From: Pseudomonas promysalinigenes
GTDB lineage: Bacteria > Pseudomonadota > Gammaproteobacteria > Pseudomonadales > Pseudomonadaceae
NCBI RefSeq assembly: GCF_014269025.2
Contig: NZ_CP077094.1
Coordinates: forward strand, 3,348,001-3,412,000
Reading direction: 5' to 3'
Length of the DNA stretch: 64,000 nt
Position numbers and translations under genes: made by a program. The notes under the pieces are model-generated. The model did no database searches, was not told the DNA's origin, and saw only the letters and a list, made by a program, of their open reading frames with translations. This document shows positions 1-64,000 of the stretch, piece by piece; position 1 is the first letter of the stretch; each line of letters opens with the position of its first letter.

Positions 1-4
1 TGGC

Positions 5-237
5 GCGTAGATCGAGCGCCGCCCGCGCGGCGCATCGCGAGCTGTGCTCGCTCCTACGTTTGTTTCGGGCCAGTAACGCCTGTGACAGGCGCGCGCGACC
101 GCCTGGTTTATACGACGCGCTACCGCGCCATGCCCCAAAGCGTCCGCGCGCAGATCCCACAGGATCAATTGGCCCGAAACAAACGTAGGAGCGAGCGCAG
201 CTCGCGATGCGCCGCGCGGGCGGCGCTCGATCTACGC
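5..237. repeat. 67-bp inverted repeat pair downstream of pvdL
   Basis: Arms 5-71 and 171-237 are reverse complements with one mismatch by my reading, separated by 99 bp. Each arm contains two smaller dyads, one of the form GCGCCG...CGCGGCGC and one GCGAGC-TGT-GCTCGC. The layout resembles paired intergenic REP-type repeats of Pseudomonas. It lies directly after the pvdL stop codon, so it could also end transcription or protect the 3' end of the mRNA. The 99-bp spacer shows no convincing gene. The core GATCGAGCGCCG recurs in the hairpin at 37927-37963. Confidence 0.85.
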
Positions 238-268
238 AACCCCGCAAAACTCAAGACGTACCTTACCC

Positions 269-3200
269 TTACAGCCCCTCCAGCTCGGCCATCAGGTCAC
301 TCAGCCGATCAATCTTCGCCTCATCCACCTCACGCCCCTGCAACCCACGCACATACTCGGCCAACTCCTCCACCGTGCTGCACTCGAACATCGCTCGCAG
401 CGGCACGTTCAACTGCAACTGCTTCTGCACCCGCGAGGCAATCTGCGTGGCCAGCAGCGAATGGCCGCCCAGTTCGAAGAAGTTGTCTCGCACACCTACC
501 CGCTCGGCTTTGAGCACATCGGCCCAAATAGCGGCTAGCACCCCTTCCAGTTCATCGCGCGGCGCCAGGTACGCCTGGCTGTGCTGGGCACCTATCTCGA
601 TGGCAGGCAATGCCTTGCGGTCGAGCTTGCCGTTGGCGTTGTGGGGCAGGCTGGCGAACCAGGCCCAGTGCAGTGGCACCATGTAGTCCGGGAGCTGTGC
701 ACGCAGACGCTGTTTGACCTGTTCCAGCAGCGCCCCATCGGCCTCGACGTCCTGATGGGCTACCAGGTAGCCAACCAAATGCTTGCCGTTGGGGCCTTCT
801 TGTACCCCCACTGCTGCATCGCGAACCTCGGCCTGCTCGTGCAGGCGCGCCTCGATCTCACCCAGTTCGATGCGGTAGCCGCGAATCTTCACTTGGTGGT
901 CGATACGCCCGACATACTCGAACACTCCGTTCGGGCGCTGCCGGGCCAGGTCCCCGGTACGGTACAGGCGCTCGCCAGGCGCTCCGTGCGGATGCGGGAT
1001 AAAGGCCAGTGCCGTGCGCGCCGGATCGCCAACATAGCCGCGGCCCACGCCGGTGCCGGCAACGCACAACTCGCCCACTGCCCCCAGGGGCACCAGGGCC
1101 TGATCATCGCCGTACAGGTAAAGGCGGTTGTTGTCAGTCGGTGTGCCGATGGGCAGGTAGCTGCCACGGGTCGATTCGCTGTCGACCCGGAAGAAGGCCA
1201 CGTCGTCGGAGCACTCAGCCGGCCCGTAGGCGTTCACCAGGCCTATCTGCGGGTAACGTCGCAGCCATTGCGCCGCCAGCTCCGGCGGCATCGCCTCGCC
1301 GGTGGGCAACATCCAGCGCAGGCCATCGAGCGCCTGGTGGTCGTTGGCCAGCATGCCTTGGATCAGCGAAGGCACGCTTTCCAGGACGGTGATGCCAGTG
1401 GCCTGCACGTGGGCCAGCAATGCGTGTGGGTCATGGGCGATGGCGTTGGGCACGATCTGCACCCTGGCTCCGAACAACGGCGCGGCCAGGAACTGCCAAA
1501 CCGAGATGTCGAAGCTTTGCGATGCGGTCTGGGCGATCACGTCGTGCGCGCTCAACGCCAGGTACGGCACCTTGCTCAACTGGTTGTTGAGCATGCCGCG
1601 CTGCTCGACCATCACACCCTTGGGCAGCCCGGTGGACCCGGAGGTGTAGATCACGTAGGCCAGGTTGTCCGGCCCACTGTGAATGCCTGGGTTGTGGCTG
1701 GCGATGCTGCTGCCCTGCACCTCTTCCCACACCAGCAACTGCGGCCGTGGCACATCGACCAGCTCATCCAGTAACTGGCGAGCCTGCGCGGCGCAGCCCG
1801 CGCTACACACCAATACCGGCGTGCGGCTGAGCGCGACGATGCGCTGCAGGCGCGCCGACGGCAGGCTTGGATCCAGAGGCAGGTAGCCGGCGCCGGCCTT
1901 GAAGCTGCCGACGATCATGCCCAGCAACGGCAAGCCGCGCTCGGCCAGCAAGGCAACAGGCTGGTCGACGGCCACACCCGCCGCGACCAAGGCGTGGCCG
2001 AGGCGGTTGGCCGCCTGGTTCAGCCCCGCATAGTCATAGGAGGCGTCCAGGCAACGGGCTACGATGCGCTCAGGATGGGCAGCGACCTGCGCTTCGAACA
2101 GGGCCACATAGCTTTGCGCCAAGGGGTAGTCACGCTGGGTGCGGTTGCAGCTTTCCAGCAGCAAGCGCTGTTCCTCCTCGCTCAGCAACGGCAACTCGCT
2201 CATCTGCCCCTCGAAGCCCTGCACCAGGGCCAGCAGCAGGCGCTTGAACTCGGCCAGCAAGCGCTCGACGGTGGCGTAGTCGAAGTAGCGCTGGTCGAAC
2301 GACAGGTGCAGCCCCAGGTCATCGCCTGGATAGCACACCGCCGTCAGCGGGAAGTTGGTGTGTGTACGGCCCGAATCGGAGCTGGCATTGAGGTGCTGGG
2401 CATGGTCGAGCACCGCAGTTTCAACCGGCGCATTCTCGAACACGAACAGGCTGTTGAACAGCGGTTGCCCCTTGGGCAGCTCGCTGCACTCCTGAATCGC
2501 CACCAGCGGCAGGTACTCGTACTCGCGCAGTTCCATGTTGCGCTCGAGTACGCCGTGCAACCACTGGCGCACTGTGCAGCGCTGGCCAGGCTCGGGCAGT
2601 TGCACACGCAAGGCGATACTGTTGATGAACAGGCCAACCGTACGCTGCATTTGCGGCATGCTCACCGGGCGCCCGGCTACGGTCACGCCGAAGGCGACGT
2701 CACGATCGCCACTGTAGCGCGACAACACCAGCGCCCAGGCCGCCTGGGCGAACGTATTGATGGTCAGTTGGTGAGCCTGTGCCAGTTCACGCAGGCGCAC
2801 TCCGTCGCTGATCTGCAGGCGCGTGTAGCAGTCGCCTACCACCATGCCGTCACCGGCGTGGTCGTTGCGCAGCGGACGGTCGCTGGGCAGCGCCGTGGCG
2901 CGCTCGAAGCCGGCCAGGTTGGCCAGCCACCAGGCGCGTGCCTGGTCCAGGTCCTGACGTTGCAGCCAACCGATATAGTCGCGATAGCGCGGCGGCACCG
3001 GCAACTGCGCCTGGCGGCCTTCGCCCAGCGCCTGGTACAACACGAAGAAATCGTTCATCAACAGTGAACGGCACCAGGCATCGATGAGGATGTGGTGGTT
3101 GCTCATCATGAACCAGTAACGCTCGTCAGCGACCCGCACCAGGCGCAAGTGGAACGGCGCCTCCTGCAGCAGGGCAAAGCCCGCCTCCCGCTCCTGCTTG

Positions 3201-6200
3201 TGCAAGGCTTGCAGGCGCGCCTCCTGGGCCGCCTCATCGAGGCCGCGCCAGTCCTGATAGTCCACCGGGGTGTTGCCCGGCTTGTGGATGATCTGCAGCA
3301 TCGTCTGGCCGGCGTTCCAGCTGAACGATGCGCGCAACGCTTCATGCCGTGCCACCACGGCTTGCCAGGCCTTGGCGAAACGCTCAGGGTCCAGGGCGCT
3401 GTTGATGCGGTAGCGGTCCTGCATGTAATACAAACCAGTGCCCGGTTCCAGCAGGGTATGCAGCAGCATGCCCTCCTGCATCGGCGTCAGCGGATAGACA
3501 TCTTCAATTTGGCCAGCAGGCACGGGCAGTGCATCGATCTGCGCCTGGGTCAGATGGGCCAGAGGGAAGTCCGATGGCGTGAAGCTGCCATTGCCATCGA
3601 CCAGGCAGTGGTCGATGAGTGCCAGCAGTTCCTGGCGGTAGGCCTCGGCCAACTGCGCGATGGTTCGCGCGTCGTAGCGTTCACGGCTGTAGGTCCAACG
3701 CAGTTGCAGGGCACCGCCGTAGACCTGGCCATCGACACTGAGCCAGTTGGGCAACGGCGCATCCAGATCATGAGCCAACCCGGCGGGGGCATCCAACGGC
3801 AGGAACAAGGCTGCCTCGTCGAACTGCTGGTCGAACTGGCCCAGGTAGTTGAAGGTGATGCGCGCCTGGGGCAGCGCCGCAAGGCGCTCGCGGCTGGCCG
3901 CATCGCCCAGGTAGCGCAGCACGCCGTAGCCCAGCCCCTTGTGTGGCACCTCACGCAATTGCTCTTTGATGCGTTTGAGCGAAGTGGCTCGCGCAGCATC
4001 GTCGTCACCGGCCTGTGGGTGCAGGCGCAGCGGGTAGGCATTGGTGAACCAGCCGACGCTGCGGGTCAGGTCCATGTCTTCGAACAGGCCATCACGGCCG
4101 TGACCTTCCAGCTGTATCAGTACTTGCTGATCACCGCTCCAGCGGCACAGCGTGCGGGCCAGCGCAGTCAGCAGCAGATCGTTGACCTGGGTGTGGTAAG
4201 CCGCCGGCGCCTGCTGCAGCAATTGCCGGGTCTGCTCAACGTCCAGGCCAATGGCCAGGGTGTCGGCATGCCGATTCAGGTTGCCACCCTGTGGGTGATC
4301 GCAGGGCAGTTCCTGGCGCACGCCGCCAAGCTGGCCTTGCCACCACCCCAGTTCGTCGCGTAGCGAATCACTGCCGGCGTAGCTGGCAAGTCGCGCGGCC
4401 CAGTCAGCCATGGCGTGGGTCTTGGCCGGTAGCGGCTGACCACGGTAAAGCGCCTGCAGATCTTCGAGCAACACACGCCAGGACACACCATCGACCACCA
4501 AGTGGTGGATCACCAGCAGCAGGCGCTGCGCGCCATGCCCGTCGGTGGCCAGCAAGGCGCGCAGCAGCGGGCCTTGTTCCAGGTTCAGGCTGCGTTGCAC
4601 GTCGGTGTACAGCGCCTGGCAGTCAGCGAAATCGGCCACTGTAGCCGTCCACAGCAGCTTCTCGGCAGACGGCACGGCAAAAACGGCCTGGCGTTGACTG
4701 AAGCGCAGACGCAGGCTGTCATGGTGAGCCACCAGGCCGGCCAATGCTTGCTCGAATCTGGCGTGATCCAGCGGCTCGCGTACCTGAAGCAGCACTGCCT
4801 GGTTCCAGTGCTGGGGGTGCGGCAGGTCGCCGTCGAAGAACCAGTGCTGGATCGGCGTAAGGCCGCTGCGCCCAGTGCGTGGCCCTTGCTCGATGCTGCT
4901 CGGCGTTTCGCTGCGGCTGACTACGCTGGCCAGGGTCTGGATGGTCTGGTGTTGGAACAGGTCGCGAGGGGTGAATTGCAGGCCCAATTGACGCGCGCGG
5001 CTGACCACCTGAATCGACAGGATCGAGTCGCCGCCCAGCTCGAAGAAGTTGTCCTGCACACCGACCTGCGAAGCGTTGAGCACCTCGCGCCAGATTTGCG
5101 CCAATTGCTGCTCCAGCTCATTGGCCGGGGCCTGGTAATGCTGGCGGGCCTGCTCCAGGTCCGGTGCTGGCAATGCGCGGCGGTCGAGCTTGCCATTGCC
5201 CATCAGCGGCAGGCTTTCGAGCAGTACCCAATGCGCGGGCACCATGTAGTCCGGCAGATGCTGACGCGCATCGGCCTTGACCGCTTCACGCAGCCTGGCC
5301 TGCGCTTGGCTGTCGGCAGCGGCCTGTTTGCACACCAGGTAACCGACCAGTTGCTTGCCGCCCGTCAGGTCCAGGGCCAGAACCACTGCCTCGTCGACAT
5401 CGGCATGCGCTTGCAGGCGGCTTTCGATTTCGCCCAGCTCGATGCGGAAGCCACGAATCTTCACCTGCTGGTCGGCGCGACCTACGTACTCCACCAAGCC
5501 ATCGGCACGCAGGCGTACCAGGTCGCCCGTGCGGTACAGGCGCCCGCCGTCCCGGCTGAACGGGTCGGCGACAAAGCGCTCGGCACTCAGGCCAGGGCGG
5601 TCGTGGTAGCCCTGGGCCAGGCCGGCACCACCGATATAGAGCTCGCCGATGCCCCCTTGCGGCAGCAAGGCCAGGTCTTGATCGAGAATGTACGCCGTAC
5701 GGGCACCGATCACTTGGCCGATCGGCACACTGCCTGCATCCTCAGGCATGCTCTGAGGCGCCAGGCACGCCAGCGGCATGACCACGGTTTCGGTGGGGCC
5801 ATAGGCGTTGAAGAACTGCTGCGGGGCGAAGGCTTGTCGAATACGCTGCAGATGCTCGCCAGTCAATGCCTCGCCGCCCGTGATCACCAGCCGCACCGGC
5901 AGTTGCTCGCCCTGCCCGGCCAGGTACTGGGCCAACTGGCTGCCATAGCTGGGGGTGAAGCCGAGCACGCTCACCTGCTGCTCGCGCACCAGTTGGCAGA
6001 TGTCTTCAGCACCCCACTGGCCTTGGGCACGCAGCACCACACGGGCGCCACACAACAACGGCACCAGCAGACGCTCACTGGCGGCGTCGAAGTTGATCGA
6101 GTAGAAGTGCAGCTCGCAGTCATCACTGCGCATGCCAAAGGCTTCGATCACTGCCTGGCAGTGCATGGCGATTTCCCCGTGGCTGACCACCACCCCCTTG

Positions 6201-9200
6201 GGCTTGCCGGTGGAACCAGAGGTGTAGATCAGGTAGGCCTGATGTTGCGGCAGGTTGAGGTTGTCCAGGGGCGTATCGCTGAAGGCCGACAGCTTCGCCG
6301 CATCGGCTTCCAGGCTCCAGCGGGCCACACCGCCAGGCAGCTCGCCAAGAGTTTCGAGCAACGCTTGCTGGCTCAGCAGCAGGCCGATGCGGCTGTCTTC
6401 GATCATGTAACGCAAACGGTCGAGCGGGTATTCAGGGTCCAGCGGCACATAGGCGCCACCGGCCTTGAGGATGGCCAGAAGGCCGACCACCATTTCCAGC
6501 GAGCGCTCCAGTGCCAGGCCTACGCGCACTTGTGGGCCGACTCCCCGCTCGCGCAGCGCCCGGGCCAGGCGGTTGGCCTGCCGGTCGAGTTCGGCATAGG
6601 TCAGGTGCTGGCCAGCGAAGGTCAGCGCCCCGGCGTGCGGGGTACGCGCAGCTTGGGCGGCGAACAGGCCGTGAATTGTCTGGTCGAGGGGCATGTCCTG
6701 CTCACCCTGCAACTGGCCGATCAGTACCTGCTGTTCGGCAACCGCCAACATCGGCAGCTCGCACAGCCTCTGCTGCGGATTGTCGAGCAGCCCCGCCAGC
6801 AGCTGTTGCCAATGCTCGGCCATACGGGCAATGCGCGGCTCGTCGAACAGGTCGCGGCTGTAGGTCAGGCAGCAGCCCAGGCGACCATCCAGGTCAGTGA
6901 CCTCCAGGTACAGGTCGAACTTGGTGGCGCTGGCGTCGTTGACCAGGTAATCCACCTGCATGCCGGCCAGTGTCCGACTCTGCTGGAAGGCCCAGCGCTG
7001 CACGTTGCACATCACCTGGAACAGCGGATTGTAAGCACTGCTGCGCGGGGGCTGCAGGGCCTCCACCAACTGGTCGAACGGCAGGTCCTGGTGCGACTGG
7101 CCCTCGATGGCGGCCTGGCGTACGTGCTCCAGCAACGCGCCAGCCGTCATTTGCCCGTCTACTTCGCAGCGCAATACCTGGGTGTTGAGGAAGGCGCCGA
7201 TCAGGCCTTCGCTTTCCGGGCGGATGCGGTTGGCCACCGGGGCGCCGATGCGCAGGTCACGTTGGCCACTGTAACGGTGCAGCAGTGCAGCCAGCGTGGC
7301 GGTCATGGTCATGAACAGGGTCAGCCCACGCTCGTTGTTGAAAGCGTGCACGCGGGCGACCAGCGCTGGGTCCAGGTCGAAACGGTACAGCGCGCCACGA
7401 TGGCTTTGCACCGCCGGGCGCGGGCGGTCGGTGGGCAGTGCCAGTACCGGGTGTTCATCACCCAGGCGGTTCTTCCAGTAGGCCAGCTGGCGCGCGCCCT
7501 CACCGCTTTCCAGCCATTGTCGTTGCCACACGCTGTAGTCCAGGTATTGCACCGGCAGCGGCGCCAAGGGCGAATCGCGGTCATCGACGAAGGCTTCATA
7601 GAGCTCGCCCAGTTCGCGGGCGAAGATGTCCATGGCCCAGCCTTCGGTGACGATGTGGTGCAAGGTCAGCACGAAGAAGTGCTCACGCTCCTGGGTCTTG
7701 GCCAGGCAGGCGCGCAGCAGCGGGCCTTGCTCCAGATCGAATGGCTGGTGGGCCTGGTCATCGGCCAGTTGTTGCAAGCGCTGTTGACGGGTATCGGGTG
7801 GCAAGGCACTGAAGTCCTGCCAGTCCAGCTGCAGGCCACTGTCGTCAAACACGCATTGGTAGGGCACGCCATCGATGCTTGGGAAGGTGGTGCGCAGGGT
7901 TTCGTGGCGCACGATCAGCGCCTGCAATGCACGCTCGAAGGCGTCTACATGTAGGGTACCGCGCAGGCGCGCCATGCCGCCGACGTTGTAGGCCGGGCTG
8001 TCCGGCTCCATTTGCCAGAGGAACCACATGCGCTGCTGCGAATACGACAACGGCACGGCCTGACGGCGGTCGACACGCTCGATTTCGCCTTGCAGGTTGC
8101 GCTCGCCGGCGGCGCGGATGCGTGCGATCTGGGCACAGAACGCGCCCAGCTCGCTGGCTTCAAACAAGGCCTTGAGCGGCAGCTCGACGTCACAAGCCTG
8201 GCGGCTGCGGGAGACGATCTGGGTGGCCAGCAGCGAGTGTCCGCCCAGGGCGAAAAAGTCGTCCTGCAGGCCGACACGCGGCAGGTTCAGCACCTCACGC
8301 CAAATGGCAGCGACCTGCTGTTGCAGTTCGGTTTTTGGCTCGACGTGTTCGCGTTGTTGCCACACCGGGGCCGGCAGCGCCTTGCGGTCGACTTTGCCGC
8401 TGGGGCCCAGTGGCATCTGTGCCAGCGCAATGAGTTGCGCCGGTACCATGTAGGCGGGCAGTTGTTCAGCCAGCACCGCCAGCAACTCGGCGGGCTGAGC
8501 ATTGCCGCTGTAGTAGCCGACCAGTTGCGCGCCGACGGCATCCTTGTGAATCAGTACCAGTGACTGCTCGACACCGGCCTGGGCCAACAGGCAGGCCTGT
8601 ACTTCTTCAGGCTCGACACGGAAGCCGCGCACCTTCACCTGCTGGTCGAGGCGACCTAGGTACTCCAGGGCCTCAAGCTGAACCTGCCAGCGGGCGCGGT
8701 CGCCGCTGCGGTAGAGGCGTTCGCCATTACCGTCGGCCTGGGGCACGAAGCGTTCGGCAGTAAGGCCTGGGCGGCCCAAATAGCCACGGGCCAGGCCTGC
8801 GCCACCGAGGTACAGCTCGCCCGGTACGCCGGGGGCCGTCAGCTCCAGCTCATCGTCCAGCACGCGGCACAGCACATTGCCCAACGGGCGGCCGATGGGC
8901 GAGCGCTCGCCATCGGCCACCTGGCAGTGCCAGTGGGTGACGTTGATGGCGGTTTCGGTCGGGCCATAGCGGTTGTGCAGTTGCACCTGCGGTAGCACTT
9001 GCAACACGCGGTCGCGCAAGGCGGCAGACAGTGCTTCGCCGCCCGAGAACACGCGGCGCAAGCTGTTACAGGCGAGCACCTGGGGCTCCTGGACGAACAC
9101 TTGCAGTAGCGGCGGCACGAAGTGCAGCGTGGTCACGCCATGGGCCTGCACCAGCGCAGCGATGCGCTGCGGGTCGCGGTGCTCGCCGGGGCCGGCCAGT

Positions 9201-12200
9201 ACCAGCTTGCAACCAACGACCAGCGGCCAGAAGCATTCCCATACCGATACGTCGAAGCTGATCGGCGCCTTCTGCATCAGTACGTCGCTGTCATCGAGCG
9301 CATAGCAGGCCTGCATCCACTGCAAGCGTTCTGCCAGTGCCGCATGGGTGTTGCCCACGCCTTTGGGCTGGCCAGTGGAGCCGGAGGTGTAGATCACGTA
9401 GGCCAGATTGTCGCCGTGCAAATGCAGGCCCGGTGCCTGGCTTGGCCAGCTGTCCAGGTGCAGTTGGTCGAGGGCGATGGCACTGACGCCATTGAGCTGC
9501 GGCAATGTGCCGAGCAGGCTGCTGTGGCTGAGCAATAGGCTGGCCTGGCAATCGCCAAGCATATACGCCAGGCGCTCAGCCGGGTAATCGACATCCAGCG
9601 GCACATAGGCACCGCCAGCCTTGAGGATGGCCAGCAGGCCGACCAGTAATTGTGGCGACCGCTCAACGGCGATGGCCACGCAAGTGTCGGGGCCGACGCC
9701 TTTATCGCGCAGATAATGCGCCAGGCGGTTGGCCTGCTGATGCAACTCGGCGTAGCTGAGGCTGCCGCCCTCCCAGACCAGTGCGATGCGCTCCGGGGTC
9801 AACCGGGCCTGTTCGTTGAGCTGCTCGACCAGCAGGCGCTGCGGGGTCGGCGCAGGTGCTTCACCCCAGGCCAGCAGTTGCTGGCGAGCCTGCTCATCCA
9901 GCAGTTGAACGTCGCCCAACGGCAGGTGCGGCTGGGCACAGACTTGCTCGAGCAGTGCCAGCAGATGCTGGGCCAGACGCTTGACGGTGCTGGCTTCGAA
10001 CAACTCGGCGGCATAGTCGAAAGCCAGGCTCAGGCGGCCCTGGTGGTCCTCTTCACTGTGCAATTGCAGGTCGAACTTGGCTTCGCGACTGTGCCACGGC
10101 AGCTCCTCGGCCAACAGGCCCGGCAGGCGGCGCAAGGCCGACAGGTCGCGCTGCTGGTGGTTGAACATGACCTGGAACAGGCCCTGTTCCCGCGCTTGAG
10201 GCAAGGCTTCGAGCAACTGCTCGAACGGCAGGTCCTGGTTGGCCTGGGCGTCGAGGGTCGCACCGCGCACCTGGGCCAGCAACTGCGTGAACGGCAGGCG
10301 GCCATTGAGCTGCGCACGCAGTACCTGAGTGTTGATGAAGAAACCGACCATGCCTTGGGTTTGCTGGCGCGGGCGGTTGGCGTTGGGCACGCCAACGCGG
10401 ATGTCACCCTGGCCGGTATAGCGGTGCAACAGGCATTGCCAGGCAGCCAGCAGGACCATGAACAGGCTGGCCTGCTGTTCGCGCGCCAGGCCCTTGAGGG
10501 CATCGCCCAGCTTGGCCGGCACTTTCACGCTCAGCCGCTCGGCACGGTGCTCACGCAGGCTGGAGCGCGGCAGGTCCGGATGCAGGTCGAGCACTGGCGA
10601 GGTTTCGCCCAGGGCGGCTTTCCAGTGTGCCAGCTGGCGCTCACCCTCGCCCGCGGCCAGCCATTGACGCTGCCAGGTGCCGTAGTCGGCATAGCCCAGG
10701 GTCAGCGTCGCCAGCTTGGCGTCCAGGCCCTGGCAACGGGCGGCATACAGTTTGGCGAACTCGTCGAGCAGAATGTTCAGCGACCAGCCATCGGCAACGA
10801 TGTGATGCAAGGTCACCCAAAGCTGGTGGTCTTCGTCATCCAAATGCACCAAGGTCACCCGCAACAATGGCCCTTGGGTCAGATCGAAGGGTTGCATGGC
10901 CTCCTGCTCCCGGCGCGTGGCAACCCGCTCAGCTTCCACGCCTTGCAAGTCCAGGCGCTGCAAAGTGAACGGATGAGCTGGCAAAACGCGCTGCAAGGCC
11001 TGGCCATCTTGCTCGCTGAATACCGTGCGCAGCGCTTCGTGACGGTCCACCAGCGCCTGGAAAGCGCCCTCAAGTGCAGCTTCATCCAGTTCACCGCGCA
11101 GGCGCAGCCCAGCGGGAATGTTGTAGGCCGCAGACTGCGGTTGAAGTTGCCAGGTCAGCCACAAACGGTTCTGTGCCAACGACTGTGGCAACGCCTGTGT
11201 CCGGCTCAGTGCAGCGATGGCGCCGGGGGCACCAGCACCTCTGCCGAGCATGGCCGCTACGCGTGCGCTGTACTCGGCTAGCGTTGGAGCTTCGAACAAG
11301 GTCCGTAGGCTCAGCTCGATCGCCAGCTCTTCGGCCAGGCGTGCAGTGACTTGGGTGGCGGCGATGGAATTGCCGCCCAGCAGCAGGAAGTGATCGTCAG
11401 CGGCAACGGCTTGGACCTTGAGCACTTCGCGCCAGATGCCGGCGACACGCTCCTGCACGTCGTCGCTCGGCGCCGCGCAAGCAGATGGCTCGGCAGCCAT
11501 CGGGAAGCGTGCATAGCAGTCAAGGGTGCCATCAAGCATACGCAGCCGGCAGGCCGAGCGCTGCAGCTTGCCACTGGAGGTCTTTGGCAGAGCGCCTGGG
11601 TTGAGCAGCAGAACCACGGCCGGCGCCTGGCGACAGGCATCGGCGATGACGTGGCGCAATGATTTGATCAATGCCTGGGGTTCGACAGCCCGCTGCACGT
11701 TGCGGCTGACCTCCACCGCTACGCCGATACCCTCCTCTCCCTGATCAGTCACGGCAAATACCGCCACGCGCCCCTTGCGCAGGCCTTCTACCTCACGCTC
11801 AAGGGTCTTCTCCACGTCTTGCGGGTACAGGTTCTGGCCGCGAACGATCAGCATGTCCTTCAGGCGCCCTGTGACGAATACCTCACCCTCACGCATGAAG
11901 CCAAGGTCACCGGTACGCAGCCAGGTCTGGCCATCCATCTGCACGAAGGTGCGCGCCGTGGCTTCTGGGTTGCGCCAGTAGCCCAGGGCGATGCTCGGCC
12001 CACTTGCCCAGATCTCCCCCACATGGTTGTCGGCCAGCACCTTAAGGTGCTGTGGCTCGACGATGCGCACCCCATGGCCCGGTTGGGGGTAGCCGCAGCT
12101 CATCAGCACGCTGCCATTGCCGGCTTCGACGCGGTTGGCGGCGAGCGCCTCGGCGTCCAGCGCCAAGGCACCGATACCTTGGCCGCGTCGGCTGCCACTG

Positions 12201-13210
12201 ACGAACAAGGTGGCTTCGGCCAAGCCATAGCTGGCAAAGAAGCTGCTCGGCTGAAAACCGCACGCGGCGAAGCGCTCGGCAAAGCTAGCCAGGCTGTCCT
12301 GACGGATAGGCTCGGAACCGGAATACGCCACCCGCCAGCGGCTCAGATCCAGCCCGGCCAGGGCAGCCTCGCTGACCCGTTCGCTGCACAGCCGGTAGGC
12401 AAAATCCGGCCCGCCGCTGATGGTGCCGCCGTACTCGCTGATCGCCTGCAACCAGCGCAGCGGCCGAGCCAGGAAGTAGCTCGGCGACATCAGCACACAG
12501 GGCACGCCACTGAAAATCGGCTGCAGCAGCCCGCCGATAAGACCCATGTCGTGGTACAGCGGCAGCCAGCTGACGATCACATCGTCAGGGTTGAGGTCAA
12601 TGCCAAAGCCCGCGCGGATCAACTGCTCGTTGGCCACCAGATTGCCGTGGCTTACCTGCACGCCTTTGGGCAGCGCGGTCGAGCCGGAGGTGTATTGCAG
12701 GAAAGCGATGTCATCGGCCTGCAACACAGGTGCCTGCCAGCCATCGGCCAAGGCCGGGTCCAGCTGATCCACCGCCAGCAGCTCGGGGGCCTTGTCGCCG
12801 CTCAACGCCTCAAGCCCTAGCAGACTGTCGTGCAACGCCGAGACGGTCAGCAACAGGCGCGGCTCGGCATCATCGATGATCGACACCAGGCGCTCTTGGT
12901 GATGGGTGCGTGAGGACTCTGGTGGATAGGCAGGCACGGCAATGATGCCAGCGTACAGGCAACCGAAGAACGCCGCGACGTAATCCGGGCCACTGGGGAA
13001 CAGCAGCACCGCCCGCTCGGCAAACCCGGCACGGGCCTGCAACGCCGTAGCGATGGTGCGCGCACGGGTATCCAGGTCGCGATAGCTGAGCACGGCCTGC
13101 TCGCCTGGGGTGTCGGCCAGAAAACGCAGGGCGATGCGATCCGGGGTCAGCGCGGCGCGTTGCGCCAGGGCCTGGACCAGCGAGAGCGGGAGTTCGAAGG
13201 CGTCCGTCAT
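269..13210 (-). CDS. pvdL: Pyoverdine chromophore nonribosomal peptide synthetase PvdL
   Basis: Giant cytoplasmic NRPS of 4313 aa that starts pyoverdine synthesis by assembling acyl-L-Glu-D-Tyr-L-Dab. Visible order: fatty-acyl-AMP ligase domain (about 1-570), carrier domain (GGNS, near 613), condensation (HHIVADGW, near 803), adenylation ([11 protein letters not shown], near 1280), carrier (GGHS, 1656), condensation (HHIVTEGW, 1857), adenylation ([11 protein letters not shown], 2330), carrier (GGDS, 2727), epimerisation ([10 protein letters not shown], 2905), condensation (HHILIDAW, 3373), adenylation ([11 protein letters not shown], 3858), and last carrier (GGHS, 4248). There is no thioesterase, as expected for PvdL, and the single epimerisation domain follows the module expected to load Tyr. 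The start is ATG at 13210 with AGGAA upstream and agrees with the usual PvdL N-terminus; the frame stays open 34 codons further upstream but without support. Substrates are inferred from the family, not from decoded binding pockets. Confidence 0.96.
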
Positions 13211-13298
13211 GGGGGTTCCTGCCAGTGTCTGGTGAGTCGGGCTGGCTGCCACGCATTGGGTCGGCGGGCAGCTGCAGCGGCCGGATGTACACAGGTGA

Positions 13299-13322
13299 AC
13301 GGATGGGCGCACCAGGAAATTA
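13299..13322 (-). promoter_or_regulatory. Iron-starvation (PvdS-type) promoter of pvdL
   Basis: On the minus strand TAATT (13322-13318) is followed by 16 bases and CGT (13301-13299). This fits the known PvdS consensus TAAAT-N16/17-CGT with one mismatch, 89 bp upstream of the pvdL start. Control by the adjacent ECF sigma factor is inferred from this match. Confidence 0.7.
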
Positions 13323-13407
13323 GCGCCTTAAGTGGCGGCAGGGGGTGAACTGCATCACGCGGATCGGCTTAGAACTGAAACTAATAGAAACTCATTAACT
13401 TTCGTAT

Positions 13408-13436
13408 TTGACAATCATTATCATTATGAATAGCTT
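13408..13436 (+). promoter_or_regulatory. Fur-controlled promoter of pvdS
   Basis: GACAATCATTATCATTATG (13410-13428) matches the 19-bp Fur consensus at about 15 positions. It overlaps a -35 hexamer TTGACA (13408-13413); a weak -10, TAGCTT, lies 17 bases on (13431-13436). Binding of Fe-Fur here would block sigma-70 initiation, the known arrangement for pvdS genes. Confidence 0.8.
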
Positions 13437-13498
13437 GTCGCACGTCGTAGGCAGCCCCCCTGGGTGGGCTCCTTCCCCTCCGAGACAAGGTGATTTCC

Positions 13499-14029
13499 AT
13501 GGCGGAACAACTATCCACAAGTAAGTGCGATTCACCCCTGCTCCAGGCATTCGTCGACAACCGCAGCATTCTGGTCAAGATCGCAGCCCGCATCACCGGC
13601 TGTCGCTCGCGCGCCGAAGACGTGGTGCAAGATGCCTTTTTCCGGCTTAGCGCCGCCCCACAGATCACTTCCTCGTTCAAGGCGCAGCTCAGCTATCTGT
13701 TCCAGATCGTGCGCAATCTGGCCATCGACCATTACCGCAAGCAGGCCATGGAGCTGAAGTATTCGGGTAGCGAAGAAGAAGGCCTGAACGTGGTCATTCC
13801 CAATGCCTCTCCTGAAGCTACGCATATCAACCTGGCGGCGCTGGAGCACATCGCCGAGGCGCTCAGCGAGCTACCTCAGCGCACCCGTTACGCGTTCGAG
13901 ATGTACCGCCTGCATGGCGTGCCGCAGAAAGACATTGCCAAGGAGCTGGGGGTATCGCCCACTTTGGTCAACTTCATGATTCGCGATGCTTTGGTGCATT
14001 GCCGCAAGACCAGCAACCGGCAGGCCTGA
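13499..14029 (+). CDS. pvdS: ECF sigma factor for pyoverdine genes (PvdS/PfrI)
   Basis: Iron-starvation sigma factor of 176 aa that directs RNA polymerase to pyoverdine promoters. The sequence matches PvdS nearly end to end. Region 2 includes AEDVVQDAFFRL and YLFQIVRNLAIDHYRKQA; region 4 includes LPQRTRYAFEMYRLHGV and the helix-turn-helix KDIAKELGVSPTLVNFMI. ATG at 13499 is preferred, with AAGG eight bases upstream; an in-frame GTG lies nine bases earlier. It is divergent from pvdL and sits behind a Fur box, so iron represses it directly. In P. putida the gene is called pfrI. Activity is normally held back by the anti-sigma factor FpvR, which is not in this window. Confidence 0.96.
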   Translation: MAEQLSTSKCDSPLLQAFVDNRSILVKIAARITGCRSRAEDVVQDAFFRLSAAPQITSSFKAQLSYLFQIVRNLAIDHYRKQAMELKYSGSEEEGLNVVIPNASPEATHINLAALEHIAEALSELPQRTRYAFEMYRLHGVPQKDIAKELGVSPTLVNFMIRDALVHCRKTSNRQA

Positions 14030-14099
14030 AGCAGCGGCGCTGGCGTGCTCGCGGGTACATCCGCTCCATCAGGCCTGCGCGGGTTTTGCCCTAGGCGCC

Positions 14100-14136
14100 A
14101 ACCTGTAGGAGCGGCTTCAGCCGCCAAGCAGGCGGC
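14100..14136. repeat. REP-like element between convergent genes
   Basis: GTAGGAGCGGCTTCAGCCGC, a form common in Pseudomonas intergenic repeats, is followed by a second dyad GCCGCC...GGCGGC. It lies between the convergent ends of pvdS and the acetyltransferase gene and may separate their transcripts. Confidence 0.5.
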
Positions 14137-14142
14137 GCGAAA

Positions 14143-15162
14143 TCAAGCCAGCTTGCAGTGATCGAAGAACCGCTCTCGCCCCAGGATCATCAGCGCCGCG
14201 CGCTTGTGGGGAAAATCGAACTCTTTTTCGCAATGAAAGCACTGGTCATGCATGTAGCCGATCATCCTGCCGTTGTCGGCACGCGGCTCTGCCACCACGC
14301 GCTGGGTACGAGGATCATCCAGGAACAGATAGTGCACCAGCGCCGATAACCAGCTGGCGACTTTGTGCGGGCCGCGGTGCGCTTCTTCTCCCACCAGCAT
14401 GTGAATGCCCCGGTCGTAATCACCCGCTGCGTAGAACGGCGCGATGCGGTCTTCCTTGGCCCAGTACGCTTCGAAGTAGGCGAACGGCTGGTCATCGAAA
14501 CAACCGATCAGGGTCAGGGCGTGGGGGTCGGCCTCAAGCTTGGCCAAGTACTGCCGGTGCTGCTCCAACGAGCCTGCCTCCTGCCAGAACTTCTCCACCC
14601 GCGGGTTGTTCTGCCAGCGATTGAACCGTTCCACGTCCTGGTCGATTTCCAAGGTGCGCAGCGATACCCATGCGCCCAGGCGTGCATCGAACCTGCGATA
14701 CACCTCGCCACGCGGCTTGGGTGGCCGGCGCGGGTGGCGCTTGCCATCGCTGAGCTGCATGAGTTGCGGGTAGGCGTCACCTGTCGCAGTGCCCAGCCAC
14801 GGCTGCGGCAACTGCCAGAACGATGCACGCTCGCACAACAATACGCCTGGCTGCTCGGTGGCCAGCAACAGGCCGCTGGCCAATGCTTCAGGCACACAGG
14901 CCACAGTGTGCAAAGCCAGGCGCTGGCGCGTGGGGTCACGCGACAGCAGCCAATAGCAGGCAGCCCACAGCGCCTGCATAGCTCGCTCCTGGCACAGCGA
15001 ACGCACATGGGCGTGCAGGGTGTCGCCTGGCTCCAGGTGCAGCTGGATCAGAGGCCTGCCATCGAGGTTCAGGCGCAGCCAGCCATCGCCCTCCTCGGCC
15101 TTAAGGTTGTGCCAACGGGGTAAGGACAAAGGCTGCGAAGCGGCATCGAAGGGCATGGTCAT
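14143..15162 (-). CDS. GNAT-family siderophore-type N-acetyltransferase
   Basis: Protein of 339 aa whose C-terminal half (about 165-339) resembles the IucB/AlcB/PvdYII acyltransferases that modify hydroxylated amines in siderophores. Visible blocks are FNRWQNNPRVEKFWQEAGSL, LIGCFDDQPFAYFEAYW, the acyl-CoA region HMLVGEEAHRGPHKVASW and YLFLDDPRTQRVVAEPRADN. The N-terminal half is less conserved. It sits beside pvdS and pvdL, and a gene of this type holds the same position in P. putida. A role in acylating hydroxyornithine is inferred from family and neighbourhood. Two in-frame ATGs (15162 and 15156) are both possible and neither has a strong ribosome-binding site. Confidence 0.8.
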   Translation of the reverse strand: MTMPFDAASQPLSLPRWHNLKAEEGDGWLRLNLDGRPLIQLHLEPGDTLHAHVRSLCQERAMQALWAACYWLLSRDPTRQRLALHTVACVPEALASGLLLATEQPGVLLCERASFWQLPQPWLGTATGDAYPQLMQLSDGKRHPRRPPKPRGEVYRRFDARLGAWVSLRTLEIDQDVERFNRWQNNPRVEKFWQEAGSLEQHRQYLAKLEADPHALTLIGCFDDQPFAYFEAYWAKEDRIAPFYAAGDYDRGIHMLVGEEAHRGPHKVASWLSALVHYLFLDDPRTQRVVAEPRADNGRMIGYMHDQCFHCEKEFDFPHKRAALMILGRERFFDHCKLA

Positions 15163-15221
15163 GGCTCACGGCAAGATGAAAGAAAGGCTCACTGCTCAGG
15201 ACGTGCCGGTGCCAGGGGAAT

Positions 15222-16031
15222 TTAGTCGCTCGGGGTGGTGACGATGATCCGGTAGGGCCGGAAAATCCGCGCCAGTTCACCCGAGTCACGCAAGTCGCGC
15301 ATCAGTTTGGCGAATTGGCGATCGCTGATGGGGGCATCAGGGCGAAGCAATGCGTAGTGGTGATAGACCTGGTCGACGCGCTGCGAGGCGACTAGCTGAC
15401 TGACGCTTTCAGGGTTGCGGGCAAGGAAGTCACTCAGGTACGAGCGCGTCACCAAGGCGATGTCGGAGCGCCCGGCCTGGACCATGAGCAGGTTGCTGTC
15501 GTGTGAGTAGGTCAGCGTCGCGTTGTAAGCTCTGCGCAGGTAATTGGGGTCAGGGTTGAAGTTGGCGAAGGCGTAGTGGTAACCGTTGAACAGCGCCAGC
15601 CGCTTGCCTGCGAGGCTATCGAAGTAGTGCTGATCACCGGCGTTGGCTTGGCTGGCGACGAACACTTCGGCATCCTCAAGGCCCATGTCCACCGTCTGAT
15701 GGGGAATTTGCTGCCAGCCCCATTCGGGGTTCTCGAAAATAGCCATATCGGTGCGTGCCTGCTGGAAGTCCCCAAAGCGCCGCTGAATGGACGTGGGCAC
15801 CAGCACAAAGCGGTAGTCTTGCTGCAGGCGATTCAAGGCCTCGACCAGCTGCGGCAGCAGACCGGTATCGGCGCCTTGTTCCGGGCGGACGGTATAGGGC
15901 GGGAAATGTGCGGCGCCAATCTTCACATCGATAGCGTCGCCAGCCCATGCTGGCTCTGCCAGCCAAGTTGCAGCCAGCATCAACAGTGTTGCAATTGCCT
16001 TCAGGCTGGGCGCGGGAGTCAAAGCGGACAC
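15222..16031 (-). CDS. Periplasmic solute-binding protein, amino-acid ABC transporter type
   Basis: 269 aa with a signal peptide (hydrophobic core LKAIATLLMLAATWLAEP, probable cleavage after AWA near residue 30). The SBP_bac_3 fold follows: an FPPYTV motif near 45, DTGLLPQLVEALN, and a C-terminal RDSGELARIFRPY. There is no permease or ATPase partner nearby, so it may be an orphan sensor-like binding protein rather than part of a dedicated transporter. It is on the same strand as the acetyltransferase gene, 59 bp upstream of it. The ligand cannot be read from the sequence. Confidence 0.8.
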   Translation of the reverse strand: MSALTPAPSLKAIATLLMLAATWLAEPAWAGDAIDVKIGAAHFPPYTVRPEQGADTGLLPQLVEALNRLQQDYRFVLVPTSIQRRFGDFQQARTDMAIFENPEWGWQQIPHQTVDMGLEDAEVFVASQANAGDQHYFDSLAGKRLALFNGYHYAFANFNPDPNYLRRAYNATLTYSHDSNLLMVQAGRSDIALVTRSYLSDFLARNPESVSQLVASQRVDQVYHHYALLRPDAPISDRQFAKLMRDLRDSGELARIFRPYRIIVTTPSD

Positions 16032-16185
16032 TCTTAACGGTTCTTACCTGGATGCGCTTAAGCTAGGCGTTTTCCCGATACGGCACAACTGCTGGTTGCG
16101 CCAAAGTGAGGGCATTTTGCCAGTGGATGCTATGTAGCCAGACATTGGCTACGCTGCTTTGGCATGTATGGCGAGGGAGCCTGGT

Positions 16186-16737
16186 ATGGGCCATTGGTTG
16201 GTGATCGACCTGGAAGCCACCACCGATGATGGTGGCTGGCCGGTCACGGAGATGGAAATCATTGAAATCGGCGCCAGCCTGGTGACCCGCGAAGGCCGCG
16301 AAGTGGACCACTTCCAGCGCTTCGTGCGGCCCCGGCGGCGGCCGCAGCTGACCTCGTTCTGCCGGGAGCTGACGCACATCAGCCAGGCCGAGATCGACAG
16401 TGCCGCAGCCTTCCCCGAGGTGTGGGGGCGTTTCGAGCGCTGGCTGGAGCACCATCGTGGGCAACTGCAGGCCTGGGTCAGCTGGGGTGATTACGACCGC
16501 CAGCAACTGCTGCAGGAGTGGCGCCAGCATGCGCTCGACAGCCTGTTGCGCGAACTGCCGCACATCAACCTCAAGCAGCGCTTCGCCAAGGCCCGCCATC
16601 TGCAGCGCCCGACCGGGCTCAATGGCGCGCTGCAACTGGCAGGCATGCACTTCTGTGGGCAGCAGCACCGCGCCCTGGAAGACGCGCGCAATACCGCCCG
16701 CCTGCTGCCCTTGAGCCTGCCGGCCAATGGCCCCTGA
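16186..16737 (+). CDS. DEDDh-type 3'-5' exonuclease
   Basis: 183-aa exonuclease of the DnaQ/ERI-1-like superfamily. The motifs are clear: Exo I is DLEATT near residue 8, the middle motif lies around AWVSWGDYDRQQL, and the last motif HRALEDARNTA supplies His and Asp. It probably trims RNA or single-stranded DNA; close relatives are annotated only as exonucleases. ATG at 16186 is chosen because GGGAG precedes it at good spacing and DLEATT then sits at the usual distance; an upstream in-frame ATG at 16159 lacks support. Confidence 0.88.
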   Translation: MGHWLVIDLEATTDDGGWPVTEMEIIEIGASLVTREGREVDHFQRFVRPRRRPQLTSFCRELTHISQAEIDSAAAFPEVWGRFERWLEHHRGQLQAWVSWGDYDRQQLLQEWRQHALDSLLRELPHINLKQRFAKARHLQRPTGLNGALQLAGMHFCGQQHRALEDARNTARLLPLSLPANGP

Positions 16738-16813
16738 AAGCAGATGACGGGGGCAAAGGGCTTGGGCATACTGGCCAGCCCTTTTTCACCCCTATTCTTT
16801 CAGGAGTCGCCCC

Positions 16814-17098
16814 ATGTTCCAGGTCAATGAGTACTTCAACGGCAGCGTCAAGTCGGTCGCCTTCACTGGCGAAGAAGGCCCTGCCACCGTGGGTGTGATG
16901 GCCCCGGGCGAATACGAGTTCGGCACCGCCAAGCGCGAAATCATGCATGTGGTTTCCGGCGCCCTGACCGTGAAGCTGCCAGGTAGCGACAACTGGGAAA
17001 CCTTCAAGGCTGGCGACAAATTCAACGTGCCGGCCGACAGCAAGTTCCAGCTGCAGGTGAAAGTCGATACCGCCTACCTGTGCGAATACCGCGACTAA
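16814..17098 (+). CDS. ppnP: Pyrimidine/purine nucleoside phosphorylase
   Basis: 94-aa single-domain cupin of the PpnP (YaiE, DUF1255) family, which splits nucleosides with phosphate to give the base and ribose 1-phosphate. The full family length is present, with conserved [29 protein letters not shown] and [19 protein letters not shown] ribosome-binding site precedes ATG. It follows the exonuclease gene by 76 bp. Function is by family. Confidence 0.93.
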
Positions 17099-17119
17099 GC
17101 GCCGGCCTGCACTGGCCTT

Positions 17120-17184
17120 TTCGCGGGTGAACCGGCTTCTACAGGCGATCGCAGCAATCCTGTAGCAGCCGGTTCACTTGCGAA
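17120..17184. repeat. Inverted REP pair
   Basis: Arms 17120-17145 and 17159-17184 are inverted copies of a 26-bp sequence with core GTGAACCGGCT and three or four mismatches. The pair lies between the convergent ppnP and hydrolase genes and probably forms a bidirectional transcript end. Confidence 0.7.
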
Positions 17185-17188
17185 GCCT

Positions 17189-17887
17189 TCAGCCCCGCCC
17201 CTTCAGGAAATCCGCCACTTTTTCGGCCGCTGCCTGCATGTGCTGCGCATGGCTGAACCCGGAAGCCTTCAGCGGCTTCAAGTCGTGATCCCCCGCCACC
17301 AGCCAGCTCACCTGTATCGACGGTGACAGCGCATACCCCCCAACAGCTTCACGATTACCCAGCGCATCCCGCTCGCCCTGCATGATCAGCGTGCGGGTCT
17401 TGAGCGCGGCCAGGTGCTCGACCCTGGGCTTGAGGGGTTTGCCCACGGCATAGAATGGATACCCCAGGCACACCAGTGCATCGGCTCCCAACTCGTCGGC
17501 CAGCAAGCTCGCCATGCGCCCGCCCATCGACTTGCCGCCAATGGCCAGCCTGCCCGTGACCAATGGTCGCACCTGCTGATAAACGTGGCGCCAGCAGTCC
17601 AGCAAAACCGCCTGCGGGTTGGGCGGCCGCTTGCCACCGCCGCTACGCCTCTGGGCCATATAGGGGAACTCGAAGCGCACGACCCCGACCCCAAGCGCCG
17701 CCAGCCTTTGCGCCATGTCGTTCATGAAGTCGCTGTCCATCGGTGCGCCGGCACCATGAGCCAGAATCAGGCACACCGATTCATCACTGCGACCGCCATC
17801 GAGTGGTGGGTCGCAGTGCAAGCCTGGGACATTTCCAACCTGCCCCCATTGATCCCCGTCAATACAGGCACTACGCCCATTACTCAT
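17189..17887 (-). CDS. Alpha/beta hydrolase, KANL3/Tex30-like
   Basis: 232-aa cytoplasmic alpha/beta hydrolase. [16 protein letters not shown] is the oxyanion region and [11 protein letters not shown] carries the nucleophile serine. [11 protein letters not shown] places the acid Asp, and [11 protein letters not shown] holds the likely catalytic His. The substrate is unknown for this family. ATG at 17887 with GAGG six bases upstream is chosen; the long open frame further upstream is only the antisense of ccoN. The gene is divergent from ccoN with 51 bp between starts, and an ANR-type site lies inside its first codons. Confidence 0.85.
17849..17862 (+). promoter_or_regulatory. ANR/FNR-type site for the first cco operon
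   Basis: TTGATCCCCGTCAA fits TTGAT-N4-ATCAA with one mismatch. Centred 41.5 bp upstream of 17897, it would give a class II promoter with the -10 near 17885-17890 (CATGCT, weak) and a 42-nt leader to ccoN. It lies within the 5' coding part of the divergent hydrolase. Confidence 0.65.
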
Positions 17888-17938
17888 GCTTGCCTCGCTG
17901 TAAAGCCTGCCAAAATAACCGTGGATGGGAACCCATAC

Positions 17939-19363
<1,425 letters not shown>

Positions 19364-19376
19364 GGAGACCTGCCTG

Positions 19377-19985
19377 ATGAAACATGAAGTCATCGAGAAA
19401 AACGTAGGCCTCTTGGCCCTGCTGATGGTGTTCGCCGTGAGCATCGGCGGCCTGACCCAGATCGTCCCGTTGTTCTTCCAGGACGTTACCAACAAGCCGG
19501 TCGAGGGCATGAAACCTTACACCGCGCTGCAACTGGAAGGCCGCGATATCTACATCCGCGAAGGCTGCGTTGGCTGCCATTCGCAGATGATCCGACCGTT
19601 CCGCGCCGAAACCGAACGCTATGGCCATTATTCGGTGGCCGGTGAGAGTGTCTGGGACCACCCATTCCTGTGGGGCTCCAAGCGTACCGGGCCGGACCTG
19701 GCCCGCGTCGGCGGCCGCTACTCTGACGATTGGCACCGTGCGCACCTGTACAACCCGCGCAACGTGGTACCGGAGTCGAAGATGCCGGCCTACCCCTGGC
19801 TGGTGGCCGCAAAGGTCGACAACAGCCACACCGACACCAAGATGCGCACCCTGCGCACACTGGGCGTGCCATACACCGACCAGGACATTGCCGGGGCCCG
19901 TGACGCGGTCAAAGGCAAGACCGAGATGGACGCCCTGGTCGCCTACTTGCAGGTGCTGGGCACCGCTATCAAGAACAAGAGGTAA
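19377..19985 (+). CDS. ccoO: cbb3 oxidase subunit II, monohaem cytochrome c (first operon)
   Basis: 202 aa. One N-terminal membrane anchor (about 10-30) is followed by a periplasmic cytochrome c domain. The haem attachment motif GCVGCH lies near residue 66, and the axial Met lies in SKMPAYPW. It passes electrons from CcoP to CcoN. The ribosome-binding site GAGGAG lies just after the ccoN stop, 13 bp from it, which supports translational coupling. Sequence is very close to the second copy at 22930. Confidence 0.96.
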
Positions 19986-19989
19986 CCCC

Positions 19990-20196
19990 ATGGAAATCGA
20001 TATCGGCATGATCCGTGGCCTGGGCACCTTGGTGGTGATGGTCGCCTTCATTGGCCTGTCGCTGTGGGTATTCAACCGTCGCCGCGACCATGATTTCGCC
20101 GAAGCGCGCCTGCTGCCCTTCGTCGACGACCGCCTGCCCCCTGCCGGGCAGGAACCTGCTGCCAAGACTGCGGCTGTGAGGAGCAAAGCGCAATGA
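19990..20196 (+). CDS. ccoQ: cbb3 oxidase subunit IV (first operon)
   Basis: Small membrane protein of 68 aa with one helix ([18 protein letters not shown], about 11-28) and a charged tail starting [11 protein letters not shown]. CcoQ stabilises the cbb3 complex. Its stop overlaps the ccoP start as ATGA. It is easy to miss because a longer unrelated frame covers it, but position and sequence match the second copy. Confidence 0.93.
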
Positions 20197-21128
20197 GCAC
20201 CTTTTGGAGTACCTATATCAGCGTACTGACCCTCGGCAGCCTGATCGGCCTGGCGTGGCTGCTGTTGTCGACCCGCAAGGGCCAGAGCAACAGCACCACT
20301 GACCAGACCATGGGGCACAGTTTCGATGGCATCGAGGAATACGACAATCCGCTGCCCAAATGGTGGTTCTGGCTGTTCGTTGGCACGTTGGTGTTCGGCG
20401 CCGGCTACTTGGTGCTGTATCCGGGCCTGGGCAACTGGAAAGGCATCCTGCCTGGCTATGAAAATGGCTGGACCGGCGCCAATGAATGGCAAAAGGAAAT
20501 GGAAAAGGCCGACGCAAAGTTCGGCCCAATCTTCGCCAAGTACGCCGCCATGCCGGTCGAGGAGGTCGCCAAGGACCCACAAGCCCTGAAAATGGGCAGC
20601 CGCCTGTTCGCCTCCAACTGCTCGGTGTGCCACGGCTCGGATGCCAAAGGGGCGTATGGCTTCCCCAACCTGACCGACCAGGACTGGCGCTGGGGCGGTG
20701 ATCCTGAAACCATCAAGGCCTCGATCATGAACGGCCGCCACGGCGTCATGCCTGCATGGGTGGAGGTAATCGGTGATCAGGGCGTGGCCGATGTTGCCGC
20801 CTTCGTGCTGACCAACCTGGACGGCCGCAGCCTGCCCGAAGGGGTCAAGGCCGACCCGGTCAAGGGCAAGGAAATCTTCGCCGGCAATTGCGTGGCCTGC
20901 CATGGGCCAGAGGGCAAAGGCACACCTGCCATGGGAGCGCCGAACCTTACCCACCCGCAGGCGTTCATCTATGGTTCGAGCTTTGCCCAGTTGCAGCAGA
21001 CCATTCGCTACGGCCGCCAAGGGCAGATGCCGGCCCAGGCGGACATTCAAGGCAATGACAAGGTGCACTTGCTGGCAGCTTATGTGTATAGCCTGTCGCA
21101 GCCTGCTGTATCGCTCTCCGCCCAGTAA
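20193..21128 (+). CDS. ccoP: cbb3 oxidase subunit III, dihaem cytochrome c (first operon)
   Basis: 311 aa with two N-terminal transmembrane helices (about 7-25 and 57-76) and two periplasmic cytochrome c domains with CSVCH and CVACH haem motifs. It is the electron entry subunit. Compared with the second copy it lacks about 14 residues after ILPGY, in the linker between the second helix and the first haem domain. The ATGA overlap with ccoQ is typical. Confidence 0.96.
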
Positions 21129-21487
21129 CACCTCGGGGCCGTCCTGCGGCCCCACCCCCTCCTGCCCCCTTTCTTGCACCCCCTCCGAACACAACTAAGC
21201 TTGTTGCCTCAGTGGTGATCGCTGTGCAAACCGCGCAGCAGACAGGCTGCACAGCCCGACGCCACCGCAAAAAAAGCCTGACCGATCGATCAGAAAAAGT
21301 TGAAAAACGGTACACATTACAAATATTTATTTGTGTACAATTGTCCCGACCCTTTCACGTGGGACATCGACGAAAGGGCCCGGACACGGGTCGGCGCCTA
21401 CAGCCTTGCGTTGCCGTAACCCCAGTGGTCAACGCGACCGGCGCCGATTTTCGACCAACAAGAACACCAAAACCGTGGAACCTTAGC
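21129..21487. promoter_or_regulatory. Regulatory region of the second cco operon
   Basis: This 359-bp region has no gene. It contains a perfect AT-rich dyad, ACAAATATTTATTTGT (21319-21334), nested in outer arms TACACA...TGTGTA, and a -10-like TACAAT at 21336-21341. I see no TTGAT-N4-ATCAA site, unlike upstream of the first operon. Different regulation of the two operons is therefore likely. The dyad is the best operator candidate; its binding protein is unknown. Confidence 0.5.
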
Positions 21488-22930
21488 ATGAGCACAGCAA
21501 TCAGTCCGACTGCTTACAACTATAAGGTCGTCCGCCAGTTCGCCATCATGACGGTGGTCTGGGGGATCCTTGGCATGGGCCTGGGCGTCTTCATCGCCTC
21601 GCAGCTGGTGTGGCCGCAATTGAACCTGGATCTGCCCTGGACCAGCTTCGGCCGCCTGCGCCCACTGCACACCAACCTGGTCATTTTTGCCTTCGGTGGC
21701 TGTGCGCTGTTTGGCACCAGCTATTATGTGGTGCAGCGTACCTGCCAGACCCGGCTGATCTCCGACGGCATGGCCGCCTTCACCTTCTGGGGTTGGCAGG
21801 CGGTAATCGTCGGTGCGCTGATCACTTTGCCGATGGGCCTGACCACGACCAAGGAATACGCCGAGCTCGAATGGCCGCTGGCAATACTGCTGGCCATTGT
21901 CTGGGTCACCTACGGGCTGGTGTTCTTCGGCACCATCGTCAAGCGCAAGACCAAGCACATTTATGTCGGCAACTGGTTCTACGGCGCCTTCATCGTGGTC
22001 ACCGCGATGCTGCATATCGTCAACCACATCTCGCTGCCGGTCAGCCTGTTCAAGTCGTACTCGGCCTATGCAGGCGCCACCGATGCGATGATTCAATGGT
22101 GGTACGGCCATAACGCGGTAGGCTTCTTCCTCACCACGGGCTTCCTGGGGATGATGTACTACTTCGTGCCCAAGCAGGCCGAGCGGCCAATCTATTCCTA
22201 TCGTCTGTCGATCGTTCACTTCTGGGCGCTGATCACCCTGTACATCTGGGCCGGCCCACACCACTTGCACTACACCGCCCTGCCGGATTGGGCGCAGTCG
22301 CTGGGCATGGTGATGTCGATCATTCTTCTGGCGCCAAGCTGGGGCGGCATGATCAACGGCATGATGACGCTCTCCGGCGCCTGGCACAAATTGCGCACCG
22401 ACCCGATCCTGCGCTTTTTGGTGGTATCGCTGGCGTTCTACGGGATGTCCACCTTCGAAGGCCCGATGATGGCCATCAAAACCGTGAACTCGCTGTCGCA
22501 CTACACCGACTGGACTATCGGCCATGTGCATGCTGGCGCGCTGGGCTGGGTAGCGATGATCTCGATCGGTGCGGTTTACCACATGATCCCGAAACTCTAC
22601 GGCCGCGAGCAGATGCACAGCATCGGCCTGATCAACGCACATTTCTGGCTGGCGACCATCGGCACCGTGCTGTACATCGCCTCGATGTGGGTCAACGGTA
22701 TCACCCAAGGCCTGATGTGGCGCGCCATCAACGATGACGGCACGCTCACCTACTCCTTCGTCGAAGCGCTGCAGGCCAGCCACCCTGGCTATATCGTCCG
22801 CGCCTTGGGCGGCGCGTTCTTCGCCAGCGGCATGCTGCTGATGGCCTACAACGTGCTGCGTACCGTTCGGGCCGCCAACCCGGTGCAGGCTGAGGAAGCC
22901 GCCAAGATCGTCGTCGTGGGAGCGCACTGA
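21488..22930 (+). CDS. ccoN: cbb3-type cytochrome c oxidase subunit I (second operon)
   Basis: 480-aa catalytic subunit, nearly identical to the first copy in the core (for example [10 protein letters not shown] and [18 protein letters not shown]). It differs at the N-terminus ([13 protein letters not shown]) and C-terminus. Haem and copper ligands are all present. The second complex is expected to be the more constitutive isoform, because its promoter lacks a visible ANR site; this is inference from the P. aeruginosa pair. The stop codon overlaps the next start by one base. Confidence 0.96.
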
Positions 22931-23538
22931 TGAAGCATGAAGCCGTCGAGAAGAACATAGGCCTGCTGGCCTTCTTCATGGTCATCGCCGTGAGCGTCGG
23001 TGGCCTGACCCAAATCGTCCCACTGTTTTTCCAGGACGTAACCAACAAACCGGTCGAAGGCATGAAGCCGCGCACCGCCCTGGAAGTTGAAGGCCGCGAT
23101 ATCTACATCCGTGAAGGCTGTGTCGGCTGCCATTCGCAAATGATCCGCCCGTTCCGCGCCGAAACCGAGCGCTATGGCCACTATTCGGTTGCCGGTGAAA
23201 GCGTTTGGGACCACCCGTTCCTGTGGGGCTCCAAGCGCACCGGGCCGGACCTTGCCCGCGTCGGCGGCCGCTACTCCGACGACTGGCACCGTGCGCACCT
23301 GTACAACCCGCGCAACGTGGTGCCGGAATCGAAGATGCCTGCCTATCCATGGTTGGTAGAGAACAAGCTCGACGGCAAGGACACCGCGAAAAAGCTGGAA
23401 GTGCTGCGCACCCTCGGCACCCCGTACAGCGACGCCGACATCGCCGGCGCCCGCGACGCGGTCAAAGGCAAGACCGAAATGGACGCTCTGGTGGCGTACC
23501 TGCAGGGCCTTGGCACCATCATCAAAAGCAAACGGTGA
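22930..23538 (+). CDS. ccoO: cbb3 oxidase subunit II, monohaem cytochrome c (second operon)
   Basis: 202 aa; membrane anchor plus one cytochrome c domain with GCVGCH. It differs from the first copy mainly near residues 155-165 ([14 protein letters not shown] against [14 protein letters not shown]). The start ATG shares its A with the ccoN stop (TGATG), so the two are translationally coupled. Confidence 0.96.
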
Positions 23539-23544
23539 GGCTCA

Positions 23545-23736
23545 ATGGACATCGGGATGATTCGTGGCCTGGGTACCGTCGTGGTGATGGTGGCCTTCGT
23601 GGGCCTGGCGTTGTGGGTATTCAGCCCACGGCGCAAGAAGGATTTCGACGAAGCGACCCAACTGCCCTTCGCGGATGATCCCGAGGCCAGCAAGCACGTC
23701 GAGCAAGTGAAAGCTTCTGGGAGCAAACAACAATGA
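23545..23736 (+). CDS. ccoQ: cbb3 oxidase subunit IV (second operon)
   Basis: 63-aa single-helix protein ([18 protein letters not shown]) with a basic juxtamembrane stretch (PRRKKD) and short tail. The stop overlaps the ccoP start as ATGA. Its partner is the complex encoded around it. Confidence 0.94.
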
Positions 23737-24710
23737 CAACCTTCTGGAGTCTGTACGTTACCGTCCTGACCCTGGGCACCATCTTCGCCCTGACCTGGCT
23801 GTTGCTGTCGACCCGCAAGGGCCAGCGTGAAGAGGTCACCGACGAAACCGTCGGGCATGCCTTCGACGGTATCGAGGAATACGACAATCCACTGCCCAAG
23901 TGGTGGTTCTGGCTGTTCGTCGGCACCATCATCTTTGCCTTGGGCTACCTGGTGCTGTACCCCGGCCTGGGCAATTGGAAAGGCATTCTGCCGGGCTACT
24001 CGTACCTGGATAACGACAAGCAGACCGAGTTCTCCAACGGCCAGGCCGGCTGGACCGGCGTGCATGAGTGGGAAAAGGAAATGGCCAAGGCCAACGCGCG
24101 CTTCGGGCCAATCTTCGCCAAGTACGCCGCCATGCCCATCGAGGAGGTGGCCAAGGACCCACAAGCATTGAAAATGGGCGCACGCCTGTTCGCCTCCAAC
24201 TGCTCGGTGTGCCACGGCTCCGACGCCAAGGGCGCCTTCGGCTTCCCTAACCTCACCGACAACGACTGGCGTTGGGGTGGCGAGCCTGAAACCATCAAGG
24301 CCACCATCATGGGCGGTCGCCACGGCGTGATGCCGGCTTGGGGCCAGGTCATCGGTGACCAAGGGGTGGCTGATGTGGCGGCGTTCGTGGTCAGCAAGCT
24401 CGATGGCCGCACGCTGCCCGAAGGCGTCAAGGCCGATGTCGAAAACGGGCAGAAGATCTTTGCCACCAACTGCGTGGCTTGCCACGGGCCGGAAGGCAAA
24501 GGCACGCCCGCCATGGGCGCGCCCAACCTGACCCACCCCCAGGCATTCATCTACGGTTCGAGCTTTGCTCAACTGCAGCAGACCATTCGGTACGGCCGCC
24601 AAGGGCAGATGCCAGCCCAGGAACAACTGCAGGGTAACGACAAGGTGCACTTGCTGGCGGCTTATGTTTACAGCCTGTCGCATCAGCCGGAACCGGCTCA
24701 GGCTCAATAG
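23733..24710 (+). CDS. ccoP: cbb3 oxidase subunit III, dihaem cytochrome c (second operon)
   Basis: 325 aa with two membrane helices and two cytochrome c domains (CSVCH, CVACH). It carries a linker segment, [16 protein letters not shown], after ILPGY that is missing from the first copy. A long hairpin follows the stop and probably ends the operon. Confidence 0.96.
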
Positions 24711-24719
24711 CCAGGGCCT

Positions 24720-24751
24720 GGCCCCTTCGCAGGTGAACCTGCGAAGGGGCC
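24720..24751. terminator. Long hairpin after second cco operon
   Basis: A perfect 14-bp stem (GGCCCCTTCGCAGG) with a TGAA loop lies ten bases after the ccoP stop. There is no U-run, so it is either a REP-type element or a factor-dependent end and mRNA stabiliser. The 217 bp from here to ccoG hold no gene. A lone TTGACA at 24796-24801 is a possible -35 for ccoG. Confidence 0.6.
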
Positions 24752-24968
24752 GTTACTGGCAGCGCATATTTTACAAACCGATGACCTGGATCAATTGACA
24801 GTTTCCATAACACGATTCATGCCCCCAACCCAACGCGGCTAAAGGTCGCAGCGCGAACCCATACCGCTATCAGCGGCGTATCATGGTTCGCAGCGCAACG
24901 CAGCATGCGCGAGACTGCGGCCGGCACGCACTGGCCGCGGCTTTTCTCCACTGCCGTGGGACTTGATG

Positions 24969-26384
24969 ATGAGCAAGCAAATTCCGGTACATGACGTCAC
25001 CCCGCCTGCCAGCAAAGGGAAGGATTCCGTCGACCTCTACGCATCCCGCGAGAAAATCTACACCCGCGCTTTCACCGGGCTATTCCGCAGATTGCGAATG
25101 GTCGGTGGGGCTGTACTGTTTCTGCTGTACTTCGGCACTGTCTGGCTGAACTGGGGCGGCCACCAGGCGGTGTGGTGGAACCTGCCTGAGCGCAAGTTCT
25201 ATATCTTCGGCGCCACCATCTGGCCCCAGGACTTCATCCTGCTGTCAGGCATTCTGATCGTCGCCGCCTTCGGCCTGTTCTTCATCACCGTATTCGCAGG
25301 CCGAGTGTGGTGTGGCTACACCTGCCCGCAAAGTGTGTGGACGTGGATCTTCATGTGGTGCGAAAAAGTCACCGAAGGCGACCGCAACCAGCGCATCAAG
25401 CTCGATCGCTCCCCCATGAGCGGCAACAAGTTTCTGCGCAAGTTCGCCAAGCACAGCCTATGGCTGCTGATCGGCTTCGTCACCGGCATCACGTTCGTTG
25501 GCTACTTCTCGCCGATCCGCGAACTGCTGATCGAGTTCTTCACAGGCGATGCCGATGGCTGGGCCTACTTCTGGGTCGGCTTCTTCACCCTTGCCACCTA
25601 CGGCAACGCTGGCTGGCTGCGCGAGCAGGTGTGCGTTCACATGTGCCCTTATGCGCGCTTTCAGAGCGTGATGTTCGACAAGGACACCCTGATCGTTTCG
25701 TACGACCCGCGCCGCGGCGAAGTACGCGGCCCGCGCAAGAAGGACAGTGATTACAAAGCCAAAGGCCTTGGCGATTGCATCGACTGCACCTTGTGCGTAC
25801 AGGTCTGCCCCACTGGCATCGACATCCGCGACGGCCTGCAGATCGAATGCATCGGCTGCGCGGCGTGCATCGACGCCTGCGACAATGTGATGGAAAAGAT
25901 GAATTATCCCAAAGGGCTTATCAGTTACACCACCGAGCACAACCTTTCCGGGCAACAGACCCACATGCTGCGGCCTCGACTGATCGGCTATGCCGTGGTG
26001 TTGCTGGTCATGATCATTGCTTTGGCCACTGCCTTCGCCACCCGCCCGCTGGTGGGCCTAGATGTCAGCAAGGACCGCGTGCTGTATCGCGAAAATGCCC
26101 AAGGCCGCATCGAGAACGTATACAGCCTCAAGGTCATGAACAAGGATCAGCGCGACCACGTCTACGTGCTGGACGCCACCGGCTTGCCTGACCTGCGCCT
26201 GGAAGGCCAGCAGGAAATTCGCGTTGCCGCAGGCGACATCGTCAGCCTGCCCGTGCAGCTATCGATCGCCCCCGAAAAGCTGCCCTCGACCACCAACGAA
26301 ATCACCTTCATCCTCAAGAGCGCCGATGACGGCACCGCTACGGTTGAAGCCAATAGCCGCTTCATCGGCCCACAGATCCGCTGA
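24969..26384 (+). CDS. ccoG: cbb3 oxidase assembly protein CcoG (FixG/RdxA), Fe-S and membrane protein
   Basis: 471-aa inner-membrane ferredoxin-like protein that helps supply copper to cbb3 oxidase, probably by reducing Cu(II). There are several N-terminal helices, then CGYTCPQSVW near 115, then two 4Fe-4S motifs (CIDCTLCVQVCP and CIGCAACIDACD, about 268-310). A further helix and a C-terminal IG-like FixG domain follow. Three candidate starts lie together (TTG 24963, ATG 24966, ATG 24969), and GGG upstream suits either ATG. It heads the ccoGHIS cluster. Confidence 0.94.
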   Translation: MSKQIPVHDVTPPASKGKDSVDLYASREKIYTRAFTGLFRRLRMVGGAVLFLLYFGTVWLNWGGHQAVWWNLPERKFYIFGATIWPQDFILLSGILIVAAFGLFFITVFAGRVWCGYTCPQSVWTWIFMWCEKVTEGDRNQRIKLDRSPMSGNKFLRKFAKHSLWLLIGFVTGITFVGYFSPIRELLIEFFTGDADGWAYFWVGFFTLATYGNAGWLREQVCVHMCPYARFQSVMFDKDTLIVSYDPRRGEVRGPRKKDSDYKAKGLGDCIDCTLCVQVCPTGIDIRDGLQIECIGCAACIDACDNVMEKMNYPKGLISYTTEHNLSGQQTHMLRPRLIGYAVVLLVMIIALATAFATRPLVGLDVSKDRVLYRENAQGRIENVYSLKVMNKDQRDHVYVLDATGLPDLRLEGQQEIRVAAGDIVSLPVQLSIAPEKLPSTTNEITFILKSADDGTATVEANSRFIGPQIR

Positions 26385-26401
26385 CAGAGAGAACACTCAC
26401 A

Positions 26402-26932
26402 ATGCCTGCCGCCACCGCCGCCAGCCCCTGGTACAAGCACCTCTGGCCCTGGATCATCATCGGCATCCTGACCACCTCGGTATGCTTGAGCCTGACCATG
26501 GTCAGCATCGCTGTGCATAACCCCGACAACCTGGTCAACGACAACTACTACGAGGCGGGCAAAGGCATCAACCGTTCACTGGACCGGGAACTGCTGGCAC
26601 AGACCCTCAAGCTCAAAGCTAGCGTGCACCTGGATGAGCTGACCGGCGAGGTGGCTGTGCGACTGAACGGGGATAGTGACCCCCAGGGCCTGGAGCTGAA
26701 CCTGATTTCACCCACCCAGCCAGACAAGGACCGCAAGGTGCTGCTCAGCCGGGTCGAGGCCGGGCGCTATGTCGGGCAGCTTCAGGATCAGGTCGAGGGC
26801 CGTCGTTTCGTAGAGCTGCTGGGCAACCAGGATGGCCAGGTATGGCGACTGTTCGAAGAAGAAAAGGTCGAGCATGGCGTGACCTTGCAGCTGGGTGACG
26901 AAGCCTTGCAAGGTGCCGAGCACCAGCAATGA
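26402..26932 (+). CDS. ccoH: cbb3 oxidase assembly protein CcoH (FixH)
   Basis: 176 aa with one N-terminal transmembrane helix (PWIIIGILTTSVCLSLTMV, about 16-34), the conserved DNYYEAGKGINRS segment and a periplasmic domain. It is needed for stable cbb3 assembly. Its stop overlaps the ccoI start as ATGA, so translation is coupled. The ribosome-binding site is GAGAG. Confidence 0.93.
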   Translation: MPAATAASPWYKHLWPWIIIGILTTSVCLSLTMVSIAVHNPDNLVNDNYYEAGKGINRSLDRELLAQTLKLKASVHLDELTGEVAVRLNGDSDPQGLELNLISPTQPDKDRKVLLSRVEAGRYVGQLQDQVEGRRFVELLGNQDGQVWRLFEEEKVEHGVTLQLGDEALQGAEHQQ

Positions 26933-29409
26933 CCCAACCCACCCCCTGCTACCACTGCGCCCTGCCCGTACCTGCCGGCAACCGCTTCACCGCCGTGGTG
27001 CTCGGCGAACCCCGTCCGTTCTGCTGCCCAGGCTGCCAGGCAGTGGCCCAGGCCATCGTCGCCAGCGGCCTGGCGCACTACTACCAACACCGCAGTGACA
27101 GCAGTACCAACCCCGAAGCGCTCCCCAGGCAACTGCAAGACGAATTGGCCCTGTACGACCGCAGCGATGTGCAACAGCGCTTCGTGCGCCACACAGGCGA
27201 ACTCGCCGAGGCCACCCTGTTGGTCGAAGGCATCACGTGCGCTGCCTGCGGCTGGCTGATTGAAAAACACCTGCGTCAGCTGCCAGGCGTCGCCCAAGCG
27301 CGCCTGAACCTGTCCAACCATCGCCTGCTGGTGAACTGGGACGAACAGCAACTACCGCTGTCACAGGTGCTCGCCGAACTGCGTCAGATCGGCTACGCCG
27401 CCCACCCGTACCAACCCGATCAGGCGGCAGAGCAGTTGGCCAGGGAAAACCGCAGCGCGCTGCGCCGCCTGGGGGTCGCCGGGCTGCTGTGGTTTCAAGC
27501 GATGATGGCGACCATGGCCACTTGGCCGGAGTTCAACATCGACCTGTCGCCGCAACTCCATACCATCCTGCGCTGGGTCGCTTTGTTCCTGACCATCCCC
27601 ATCGTGTTCTACAGCTGCGCCCCTTTCTTCAAGGGAGCTGCACGGGACCTGCGCACCCGTCACCTGACCATGGATGTCTCGGTATCGCTGGCCATTGCCC
27701 TGGCCTTCGGCGCAGGCATCTGGACCGCCGTGACCGGCCATGGCGAGCTGTATTTCGATACCGTCGGCATGTTCGCTCTGTTCCTGCTCACCGGCCGCTA
27801 CCTGGAACGCCGCGCCCGCGAGCGCACCGCTGCGGCCACCGCACAATTGGTCAACCTGCTGCCTGCCTCGTGCCTGCGCCTGGACGCATTCGGCCGCACC
27901 GAGCGCATCCTGCTGGGCGAGCTGCAGCGTGGCGACACCGTGCAGGTGCTGCCCGGCGCGGTGATACCGGCCGACGGGTGCATCGTCGAAGGCCACTCGA
28001 GCGTGGATGAGTCGGTGCTGACGGGTGAGTACCTGCCCCTTCCCCGGCGTGCTGGCGAACGGGTCACCGGGGGTACCCTGAATGTGGAGAGCACGCTGCA
28101 CGTGCAAGTCGAGGCCCTGGGCCAAGACTCACGCCTGTCAGCCATCGTTCGCCTGCTGGAGCGCGCGCAAACCGAGAAACCACGCTTGGCAGAAATTGCC
28201 GACCGCGCCTCGCAGTACTTTCTGCTGTTTTCGCTGTTGGCGGCGGTGGCCATCGGCCTGTGGTGGTGGCTTCAGGACCCGCCGCGGGCATTCTGGATTG
28301 TCCTGGCCATGCTGGTGGCGACTTGCCCTTGCGCCCTGTCCCTGGCCACGCCCACCGCGCTCACCGCCGCCACCGGTACATTGCACAAGCTAGGCTTGCT
28401 GGTGACCCGCGGCCATGTGCTGGAGGGCCTTAACCAGATCGACACGGTGATCTTCGATAAAACCGGCACACTTACCGAAGGCCGCCTGACCCTGCGCCAC
28501 ATTCATCCGCTGGCCGCGCTGCCTGCCGAGCGCTGCCTGGCCTTGGCTGCCGCCTTGGAAAACCGCTCCGAACACCCGATCGCCCGCGCCTTTGGCCGTA
28601 CTGCAAGCCCTGCAGACGACGTTCAAACGATTCCGGGGCTGGGGCTGGAAGGCAAGCTGGACAATGAACTGCTGCGCATTGGCCAAGCCACGTTCGTCTG
28701 CGCCCTGAGCGGCGCCGAGATCCCCTCGGTGCCGCAGCCACGCGGCCAGTGGCTGCTGCTGGGCAACCGCCAGGGCCCACTGGCCTGGTTCGGCCTGGAC
28801 GACCGCCTGCGCGAGGATGCCCCAGCCCTGCTCGCGGCCTGCCAGGCTCGGGGTTGGCGCACCCTCCTGCTGTCCGGCGATAGCTCGCCGATGGTCACCG
28901 AGGTCGCCGCGCAATTGGGTATCGACCAGGCCGTTGGGGGGCTGCGCCCGGACGACAAACTCGAACGCCTGAAAGCGTTGCAGGCAGCCGGGCGCAAGGT
29001 CCTGATGCTGGGGGACGGAGTCAACGACGTGCCGGTACTCGCCGCAGCCGACATCAGTATCGCCATGGGCAGCGCAACCGACCTTGCCAAGACCAGCGCC
29101 GATGCCGTGCTGCTGTCCAACCGTTTGCAGGCATTGGTCAGTGCCTTCGACCTCGCCCGGCGCACCCGCCGCAACATCCTCGAGAACCTGCTCTGGGCAA
29201 CCCTGTACAATAGCCTGATGTTGCCGTTCGCCGCGCTTGGCTGGATCACCCCGGTGTGGGCGGCGGTCGGCATGTCGGTCAGTTCCCTGATCGTGGTGCT
29301 CAACGCCCTGCGCCTGACCCGCCTGGCTAGCCTGCCGGCGCCCCTGGGGCCAGCGGCGAGCGACACGACCGCCCACCCAAGGAAAACGCCATGCCCGCGC
29401 TCTACGTAA
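26929..29409 (+). CDS. ccoI: Copper-exporting P1B-type ATPase for cbb3 assembly (CcoI/FixI)
   Basis: 826-aa copper pump that delivers copper for CuB of cbb3 oxidase to the periplasmic side. An N-terminal Cys-rich segment CYHCALPV is followed by a heavy-metal domain with GITCAACGW near residue 102. Then come the ion channel motif CPC (ATCPCALSLA, near 465), the phosphorylation motif DKTGTLTEG and GDGVND. Eight membrane helices are expected. Located between ccoH and ccoS, with overlaps on both sides. Confidence 0.96.
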   Translation: MTQPTPCYHCALPVPAGNRFTAVVLGEPRPFCCPGCQAVAQAIVASGLAHYYQHRSDSSTNPEALPRQLQDELALYDRSDVQQRFVRHTGELAEATLLVEGITCAACGWLIEKHLRQLPGVAQARLNLSNHRLLVNWDEQQLPLSQVLAELRQIGYAAHPYQPDQAAEQLARENRSALRRLGVAGLLWFQAMMATMATWPEFNIDLSPQLHTILRWVALFLTIPIVFYSCAPFFKGAARDLRTRHLTMDVSVSLAIALAFGAGIWTAVTGHGELYFDTVGMFALFLLTGRYLERRARERTAAATAQLVNLLPASCLRLDAFGRTERILLGELQRGDTVQVLPGAVIPADGCIVEGHSSVDESVLTGEYLPLPRRAGERVTGGTLNVESTLHVQVEALGQDSRLSAIVRLLERAQTEKPRLAEIADRASQYFLLFSLLAAVAIGLWWWLQDPPRAFWIVLAMLVATCPCALSLATPTALTAATGTLHKLGLLVTRGHVLEGLNQIDTVIFDKTGTLTEGRLTLRHIHPLAALPAERCLALAAALENRSEHPIARAFGRTASPADDVQTIPGLGLEGKLDNELLRIGQATFVCALSGAEIPSVPQPRGQWLLLGNRQGPLAWFGLDDRLREDAPALLAACQARGWRTLLLSGDSSPMVTEVAAQLGIDQAVGGLRPDDKLERLKALQAAGRKVLMLGDGVNDVPVLAAADISIAMGSATDLAKTSADAVLLSNRLQALVSAFDLARRTRRNILENLLWATLYNSLMLPFAALGWITPVWAAVGMSVSSLIVVLNALRLTRLASLPAPLGPAASDTTAHPRKTPCPRST

Positions 29410-29612
29410 TGATCCCGGCCGCCCTGCTGCTGGTCGGCGTGGCGGTGTACATTTTTTTCTGGGCGGTGGACAGCGGCCAGTACGACGATCTCGATGGCCC
29501 TGCCCACAGCATTCTGTTCGACGACCAGGATCCACGGCACCAGGCGGCCGTCAAACCTGAACCTGAACAGGCCCCGGGGCCTGACGATAAGGATGTCCCT
29601 CCTCGTGCCTGA
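29391..29612 (+). CDS. ccoS: cbb3 oxidase maturation protein CcoS
   Basis: 73 aa; one N-terminal helix (LYVMIPAALLLVGVAVYIFFW) and the family motif FWAVDSGQYDDLDGPAHSIL. CcoS is required for cofactor insertion into cbb3 oxidase. It overlaps ccoI by 19 bp. The acidic C-terminal tail is longer than in short CcoS proteins but not unusual. Confidence 0.93.
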   Translation: MPALYVMIPAALLLVGVAVYIFFWAVDSGQYDDLDGPAHSILFDDQDPRHQAAVKPEPEQAPGPDDKDVPPRA

Positions 29613-30288
29613 TCTCGTTCCCCTGCTCGGTTCAGCGCTGATCCTGGGCCTGCTCGGCGGTGGTCATTGCCTGGGCATGTGCGGCGGCCTGATGGGTGCG
29701 CTGACCCTGGCCATACCTCCCGAGCAACGTGGCCGGCGTTTGCGTTTGCTGGTGGCCTACAACCTGGGGCGGGTTTTCAGCTATGCCTGCGCAGGCCTGC
29801 TGCTGGGGCTGGCCGGCTGGGCAGTGGCCAGCAGCCCCGCCGCCATGGCCTTGCGGGTAGTGGCTGCACTGCTGCTGATCGCCATGGGCCTGTACCTGGC
29901 AGGCTGGTGGAATGGCTTGACCCGTATCGAAGCACTAGGCCGGGGCCTGTGGCGCGTTATTCAACCGGCAGCTTCCCGTCTGATGCCGGTGTCCAGCCTG
30001 CCGCAGGCGCTGCTGCTGGGGGCGCTGTGGGGCTGGCTGCCATGCGGTTTGGTCTACAGCACCTTGCTGTGGGCGGCCAGCCAGGGCAGTGCCGGCTACA
30101 GCGCAGCGCTGATGCTGGCATTCGGGCTGGGCACCTGGCCCATACTGCTGGCCACAGGGCTTGCCGCTCAGCGGGTAAACGCGTTGTTGAGACGGCGCAG
30201 TGTGCGGGTGGCAGGCGGGCTGCTGGTCATCCTGTTTGGCCTGTGGACGCTGCCTGGCCCACATCAGCACTGGCTGATGGGCCACTGA
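29593..30288 (+). CDS. DsbD_2/TauE-SafE-like integral membrane protein
   Basis: 231 aa with about six helices. The paired motifs GGGHCLGMCGG and GALWGWLPCGLVYS resemble the membrane domain of DsbD/CcdA-like proteins, which suggests thiol or metal chemistry in the membrane. Homologues follow ccoS in Pseudomonas and are usually labelled sulfite exporter TauE/SafE. From context, copper or thiol handling for cbb3 assembly is more likely than sulfite export. ATG at 29593 overlaps the end of ccoS by 20 bp. Confidence 0.75.
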   Translation: MSLLVPDLVPLLGSALILGLLGGGHCLGMCGGLMGALTLAIPPEQRGRRLRLLVAYNLGRVFSYACAGLLLGLAGWAVASSPAAMALRVVAALLLIAMGLYLAGWWNGLTRIEALGRGLWRVIQPAASRLMPVSSLPQALLLGALWGWLPCGLVYSTLLWAASQGSAGYSAALMLAFGLGTWPILLATGLAAQRVNALLRRRSVRVAGGLLVILFGLWTLPGPHQHWLMGH

Positions 30289-30290
30289 CC

Positions 30291-30307
30291 GCGCCGCTCT
30301 ACGGCGC
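30291..30307. terminator. Hairpin after the cco assembly genes
   Basis: GCGCCG, a CTCTA loop and CGGCGC begin three bases after the stop codon. The stem is six base pairs without a full U-run, so it is a weak terminator candidate just before the hemN promoter. Confidence 0.45.
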
Positions 30308-30316
30308 TGTCTAGCT

Positions 30317-30330
30317 TTGATACAAATCAA
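30317..30330 (+). promoter_or_regulatory. ANR site of the hemN promoter
   Basis: TTGATACAAATCAA is a perfect TTGAT-N4-ATCAA box. Placing it at -41.5 gives a start near 30365 and a -10 at 30352-30357 (ATAGAC). It predicts activation of hemN by the Anr protein encoded two genes away. Confidence 0.88.
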
Positions 30331-30392
30331 CACAGTTGCTTACAGACGGCCATAGACTCCGGACATTGCTGCATCATCCGGGGATTGCCCAC

Positions 30393-31775
30393 ATGCTCGC
30401 CGACTTACGTTGGGATGCCGACCTGATTCATCGCTACGATCTGGCCGGCCCACGCTACACCTCTTATCCAACCGCCGTGCAACTGCACAGCGAGGTAGGC
30501 TCGTTCGACCTGCTGCATGCCCTGCGCGAGAGCCGCAGGGCCGTGCGCCCGCTGTCGTTGTATGTACACGTGCCGTTCTGCGCCAACATCTGCTACTACT
30601 GTGCGTGCAACAAGGTGATCACCAAGGATCGCGGGCGCGCGGCACCTTACCTGCAACGCCTGGAGCAGGAGATCCAGCTGATCGCCTGCCACCTGGACCC
30701 TAAACAGCAGGTTGAACAACTGCATTTCGGGGGTGGTACACCCACTTTCCTCAGCCATGTGGAACTGCGCCAGTTGATGGCTACCCTGCGCCAGCACTTC
30801 AACCTGCTGGATGATGATTCCGGCGACTACGGCATCGAGATCGACCCCCGAGAGGCCGACTGGTCGACCATGGGCCTGCTGCGCGAGTTGGGCTTCAACC
30901 GCGTCAGCCTCGGCGTGCAGGACCTGGACCCGGCAGTGCAGCGAGCGATCAACCGGCTGCAAAGCCTGGAGCAGACCCGCACCCTGATCGAGGCGGCCCG
31001 CACTTTGCAGTTTCGCTCGATCAACCTTGACCTGATCTACGGCCTGCCAAAACAGAGCGTGGACGGTTTTGCCCGCACGGTCGAAGAAGTGATCCGCCTG
31101 CAACCCGACCGCCTTTCGGTGTTCAACTACGCCCACCTGCCCGAGCGTTTCATGCCACAGCGCCGCATCGACAGCAACGACTTGCCGGCCCCGGCAGCGA
31201 AGCTGGAAATGCTGCACAACACCATCGAGCAGCTCACCGCCGCTGGCTATCACTACATCGGCATGGACCATTTCGCCCTGCCAGACGACGAGCTGGCGAT
31301 GGCTCAGGAAGAAGGCACCTTGCAGCGCAACTTCCAGGGCTACACCACCCATGGCCACTGCGACCTGATCGGCCTGGGCGTCTCGGCGATCAGCCAGATC
31401 GGTGACCTGTACTGCCAGAACAGCAGCGATCTCAACACCTACCAGCAAGCGTTGTCCACTACGCAACTGGCGACTCAGCGAGGGTTGGTCTGCAATCATG
31501 ACGACCGCCTGCGGCGGGCAGTCATTCAGCAGTTGATCTGCCATTTCGAGCTGGATTTCGAACCAATCGAGAGAGCCTTCACGGTGGATTTTCGCGGCTA
31601 TTTCAATGACCTCTGGCCGCAATTGTTGCGCATGCAGCGCGATGGGTTGATCAAGCTCGACGACAAAGGCATCCGTATCATGCCGGCCGGGCGCTTGCTG
31701 GCACGCTCGGTGTGCATGGTGTTCGACGCTTACCTGGCGATGCACAACCGCCAGCGTTTTTCGCGGGTTATCTGA
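30393..31775 (+). CDS. hemN: Oxygen-independent coproporphyrinogen III oxidase
   Basis: 460-aa radical SAM enzyme that decarboxylates coproporphyrinogen III to protoporphyrinogen IX without oxygen. HVPFCANICYYCACNK holds the CX3CX2C cluster motif; FGGGTPTFL, YGIEIDPRE and NRVSLGVQDLDP follow. The full HemN length distinguishes it from the shorter HemW. ATG at 30393 gives the usual N-terminus MLADLRWDADLIHRYD. With the ANR box upstream it supplies haem for the cbb3 oxidases at low oxygen. Confidence 0.96.
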   Translation: MLADLRWDADLIHRYDLAGPRYTSYPTAVQLHSEVGSFDLLHALRESRRAVRPLSLYVHVPFCANICYYCACNKVITKDRGRAAPYLQRLEQEIQLIACHLDPKQQVEQLHFGGGTPTFLSHVELRQLMATLRQHFNLLDDDSGDYGIEIDPREADWSTMGLLRELGFNRVSLGVQDLDPAVQRAINRLQSLEQTRTLIEAARTLQFRSINLDLIYGLPKQSVDGFARTVEEVIRLQPDRLSVFNYAHLPERFMPQRRIDSNDLPAPAAKLEMLHNTIEQLTAAGYHYIGMDHFALPDDELAMAQEEGTLQRNFQGYTTHGHCDLIGLGVSAISQIGDLYCQNSSDLNTYQQALSTTQLATQRGLVCNHDDRLRRAVIQQLICHFELDFEPIERAFTVDFRGYFNDLWPQLLRMQRDGLIKLDDKGIRIMPAGRLLARSVCMVFDAYLAMHNRQRFSRVI

Positions 31776-31961
31776 CACGCGAGCCACTCAACCGCATGGA
31801 CAACCCTGCCTGCCAGGCACACTATGGGCCCACAAGCACTGCCGGCATTCATCCTGCCGGGGCTTGGCCAGTTCGCACCACCCTAGCGGACACTGGCCTA
31901 CACTTGCTGTCGTGGGTTACCCTTACGACTTATGTGTGCTTTTCCACAAGGATCGATTCAT

Positions 31962-32696
31962 ATGTCCGAGCCAGTCAAACTGCGCGCTCACACCCAGGCC
32001 CATTGCAAGGACTGCAGCCTGGCCCCCCTGTGCCTGCCTCTTTCGCTCAATCTGGAAGACATGGATGCACTGGATGAAATCGTCAAGCGCGGGCGCCCGC
32101 TGAAGAAAGGTGAATTCCTGTTCCGTCAGGGTGACAATTTTGGCTCGGTGTACGCCGTACGTTCCGGGGCGCTGAAAACTTTCAGCCTCAGCGACAGCGG
32201 TGAAGAGCAGATTACTGGCTTCCACCTGCCCAGTGAGCTGGTCGGGTTGTCCGGCATGGATACCGAGGCCTACCCGGTATCGGCCCAGGCCCAGGAAACC
32301 ACCTCGGTCTGCGAAATTCCCTTCGAGCGCCTCGATGAGCTGTCCGTCCAGCTGCCACAGTTGCGACGGCAGCTGATGCGGGTAATGAGCCGCGAAATTC
32401 GTGACGATCAGCAAATGATGTTGCTGCTGTCGAAGAAGACCGCCGACGAGCGCATCGCCACCTTCCTGGTCAACCTGTCCGCACGCTTCCGCGCCCGCGG
32501 CTACTCGGCCAACCAGTTCCGCCTGAGCATGTCGCGCAACGAGATCGGCAACTACCTGGGCCTGGCGGTGGAGACCGTCTCACGGGTGTTCACGCGCTTC
32601 CAGCAAAACGGCTTGCTGCGAGCCGAAGGCAAGGAGGTGCATATCCTCGACCCGATCCAGTTGTGCGCGCTGGCGGGCGGAGCAATGGAAGCCTGA
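31962..32696 (+). CDS. anr: Anaerobic/low-oxygen transcription regulator Anr (FNR family)
   Basis: 244-aa Crp/FNR regulator that senses oxygen through a 4Fe-4S cluster. The N-terminal cysteines are in [10 protein letters not shown]; a fourth lies in TTSVCEIP. The cyclic-nucleotide-like beta roll and dimer helix precede the helix-turn-helix [20 protein letters not shown], whose EXXSR reads the TTGAT half-site. ATG at 31962 is chosen with AAGGA upstream. The targets visible here are hemN and the first cco operon. The 186-bp upstream gap shows no perfect ANR box. Confidence 0.96.
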
Positions 32697-32708
32697 CACC
32701 GGCGTTTA

Positions 32709-32747
32709 GCGGGTATACTTGGGCATTCGTTTTCCCAGGATACCCGC
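32709..32747 (+). promoter_or_regulatory. Leader hairpin covering the apt ribosome-binding site
   Basis: GCGGGTAT (32709-32716) pairs with ATACCCGC (32740-32747), and inside it CTTGGG (32718-32723) pairs with CCCAGG (32734-32739). This gives 14 base pairs with one bulged A. The AGGA Shine-Dalgarno sequence (32737-32740) is in the 3' strand, five bases before the loop of free sequence leading to ATG at 32752. The 5' arm also contains a -10-like TATACT (32714-32719). If that is the real promoter, only transcripts reading through from anr would form the hairpin. Confidence 0.55.
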
Positions 32748-32751
32748 ACCA

Positions 32752-33300
32752 ATGCACAGCGATGCCTTCGACCTCAAAGCCCTGATCCGCCCGGTAGTGG
32801 ACTTTCCCAAACCCGGCGTGATCTTCCGCGACATCACCCCATTGTTCCAGTCGCCGCGCGGGCTGCGCTTCGTCGCCGACCAATTCATCGAGCGTTATGT
32901 CGAGGCTGAGTTCAGCCATATCGGCGCGATGGATGCCCGTGGCTTTCTGATCGGTTCGATCATCGCCCACCAGCTGAACAAGCCGCTGATCCTGTTCCGC
33001 AAGCAGGGCAAGCTGCCGGCCGATGTGCTGAGCGAGGGCTATCAGACCGAATACGGCGAAGCCTTCCTGGAAGTGCACGCCGACAGTTTGTGCGAAGGTG
33101 ATTCGGTGCTGATCTTCGATGACCTGATTGCCACCGGCGGCACGCTGCTGGCTGCGGCCAACCTGGTGCGCCGCACCGGGGCCCAGGTGTTCGAAGCGGC
33201 AGCGATTATCGACCTGCCGGAGCTTGAGGGTTCGCGCAGGCTGCAGGCGGCCGGGGTGCCGACCTTCTGCCTGACCGAGTTTTCCTTGAGCGAATACTGA
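32752..33300 (+). CDS. apt: Adenine phosphoribosyltransferase
   Basis: 182-aa cytoplasmic salvage enzyme, adenine + PRPP to AMP. Family blocks are [37 protein letters not shown] and the PRPP motif [19 protein letters not shown] at 32752 gives the normal length; an in-frame ATG at 32719 lies inside the leader hairpin and is unlikely. Confidence 0.96.
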
Positions 33301-33305
33301 TGCGC

Positions 33306-33331
33306 TGGCCGGGGCCGCCTACGGCCCTGGC
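33306..33331. terminator. Bidirectional terminator between apt and recR
   Basis: GGCCGGGGCCG and CGGCCCTGGCC form a GC-rich stem around CCTA, followed by TTTA. It lies exactly between the convergent stop codons of apt and recR. Confidence 0.7.
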
Positions 33332-33333
33332 CT

Positions 33334-33936
33334 TTACAACGAGATCGGCTTACGCCCGGCAAAGGCGTGGGCCAGGGTACCACCATCGACCAGCTCCAGC
33401 TCCCCACCCAGCGGCACGCCATGGGCGATGCGCGAAGCCACCAGTCCTTTCTCGTTCAGCAATTGAGCGATGTAATGCGCAGTCGCCTCACCTTCCACGG
33501 TAGGGTTGGTCGCCAAGATCACTTCGGTGAAGCTGCCCTGTTCTTCGATCCGCGCCATCAGCTGCGGCACGCCAATCGCCTCCGGCCCCAAGCCGTCGAG
33601 TGGCGAGAGGTGCCCCTTGAGCACGAAGTAACGCCCGCGATAGCCGGTCTGCTCCACCGCGTACACATCCATCGGCCCTTCTACTACGCATAATTGCGTG
33701 TCATCGCGGCGCGGGTCGCTGCACTGCGGGCACAATTCCTGCTCGGTCAGGGTGCGGCACTGGCGGCAGTGGCCAACCCCCTCCATGGCTTGGCTCAACG
33801 CCTGGGCCAGGCGCATGCCGCCGCTGCGGTCGCGCTCGAGCAGTTGCAAGGCCATGCGCTGGGCGGTTTTCTGGCCAACGCCTGGAAGCGTGCGCAGGGC
33901 GTCGATCAGTTGGCGGATCAGGGGGCTGAAGCTCAT
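33334..33936 (-). CDS. recR: Recombination mediator RecR
   Basis: 200-aa DNA clamp that loads RecA with RecO at gaps. The N-terminal helix-hairpin-helix is [20 protein letters not shown]; a four-cysteine zinc motif (CRQC...CPQC) follows near 57-72. The Toprim domain begins at [14 protein letters not shown]. It is the last gene of the dnaX-ybaB-recR cluster on the minus strand. Confidence 0.96.
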
Positions 33937-34024
33937 GTAGACAGGCCTGCAAGTCTTGGGAACAAAATGAACGAGGGAGCAACGACCGGCAGGCCGTTAC
34001 TCCCCCTGTAAAGCAAGAACCGGA

Positions 34025-34360
34025 TCAGAATGGCATCTTGAAGCCTGGTGGCAATTGCATGCCGGCAGTCATGTTGCCCATCTTGTCCTGGCTGTTCTGC
34101 TCGATCTTGCGCACCGCGTCGTTCAGCGCAGCGGCGATCAGGTCTTCCAGCACTTCCTTGTCGTCCTCATCGGTAGACATCAGGCTCTGGTCGATGCTGA
34201 CACGCTTGACGTCGTGACGACCGGTCATCACCACGCTTACCAGGCCGCCACCGGACTGGCCGGTGACTTCGGCGTTGGCCAGCTCTTCCTGCATTTTTTG
34301 CATCTTTTCTTGCATCTGCTGGGCCTGCTTCATCAGGCCGGCCATGCCACCTTTCATCAT
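34025..34360 (-). CDS. ybaB: Nucleoid-associated protein, YbaB/EbfC family
   Basis: 111-aa dimeric DNA-binding protein. [17 protein letters not shown] begins a coiled-coil region, followed by [20 protein letters not shown] and a C-terminal [21 protein letters not shown] tail. ATG at 34360 has GAGG at good spacing. It lies between dnaX and recR, as in most proteobacteria. Confidence 0.95.
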
Positions 34361-34423
34361 GGGGTATACCTCGATTGGGTCATGTGATGCAGCCAGGCAA
34401 AGGGCCGGCCGCATGGTTGTCGA

Positions 34424-36439
34424 TCATTGGCCCTGGCTGGCCAGAGCCTCTACGGGTTCAATAGTATCCTGCCTCACCGTGGCACCGAACTGCTTGATCA
34501 TCTGCTGGATCAGTGGGTCCTGCTCGATCGACAGCACGGCACCCTGCTGGCGTTCGGCGCGCTTGCGAGCTGCGGCCTGGGCCGGGGTTTCCTGTTCTGG
34601 GCGAATCAGTTCGATCCGCAGGTTCAGGGTGCGCCCCAGATGCTGGTTGAGCGCTTCGTTCAGCCGGCGTTGCTGAGTGGTGTTGAACAGTGCGCCCTGA
34701 CCAGGGTCCAGGTGCAGCAACCAATCATCACCGTCAGCGGCTATCAGGGTACAGTTCGCTGCGATGTTGCCTGTCATACCCGAGACAGGCAACTGTGGGA
34801 ATAATTCCAGCCATTGCAGTGCCAAACCGGTAGCAGGCTGAGCAGCCGGCAGTGGTTCGGGCGCTGGCACAGGGGCAGCTTCCTGAACGTGTTCGGCCAG
34901 CTCATCCAAATAGCTGAAGCCTACTGGGTCGCTTTCACCCGCGTAGTATTCCTCATCCATCGGCGGTTCGTCGTCACGATCCATGCCGGCCGAGGCGTAG
35001 GCTGACGGGTCGAAGGGCGGCTCGTCGTACACCGGTGGCGCGCTTGACGAGGCAACAACCGGGGCTGGTGCTGGAGCAGGCTCATGCGGCGCGGCGGGCT
35101 CCTCCCAAGGCAGGTCGATCACCTCTTCCACCGGCGCAGGCTCTGGCGCAGGCGACGCGGGTTCTGGTTGTGGTTCTGCTGCCGGCTCAGGGACCGGCGC
35201 GACAACAGTGGCGGCGTCTTGCGGCGCAGGCTGCGCCGCTGCAACGGCAGGCGCCTGTGCAGGCACCTCTGGCACTGCCACCGAGGTTGCTGGATCAGCT
35301 GTGGCCTGGCTGATCCCCATTGGCTTTAGCACCGGTTTCGGCGCATCGTCGGTATCTGCCGGGCGAAACGCCAACATGCGCAGCAGGACCATTTCGAAGC
35401 CGCCGCGTGGGTCGGGCGCCAGCGGTAGGTCGCGACGACCAATCAGGCCCATCTGGTAATAGAACTGCACATCTTCTGCCGGTAATGCTGCGGCCAGCGC
35501 CAGCACACGCTCGCGATCGCCCTGGCCGTTGTCCACTGCCTCAGGCAACGCCTGGGCGATGGCCACTCGGTGCAGCACATTGAGCATTTCCGCCAGTACA
35601 CCACTCCAATCCGGCCCCTGCTCGGCCAGGTTGCGCACCGCTTCAAGCAGTGCACGCGCGTCGCCTTCGAGCAGCGCCTGCAGCACGCCATAAACCTGGC
35701 CGTGGTCAAGGCTGCCGAGCATGGCCCGCACATCGGCAGCAAGCACCTTACCTTCACCGAAGGCGATCGCCTGGTCGGTAAGGCTCATGGCGTCACGCAT
35801 CGAACCATCGGCGGCACGCCCGAGCAGCCACAAGGCATCAGCCTCGAATGGCACATTTTCGGCCTGCAACACGTGGCTCAAGTGCTCCACCACCCGCTCC
35901 GGGCTCATGTTCTTCAGCGAGAACTGCAAGCAGCGCGAGAGGATGGTGGCCGGCAGTTTTTGCGGGTCGGTGGTGGCAAGGATGAACTTGACGTAGGGCG
36001 GTGGCTCTTCCAGCGTCTTGAGCAGGGCGTTGAACGAGTGGGTGGAGAGCATGTGCACTTCGTCGATCAGGTAGACCTTGAAGCGCCCACGGCTTGGCGC
36101 GTACTGCACATTATCGAGCAGTTCGCGGGTGTCCTCGACTTTGGTGCGGCTGGCGGCGTCGATCTCGATCAGGTCGACGAAGCGCCCTTCGTCGATCTCC
36201 CGGCATACCGAGCAGGTGCCGCAGGGTGTCGAAGTGATACCGGTTTCGCAGTTCAGGCATTTGGCGATGATTCGCGCGATGGTAGTCTTGCCCACGCCCC
36301 GCGTACCGGTGAACAGGTACGCATGGTGCAGACGCTGGTTGTCCAAGGCGTTGATCAAGGCCTTGAGCACATGGGTCTGGCCGACCATTTCGCGGAACGA
36401 GCGCGGACGCCATTTACGTGCAAGAACCTGATAACTCAT
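34424..36439 (-). CDS. dnaX: DNA polymerase III subunit gamma/tau
   Basis: 671-aa clamp-loader ATPase and polymerase organiser. Walker A GTRGVGKTT is near residue 50, the zinc-binding cysteines lie in CLNCETGITSTPCGTCSVC, the DEVHML segment follows (LIDEVHMLS), and SRC is present. After about residue 365 comes a Pro/Ala-rich linker, then the tau-specific C-terminal domain with LQWLELFPQLPVSGMTGN. I found no A-rich slippery run in the linker, so a frameshifted gamma product like that of E. coli is not evident. Confidence 0.96.
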   Translation of the reverse strand: MSYQVLARKWRPRSFREMVGQTHVLKALINALDNQRLHHAYLFTGTRGVGKTTIARIIAKCLNCETGITSTPCGTCSVCREIDEGRFVDLIEIDAASRTKVEDTRELLDNVQYAPSRGRFKVYLIDEVHMLSTHSFNALLKTLEEPPPYVKFILATTDPQKLPATILSRCLQFSLKNMSPERVVEHLSHVLQAENVPFEADALWLLGRAADGSMRDAMSLTDQAIAFGEGKVLAADVRAMLGSLDHGQVYGVLQALLEGDARALLEAVRNLAEQGPDWSGVLAEMLNVLHRVAIAQALPEAVDNGQGDRERVLALAAALPAEDVQFYYQMGLIGRRDLPLAPDPRGGFEMVLLRMLAFRPADTDDAPKPVLKPMGISQATADPATSVAVPEVPAQAPAVAAAQPAPQDAATVVAPVPEPAAEPQPEPASPAPEPAPVEEVIDLPWEEPAAPHEPAPAPAPVVASSSAPPVYDEPPFDPSAYASAGMDRDDEPPMDEEYYAGESDPVGFSYLDELAEHVQEAAPVPAPEPLPAAQPATGLALQWLELFPQLPVSGMTGNIAANCTLIAADGDDWLLHLDPGQGALFNTTQQRRLNEALNQHLGRTLNLRIELIRPEQETPAQAAARKRAERQQGAVLSIEQDPLIQQMIKQFGATVRQDTIEPVEALASQGQ

Positions 36440-36562
36440 CGAAAAACCATCGTAGCCTGAACGAGCGGAAGATCGCTAATGCTAGCGGAGCGGGGGCAAA
36501 ATTGCACCCTGCACGGCTCGTCTAAGCTAAGCGACAGGTACGTTGTTCAAGGAGGATGTGCA

Positions 36563-37339
36563 TTGCAACGACTGCTGGCCCTGTTATTGCTCTGGGCCAC
36601 CTACAGCCTGGCAGAGCAACCGGTGGTACGTTTTTCTGTGGCCGAAAGCTGGAGCATGCCGCTGGTGCGTATCGAAGGCGATCAACCTGTGGAGGGCCTG
36701 GTGTTCGATCTTGTTCAGGCGCTGGCACAAGAAGCTGGTGTGCGCCCGGAATACCACGTACTGGCGCGCCTACGCATGCAGCAGGCCATGGACGCGGGTG
36801 ATATCGACGTGCGCTGTTACGTCAGCACTCAATGGTTCAATGATCGGCCGGGGAATTTCGTGTGGAGCATCCCATTGATCGAGCAGCGCGATGTGCTGGT
36901 CGGGCGCCCGGGCGACAGCGATTCGACTCGCCCCGAGCAATTGCAACCCCAGGCGATCGGTACGGTGCTGGGGTACACCTACGGCACCCTCGAGCCGCTG
37001 TTTGCTCAAGGCCAGCTGCAGCGCGAGGACAGCCGTAGCCAGCAACTGGCGCTGCAAAAGCTGCAGGCTGGGCGATACCGGCATGCGGTCAGCAACCAAC
37101 TGGCGCTGCAGTGGTTCAACCAGCATTTACCGCCCGCACAGCGGCTGCAAGCGCAGGCGGTGGTGGAGGAGCAAGCGTTGGGATGCCTGGTTAGAAATGA
37201 TCCGGCGATACCGACCCAGGGAATACTGCGGGCCTTGGTGCGGATGAAGCAGTCGGGGGATATCGAACGGATTATCCAGCGCTACGGGGCGGCTACTTAT
37301 TCGGGAAAGGCTTTGGCAGCCCAGCCTGAACCGGAGTAG
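36563..37339 (+). CDS. Periplasmic solute-binding protein (SBP_bac_3)
   Basis: 258 aa with a TTG start preceded by a near-perfect AAGGAGG seven bases upstream. An ATG-led frame further upstream lacks a ribosome-binding site. The signal peptide is LQRLLALLLLWATYSLA. The mature protein has FSVAESWSMPLV and a C-terminal MKQSGDIERIIQRYG typical of amino-acid binding proteins. There is no transporter gene nearby. It is divergent from dnaX with 123 bp between starts. The ligand is unknown. Confidence 0.8.
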   Translation: MQRLLALLLLWATYSLAEQPVVRFSVAESWSMPLVRIEGDQPVEGLVFDLVQALAQEAGVRPEYHVLARLRMQQAMDAGDIDVRCYVSTQWFNDRPGNFVWSIPLIEQRDVLVGRPGDSDSTRPEQLQPQAIGTVLGYTYGTLEPLFAQGQLQREDSRSQQLALQKLQAGRYRHAVSNQLALQWFNQHLPPAQRLQAQAVVEEQALGCLVRNDPAIPTQGILRALVRMKQSGDIERIIQRYGAATYSGKALAAQPEPE

Positions 37340-37472
37340 AGAGCAATCCTTTGCCAGCCGCATGCCTATCACGCCGGGACGAAATAATATCAATAGGCCA
37401 TCATCCAGTGTAAAGTTGCGCGCCTCAATGCCCAGTGAAGGGCGAGACCGTAACCACATTTAGGAAAGTTGC

Positions 37473-37898
37473 ATGTCCACCGTTCGAAATCTGACCGCTG
37501 CCGCCCTCATCGTGTTGACCACCGGCTGTGCTACCGGCCTCAACTCGGTCCAGGAGTCGGAACTCGCTGGCTACCGCGCCAGGAACCTCTCGGTTGAAGA
37601 AAAAAAACCCGGGCTTGCCGCAGGCCTTGGCCTGCTGCCAGGTGGTGGATCGTTCTACGGCCGCGCATACGGCTTTGGCGTGGTGAACCTGCTGTTCTGG
37701 CCGCTCTCCATTCTTTGGGATCCGGTGAGCGGGCATGACGCTGCAGAAATGATCAACTACCAAGCCACCAAAGCGCATGTGGCAACGCTGAAAAAGCACG
37801 ATATGGACGCGCTGGATGCCCAGCTTGAGTCTGAGGCGATCGACATCAAGCGATACGCACTCGACAAACGCAAGATTGAAGAGAAGTACAACCTCTGA
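37473..37898 (+). CDS. Putative lipoprotein
   Basis: 141 aa with a lipoprotein signal (ALIVLTTGC, cysteine at residue 19), then a glycine-rich GLAAGLGLLPGGGSFYGRAYGFG stretch partly hydrophobic, and a charged helical tail (DAQLESEAIDIKRYALDKRK). Probably outer-membrane anchored, as residue +2 is Ala. I do not recognise a function. It is the last native gene before the ffs island. Confidence 0.8.
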   Translation: MSTVRNLTAAALIVLTTGCATGLNSVQESELAGYRARNLSVEEKKPGLAAGLGLLPGGGSFYGRAYGFGVVNLLFWPLSILWDPVSGHDAAEMINYQATKAHVATLKKHDMDALDAQLESEAIDIKRYALDKRKIEEKYNL

Positions 37899-37926
37899 GC
37901 TTTAGCGCCCCTGGCGTATGAAGCGA

Positions 37927-37963
37927 CTGTAAGATCGAGCGCCGGCGGCGCTCGATCTTACAG
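37927..37963. terminator. 17-bp perfect stem hairpin
   Basis: CTGTAAGATCGAGCGCC and its exact complement surround a GGC loop. It lies 29 bp after the lipoprotein stop and shares the GATCGAGCGCC core with the inverted repeat at 5-237. It may be a decayed member of that repeat family now serving as a transcript end. Confidence 0.65.
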
Positions 37964-38057
37964 GCACCAAAAATGTTATGCCGAGCACCCACCTGCCCCA
38001 CGGCAATCTGCATCACCCGCAGACCATGCTGGAGCAACTATATTTTCAGACCCCGGA

Positions 38058-38169
38058 AATGGAGGCGGCCCCACCAGCCACACCCCGGCACTCGATGTTC
38101 CCGCTATGGCTGCTCCCTTCCGGGCCTGACCAGGTTAACGGGTAATCAATGCGGGGGGACCGATGGGGC
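38058..38169 (-). repeat. Left boundary: second copy of ffs (attL side)
   Basis: These 112 bp are identical to 46568-46679. They contain the SRP RNA sequence on the minus strand, including CCCGGAAGGGAGCAGCC of the Ffh-binding hairpin. The base before the RNA 5' end is T here instead of G, which breaks only the first pair of the terminal stem. Upstream on that strand is island DNA with no obvious promoter, so this copy is probably silent. Confidence 0.9.
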
Positions 38170-38204
38170 AAGGGTTTCAGGCTGATTGGGTAGTTCGCCG
38201 CCCT

Positions 38205-38227
38205 CCCGTGCAGATATCCAGCACGGG
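38205..38227. promoter_or_regulatory. Hairpin between attL and integrase
   Basis: CCCGTGC and GCACGGG surround nine bases (AGATATCCA). It could insulate the integrase from transcription entering from the chromosome, or be part of the attachment complex. Confidence 0.4.
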
Positions 38228-38253
38228 TGCTCAAAGCTTGGGGTGTGACCAGA

Positions 38254-38290
38254 ATTGTTCCACTCAATTGGTCCACTTTATTGGTCCACT
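38254..38290 (+). repeat. Three 13-bp-spaced arm-type integrase sites
   Basis: ATTGTTCCACT at 38254, ATTGGTCCACT at 38267 and ATTGGTCCACT at 38280 start exactly 13 bp apart, just before the integrase start codon. ACTGGTCCACT at 46511-46521 is the matching site at the other end. Such tandem repeats flanking attachment cores are typical arm sites for the N-terminal domain of tyrosine integrases; integrase binding here could also autoregulate its gene. Confidence 0.75.
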
Positions 38291-38303
38291 CTGGCGCTCT
38301 CCT

Positions 38304-39599
38304 ATGGCTTACATCGTCCGTCGCCAATCCGTTTACTACCTTAATCTACGACTACCGAAGCATCTATTCCATCAGCGTCAAACCTTACGCATATGCCTGC
38401 GTGTGCGAGAACGTCAGGCTGCATTGTTCCTTGCCAGCTCTCTAGCTCAGCAAGTGCATTACCACCTAACTGAACATCCTCTGACAGCCCCTGAGACGCT
38501 GCGTGCCCTGTGTAAGCAGTGGCGAGACTCTACCCCTCAGCCAATCACCATGGCTGCACCACGAAGACCTACAGCGGCCACAGCGAAGCCACAAAGCGAC
38601 GGTCCTACCCTCGCCACCCTGTCCAAACTCTATATAGAAGAAGGCAAACGCGGCGGCACATGGCGGCAAGGCAGTACCGATGACATCGAGCGTGCCCTAG
38701 CTGACCTGTTCGAGCTAATGGGTGATATGCCTGCGTTAGCCTTCGACGCTCATCAAGCTCGCCTGCTGAAAGAACGACTCAGCCGCTGCCCCCAGTACTT
38801 CGGTTTACGGCCAGAGTTCAAGGGCAAGACGCTGAAGCAAGTGATCGAGTCAGGTAACAACTACAAGACCATCAATGCAGTGACCGTTAACAATCGGCTA
38901 CGCAAGCTCACTGCCTTCCTGAACTGGTGCAAGGCCAACAGCTACATAGAGGAGAATCCGCTAGCCGGAATGAAAGTGATGACGGGATCGGGAAAAGAGG
39001 CACGACTGTCCTTTGACCGCCCTGATCTAGTCGCCCTGCTCGACCATGAAGCCTTAAAGAAAGAAGCCCGCAAGCATCCATGGCGTTATTGGCTACCCCT
39101 GCTTGGGCGAGCCACTGGGGCACGACTAGAAGAGCTATGCCAACTGCGTGTCGAGGACTTCATTGAGCAACAGGGAATCCAGTGCATCCGTATTGATGAC
39201 AGCCGTGAAGGCCAGAACCTGAAGAACGCCAGCAGCCGACGAGTACTTCCCCTGCACCCTGCCCTGCTAGACCTTGGCCTACTTATGTACGTTGAGTCTG
39301 TCAGGACCAAGGGGGCGGATCGCGCATTCCCTGAGCTGGAAGCAGTACGTGGGAAGCTGGGTCACGCACCGTCGAAGTGGTTCGGTCGGTTCAAGACGAA
39401 GCTGGGAATCACAGATCCCCGAAAGACCTTCCACAGCTTTCGCCATACGCTCATTGATGACCTGCGTGACGCTGGGGTGCAGGACTCACTGATCAAGCGT
39501 ATCGCTGGCCACGAGGATGGGGCCGTCACATTCAGCATCTACGGAAGTCGCAGCCCTACAAAAGCCATGCTGGAAGCTTTGGTGCAAGTAACTTTGTAG
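38304..39599 (+). CDS. Tyrosine-type site-specific integrase
   Basis: 431-aa phage-type integrase, expected to recombine the ffs attachment sites. The N-terminal region (MAYIVRRQSVYYLNLRLPK) matches integrases of the DUF6538-like group. The SAM-like core-binding domain is around 110-235. Catalytic residues: Arg in RATGARLEELCQL, HSFRHT (His-x-x-Arg), His in IAGHEDG and the nucleophile Tyr in FSIYGSRS. ATG at 38304 is preferred; the frame opens 47 codons earlier inside the ffs repeat, where initiation is improbable. No strong ribosome-binding site is visible, which suits low expression. Confidence 0.93.
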   Translation: MAYIVRRQSVYYLNLRLPKHLFHQRQTLRICLRVRERQAALFLASSLAQQVHYHLTEHPLTAPETLRALCKQWRDSTPQPITMAAPRRPTAATAKPQSDGPTLATLSKLYIEEGKRGGTWRQGSTDDIERALADLFELMGDMPALAFDAHQARLLKERLSRCPQYFGLRPEFKGKTLKQVIESGNNYKTINAVTVNNRLRKLTAFLNWCKANSYIEENPLAGMKVMTGSGKEARLSFDRPDLVALLDHEALKKEARKHPWRYWLPLLGRATGARLEELCQLRVEDFIEQQGIQCIRIDDSREGQNLKNASSRRVLPLHPALLDLGLLMYVESVRTKGADRAFPELEAVRGKLGHAPSKWFGRFKTKLGITDPRKTFHSFRHTLIDDLRDAGVQDSLIKRIAGHEDGAVTFSIYGSRSPTKAMLEALVQVTL

Positions 39600-39992
39600 C
39601 ACCCAGCAGCCCGCACCGGCGGTTGCAATCTGTGGCGAGCTTGTCGCTGATGGCCAAGAGCTTCAGTACAGGCTCGAACACATCACTACAGGCGTTTCCA
39701 CCAGTAAAATGGAACAATACACATATAAGTAAACTTTACTTTATGCAATTGACATGTATATAAAACAGACCTATTGACGCGACTGAAATAGCCTGTACTA
39801 TTTTCACACCTGCCTACGCAGACACCAGCAATACCTCACCTTACCAGACCACCACACCTCGTTTGTTCAAGCCTATAGGCCACTGAGCAGAGCGGGTTTC
39901 GTGCTGCCTGCGATATAGAGCAACAGACCAAGCAACAAACAATATGCAATGCCCTCGTACGCATACAGCGCTTAATCACAGAGAATTATTAA
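39600..39992 (+). promoter_or_regulatory. AT-rich promoter region of the winged-helix gene
   Basis: This 393-bp region has no gene. It holds a perfect dyad AAGTAAA-C-TTTACTT (39727-39741) and two overlapping promoters: TTGACA-N17-TATTGA (39749-39777) and TTGACG-N16-TACTAT (39774-39801). The second predicts a start near 39808 and a leader of about 185 nt. The dyad just upstream suggests regulation, possibly by the gene product itself. Confidence 0.55.
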
Positions 39993-40631
39993 TTGAAAAC
40001 CGCCATCTTCACCGCCCCACCCAACCACCTCAGTATTAATGGACTAATTATCGATAAATGCACTGGCGAGATCCTTGGACACGATGACACACCATCAGTA
40101 CTTACTGGCCCTGCCAAATACAAATGCGAACTTGGTAAGTGCCGAAGCACTGATGACTTTGAGGATCACCTAAGCTTCGTTGATCGACGTAAACTTCCAC
40201 CCCACGCACTGCACTCATTACGAAGTGAAGTGGACCATGCTCACGGAGAATGGCGTCGCACTGGCATGGACTGCCGCATCACCATTCCGCAACTGCGATT
40301 ATTAGAACAACTTCACGGACTTATCCTTTACCGAAACATTATCATCACGAGCCAGGCCAATCTAGCCCAATCGTTAGGAGTCGCCGAATCAAATTTAATG
40401 AAGAAGTTAAGGCTACTGACTGATAGCCACATGCTGCGGGTCTTTACATCACGAGACAGCAGTATGCGTAAGGGCGAGATAAAGCTAAGCGTGAATCCAC
40501 GACTGATTTTCAGGGGCGATGATTACGCCCGTGGCGAATACATTGAGAGATGGTACCAACCCACTGGATACTTGCATAAAGGAACGACTGAGCTTCCCGA
40601 GGCACCAGACTCCCTCACCATAGCTGCGTAG
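39993..40631 (+). CDS. RepL-like winged-helix protein, possible replication initiator
   Basis: 212 aa with a TTG start after GAGAATTATTAA. The central part (about 105-190) is a winged helix: IIITSQANLAQSLGVAESNL, MKKLRLLTDSHMLRVF, then a wing with KGEIKLSVNPRLIFRGDDYARGEY. That last block resembles the VNP...FKGD segment of RepL-type plasmid initiators. The N-terminal 70 residues, including INGLIIDKCTGEILGHDD, are not recognised. It directly precedes a hairpin-rich noncoding region, which fits an initiator next to its origin, but a transcription factor role is equally possible. Confidence 0.55.
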   Translation: MKTAIFTAPPNHLSINGLIIDKCTGEILGHDDTPSVLTGPAKYKCELGKCRSTDDFEDHLSFVDRRKLPPHALHSLRSEVDHAHGEWRRTGMDCRITIPQLRLLEQLHGLILYRNIIITSQANLAQSLGVAESNLMKKLRLLTDSHMLRVFTSRDSSMRKGEIKLSVNPRLIFRGDDYARGEYIERWYQPTGYLHKGTTELPEAPDSLTIAA

Positions 40632-41367
40632 GTAACTCAAAAAAGCTACGCAAGAATCGGAGCGGAAGCCCCGGAGCACAAGGGGCGCGACAAAACTCTA
40701 TTATAATAAGAACTTACCAACTATCCGACAAGGCAGCACTAGCAGCACTTCGCCAAAGCGGAGCTTTGAAACTATCGTCTCTATACATTATTTTTGTGGC
40801 GTTACGCCACAACAGGACATTCGGTGCCTGAAGCACGAACAACAATTCTATTAAGCAGGGGAAGATAGGGGTGACACCCCTTTCTTGATCTTGCTTCTAT
40901 CTCTACAGATAGCGGGTGCAGCATAACACCGGAACGGTACGTTACATTTAACCCTACAGTTAAGACTAAGTAGATCGGGGGCTTTCGCTTCTGCCCCCGC
41001 TTCCGCAGGTACTATGCCGTAAGGCATTACAGGAACTGTAATCATGCAGAGGGGTGTGGTGCATCACCACCCACCAAAACTAATGAGAGCACGTAGAAGA
41101 CCACTGAATCGTGACGAAGCGTCACATAGTCACCGCCTCAAATAAACTCATATAGCGAACCCTGCTGAATGCTGTCCTTTGCACTGATGAGCAGCTGCTT
41201 GATGCAAGCTGGTCATCCTCAATAATCCTGTCGAGAACGCCCACTAAGATCACATCAACCAGTTCACACTCAAGCCTGTTGTTTGGTGCAAACCCAACCG
41301 GAAGTTAAATGATGCAGACCACCGGTTGCTGATCAAGAGCGTCACTTATCAGTGCTGCCACGCACTG
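40625..41367. other. Hairpin-dense noncoding region of the island
   Basis: Between 40632 and 41738 I find no convincing gene. At least eleven short dyads lie here, most with 6-8-bp arms and 3-nt centres. Examples: TGCGTAG/CTACGCA (40625-40652), CAAAGC-GGA-GCTTTG (40754), TTGTGGCG-TTA-CGCCACAA (40794-40812), AGGGGTG-A-CACCCCT (40867), CTATCT-CTAC-AGATAG (40897), GGGGGC...GCCCCC (40977-40998), ATGCC-GTAA-GGCAT (41014), ATTACAG-GAA-CTGTAAT (41026-41042), GTGGTG-CAT-CACCAC (41056), GTGACG-AAG-CGTCAC (41111), GCTTG-ATG-CAAGC (41197) and CAGTGC...GCACTG (41350-41367). Position beside the RepL-like gene suggests an origin or a structured RNA. The rest, 41368-41738, shows nothing definite. Confidence 0.6.
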
Positions 41368-41738
41368 TCCAGTGCAATCATCCCGAAGGGGTTGTTATGT
41401 GCTCGCCTGCTCAAGCGTCTGGATGTGGTCGAGTCTGCTTGATTCTCTGCACGCCTATATCGACGAAAGGCCGTAAAGACTCTTGACACTGCCCCACCTC
41501 AAGCAAACGTATCGTAGCCGCTATGACAGCTAGTGGGACTTTACAGGTTACCCGGTACACCACATCCTATCAGTCACAGCAGAGGCGGTACCTAGGGCGG
41601 CATAGACGCTATAGTTAACTAATGGAAAACTAACTAGATAACTAATCCAGCTGGTCACTTCTCTGAGCCTTCTTGATTCCGCTACACCCGAGAAAGCCCC
41701 TATTTATGGGGCTTATGCTAGGCCTGGGTCAAGCCAAG

Positions 41739-42590
41739 TCAGCGTTCGCAAGTGTCAATGGCAAAATTTATGAACGCAGAACAGCAGATCAGCATGAAGC
41801 GAGCGTCAGCCTTAGTCGTAGTAGCGTCATCTTTCATCATCGCGTGCCGAATTCCGTCACCATCGCTCGCATAACCATAGAGTTTATTAAAAGCCTGCTT
41901 CACTATCGGTTCGAGCCGATGTTTGTCTTCCAATACCTTAAGGGCGTCGCCCAAAGTCGCTTTCGGATTGCCGGTGATATGTCTCGCCAACGACTCGACG
42001 GCACTGATGCTTTCCTTTATCGAGTTGCGATAATCTGGTGCATCTCGATTTGTAAGCATCCCGAGAGCCGTTTGAAGATGCTGCTTAACCCCAGCGTAAG
42101 GCTGGGCTGCACGCAGGGCACTGTCAATCTCTTCAAGCTCAACTTCCGACGTTATTGGTGCAATTTGCCGCTCGATGAACCTATACCCGGAATTCTGCTT
42201 TTCCAATACCAAATTTGCGAACTCGATGAAAGAATCGCGCCAGCGACGCGAGTGGTCTCTTTCTTCGGGTCCGTAGTCGGCCATGAATTCTAGGAAATCG
42301 TATATCTTATTCCAGGGCATGGCCATGAATCGTGCACGGATGTGACGATTTAGCTCGGACCAGTAGTCGGGAAGCTCATCAATGCTAATGTCGTGGTGGA
42401 AAGCATAGGCTTTTGAGAACGTGTCGAAGTTCGAATAGCGTAACAAATTAGTTTGGTATCCGTTTCTGTACTTCTCCCAAAATGAGAGAGTCAGGACGTT
42501 CCAGAGGGCCCCTCGAAGATTGTCGTCCACCCGTTCTATTTGAATGGCTTTGCTGGCCGGCTCTAAACCCATACGCTGCGAGAAACTCAT
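41739..42590 (-). CDS. AbiJ-type abortive infection protein (AbiJ_NTD4)
   Basis: 283 aa. The N-terminus MSFSQRMGLEPASKAIQIER followed by LRGALWN is the signature of the AbiJ N-terminal domain 4 family. The C-terminal half (about 190-283), with IKESISAVESLARHITG, DALKVLE, the DGIRHAMM motif and a final helix, looks like a HEPN-type helical domain found in many abortive-infection proteins. A HEPN role would imply RNA cleavage on phage infection; this is inference. The start at 42590 has GGGGGAT upstream; the frame extends 57 more codons without support. It stands alone, divergent from the recombinase gene. Confidence 0.8.
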   Translation of the reverse strand: MSFSQRMGLEPASKAIQIERVDDNLRGALWNVLTLSFWEKYRNGYQTNLLRYSNFDTFSKAYAFHHDISIDELPDYWSELNRHIRARFMAMPWNKIYDFLEFMADYGPEERDHSRRWRDSFIEFANLVLEKQNSGYRFIERQIAPITSEVELEEIDSALRAAQPYAGVKQHLQTALGMLTNRDAPDYRNSIKESISAVESLARHITGNPKATLGDALKVLEDKHRLEPIVKQAFNKLYGYASDGDGIRHAMMKDDATTTKADARFMLICCSAFINFAIDTCER

Positions 42591-42708
42591 GTTTATCCCC
42601 CTATGCGGATCACCCGCTCCTAACGTACTGCATTCCCAAGCGGTACGGGTAGCGCTGCCAACAGCAGCATCATCAAACGACCGATTAACAATACCCGTGT
42701 ATCTGCCC

Positions 42709-42726
42709 TTTAATGGGACCATTAAA
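42709..42726. promoter_or_regulatory. 18-bp dyad upstream of the serine recombinase
   Basis: TTTAATGG-GA-CCATTAAA is a perfect 8-bp inverted repeat with a 2-bp centre, followed by the palindrome GCTTGCAAGC at 42731-42740. Serine recombinases cut at dyads with a 2-bp central overlap, so this is a candidate crossover site; an operator for either divergent gene is the alternative. Confidence 0.5.
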
Positions 42727-42794
42727 ATAGGCTTGCAAGCAGTTAATGATACCTTTACCATGATCCCACCTTAAATGATCCCTTGGTGACGCCG

Positions 42795-43367
42795 ATGTCC
42801 CGTACCTTCCTATATTGCCGCGTTAGTACGTCGTATCAGTTCACCGAGAACCAGGTACAGGATGTTAAGAATGCCGGCTTCGATGTGCAGGCCAATCGGG
42901 TGATTGAAGAGACGATTTCCGGTAGCGTCCCTGCAAGCGAGCGTCCCGGTTTCCAGAAGTTGCTGGAACGGATGGAATCAGGTGATGTGCTGATCGTCAC
43001 AAAGTTGGACCGCCTTGGACGCAACGCTATGGATGTACGGCAGACAGTCGAGCAACTGGCAGCAACCGGCATCCGCGTTCACTGCCTCGCCCTTGGTGGC
43101 GTAGACCTGACCAGTGCAGCGGGCAAGATGACCATGCAGGTGCTTGGTGCTGTCGCAGAGTTCGAGCGGGATTTGCTGATCGAGCGTACACAGTCCGGTC
43201 TGAAGCGTGCCAAGGCCGAAGGTAAGAAACTGGGGCGCCCTGAAGCGGTTGATACGACCAAGGCGGTGCAGAAGGCCAAGGCCAAGAACATGACACAGGC
43301 GGAAGTGGCAGCCGAACTCAACATCGGTATCGCCACGGTCAAACGGCACTGGAACAAGGCGCTGTAA
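42795..43367 (+). CDS. Serine recombinase, resolvase/invertase (Pin) family
   Basis: 190 aa. The catalytic N-terminal domain has YCRVSTSYQ with the nucleophile Ser, [32 protein letters not shown] and [22 protein letters not shown]. The C-terminal helix-turn-helix is [20 protein letters not shown]. Length is that of a Tn3-type resolvase or DNA invertase. ATG at 42795 is chosen; no good ribosome-binding site is seen for it or for the TTG at 42783. The partner site may be the dyad 69-86 bp upstream. Confidence 0.93.
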
Positions 43368-43409
43368 GGCCCTACGCTGCGGTATCTGTCCTATAACGAG
43401 AAACGCCAC

Positions 43410-43616
43410 ATGGATGATAAGGCCGCTGCTACAGCCGACGCCCTAGAGCTGCCGCATATAAACCAGACCGCCCTGAGGGCAGCCATCGAGGAAGTAAGTA
43501 CATGGATCAGGCAGCGTGGGTCTGTAATTGCCCACGAAAACACGATGACATGCCTACAGGCACTTGATGCCAACGCAGACGCTATCGCTTCAGCGATAGA
43601 TCGCCTACGCTCATAG
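43410..43616 (+). CDS. Small hypothetical protein after the recombinase
   Basis: 68 aa, acidic N-terminus and mostly helical (INQTALRAAIEEVSTWIRQRG, MTCLQALDANADAIASAIDRL). It starts 42 bp after the recombinase stop and ends in a good intrinsic terminator, which supports its being a real gene transcribed with the recombinase. The coding sequence contains a 7-bp hairpin (43582-43599) near its end. I do not recognise the family. Confidence 0.6.
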   Translation: MDDKAAATADALELPHINQTALRAAIEEVSTWIRQRGSVIAHENTMTCLQALDANADAIASAIDRLRS

Positions 43617-43634
43617 CCGCCTTTTGGCGGCTTT
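43615..43634 (+). terminator. Intrinsic terminator of the recombinase operon
   Basis: AGCCGCC, a TTTT loop, GGCGGCT and then TTA overlap the stop codon of the small ORF. Stem seven base pairs. Confidence 0.8.
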
Positions 43635-43724
43635 ATGCTACCTGCGATATTCTGAAATTTGCTGGTGCGGGTAGTACGTAGATCGACTTAGGGTTAGGCA
43701 CCGACCCACACGTGAAAAAGGATT

Positions 43725-44111
43725 TCACGCTAAACAGCTTCTTGTCAGCCCCTGAAACCGCTTCAGGTATCCCCCAGCGTCTCGGGCAGGGATAGCGTGT
43801 CGCTCCTTAACCACGGAGCCCGGAGCACCATCGCTTTTCGGGATCACATCGAGGAAGTACATCGGAATCCCCGTATCCGCAGTTACAGTGGTCGTATCGC
43901 CTCGACGATAGCTCTTCGCACCGTCAAACCGGATCAATTCAAACCCGCGAGCGTTCTCATTGAATGCTCCAACTACACACGCAGAAAAGTCTTCTGGCGA
44001 GCGCTCGGTCGTTAACGTGGCTGCCGGGACAGTTTCTCTCAGCTGCTCAATTGATTTCGCACCACAAGAAATGAGAAGCAAGGTGCTTAATATCACTAAC
44101 GCGTTCCGCAT
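43725..44111 (-). CDS. Small lipoprotein at the end of the island defence operon
   Basis: 128 aa with signal ALVILSTLLLISC (cysteine at residue 16). The mature part has no family I recognise; it includes FSACVVGAFNENA, two further cysteines and a TRSCLA end. The start lies only 8 bp after the DUF4062 stop, so the two are probably co-transcribed. A membrane lipoprotein behind two cytoplasmic defence-like proteins is unusual. Its role is unknown. Confidence 0.7.
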   Translation of the reverse strand: MRNALVILSTLLLISCGAKSIEQLRETVPAATLTTERSPEDFSACVVGAFNENARGFELIRFDGAKSYRRGDTTTVTADTGIPMYFLDVIPKSDGAPGSVVKERHAIPARDAGGYLKRFQGLTRSCLA

Positions 44112-44119
44112 AAGAAGAA

Positions 44120-45148
44120 CTAAGCCTCCTCTGTAATAGAGTCAGCTGCCTTAATGCCTTCCTCAAGCAAAACGCGTCGAAACTCCTTCAGCACCTGCTT
44201 GCCGAGCTTGGTCAAAGACCAGTATCTGGCGCTATCACTTACTGGATGTTTCTTCTTTGATGGCTCCACCAAATCCAATGCTGCAAAGTCAGCAAGTATA
44301 TCAGTTACGATATTCACACCTATAGGGTGGTTCTGCACATACTTCGTCCCCACCAAATGAAGAGCTATATTCTTGCCGACCTCGGCGCTCGAATTTTCTA
44401 CGAGTAGATTTTTGGCAACCCAGTGAAATACGTCTGCAAGAGTAACGGTTACTGGCTCAACATCTTCCCAACGTGGTTTATCCTGAGTTCTTGCTGCCAG
44501 CTTCCTTTTGTTGGCATTTAGCACCTTAATAGCCGAACGCACCTCATCATGCTGCGTCTCCTCTTTCTTTCTAACTGCATCCAACTGCTCTCTTAAACTT
44601 GCGTTCTCACTACTAAGACGAGTCAGCTCTTTAGTAACTTCAGCACCGGTCACCTGATCCGCCCGAGTCCATCCAGTGCGGGGGTTTGCGGTAATTGCCT
44701 TCATTAAAGCTATTGATAGCTTTCCGTGAAGGTCATCCTTATTCGACCAAAAATTTACCAGCCTTGACTTGACCTTTGATTTAAACCTAGTTAAGCGCTG
44801 AAGCGCCTTAGCTTCTGTCTCGCATAGGTCTCGAGGCCAGGGAGCAGAGTCATCTATAACGAATCCTAAGATAGGAACTCCCTTCTCAACCGCATAGTCA
44901 TATTCTTTCTCTGTGTAACCAACACCTTCCGCAGTAACGGAACCATATCGATGAGCAACGATTAGAACGTAATAATCTATTTCATCTATCTGACGAGCAA
45001 TAATTTTCCATTGCTCCTCATCAGCAGCACTAAACATCTCCATCCCAACCGGGATATGACCCATCTCCAAAATAGCCTTGATAGCTTGCTCCCGCTCCCC
45101 TACAAGATCTTGGTAAGTGGAACTAACAAAAACCTGATACTTCTTCAT
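44120..45148 (-). CDS. DUF4062 domain protein with coiled coil and C-terminal winged-helix-like region
   Basis: 342 aa. MKKYQVFVSSTYQDLVGERE starts the DUF4062 domain (about 1-95), a TIR-like Rossmann fold with IDYYVLIVAHRYGS and GVGYTEKEYDYAVEKGVPIL. A coiled coil (about 175-215, LTRLSSENASLREQLDAVRK) and a helical C-terminal part with WSLTKLGKQVLKEF, typical of the end of a winged helix, follow. DUF4062 often occurs in signalling or defence proteins; the exact activity is not known to me. It is the second gene of a probable operon, 71 bp after the nuclease gene. Codon use is more AT-rich than the neighbours. The start follows a run of eight G. Confidence 0.8.
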   Translation of the reverse strand: MKKYQVFVSSTYQDLVGEREQAIKAILEMGHIPVGMEMFSAADEEQWKIIARQIDEIDYYVLIVAHRYGSVTAEGVGYTEKEYDYAVEKGVPILGFVIDDSAPWPRDLCETEAKALQRLTRFKSKVKSRLVNFWSNKDDLHGKLSIALMKAITANPRTGWTRADQVTGAEVTKELTRLSSENASLREQLDAVRKKEETQHDEVRSAIKVLNANKRKLAARTQDKPRWEDVEPVTVTLADVFHWVAKNLLVENSSAEVGKNIALHLVGTKYVQNHPIGVNIVTDILADFAALDLVEPSKKKHPVSDSARYWSLTKLGKQVLKEFRRVLLEEGIKAADSITEEA

Positions 45149-45219
45149 GCACCCCCCCCAACGAAACATAACGCGAAAACACAACTAAAAGGACATCAAA
45201 CCTGCAACATCAACAAGCA

Positions 45220-46305
45220 CTACTCATATAGCGAAATAGTCCCTTTTAACTGATCTGCAAAACCGTAAATATCGTCCACAGATGTGATCGGATGGCGCGT
45301 TTCGCTCTTCTCAGCGTCGAATATACCTATGTACTTCTGGCTGCGATTGAAGTGCAACCGGCAAATCGGTTTACGATTATTATCGTCCAGCAGAATTCCG
45401 AAGTAACTTTGGGTATCACGATGAACGATCCGCTTTGCATCCACAACCGCCCGCACAATTGCCTTGACTATGTGGAAACCTTCAAGCTCTTCAAGAGTAG
45501 TCTGGATACGGTCGTCGTCGCCGGCTTCCTCAGAAGACTCAGGCGCCGTTGATGCTTGAACGGCCATCATTGCATAAGACGGCTCGACTGCACCGCTCAT
45601 AGCTGATTTCAACCTGTCGTTGATCTGATCTCCTAGAAACTGGATTGCCGCTTTCCTAGTCAAGGTGGTGAACTGCTCTCTCACCTTCTGCGTAATGATC
45701 CCGTCGTAGACCCGAGTAGCGAAGAACTTCACAAACTCGTCACTAGGCTGACTGAACTGCGAAGCCATCTCTTTCTTGATCTGACCAACGTACTTCAGTT
45801 CTCCAGCAGCACTGATGATGGAGTCAACATCGAACGCGGACTTGGTTAGCTTCTGAAGCTCCGGAAGGGCGTGCTCGTCCAGATCGAGAAGGTCCAGCTC
45901 CAAGAATGGTTTCTCATCCATCTTATTAGGGGCATCGAGGTCGGTGAAGAATCGGTAGACCTGGCCATTGGTAAGGATGGAGATACGGGCGGTGGTGACG
46001 TGGAAATACCGGAAGAGCTGGCTCGCGTGATTGATATGCAGCGGCTCGCCGATTTTCTTGCACTCGATCAGGATCTGAATCTCGCCGTTCTTCATGATGG
46101 CGTAGTCGATCTTCTCGCCCTTCTTCGTCCCCACGTCGCAGACGTACTCTGGCGTAACCTCTGAGGGATCGAAAACGTCGTAGCCTAGGACGGAGTTGAT
46201 GAAGGGCATGACAAAGGCAATCTTGGTCGCCTCTTCTGTCTGGATAGCAGGGCCCTGCTGGCGGATCTTGGCTGATAATGCGTTCAGTCGCTCTACGAAT
46301 TCCAT
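45220..46305 (-). CDS. PD-(D/E)XK nuclease, type I restriction HsdR N-terminal-like
   Basis: 361 aa. The N-terminal domain (about 1-135) matches the HSDR_N fold. KIDYAIMKNGEIQILIECKK supplies the Asp, Glu-x-Lys catalytic residues near 82-100, after TEEATKIAFVMPFINSVLGYDVFDPSEV. The rest has helical regions and a C-terminal domain with PICRLHFNRSQKYIGIFD. No helicase or methylase is nearby, so it is not a normal type I system. The start ATG at 46305 has a GAGGAG-like site; the longer upstream frame is unsupported. It leads the operon with DUF4062 and the lipoprotein. Confidence 0.82.
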   Translation of the reverse strand: MEFVERLNALSAKIRQQGPAIQTEEATKIAFVMPFINSVLGYDVFDPSEVTPEYVCDVGTKKGEKIDYAIMKNGEIQILIECKKIGEPLHINHASQLFRYFHVTTARISILTNGQVYRFFTDLDAPNKMDEKPFLELDLLDLDEHALPELQKLTKSAFDVDSIISAAGELKYVGQIKKEMASQFSQPSDEFVKFFATRVYDGIITQKVREQFTTLTRKAAIQFLGDQINDRLKSAMSGAVEPSYAMMAVQASTAPESSEEAGDDDRIQTTLEELEGFHIVKAIVRAVVDAKRIVHRDTQSYFGILLDDNNRKPICRLHFNRSQKYIGIFDAEKSETRHPITSVDDIYGFADQLKGTISLYE

Positions 46306-46510
46306 GTCTCGCTCCTCGCTCAGATGCCACATCCTAGTAGCAGTGCTGCCGTACTGGCAATTACAAATCACAGCGAGTGAAGGGGGATAAGCGCCACATG
46401 AGCGGATGACAGGGCGGCGCCGAGATTGGCGTAACCAGAGAGGGGATTGGAGAGGCGAGATGACGAAGCTAGAATACTCAGCACGGTGCACCGCATAGGT
46501 GTACTACGGC

Positions 46511-46521
46511 ACTGGTCCACT
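46511..46521 (+). repeat. Single arm-type site at the right end of the island
   Basis: ACTGGTCCACT matches the left repeat ATTGGTCCACT at ten of eleven positions and lies 46 bp inside the right 112-bp repeat. One site here against three on the left is the usual asymmetry of integrase attachment regions. Confidence 0.65.
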
Positions 46522-46573
46522 TCGAGAATTTGAGAGGGAAAATTCCTTTAGAATTAAGGACTTGCGTAATGGA

Positions 46574-46680
46574 GGCGGCCCCACCAGCCACACCCCGGCA
46601 CTCGATGTTCCCGCTATGGCTGCTCCCTTCCGGGCCTGACCAGGTTAACGGGTAATCAATGCGGGGGGACCGATGGGGCC
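46574..46680 (-). ncRNA. ffs: SRP RNA (4.5S RNA), promoter-linked copy
   Basis: Small bacterial signal recognition particle RNA of about 107 nt. Its 5' GGCCCCAUCGGU pairs with GCUGGUGGGGCC near the 3' end, and the apical hairpin contains the conserved CAGGCCCGGAAGGGAGCAGCC core in two adjoining parts. It binds Ffh and guides membrane-protein translation. This copy keeps the chromosomal promoter and the complete 5' stem, so it is expected to be the working gene after island insertion. Exact ends are estimated from base pairing. Confidence 0.93.
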
Positions 46681-46687
46681 ACCACTA

Positions 46688-46743
46688 CGCGGCTCGCTGA
46701 GCAGCGAGCCGCGCCATTGTACCGCTCTGGGGCGAAGATACAA
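46688..46743 (-). promoter_or_regulatory. Promoter and leader of ffs
   Basis: On the minus strand TTGTAT (46743-46738), 16 bases and TACAAT (46721-46716) form a sigma-70 promoter with a start near 46709, about 29 nt before the mature 5' end. An 11-bp hairpin (46688-46713, CGCGGCTCGCT with GAGC loop) overlaps the start and leader. It may serve leader processing, or end ligA transcription. Confidence 0.7.
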
Positions 46744-46838
46744 CCTTTAAGATAAGAAAAACTCATCATTTCTCAATGACTTGTCCCGCCCATGGCATAT
46801 CTAGGCCTGCAACTCAGCCCTCAACAATATTCCACCGA

Positions 46839-49172
<2,334 letters not shown>

Positions 49173-49268
49173 TCAGGTTCTCTTGCAAAGCAAAAGAGCA
49201 GCCCTGGGCTGCTCTTGCGCTTGAAACGGGGTGGGTAAGACCAAGGCCAGGCCACCCACTGGTCTACA

Positions 49269-50153
49269 TCAGCGTTTTTGGGTCAGCGCGCGGCGCTCGA
49301 ACTCGACGATGCGCTGGCGATAATGCTCGATGGTTTGCGCCGTCAGCACGCTGCGCTGGTCGTCCTTGAGTTCGCCATTGAGCTCGTGGGCCAGCTTGCG
49401 CGCCGCCGCCACCATCACATCGAAGGCCTGCTTCGGATGACGTGGGCCTGGCAGACCCAGGAAGAAGCTCACTGCACGGGTGCTGAAGTGGTCGATATCG
49501 TCAAGGTCGAAGATACCCGGCTTGACTGCGTTGGCCATGGAGAACAGCACTTCGCCGTGACCGGCCATGCTCTCGTGGCGGTGGAAAATATCCATTTCGC
49601 CAAAACGCAGGCCGCTTTCAAGAATGTTCTGCAGCAGAGCTGGCCCCTTGAAACCACCTTCGTCGCGGGAAATGACGCTGATCACCAATACTTCCTCGAC
49701 GGGCGGCAATTCCTTGGCCGAGTTGCCAGCGGCGGCAAAGCCATTGTTGCGGCTGTTGTCAGCGGTGAACGATTCGTCGGCATCGGCGAACAGGTCAGGC
49801 TCGCGCGGTTCAGCGACCAAGTCGAGGTCGCCCTGCTCTTGGGCAGCACGCTTGTTGCGCTTGCTGGCCTTGGCCGGTTTCGGCTCACGCTCGCGGTCGC
49901 GCTCCCGGGCCGGGGCACTGAGCGACGGCAGGTCGGCCTCGTCCAGTTCTGGCTCCTTCTGGGTTTCCAGTACCCGCGACGGGCCGAGCACTTCCGCACT
50001 GCCCTCCTCGTCCGGCAGGTTGGAATAACTGCGATCCAGACGGAATTTCAGCTTGCCTTTTCCGCCGCGCATACGGCGCCAGCCGTCGAAAAGAATACCG
50101 GCGATGACAATGACGCCGATGACGATCAGCCACTCGCGCAGACCGATTTCCAT
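49269..50153 (-). CDS. zipA: Cell division protein ZipA
   Basis: 294 aa. An N-terminal membrane anchor ([18 protein letters not shown]) is followed by a basic and then acidic, proline-poor linker and the C-terminal FtsZ-binding domain from about 150 ([22 protein letters not shown] ... [21 protein letters not shown] region). It tethers FtsZ to the membrane. It lies between smc and ligA, the normal order in Pseudomonas. Confidence 0.94.
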
Positions 50154-50360
50154 GTAATCCCGTGCCTCTATAAAAATATGCTTGAAAACAAAGGGTTCAA
50201 AAGCCCTTTAACACGTGGCGCCAACTCTATGTTCTGACAGGCGTTTTACCCACGCAAAAAACGAGTGACATTAAGCTAGCACGACCAAAGACAACTTTAC
50301 ACCGTCTGTCGCACATGTCAGGGGACATTTGCCTACGCTTTTCATCCCGATCTTCGTTCA

Positions 50361-53300
50361 TCAGGCGTCCACCATGGCCAGGGCCTCCTCTACATCAACT
50401 GCAACAAGACGTGAACAGCCCGGCTCATGCATGGTCACCCCCATCAGTTGATCCGCCATCTCCATGGCGATCTTGTTATGGGTGATGTAGATGAACTGCA
50501 CGCTTTCACTCATTTCCTTGACCAGCCGGGCGTACCGCCCAACGTTGGCATCGTCCAGTGGCGCATCGACCTCGTCGAGCATGCAGAACGGTGCTGGGTT
50601 CAACTTGAAGATGGCAAACACCAGCGCCAAAGCGGTCAGTGCCTTCTCGCCGCCGGATAGAAGATGGATGGTGCTGTTCTTCTTGCCCGGCGGACGCGCC
50701 ATAATCGTCACCCCTGTATCGAGTAGATCTTCGCCCGTCAGTTCCAGATAAGCGCTGCCACCACCGAAAACTTTTGGAAAAAGTGCCTGTAATCCTGCAT
50801 TTATCTGATCAAAGGTATCCTTGAAGCGGTTGCGGGTTTCCTTGTCTATCTTGCGAATGACGTTTTCCAAGGTATCAAGGGCCTCGACCAGGTCGGCATC
50901 CTGGGCGTCCAGGTAACGCTTGCGCTCGGACTGCTGCTCGTATTCCTCGATGGCCGCCAAGTTGATCGCGCCCAGGCGCTGGATACGGCCTTCGACCTGC
51001 TCCAGCTCAAGCTCGGTGCCCTGCTCACTGACGTCGGCCTCGAGCGTGGCCAGCACGCCTTGCAAATCGTAGCCATCAGCCAACAATTGCTCCTGCAAGG
51101 TGCGCCGACGTATATCCAGGCCCTGGTTTTCCAGGCGCATCTGCTCCAGCTGGCCACGCAGCAGTTGGGCTTGCTGTTCGGCCTGGGTGCGGCGCTTTTC
51201 GGCATCACGCAATGCGCGATCTGCTTCGTCCATGTGCAGCCGCGCCTGACGCATTTCCTCGTCGACGCTCATGCGCCGCTCCAGCAGTTCCTCAAGCTTA
51301 AGGCGCAGCTCTTCAAGCGGTGCTTCACCTTCTTCGAGGTTCAGGTTCAGTTGCTCCTGACGCTCGCTCAGCCGTGCGGCCTGCTGCTCCAGGCGCTCCA
51401 ATGCCTGGCGAGTGGAGTCATGCTGGGCGCGCAGCGAGCCAAGGCGCACGGCCAACTGATGGGCGTGGTCCTTGTGCTGCCGGGCTTGCTGGCGAATGCG
51501 GTCAAGGCCTTCACGCAGCGTGTCGCGGCGCGCCATCAGTTGCTCGCGCTGCTCGGTGTCCTGGGCCATAAGGTCCAGCGCCTCCTGCAGCAGAAGGCGC
51601 GCTTCGCCACGTTGCTCGTGCTCAAGCGCCCGTTGCTCCTGAAGCTCGGCCAGTTCTTCCTGCAGGCGACGCCGCCGCAGCTCGAGCTGCTCGGCGCGAG
51701 CGCGCTCAGCGGACAGACTGGCCTTGAGCTCGCCGTGCTGGCGGTTTTCTTCCTGGCTACGGCGGCGCAATTGCTCGCGCTGCTCTTCCAGTTCAAGCTG
51801 TTGCTCGCGGGTGATCTGCGCCTCGTGCTCCAGCTGTTCCAGCGCCGCCTCAAGTGCCTGTTGCTCCTCACCCAACCGTTCGATTTCCTGGGCACGGGCC
51901 AGCACACCCCCTTGAGACTCGGCACCGCGGCTGACGCGCAGAAAATGCCGCCCCACCCAGTAGCCATCGCGGCTCACCAGGCTTTGCCCGTCGCTCAACG
52001 CGGCGCGCTTGGCCAACGCCTCGGCAAGGTCTTGTACTGGTTGCACATGGCCTAGCCACGGCGCCAAGTCGGTGCGCCCTTCGACCTTGTCGAGCAGGCT
52101 GCCGGGCTGGCGCTCACCACCTTCGGCTGCCAGCAGCAGGCGCAGCTCACCCTGCTCCAGGGCGCTGAAGTTCAAGCCAGCAAAATCGTCCAGGAGCACG
52201 GCTTGCAAATCGGCGCCCAGCACGGTTTCCACGGCCAGCTCCCAGCCCGGCTCAACGCGCAGGCCCTCAGCCAGGCGCGGACGCAGGTCCAGCCCATGGT
52301 CCTGAAGCCATTGGGCAGTACCGCCCACAGGCTCCAGAGCAGCCTGCTGCAGCGCCTCGAGCGAGGCCAGGCGGCCGCCCAGACGCTGCAAGTCGCCTTG
52401 TTGCTGCTGCTGGGCGTGAATCGCCTGCTGCAATTGCTCGCGCACGTGCTCCAGGCGCTCGACCACTTGTTGCTCCGACACCTGCAACTGCTCAAGCAGC
52501 ATCTCGCTGGCGGCCAGTTGCTCGGCCAACTCCAGCATGCCGGTATCCTGCGGGTCCACGCCCAGTTGCTCACGCTCCTCGGCCAGCTTGCGCTGACGCT
52601 CGGCCAGGCGCTCCAGGCTGGCTTCTAGCTGCTGCAGCCGGGCCTGCTGCACCTCGGCTTGGCGCCGTGGTTCAGCGGAGCGAGTGTTGAAACTGTCCCA
52701 CTGCTCTTGCCAGCCATGCATACCCAGCTCGGCTTCTTCAAGGCTAGCGGCAGCTTCTTCGGCGCCAGCCAGGGTCAGCTCCTGCTCCGGCTCGAGCATC
52801 GCCAGCTCTTCACCGAGTGTGGCCAACAGGGTGCGGTCATGCCCCAGGTGAGATTCGGTCTCCTGGCGGCTACGCTCGGCCTCCTTCAAATCGTCCTGCA
52901 ACTGGCGCAGGCGCTGCTGGCCATGCTGGATGCTCTGCTCCACCCGAGCAATGTCACCGGCCACTGAGTAAAAGCGGCCTTGCACTTGATTGAATCGCTC
53001 GGAGAGCTCGTGGTGGCCGTCGCGCAGGCGTTCGATACTGGCATCGGCGTTACGCTGCTCCGCCACCAGCGCCTCGTGGGCAATATCCTGGTCACCGATC
53101 ACCGCCTCACGCTGGCGCACACGCTCATCCAGGTCGCGCCAGCGCAACGCTGCCAGGCGGGCCTTGAGCTGGCGTTCGTAAGCCTTGTAATCACGGTACT
53201 TCTCCGCAGCCTGGGCCTGGCGCTGCAAGCGCTCGAGCTGGCGCTCCAGCTCTTCGCGCAGGTCGGTCAAGCGTGCAAGATTCTCCTGAGTCCGGCGAAT

Positions 53301-53849
53301 CCGGCTTTCGGTTTCGCGGCGGCGCTCCTTGTATTTGGAGATACCCGCCGCCTCTTCGATGAAATTGCGCAGCTCTTCTGGCTTGGCCTCGATGAGCTTG
53401 GAGATCATGCCCTGCTCGATGATCGAATAGCTGCGCGGGCCCAGGCCGGTGCCGAGGAAGATGTCCGTGATATCGCGGCGGCGACACTTGGTGCCGTTTA
53501 GGTAATAGCTGTTCTGCCCGTCTCGGGTGACCTTGCGGCGGATGGAAATTTCGGCGTACGCCGCGTATTCGCCCAGCAGGGTGGTCTCGCTGTTGTCGAA
53601 CACCAGCTCGATACTGGCCTGGCTCACCGGCTTGCGGCTGGTGGAGCCGTTGAAGATGACGTCGGTCATCGACTCGCCGCGCAGGTTCTTCGCCGAACTT
53701 TCGCCCATCACCCAGCGCACCGCATCGATGATGTTGGACTTGCCGCAACCGTTAGGGCCAACCACCGCCGCCATGTTGCTGGGGAAGTTGACCGTGGTGG
53801 GGTCGACGAACGACTTGAACCCGGCCAGGCGAATGCACTTCAGGCGCAT
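50361..53849 (-). CDS. smc: Chromosome segregation protein SMC
   Basis: 1162-aa condensin ATPase. The N-terminal head has Walker A VGPNGCGKSNIIDA. Long coiled coils rich in Glu, Gln and Leu flank a hinge around 515-650. The C-terminal head has the signature LLSGGEKALTALAL and Walker B FCMLDEVDAPLDDANV. The gene ends 207 bp before the zipA start; that gap shows no gene. Its start lies 3 bp after the stop of the GntR-family gene, suggesting shared transcription. Confidence 0.97.
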   Translation of the reverse strand: MRLKCIRLAGFKSFVDPTTVNFPSNMAAVVGPNGCGKSNIIDAVRWVMGESSAKNLRGESMTDVIFNGSTSRKPVSQASIELVFDNSETTLLGEYAAYAEISIRRKVTRDGQNSYYLNGTKCRRRDITDIFLGTGLGPRSYSIIEQGMISKLIEAKPEELRNFIEEAAGISKYKERRRETESRIRRTQENLARLTDLREELERQLERLQRQAQAAEKYRDYKAYERQLKARLAALRWRDLDERVRQREAVIGDQDIAHEALVAEQRNADASIERLRDGHHELSERFNQVQGRFYSVAGDIARVEQSIQHGQQRLRQLQDDLKEAERSRQETESHLGHDRTLLATLGEELAMLEPEQELTLAGAEEAAASLEEAELGMHGWQEQWDSFNTRSAEPRRQAEVQQARLQQLEASLERLAERQRKLAEEREQLGVDPQDTGMLELAEQLAASEMLLEQLQVSEQQVVERLEHVREQLQQAIHAQQQQQGDLQRLGGRLASLEALQQAALEPVGGTAQWLQDHGLDLRPRLAEGLRVEPGWELAVETVLGADLQAVLLDDFAGLNFSALEQGELRLLLAAEGGERQPGSLLDKVEGRTDLAPWLGHVQPVQDLAEALAKRAALSDGQSLVSRDGYWVGRHFLRVSRGAESQGGVLARAQEIERLGEEQQALEAALEQLEHEAQITREQQLELEEQREQLRRRSQEENRQHGELKASLSAERARAEQLELRRRRLQEELAELQEQRALEHEQRGEARLLLQEALDLMAQDTEQREQLMARRDTLREGLDRIRQQARQHKDHAHQLAVRLGSLRAQHDSTRQALERLEQQAARLSERQEQLNLNLEEGEAPLEELRLKLEELLERRMSVDEEMRQARLHMDEADRALRDAEKRRTQAEQQAQLLRGQLEQMRLENQGLDIRRRTLQEQLLADGYDLQGVLATLEADVSEQGTELELEQVEGRIQRLGAINLAAIEEYEQQSERKRYLDAQDADLVEALDTLENVIRKIDKETRNRFKDTFDQINAGLQALFPKVFGGGSAYLELTGEDLLDTGVTIMARPPGKKNSTIHLLSGGEKALTALALVFAIFKLNPAPFCMLDEVDAPLDDANVGRYARLVKEMSESVQFIYITHNKIAMEMADQLMGVTMHEPGCSRLVAVDVEEALAMVDA

Positions 53850-53852
53850 CGG

Positions 53853-54512
53853 TCAGCCTCGCGCCAGCGCCGCCAGCACCAGCTCGCAACTGCGCTGGCC
53901 ATAAGCGGTGAGCACCTCGCGGATATGCGGCAGGTCACGGGCGACCACGGCTTCGAGCAGGCGGGCGAACAAGTCGAGGTAGTCATCCATGTTGGCCTGG
54001 CGCTGATCCAGGGCCAGGTAGTAGGCGCGGCTCATGGCCGGCTGCAGGTTTTCAACGGTCTCCTGCAGGTAGGGGTTATCGGCGAAGGGGTAGGCTGCGC
54101 GCATCACTGCGAAACTTTCGGCGACGAACGCCTTGATATCCTGCCGTTCACTGGCCAGACGCAGGCGCTGCTGAATGTCCAGAAACGGTCGCAGGTCGGC
54201 TTCGGTGCGCCATTTTTGTGCTACCGCGTTACCCAGCAAAATGTAGAACTCGCCCATCAGGGTGCACAGGCTGCGTACGCCACGTTCGTCAAGTTCGGTG
54301 ACATGGGCGCCACGTCGCGGCAGGATTGCCACCAAATGCCGACGTTCGAGGATCAACAACGCCTCGCGCACCGAACCGCGGCTGACACTCAAGGCCTGCG
54401 TGACCTTCTGCTCCTGGATACGCTCACCGGGCGCAAGCTCACCGCGGATGATGCGTTCGGCCAGGTAGTCGGCAATTTGCTCGGAGAGGCTGTCCGGCGC
54501 CTTGAACGTCAT
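53853..54512 (-). CDS. GntR-family transcription regulator (FCD type), upstream of xdh
   Basis: 219 aa. An N-terminal winged helix-turn-helix (SLSEQIADYLAERIIRGELAPGER, QALSVSRGSVREALLILE) is followed by a helical FCD ligand domain (about 80-215). The gene is divergent from xdhA with a 262-bp gap, so control of xanthine dehydrogenase genes is plausible. It lies just upstream of smc on the same strand. The ligand is unknown; a purine or related compound is inferred from context. Confidence 0.88.
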   Translation of the reverse strand: MTFKAPDSLSEQIADYLAERIIRGELAPGERIQEQKVTQALSVSRGSVREALLILERRHLVAILPRRGAHVTELDERGVRSLCTLMGEFYILLGNAVAQKWRTEADLRPFLDIQQRLRLASERQDIKAFVAESFAVMRAAYPFADNPYLQETVENLQPAMSRAYYLALDQRQANMDDYLDLFARLLEAVVARDLPHIREVLTAYGQRSCELVLAALARG

Positions 54513-54602
54513 GGTTTTCCTTCAAAATCATTGAACTGGGCACAAGGAAGCGATTGTAGCGCACTTGCCTGGCACTCGCGCAGAGGGGCATTGGCCTTTA
54601 TT

Positions 54603-54700
54603 TGACCGGTCAGACAAGCAAGGCGGCGCGATCTATGCTTGTACAAGGCACCATGTACGGCTGAGCGTCGACACGCACAATTTCCTGACCTTTGAGTCAG
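54603..54700. promoter_or_regulatory. Operator candidates between gntR and xdhA
   Basis: Three dyads occur in the divergent region: TGACCGGTCA (54603-54612), CTTGTACAAG (54638-54647) and CTGAC-CTTTGA-GTCAG (54685-54700), the last inside TTTC...GAAA. The third shares its pattern with TTGAC-N6-GTCAA upstream of the purine permease (61921-61936). The second resembles sites of FCD-type GntR regulators. Confidence 0.55.
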
Positions 54701-54774
54701 AAAATTATTGACCATCGCGACAGGTCTGCTTATTGTCCGCTCAACAACAATAAAACCATTGCGAGGCCATCCCC

Positions 54775-56229
54775 GTGATCCAGTTTCTCGTCAATCAGGT
54801 GCTGCGCAGCGAGCATGCCCTGGACCCTAACATGACGGTGCTGCAATACCTGCGCGAGCACCTGGGCAAACCCGGCACCAAAGAAGGCTGCGCCAGTGGC
54901 GACTGTGGCGCCTGCACCGTAGTGGTGGGCGAGCTCGTGCAGAACGAAGCTGGCGAGGACAGCCTGCGCTACCGCAGCCTCAATTCATGCCTGACGTTCG
55001 TTTCTTCCCTGCACGGCAAGCAATTGATCAGCGTCGAAGACCTCAAGCACAACGGCCAGTTGCACAGTGTGCAGCAGGCCATGGCCGACTGCCACGGCTC
55101 GCAGTGCGGCTTTTGCACGCCTGGCTTCGTCATGTCGTTGTTCGCCCTGCAGAAGAACAGCCAGGGCGCCGACCTGCAGCAAGCTCAGGAAGCCCTTGCC
55201 GGCAACCTGTGCCGCTGTACCGGCTATCGGCCGATCCTCGACGCGGCCGAGCAGAGCTGCCGCCAGCCATGCCGCGACCAGTTCGATGCCCAGCAAGCGC
55301 AGACCATAGCCCGCTTGAAAGCCATCGCGCCAACTCAGACCGGCGAACTCAATACCGGCGACAAGCGCTGCCTGGTGCCGCTGACCGTTGCCGATCTGGC
55401 CGATCTATACAGCTCGCACCCCGAAGCGCGTCTGCTGGCAGGAGGTACCGATCTGGCACTGGAAGTCACCCAGTTCCACAAGGCCCTGCCGGTGATGATC
55501 TATGTGGGCCATGTCGCTGAGCTCAAACGTATCGACAAGACCGCCACCCACCTGGAAATCGGCGCCGCCACCGCGCTTACCGATTGCTACGGCGCACTCA
55601 ACGAGGAGTACCCGGACTTCGGCGACCTGCTGCACCGCTTCGCTTCGCTGCAGATCCGCAACCAGGGCACCCTGGGTGGCAACATCGGTAACGCCTCGCC
55701 GATTGGCGATTCGCCTCCCCTGCTGATTGCCCTGGATGCGCAGGTCGTCTTGCGCCAGGGCGAACGTCAGCGGGTCATGCCGCTGGAAGATTATTTTATC
55801 GACTACCGCATCACTGCCCGCCAGGAGAGTGAGTTCATCGAGAAGATCATCGTGCCACGCGCCAGCAAAGACTGGGCCTTTCGCGCCTACAAAGTGTCCA
55901 AACGCCTGGACGACGACATCTCCGCAGTCTGCGCAGCCTTCAACTTGAGCATCGAAGATGGCGTAGTCAGCGGCGTGCGCATCGCCTTCGGCGGCATGGC
56001 GGCCATCCCCAAACGCGCTCGCGCTTGCGAAGCAGCCTTGCGCGGCAAGCCCTGGAACCAGGCCAGCATCGAGCGCGCCTGCCTGGCTCTGGCCGAAGAC
56101 TTCACCCCGCTCAGCGACTTCCGCGCCAGCAAGGAATACCGCCTGCTCACCGCGCAAAACCTGCTGCGCAAATACTTCATCGAACAGCAAACGCCTTACA
56201 TCGAGACACGGGTGACCGATTATGTCTAA
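54775..56229 (+). CDS. xdhA: Xanthine dehydrogenase small subunit (2Fe-2S and FAD)
   Basis: 484 aa; electron-transfer subunit of the enzyme that oxidises hypoxanthine and xanthine to urate with NAD+. The first 2Fe-2S motif is EGCASGDCGACTVVVGE; the second is CGFCTPGFVMS with NLCRCTGYRPI. The FAD domain follows from about 205 (LLAGGTDLALEVT, IRNQGTLGGNIGNASPIGDS). GTG start with GAGG nine bases upstream. It overlaps xdhB by 8 bp. Confidence 0.96.
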   Translation: MIQFLVNQVLRSEHALDPNMTVLQYLREHLGKPGTKEGCASGDCGACTVVVGELVQNEAGEDSLRYRSLNSCLTFVSSLHGKQLISVEDLKHNGQLHSVQQAMADCHGSQCGFCTPGFVMSLFALQKNSQGADLQQAQEALAGNLCRCTGYRPILDAAEQSCRQPCRDQFDAQQAQTIARLKAIAPTQTGELNTGDKRCLVPLTVADLADLYSSHPEARLLAGGTDLALEVTQFHKALPVMIYVGHVAELKRIDKTATHLEIGAATALTDCYGALNEEYPDFGDLLHRFASLQIRNQGTLGGNIGNASPIGDSPPLLIALDAQVVLRQGERQRVMPLEDYFIDYRITARQESEFIEKIIVPRASKDWAFRAYKVSKRLDDDISAVCAAFNLSIEDGVVSGVRIAFGGMAAIPKRARACEAALRGKPWNQASIERACLALAEDFTPLSDFRASKEYRLLTAQNLLRKYFIEQQTPYIETRVTDYV

Positions 56230-58621
56230 CCATCACGTTGCCAAGAGCCAGGCCGAGATGGCCGAACTGTTCCGCCAGGACCTGACCAGCGGGGTCGGGC
56301 GCAGCATCAAGCACGACAGTGCCGACAAGCATGTGTCTGGCGAAGCGATTTACATCGATGACCGCCTGGAATTCCCGAACCAGTTGCACGTATACGCTCG
56401 CACCGCTGACCGCGCCCATGCGCGTATCCTGCGCATCGATACCAGCCCTTGCTATGCCTTCGAGGGCGTGCGAATCGCCATTACCCATGAGGATATTCCG
56501 GGCCTCAAGGACATCGGCCCGGTGGTCGCTGGCGACCCGCTGCTGGCCATCGATAAAGTCGAGTTCTTCGGCCAGCCGGTGCTGGCCGTGGCGGCCCGTG
56601 ACCTGGACACTGCACGGCGTGCCGCTATGGCCGCCATTGTCGAGTACGAAGACCTGGAGCCGGTACTGGACGTGGTCGAGGCGCTGCGCAAGAAGCATTT
56701 CGTGCTCGACAGCCACACACACCAGCGCGGCGATGCTGCCGCAGCCCTGGCGAGCGCCCCGCATCGCCTGCAAGGCACGCTGCACATCGGCGGCCAAGAG
56801 CACTTCTACCTGGAAACTCAGATCTCCTCGGTGATGCCTACCGAGGACGGCGGCATGATCGTCTACTGCTCCACCCAAAACCCAACGGAAGTGCAGAAGC
56901 TGGTCGCCGAAGTGCTCGACGTCCCCATGAACAAAGTGGTGCTGGACATGCGCCGCATGGGTGGCGGCTTTGGCGGCAAGGAAACCCAGGCAGCAAGCCC
57001 GGCCTGCCTGTGCGCGGTGATTGCGCGCCTGACCGGCCAGCCAACCAAGATGCGCCTGCCAAGGGTCGAAGACATGACTATGACCGGCAAGCGCCACCCA
57101 TTCTACGTGGAGTACGACGTCGGCTTCGACGACGACGGCCGCCTGCATGGCATCAATCTGGACCTGGCCGGCAACTGCGGCTACTCGCCAGACCTGTCCG
57201 GCTCGATCGTCGACCGTGCCATGTTCCACTCCGACAACGCCTACTACCTGGGCGATGCGACCGTGCACGGCCACCGCTGCAAGACCAACACCGCCTCCAA
57301 TACCGCCTACCGTGGCTTTGGCGGCCCTCAGGGTATGGTCGCCATCGAGCAAGTGATGGACCACATCGCCCGCCATCTGGGCCGCGATCCGCTGGCGGTG
57401 CGCAAGGCCAACTATTACGGCAAGACCGAACGCAACGTCACCCACTACTACCAGACGGTCGAGCACAACATGCTCGAAGAAATGACGGCCGAGCTCGAAG
57501 CCAGCAGCGACTACGCTGAGCGTCGCGAATCGATCCGCCGCTTCAACGCCAATAGCCCGGTTTTGAAAAAGGGCCTGGCGCTGACGCCGGTCAAGTTCGG
57601 CATCTCGTTCACTGCCACGTTCCTGAACCAGGCCGGTGCGCTGATTCACATCTACACCGACGGCAGCATCCACCTGAACCATGGCGGCACCGAGATGGGC
57701 CAAGGCCTCAACACCAAGGTGGCGCAGGTAGTGGCGCAGGTGTTCCAAGTTGATTTCAGCCGTATCCAGATCACCGCCACCAATACCGACAAGGTTCCCA
57801 ATACCTCGCCGACTGCGGCTTCCAGCGGTGCCGACCTGAACGGCAAGGCTGCCCAGAACGCCGCACAGATCCTCAAGCAGCGCCTGACCGAGTTCGCCGC
57901 ACGGCACTATCAGGTGACCGAGGAAGACGTCGAGTTTCGCAACGGCCATGTGCGGGTGCGTGACCAGATCGTCAGTTTCGAACAGTTGGTGCAACAGGCG
58001 TACTTCGCCCAGGTATCGCTGTCGAGCACCGGTTTCTACCGCACGCCGAAAATCTACTACGACCGCAGCCAGGCACGCGGCCGCCCCTTCTACTACTTCG
58101 CCTTCGGCGCTGCCTGTGTGGAAGTGATCGTCGACACCCTGACCGGCGAATATAAGATGCTGCGCGCCGACATCCTGCATGACGTGGGCGATTCGCTGAA
58201 CCCGGCCATCGATATTGGTCAGGTCGAGGGCGGGTTCATTCAGGGCATGGGCTGGCTGACGACCGAAGAGCTGGTGTGGAACGCCAAAGGCAAGCTGATG
58301 ACCAACGGCCCTGCCAGCTACAAGATTCCGGCTGTGGCCGACATGCCGCTGGACCTGCGGGTGAAGCTGGTGGAGAACCGCAAGAACCCGGAAGACACCG
58401 TGTTCCACTCCAAAGCCGTCGGCGAGCCACCGTTCATGCTCGGCATTGCCGCCTGGTGCGCGCTCAAGGACGCGGTGGCAAGCATCGCCGACTACCGTGT
58501 GCAACCCAATATCGACGCGCCGGCCACGCCGGAGCGGGTGTTGTGGGGCTGTGAGCAGATGCGCAAAGCGGTGGCTCAGCAACCATCCGCCGAGCAAGAA
58601 CTGGAAACCGTGACTCACTGA
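56222..58621 (+). CDS. xdhB: Xanthine dehydrogenase large subunit (molybdopterin)
   Basis: 799-aa catalytic subunit holding the molybdenum cofactor. Family motifs are MGGGFGGKETQA, TAYRGFGGPQGM and, near the C-terminus, the catalytic Glu in VGEPPFMLGIAAW. It takes the purine substrate and feeds electrons to XdhA. The two subunits are translationally coupled through their overlap, and both depend on XdhC downstream for sulfurated cofactor. Confidence 0.96.
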   Translation: MSNHHVAKSQAEMAELFRQDLTSGVGRSIKHDSADKHVSGEAIYIDDRLEFPNQLHVYARTADRAHARILRIDTSPCYAFEGVRIAITHEDIPGLKDIGPVVAGDPLLAIDKVEFFGQPVLAVAARDLDTARRAAMAAIVEYEDLEPVLDVVEALRKKHFVLDSHTHQRGDAAAALASAPHRLQGTLHIGGQEHFYLETQISSVMPTEDGGMIVYCSTQNPTEVQKLVAEVLDVPMNKVVLDMRRMGGGFGGKETQAASPACLCAVIARLTGQPTKMRLPRVEDMTMTGKRHPFYVEYDVGFDDDGRLHGINLDLAGNCGYSPDLSGSIVDRAMFHSDNAYYLGDATVHGHRCKTNTASNTAYRGFGGPQGMVAIEQVMDHIARHLGRDPLAVRKANYYGKTERNVTHYYQTVEHNMLEEMTAELEASSDYAERRESIRRFNANSPVLKKGLALTPVKFGISFTATFLNQAGALIHIYTDGSIHLNHGGTEMGQGLNTKVAQVVAQVFQVDFSRIQITATNTDKVPNTSPTAASSGADLNGKAAQNAAQILKQRLTEFAARHYQVTEEDVEFRNGHVRVRDQIVSFEQLVQQAYFAQVSLSSTGFYRTPKIYYDRSQARGRPFYYFAFGAACVEVIVDTLTGEYKMLRADILHDVGDSLNPAIDIGQVEGGFIQGMGWLTTEELVWNAKGKLMTNGPASYKIPAVADMPLDLRVKLVENRKNPEDTVFHSKAVGEPPFMLGIAAWCALKDAVASIADYRVQPNIDAPATPERVLWGCEQMRKAVAQQPSAEQELETVTH

Positions 58622-58631
58622 CAGCGAGAAT

Positions 58632-58702
58632 CACAGTGGGGGCACCGGCCAAGACGGCGGTGCGACTCCCTCGCATTCGCGGGCAAACCTGCCCCCACTG
58701 TG
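58632..58702. repeat. 13-bp inverted repeat between xdhB and xdhC
   Basis: CACAGTGGGGGCA (58632-58644) and TGCCCCCACTGTG (58690-58702) are perfect inverted copies around 45 bases. They sit inside the operon, so the element may adjust relative expression or mRNA stability rather than end transcription. It looks like a REP-type intergenic repeat. Confidence 0.7.
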
Positions 58703-58734
58703 GACTGGATAGCCCCTTCAAGAGGTTATGGATC

Positions 58735-59580
58735 ATGCACCATTGGATCAACGCCCTCGCCGACCATCAGGCCCGTGGTGAAGCCTGCGTGCTGGTGACT
58801 ATCATCGAGGAACGCGGCTCGACCCCGCGCAACGCAGGTTCGAAAATGGTCGTCAGCGCCACAGCCCTGTATGACACCATCGGCGGTGGCCACCTGGAAT
58901 ACAAGGCGCTGCACATCGCCCGCCAGATGCTCGAAGAGCACCGCAGCACACCGCACCTCGAGCGCTTCAGCCTCGGCGCCAGCCTTGGCCAGTGCTGCGG
59001 TGGTGCCACTGTGCTGCTGTTCGAACCCATGGCCGCGGTGCAAGCGCAGATCGCCGTTTTCGGCGCGGGCCATGTCGGCCGTGCTCTGGTACCCTTGCTC
59101 GCCGCGCTGCCCTGCCGAGTGCGCTGGATCGACTCGCGTGAGCAGGAATTCCCCGAGTTCATCCCCAACGGGGTGAGCAAGATCGTCAGTGACGAACCGG
59201 TCGACGAGGTTGCAGATCTGCCACCAGGCAGCTACTGCATCGTCATGACCCACAACCACCAGCTCGACCTGGAACTGACCGCCGCCATTCTCAAGCGCAA
59301 CGATTTCACCTGGTTTGGCTTGATCGGCTCGAAAACCAAGCGGGTCAAATTCGAGCATCGCCTGCGCGAACGCGGCTATGACGATGCTCTGCTGGCGCGT
59401 ATGCGTTGCCCGATGGGCTTGCCTGAAGTCAAGGGCAAACTGCCGATCGAAATTGCCGTGTCCATCGCCGGCGAAATCATTGCCACCTACAACGCTTGCT
59501 TTGGCCAGCATGACGCTGCCGCCAATGCCGGCCCCATTGCCCAGTTGCTGCCCCCCTCCCGGCGCAGCCAAGCCATTTGA
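58735..59580 (+). CDS. xdhC: Xanthine dehydrogenase accessory protein XdhC
   Basis: 281 aa. It binds molybdenum cofactor and promotes its sulfuration and insertion into XdhB. The N-terminal XdhC/CoxI domain has LVTIIEERGSTPRNAGSKM and GASLGQCCGGATVLL; the C-terminal Rossmann domain has VFGAGHVGRAL and IVMTHNHQLDLEL. ATG at 58735 with AGAGG upstream is chosen over an unsupported frame start at 58636. Confidence 0.94.
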   Translation: MHHWINALADHQARGEACVLVTIIEERGSTPRNAGSKMVVSATALYDTIGGGHLEYKALHIARQMLEEHRSTPHLERFSLGASLGQCCGGATVLLFEPMAAVQAQIAVFGAGHVGRALVPLLAALPCRVRWIDSREQEFPEFIPNGVSKIVSDEPVDEVADLPPGSYCIVMTHNHQLDLELTAAILKRNDFTWFGLIGSKTKRVKFEHRLRERGYDDALLARMRCPMGLPEVKGKLPIEIAVSIAGEIIATYNACFGQHDAAANAGPIAQLLPPSRRSQAI

Positions 59581-59590
59581 CGAGTGTGAT

Positions 59591-60895
59591 ATGACCGCTA
59601 CCCGCAAAGCCTACCGTGCCGCCATCCTGCACAGCATCGCCGACCCGGCCGAGGTAGGCCTGGACGCTTCCCATGAATACTTCGAGGACGGCCTGCTGGT
59701 GATCGACGACGGCCGCATCAGCGCTGTCGGCCATGCCAGCGAGCTGCTGCCGAGCCTGGCGGCCGACATCGAAGTGGTGCATTACCAGGACGCACTGATC
59801 ACCCCGGGCTTCATCGATACCCACATCCATTTCCCGCAGACTGGCATGATCGGCTCCTACGGCGAACAGCTGCTGGACTGGCTCAACACCTACACCTTCC
59901 CATGCGAGAAGCAGTTCGCCGACAAGGATCACGCCGACAAGGTCGCGAAAATTTTCCTCAAGGAGTTGCTGCGCAACGGCACCACCACTGCCCTGGTGTT
60001 CGGCAGCGTGCACCCGCAATCGGTCAACGCCCTGTTCGAGGAAGCCGAGCGCCTCGACCTGCGCATGATCGCCGGCAAAGTGATGATGGACCGCAACGCC
60101 CCGGACTACCTCACCGACACTGCCGAGTCCAGCTATACCGAAAGCAAGCAGCTCATCGAACGCTGGCATGGCAAGGGCCGCCTGCATTACGCGGTGACCC
60201 CGCGCTTCGCTCCAACCAGCACACCGCAGCAACTGGCCCTGGCCGGCCAATTGCTCAAGGAGCACCCCGGGCTCTACATGCACACCCACCTGTCGGAAAA
60301 CCTTAAGGAAATCGATTGGGTGAAGGAGCTGTTCCCGGAGCAGAAGGGTTACCTGGACGTCTATGACCACTTCGAGCTGCTCAGCGAGCGCTCGGTGTTC
60401 GCCCACGGCGTGCACCTGTGCGACAGTGAATGCCAACGCCTGGCCGAAACCGGTTCGGCCGTGGCGTTCTGCCCCACTTCCAACCTGTTCCTGGGCAGTG
60501 GCCTTTTCAACCTGCCCCAGGCCGAGCGCTTCAAGGTCAACGTGGGTTTGGGCACCGACGTTGGCGCCGGTACCAGCTTCTCGCTGCTCAACACCCTGAA
60601 CGAAGCCTACAAAGTGATGCAACTGCAAGGCGCGCGTCTGCACCCTTACAAGTCGCTGTACCTGGCAACGCTTGGCGGCGCCCGTGCGTTGCGCCTGGAT
60701 GACCGCATCGGCAGCCTGCGCCCAGGCAACGATGCCGACTTCGTGGTGCTCGACTACAAGGCCACACCGCTGCTGGACTACCGCATTCAGCAGTCTGCCA
60801 GCATCGAAGAAACCCTGTTCGTGCTGACTACTTTGGGCGACGACCGTACCGTGCGCGAAACTTACGCGGCAGGGCGCTGCGTGCATCAGCGCTAA
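59591..60895 (+). CDS. guaD: Guanine deaminase
   Basis: 434-aa amidohydrolase converting guanine to xanthine, the substrate of the upstream enzyme. Metal ligands are in FIDTHIHFPQTG (His-x-His), MHTHLSEN and AHGVHLCD, and the Asp in GLGTDVGAGTSFSLL. Start ATG 10 bp after the xdhC stop, so it is part of the xdh operon. Length and motifs separate it from other aminohydrolases of the superfamily. Confidence 0.95.
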   Translation: MTATRKAYRAAILHSIADPAEVGLDASHEYFEDGLLVIDDGRISAVGHASELLPSLAADIEVVHYQDALITPGFIDTHIHFPQTGMIGSYGEQLLDWLNTYTFPCEKQFADKDHADKVAKIFLKELLRNGTTTALVFGSVHPQSVNALFEEAERLDLRMIAGKVMMDRNAPDYLTDTAESSYTESKQLIERWHGKGRLHYAVTPRFAPTSTPQQLALAGQLLKEHPGLYMHTHLSENLKEIDWVKELFPEQKGYLDVYDHFELLSERSVFAHGVHLCDSECQRLAETGSAVAFCPTSNLFLGSGLFNLPQAERFKVNVGLGTDVGAGTSFSLLNTLNEAYKVMQLQGARLHPYKSLYLATLGGARALRLDDRIGSLRPGNDADFVVLDYKATPLLDYRIQQSASIEETLFVLTTLGDDRTVRETYAAGRCVHQR

Positions 60896-60950
60896 GGCAC
60901 CTGCGTAAGGTGGGGTAATACGGCTTTTCGGAAATAAGCGGCGAAGCGTC

Positions 60951-60982
60951 GATGGCTGTGGGGGCACTCCCACACAGCCATC
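60951..60982. terminator. Bidirectional terminator-like hairpin after guaD
   Basis: GATGGCTGTG and CACAGCCATC form a 10-bp stem with further GGGG/CCC pairing within the loop. It lies between the convergent guaD and GntR-family genes. Confidence 0.65.
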
Positions 60983-60997
60983 ACGTGGGCCGAACGA

Positions 60998-61753
60998 TCA
61001 ACCCTTGACGGAAACCTTGGGCTTTTTGAGCAAGTGCGAGAACACGGCGTGCAGATCGTCCGAGGCGCTTTCGTCGTCCAGGTTCAGCTTGCTATCGATA
61101 TGATCCATGTGGTGCATCATCAGGCTCACGGCCTGCTCGGCATCGCGCGCCTCAATGGCGTCGATCAACTGCATGTGCTCGTCATAGGAGCAATGCGAGC
61201 GAGTGCCGCTTTCATACTGGGCGATGATCAGCGAGGTTTGCGACACCAGGCTGCGCTGAAAGCTGACCAGTGGGGCGTTGCCTGCGGCCTCAGCCAGTTT
61301 CAGGTGAAATTCGCCAGACAGACGAATACCGGCTCCACGGTCACCACGAGAGAAGCTGTCACGCTCCTCACGCACCATCTGGCGCAGTTCGTTGAGCTGC
61401 TCCACGGTAGCATGCTGCACCGCCAGCTCGGTGATGGCGCGCTCCACCATGCGGCGGGAGAAAAATACCTGACGCGCCTCTTCGACCGTTGGGCTGGCCA
61501 CCACCGCGCCGCGGTTCGGCCGTAACAGTACGACACTTTCATGGGCTAGGCGCGACAAGGCACGGCGAATGATGGTGCGGCTGACGCCGAAGATCTCACC
61601 CAGCGCTTCCTCGCTCAACTTGGTGCCCGGCGCCAATCGCTGCTCGAGGATCGCCTCGAAAATGTGCGCGTAGACGATGTCATCCTGGGTACCACTGCGG
61701 CCGGCCTTGCCAGTACGCGCAGGTTTTTTCAGAGGTTGCAGCTGTTCGTTCAT
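60998..61753 (-). CDS. GntR-family transcription regulator (FCD type) next to purine permease
   Basis: 251 aa. The winged helix-turn-helix is at about 30-95 (IVYAHIFEAILEQRLAPGTK, LGEIFGVSRTIIRRALSRL) and the FCD domain at about 105-235. ATG at 61753 starts MNEQLQPLKK; a longer frame from 61789 begins inside the probable operator. Divergent from the permease gene. TTGTACACA occurs at 61789-61797 and 61887-61895, suggesting that it regulates itself and the permease. The effector is likely a purine-pathway compound, by context only. Confidence 0.88.
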   Translation of the reverse strand: MNEQLQPLKKPARTGKAGRSGTQDDIVYAHIFEAILEQRLAPGTKLSEEALGEIFGVSRTIIRRALSRLAHESVVLLRPNRGAVVASPTVEEARQVFFSRRMVERAITELAVQHATVEQLNELRQMVREERDSFSRGDRGAGIRLSGEFHLKLAEAAGNAPLVSFQRSLVSQTSLIIAQYESGTRSHCSYDEHMQLIDAIEARDAEQAVSLMMHHMDHIDSKLNLDDESASDDLHAVFSHLLKKPKVSVKG

Positions 61754-61788
61754 GGGCTCTCGAAGCACGAAGAGAAAGTATGACGCCA

Positions 61789-61936
61789 TTGTACACAGGC
61801 TGAGGCGATTGAGCAGGGGCGTTTAAGCCATATAGCCGTTATACGCCGCACTGCGCGCACAAAAGATAAAACATTATTTGCATTCTTTGTACACAAAAGC
61901 ATAATCCATCGAGCAACTTCTTGACCCGTAAGTCAA
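61789..61936. promoter_or_regulatory. Operators between gntR and the purine permease
   Basis: TTGTACACA is repeated at 61789-61797 and 61887-61895; the second lies in the palindrome TTTGT-AC-ACAAA (61886-61897). A different dyad, TTGAC-CCGTAA-GTCAA, is at 61921-61936 and resembles the one upstream of xdhA. The 281-bp divergent region holds no gene. Confidence 0.6.
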
Positions 61937-62034
61937 CTAAGCGCGTCAGACGTCTGCCTTCCCTCGAGGAGCCACCAAGTGCATTGCTCAGGACCGGCTC
62001 CCACAACAACAAGAAAGACTTGAGGAGTACCGCT

Positions 62035-63384
62035 GTGGAAAGCCGCAAATCCGAAGCACCTACGCTGGATCTCGCGCCACCACTCGAAACGAGTTGGCTG
62101 GAACGGATTTTCAAACTCAAGCAACATGGCAGCACCGTCAAAACCGAAATGATCGCCGGGGTGACCACCTTCATCACCATGGCGTATATCATCTTCGTCA
62201 ACCCAAACATCATGGCCGACGCTGGCATCGACCATGGTGCAGCCTTCGTGGCCACCTGCATCGCCGCAGCCCTGGGCTGCCTGCTGATGGGCCTGTATGC
62301 CAACTGGCCGGTCGGCCTGGCGCCGGGCATGGGACTCAATGCTTTCTTCACCTATACCGTGGTCGGCACCATGGGCTACAACTGGGAAACAGCGCTGGGG
62401 GCGGTGTTCGTCTCGGGTGTGCTGTTCATGTTCCTGACCTTGTCGAAAGTGCGTGAATGGTTGCTCAACAGCATTCCGGTCAGCCTGCGCCATGCCATGG
62501 GGGCCGGCGTCGGATTGTTTCTCGGGCTGATCGGCCTGAAGACCGCCGGCATCATCGTCGACAGCCCAGCCACTTTGATCAAGCTAGGGTCGCTGCACGA
62601 GCCTGGGCCACTGCTGGCGGCGGTGTGCTTCCTGCTTATAGCCATTCTCAGCTACAAGCGTGTATTCGGCGCGATCCTGATCAGCATCATCGGTGTCACC
62701 CTGGCCGGCTGGGGGCTGGGCCTGGTCAAGTTCAACGGTGTGATGTCGATGCCACCAAGCCTTGCACCCACCTGGATGGCCATGGACGTAGCCGGTGTGT
62801 TCAACGTCAGCATGATCAGCGTGGTGCTGGCGTTTCTGTTCGTGCACATGTTCGACACCGCCGGCACGTTGATGGGCGTGGCCCAGCGGGCCAACCTGGT
62901 GGCGCCGGACGGGCGTATCGAGAACTTGTCGAAGGCGTTGAAGGCTGACAGTGCTTCAAGCGTGTTCGGTGCTGTGGTGGGTGTGCCACCGGTCACCAGC
63001 TATGTGGAAAGTGCCGCAGGGGTCGCGGCAGGTGGTCGCACTGGCCTTACCGCCGTAGTCGTCGGCATCCTGTTCATCGCCGCGATGTTCTTCGCCCCCC
63101 TGGCGGGCATGATTCCCGCCTATGCCACTGCCGGCGCACTGATCTATGTGGCGATGCTGATGATGGGCAGCATGGCACACATCCATTGGGACGAAGCCAC
63201 CGACAGCATTCCGGCGATCGTCACGGTGATCATGATGCCGCTGACCTTCTCGGTCGCCGATGGCATTGCTCTGGGCTTCATCAGCTATGTGGCGTTGAAG
63301 GCGGGGACCGGCAAGTACAAGGAAATTTCGGCCAGCCTGTGGGTGTTGTGCGCGATCTTCATTGCCAAATTCGTGTTTCTCTGA
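62035..63384 (+). CDS. NCS2 family purine (guanine/hypoxanthine) permease, AzgA type
   Basis: 449-aa inner-membrane proton symporter with about 12-14 helices. Motifs: KTEMIAGVTTFITMAYIIFVNP, PGMGLNAFFTY, HAMGAGVGLFLGLIGLK and FDTAGTLMGVA. These are typical of the AzgA/PbuG branch rather than the UraA/XanQ branch. The start is GTG at 62035 (VESRKSEAP) with GAGGAG eight bases upstream; the open frame before it holds the promoter. It probably supplies guanine to GuaD and XdhAB. Which purine is preferred cannot be read. Confidence 0.93.
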   Translation: MESRKSEAPTLDLAPPLETSWLERIFKLKQHGSTVKTEMIAGVTTFITMAYIIFVNPNIMADAGIDHGAAFVATCIAAALGCLLMGLYANWPVGLAPGMGLNAFFTYTVVGTMGYNWETALGAVFVSGVLFMFLTLSKVREWLLNSIPVSLRHAMGAGVGLFLGLIGLKTAGIIVDSPATLIKLGSLHEPGPLLAAVCFLLIAILSYKRVFGAILISIIGVTLAGWGLGLVKFNGVMSMPPSLAPTWMAMDVAGVFNVSMISVVLAFLFVHMFDTAGTLMGVAQRANLVAPDGRIENLSKALKADSASSVFGAVVGVPPVTSYVESAAGVAAGGRTGLTAVVVGILFIAAMFFAPLAGMIPAYATAGALIYVAMLMMGSMAHIHWDEATDSIPAIVTVIMMPLTFSVADGIALGFISYVALKAGTGKYKEISASLWVLCAIFIAKFVFL

Positions 63385-63396
63385 CCCCAACTGCAT

Positions 63397-63430
63397 CAGC
63401 CAAAGGCGCCACGGCGCCTCTGGCTGTTTT
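63397..63430 (+). terminator. Intrinsic terminator of the permease gene
   Basis: CAGCCA and AGGCGC pair with GCGCCT and TGGCTG around a CACG loop, with one A/C mismatch, followed directly by TTTT. Twelve pairs in all, 12 bp after the stop. Confidence 0.9.
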
Positions 63431-63542
63431 CAGAGCATCTAAAGCGATCCCCACAGACTGATATTTTTGTCAGGTGCCAGCAGCAGTGGTGTTTGATACA
63501 AATCGTGCAGACCTCGTCAGCGTTATCACCGGAGGCTAATCA

Positions 63543-64000
63543 ATGCGCGATACGGCCTTCCCTGCCTGCTCCTATACGCCTTATGGCTACAGCCAGCCGC
63601 GCAAAAGCCAGCTGGGGTTCAACGGTGAGTATCAAGAGGCGCTGACCGGTCTTTATCAGTTAGGCAACGGATACCGAACCTACAGCCCATCGCTCATGAG
63701 GTTCCATAGCCCAGACGCCCTGAGCCCTTTCGGCGAAGGAGGGGCCAATCCCTATGGTTTCTGCCTGTGTGACCCGATAAACCTGACAGACCCTTCTGGT
63801 CGGGCCCCCGCTCTTATCGCGCAAGTCAAAGGCTGGTTCAAGCCAGGCAAAAAGCTCGTAGCCGACACGTGGGACCTCACTGAAAAATCCCTGTTCCCAC
63901 GTCGTTCGCAGTCCGAGCAAGGCTTTATCGAAGGAAGATACGTGATCAATGAATACGTCAAGAAACTCTCTTCAGGCACACCCTTCATAGATAAGCTGGC
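63543..64000 (+). CDS. Short RHS repeat-associated core protein, cut off by the window end
   Basis: At least 152 codons, open to the last base. MRDTAFPACSYTPYGYSQPR leads into the RHS core: LGFNGEYQEALTGLYQLGNG, YRTYSPSLMRFHSPDALSPF, NPYGFCLCDPINLTDPSGRA. The variable C-terminal domain begins after PSGRAP, with the usual short core for orphan RHS proteins of Pseudomonas. A strong GGAGG site lies seven bases before ATG. Such proteins carry toxin or effector tips, often with an immunity gene downstream, but the tip here (KLVADTWDLTEKSLFPRRSQ) is not one I recognise. Confidence 0.85.
   Translation, partial: MRDTAFPACSYTPYGYSQPRKSQLGFNGEYQEALTGLYQLGNGYRTYSPSLMRFHSPDALSPFGEGGANPYGFCLCDPINLTDPSGRAPALIAQVKGWFKPGKKLVADTWDLTEKSLFPRRSQSEQGFIEGRYVINEYVKKLSSGTPFIDKL

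Follow-up and report, generated by a model that had tools for sequence, protein, structure and literature searches.

Three neighbouring genes on the minus strand of a bacterial mobile island raise the question of whether they act as one defence system. They lie in a 64,000-nt stretch of Pseudomonas promysalinigenes DNA (contig NZ_CP077094.1, positions 3,348,001 to 3,412,000; hereafter the window), from a genome that is a single 5.05-Mb contig, and they encode an HsdR-N-like nuclease, a DUF4062 protein and a small lipoprotein (Table 1). A sequence-only reading had joined them into a sensor, a nuclease effector and a membrane component of a system for which it knew no name. The ORF listing and the sequence confirm the arrangement from which that reading started, with gaps of 71 bp between the nuclease and DUF4062 genes and 8 bp between the DUF4062 and lipoprotein genes.

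Table 1 Features of the island and its borders (positions in the window).
Feature	Position	Strand	Remark
Attachment repeat, integrase side	38058..38169	-	complete ffs copy inside, 38069-38165
Tyrosine integrase, at one island end	38304..39599	+	probable start 38304; ORF from 38163
Weakly RepL-like protein	39993..40631	+	recurs in two related islands
AbiJ_NTD4 protein	41739..42590	-	PADLOC PDC-S32, 3.8e-106; probable start 42590, ORF from 42761
Serine resolvase	42783..43367	+	
Small ORF, phage family phrog_12397	43410..43616	+	
Lipoprotein gene, 128 aa	43725..44111	-	ATG 44111
DUF4062 protein gene, 342 aa	44120..45148	-	ATG 45148
Stand-alone HsdR-N-like nuclease gene, 361 aa	45220..46305	-	ATG 46305
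Sigma-70-like promoter match, upstream of nuclease	46331..46360	-	9/12 positions
Attachment repeat, ligA side	46568..46679	-	complete ffs copy inside, 46579-46675

The mobile nature of the island, also part of that reading, was borne out. Perfect 112-nt direct repeats flank the 8.5-kb island, a tyrosine integrase lies at one of its ends, and the GC content drops from ~62% to ~50% on entering it. Each repeat holds a complete gene for the bacterial small SRP RNA (4.5S RNA, ffs), both on the minus strand. The third-position GC of the three genes is unequal (0.64, 0.44 and 0.55), and sigma-70-like promoter matches such as the one upstream of the nuclease are at chance level in the region (3 observed, 2.7 expected). 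Just outside the island, at 37927-37963, we noticed a perfect 18-nt inverted repeat with a 1-nt loop, perhaps a terminator or a repeat element.

The island has relatives across the genus. Integrase relatives were found at 1e-40 in 24 of 298 genus genomes, the window's own counted, and from these we compared 18 regions (L329-L346). An integrase-side ffs copy is present in all 18, and a second copy lies within the stretch compared in 13; the window's island, with its integrase by one ffs and another ffs at the far end, belongs to this ffs-integrating family. The integrase-side copy is partial in 18/18 relatives. In the window both copies are complete and do not differ from each other, and one of them may be a spare 4.5S RNA gene carried by the island. 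We scanned 100 cargo ORFs (110 aa or longer) from the 13 islands with two ffs copies. Among the PADLOC matches listed at 1e-10 (25 of 139 models) are Hachiman HamA and HamB, a CBASS cyclase and a 2TM effector, reverse-transcriptase systems, Dsr1 and PDC-M36, and 13 of the 100 ORFs are serine resolvases. The ffs gene is a hotspot at which small tyrosine-integrase islands integrate, bringing serine resolvases and a range of defence genes, and our literature search found no mention of ffs as a defence hotspot. By tblastn, DUF4062 was absent from the 18 related island stretches, and the nuclease occurred once, in L344, beyond the island limits.

We then asked whether the three genes travel together. 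In the 298 genus genomes, the nuclease was detected in 71 and DUF4062 in 23, 12 of these below 1e-30; in a second draw, of 398 genomes, DUF4062 reached 1e-60 or better in seven, each a genome already counted. Both genes are present in seven genomes against 5.5 expected (298 genomes; one-sided Fisher p 0.29), and the nuclease occurs in four of the stronger 12 against 2.9 expected (p 0.31), which is the chance level. They are adjacent in the window's own genome only; elsewhere they are ~450 kb apart (G107), more than 500 kb apart (G049, G051, G243) or on different contigs (G121, G082). Of 348 DUF4062 loci in named genomes, the best 80 contained neither the nuclease, searched again with a more diverse profile, nor the lipoprotein. 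The viral loci gave the same picture: nuclease and lipoprotein each in 0/72 DUF4062 loci, and DUF4062 in 0/80 nuclease loci, where ORF calling recovered the anchor gene in 70/72 and 79/80, respectively. Since many of these contigs are short, the absence of linkage holds for the DNA stretches examined, and the neighbourhood comparison covered DUF4062 homologues other than the closest one (P0001, 90%) and, of the seven lipoprotein clusters besides the window's, a single one. The genome loci of DUF4062 showed no recurrent partner, the biggest neighbour cluster reaching 3/79.

The nuclease, in turn, is found at ffs by itself. In G216 and G264, ligA is followed by a single ffs, the nuclease (96% and 93%) and then other chromosomal genes, and both regions resemble the window (91% and 80%) through ffs and the nuclease as far as the nuclease stop codon; G216 retains a 77% remnant of the integrase-start DNA. 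The nuclease of G020 also adjoins a single ffs, that of G145 (89%) sits in a different ffs island by a serine resolvase (Pfam 1.2e-39) and without DUF4062, and in G183 a different island was inserted at ffs with the nuclease outside it. This indicates that the nuclease is an ffs-linked gene, independent of DUF4062 and the lipoprotein.

The DUF4062 protein (PF13271, 7.9e-29) has, as first described, a TIR-like domain and a coiled coil. Residues 2-158 are predicted to adopt a TIR/NDT fold, a predicted helix at 169-212 supports the coiled coil as a stalk, and the C-terminal region gives PadR-type winged-helix matches. The PADLOC match is weak (PDC-S60, 8.5e-5), while KpSwz is matched at 3e-63, the profile match reaching chain residue 303 of 326 (structures PDB 10wc, 11cq and 11cv). 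Its E82 corresponds to the KpSwz catalytic glutamate E97 (alignment to the E97A chain, offset 13) and is conserved in 20/20 sequences, as is W227. KpSwz, of the Swarozyc system, is a portal-activated NADase with sensor and effector in one protein (PMC13174449, preprint May 2026), so the DUF4062 protein need not use the nuclease as its effector. By analogy, it is very probably an NADase and would likely act in phage-triggered abortive infection; that the portal is its trigger as well is possible, though somewhat less likely than not. The winged domain would sense part of the phage, which for the single characterised protein is the portal, the stalk would rearrange after sensing, the TIR-like domain would hydrolyse NAD+ through E82, and the infected cell would halt before phage release.

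Relatives of this gene have varied surroundings. In ~15 of 70 viral DUF4062 loci the gene lies among phage tail genes, and two neighbours of viral DUF4062 genes are baseplate V and baseplate J proteins (for example, L282:7376-8053 and L274:4188-5096). We also observed a DUF4062 gene, an AbiJ_NTD4 gene and the small ORF of the island together in G024 (L074:8605-10959), and an AbiJ relative near DUF4062 in L122. AbiJ_NTD4 and DUF4062 are a possible pair, although two recurrences are too few for a claim.

Taken together, these results bear on the proposal of a new three-gene system with DUF4062 as phage sensor, the nuclease as effector and the lipoprotein as membrane component. It draws on the tight spacing, the common strand and the defence-type families within one island, but the nuclease and DUF4062 are neighbours in 1/298 genomes, the window's, and in none of the other loci examined, the DUF4062 protein has its own sensor and effector domains, and the nuclease stands alone by ffs in G216, G264 and G020. 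We therefore regard the proposal as very improbable. A conserved three-gene operon was rejected, since in the loci examined homologues of the three genes rarely recur as neighbours, which is the outcome that the sequence-only reading had itself named as speaking against it. We consider it highly likely instead that the three genes are independently acquired cargo, by chance co-directional, in a small ffs island: a Swarozyc-type DUF4062 sensor-effector, a lone HsdR-like nuclease and a rare lipoprotein. The initial observation was sound and its interpretation over-read; the operon is a local arrangement.

The assignment of the lipoprotein held, in that the lipobox LISC places a cysteine (C16) in 8/8 sequences, and it has no Pfam family. 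Eight protein clusters are known to us in total, the window's included; it occurs in 2/398 genomes at 1e-10, with eight weaker matches (1e-6 to 1e-3) among the 298 genomes, and none was found in plasmids, phages or viral contigs. With only 8 bp between them and a common strand, the lipoprotein and DUF4062 genes are likely transcribed together, which counts against the patchwork. Such a recently formed two-gene unit would combine the DUF4062 NADase with a lipoprotein that modulates entry or signalling at the envelope. We find this unlikely, because the lipoprotein appears in none of the DUF4062 loci described above (0/80 genome, best of 348; 0/72 viral) and the closest DUF4062 homologue with context read (G107, 78%) has no lipoprotein match within 20 kb. 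In G250 the lipoprotein (61%) is linked to the resolvase of the window, of which an 86% copy lies 272 bp away, with the nuclease on a different contig, though a different DUF4062 protein (L165:13539-15989; 816 aa with HEAT repeats, 4.3e-7) lies ~3.3 kb from the lipoprotein, past an integrase. By its sequence, this protein is another DUF4062 architecture. Its position and a marginal lipoprotein-profile match adjoining the nuclease in L179 (E 0.00099) count against a clean separation of the genes. Within the reading of independent cargo, the lipoprotein would be a rare accessory gene, probably co-transcribed with DUF4062; an envelope-level block of superinfection is one possibility, offered as a guess.

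The nuclease is a common, uncharacterised enzyme. Its assignment as a stand-alone PD-(D/E)XK nuclease of HsdR type held: Pfam matches are HSDR_N (PF04313, 1.3e-12) and HSDR_N_2 (9.4e-8), and the Pfam scan of the eight main island ORFs revealed no helicase, methylase or specificity subunit. Residues E24, E25, D67, E81, K83, Q96 and Y100 are invariant, and the predicted fold resembles restriction-enzyme cutting domains (VIA-align). PADLOC gave a weak match (IIG, 9.2e-6) and the PDB sequence search none, while phrog_4225 'endonuclease' matches at 7.4e-134; relatives occur in 18 phage and 46 plasmid records. We take phrog_4225 to be COG4748, for which we found no biochemistry in the parts of the literature available to us. 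The nuclease can be expected with good confidence to cleave DNA, and with its active site intact it would most likely cut foreign DNA alone, without partners.

Whether such cutting would serve defence is evenly poised. The nuclease could be a housekeeping or mobile-element DNA-processing enzyme, a less favoured but serious reading, since it is found in 71/298 genus genomes, shares flanking genes among several relatives (L065, L066, L067; L166), more like a settled gene, and has a tyrosine integrase within 3 kb in only 11/79 viral loci. Its patchy presence and its restriction-enzyme cutting-domain fold argue for defence, as does a CI-type HTH_3 gene directly upstream in 7/37 dereplicated viral loci against 0/37 control ORFs (p 0.006). 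The 37 are those of 56 dereplicated viral nuclease loci with a same-strand upstream ORF, and as controls we took a single random ORF, at a distance of over 1.5 kb, in each of 37 loci. Before dereplication HTH_3 stood at 19/55, the link being weaker after it, and Peptidase_S24 went from 15/55 to 5/37 (control 1/37). The position directly behind the CI repressor is a usual one for lysogen-expressed immunity genes. Among six annotated phage regions, those of IPP25, FNU_1P, TPELB_ph1 and Juicebox have the nuclease with a repressor or regulator on one side and the integrase on the other; P7.1, unannotated and judged by eye, has a similar layout, and the Porphyromonas phage does not. A tie to the integrase, suggested by these phages, was dropped as a rule because a tyrosine integrase lies within 3 kb in only 11/79 viral nuclease loci, against 7/70 viral DUF4062 loci (home-made profile, probably insensitive). 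Tentatively, and with the odds against it, the nuclease may be an undescribed, prophage- or ffs-borne single-protein immunity system with a cutting domain and its own C-terminal reader domain; found in part directly behind the CI repressor, it would be made in the lysogen. It would here form a DNA-cutting first layer, followed by a suicide layer of Swarozyc type that is held back until virion assembly is under way.

These results prevent the listing of a false three-gene operon in defence catalogues and add a small island of this genus to the range of the Swarozyc NADases, themselves newly described. They also provide two leads: a very common stand-alone HsdR-like nuclease that is biochemically uncharacterised, and the 4.5S RNA gene as a hotspot at which modular islands with Hachiman, CBASS, reverse-transcriptase and other systems integrate.

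Compared with known systems, the nuclease is set apart from type I HsdR and type IIG/IIL enzymes (EcoR124I, DrdV, BpuSI) in that it has no helicase, methylase or specificity domain and, at 361 aa, has its own C-terminal domain. Type I restriction-modification combines an HsdR motor with HsdM and HsdS, of which only the HSDR_N matches are present. Type IV restriction cuts modified DNA and has no cognate methylase; the main island ORFs include no methylase. The full-length likeness of the nuclease is to phrog_4225 'endonuclease'. In the loci examined the three-gene set does not recur as a unit, and the DUF4062 part alone matches Swarozyc. The window protein shares with KpSwz the DUF4062 TIR-like domain, the catalytic glutamate, the helical stalk and the winged auxiliary domain, and like it is a single gene in a defence-carrying island, but it falls in a different clade. 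KpSwz has a portal-binding hairpin (W238/Y239); in the window protein the invariant W227 is a few residues away and the hairpin is putative. Judged from its sequence, the DUF4062 protein adds a member to Swarozyc, a system described in 2026.
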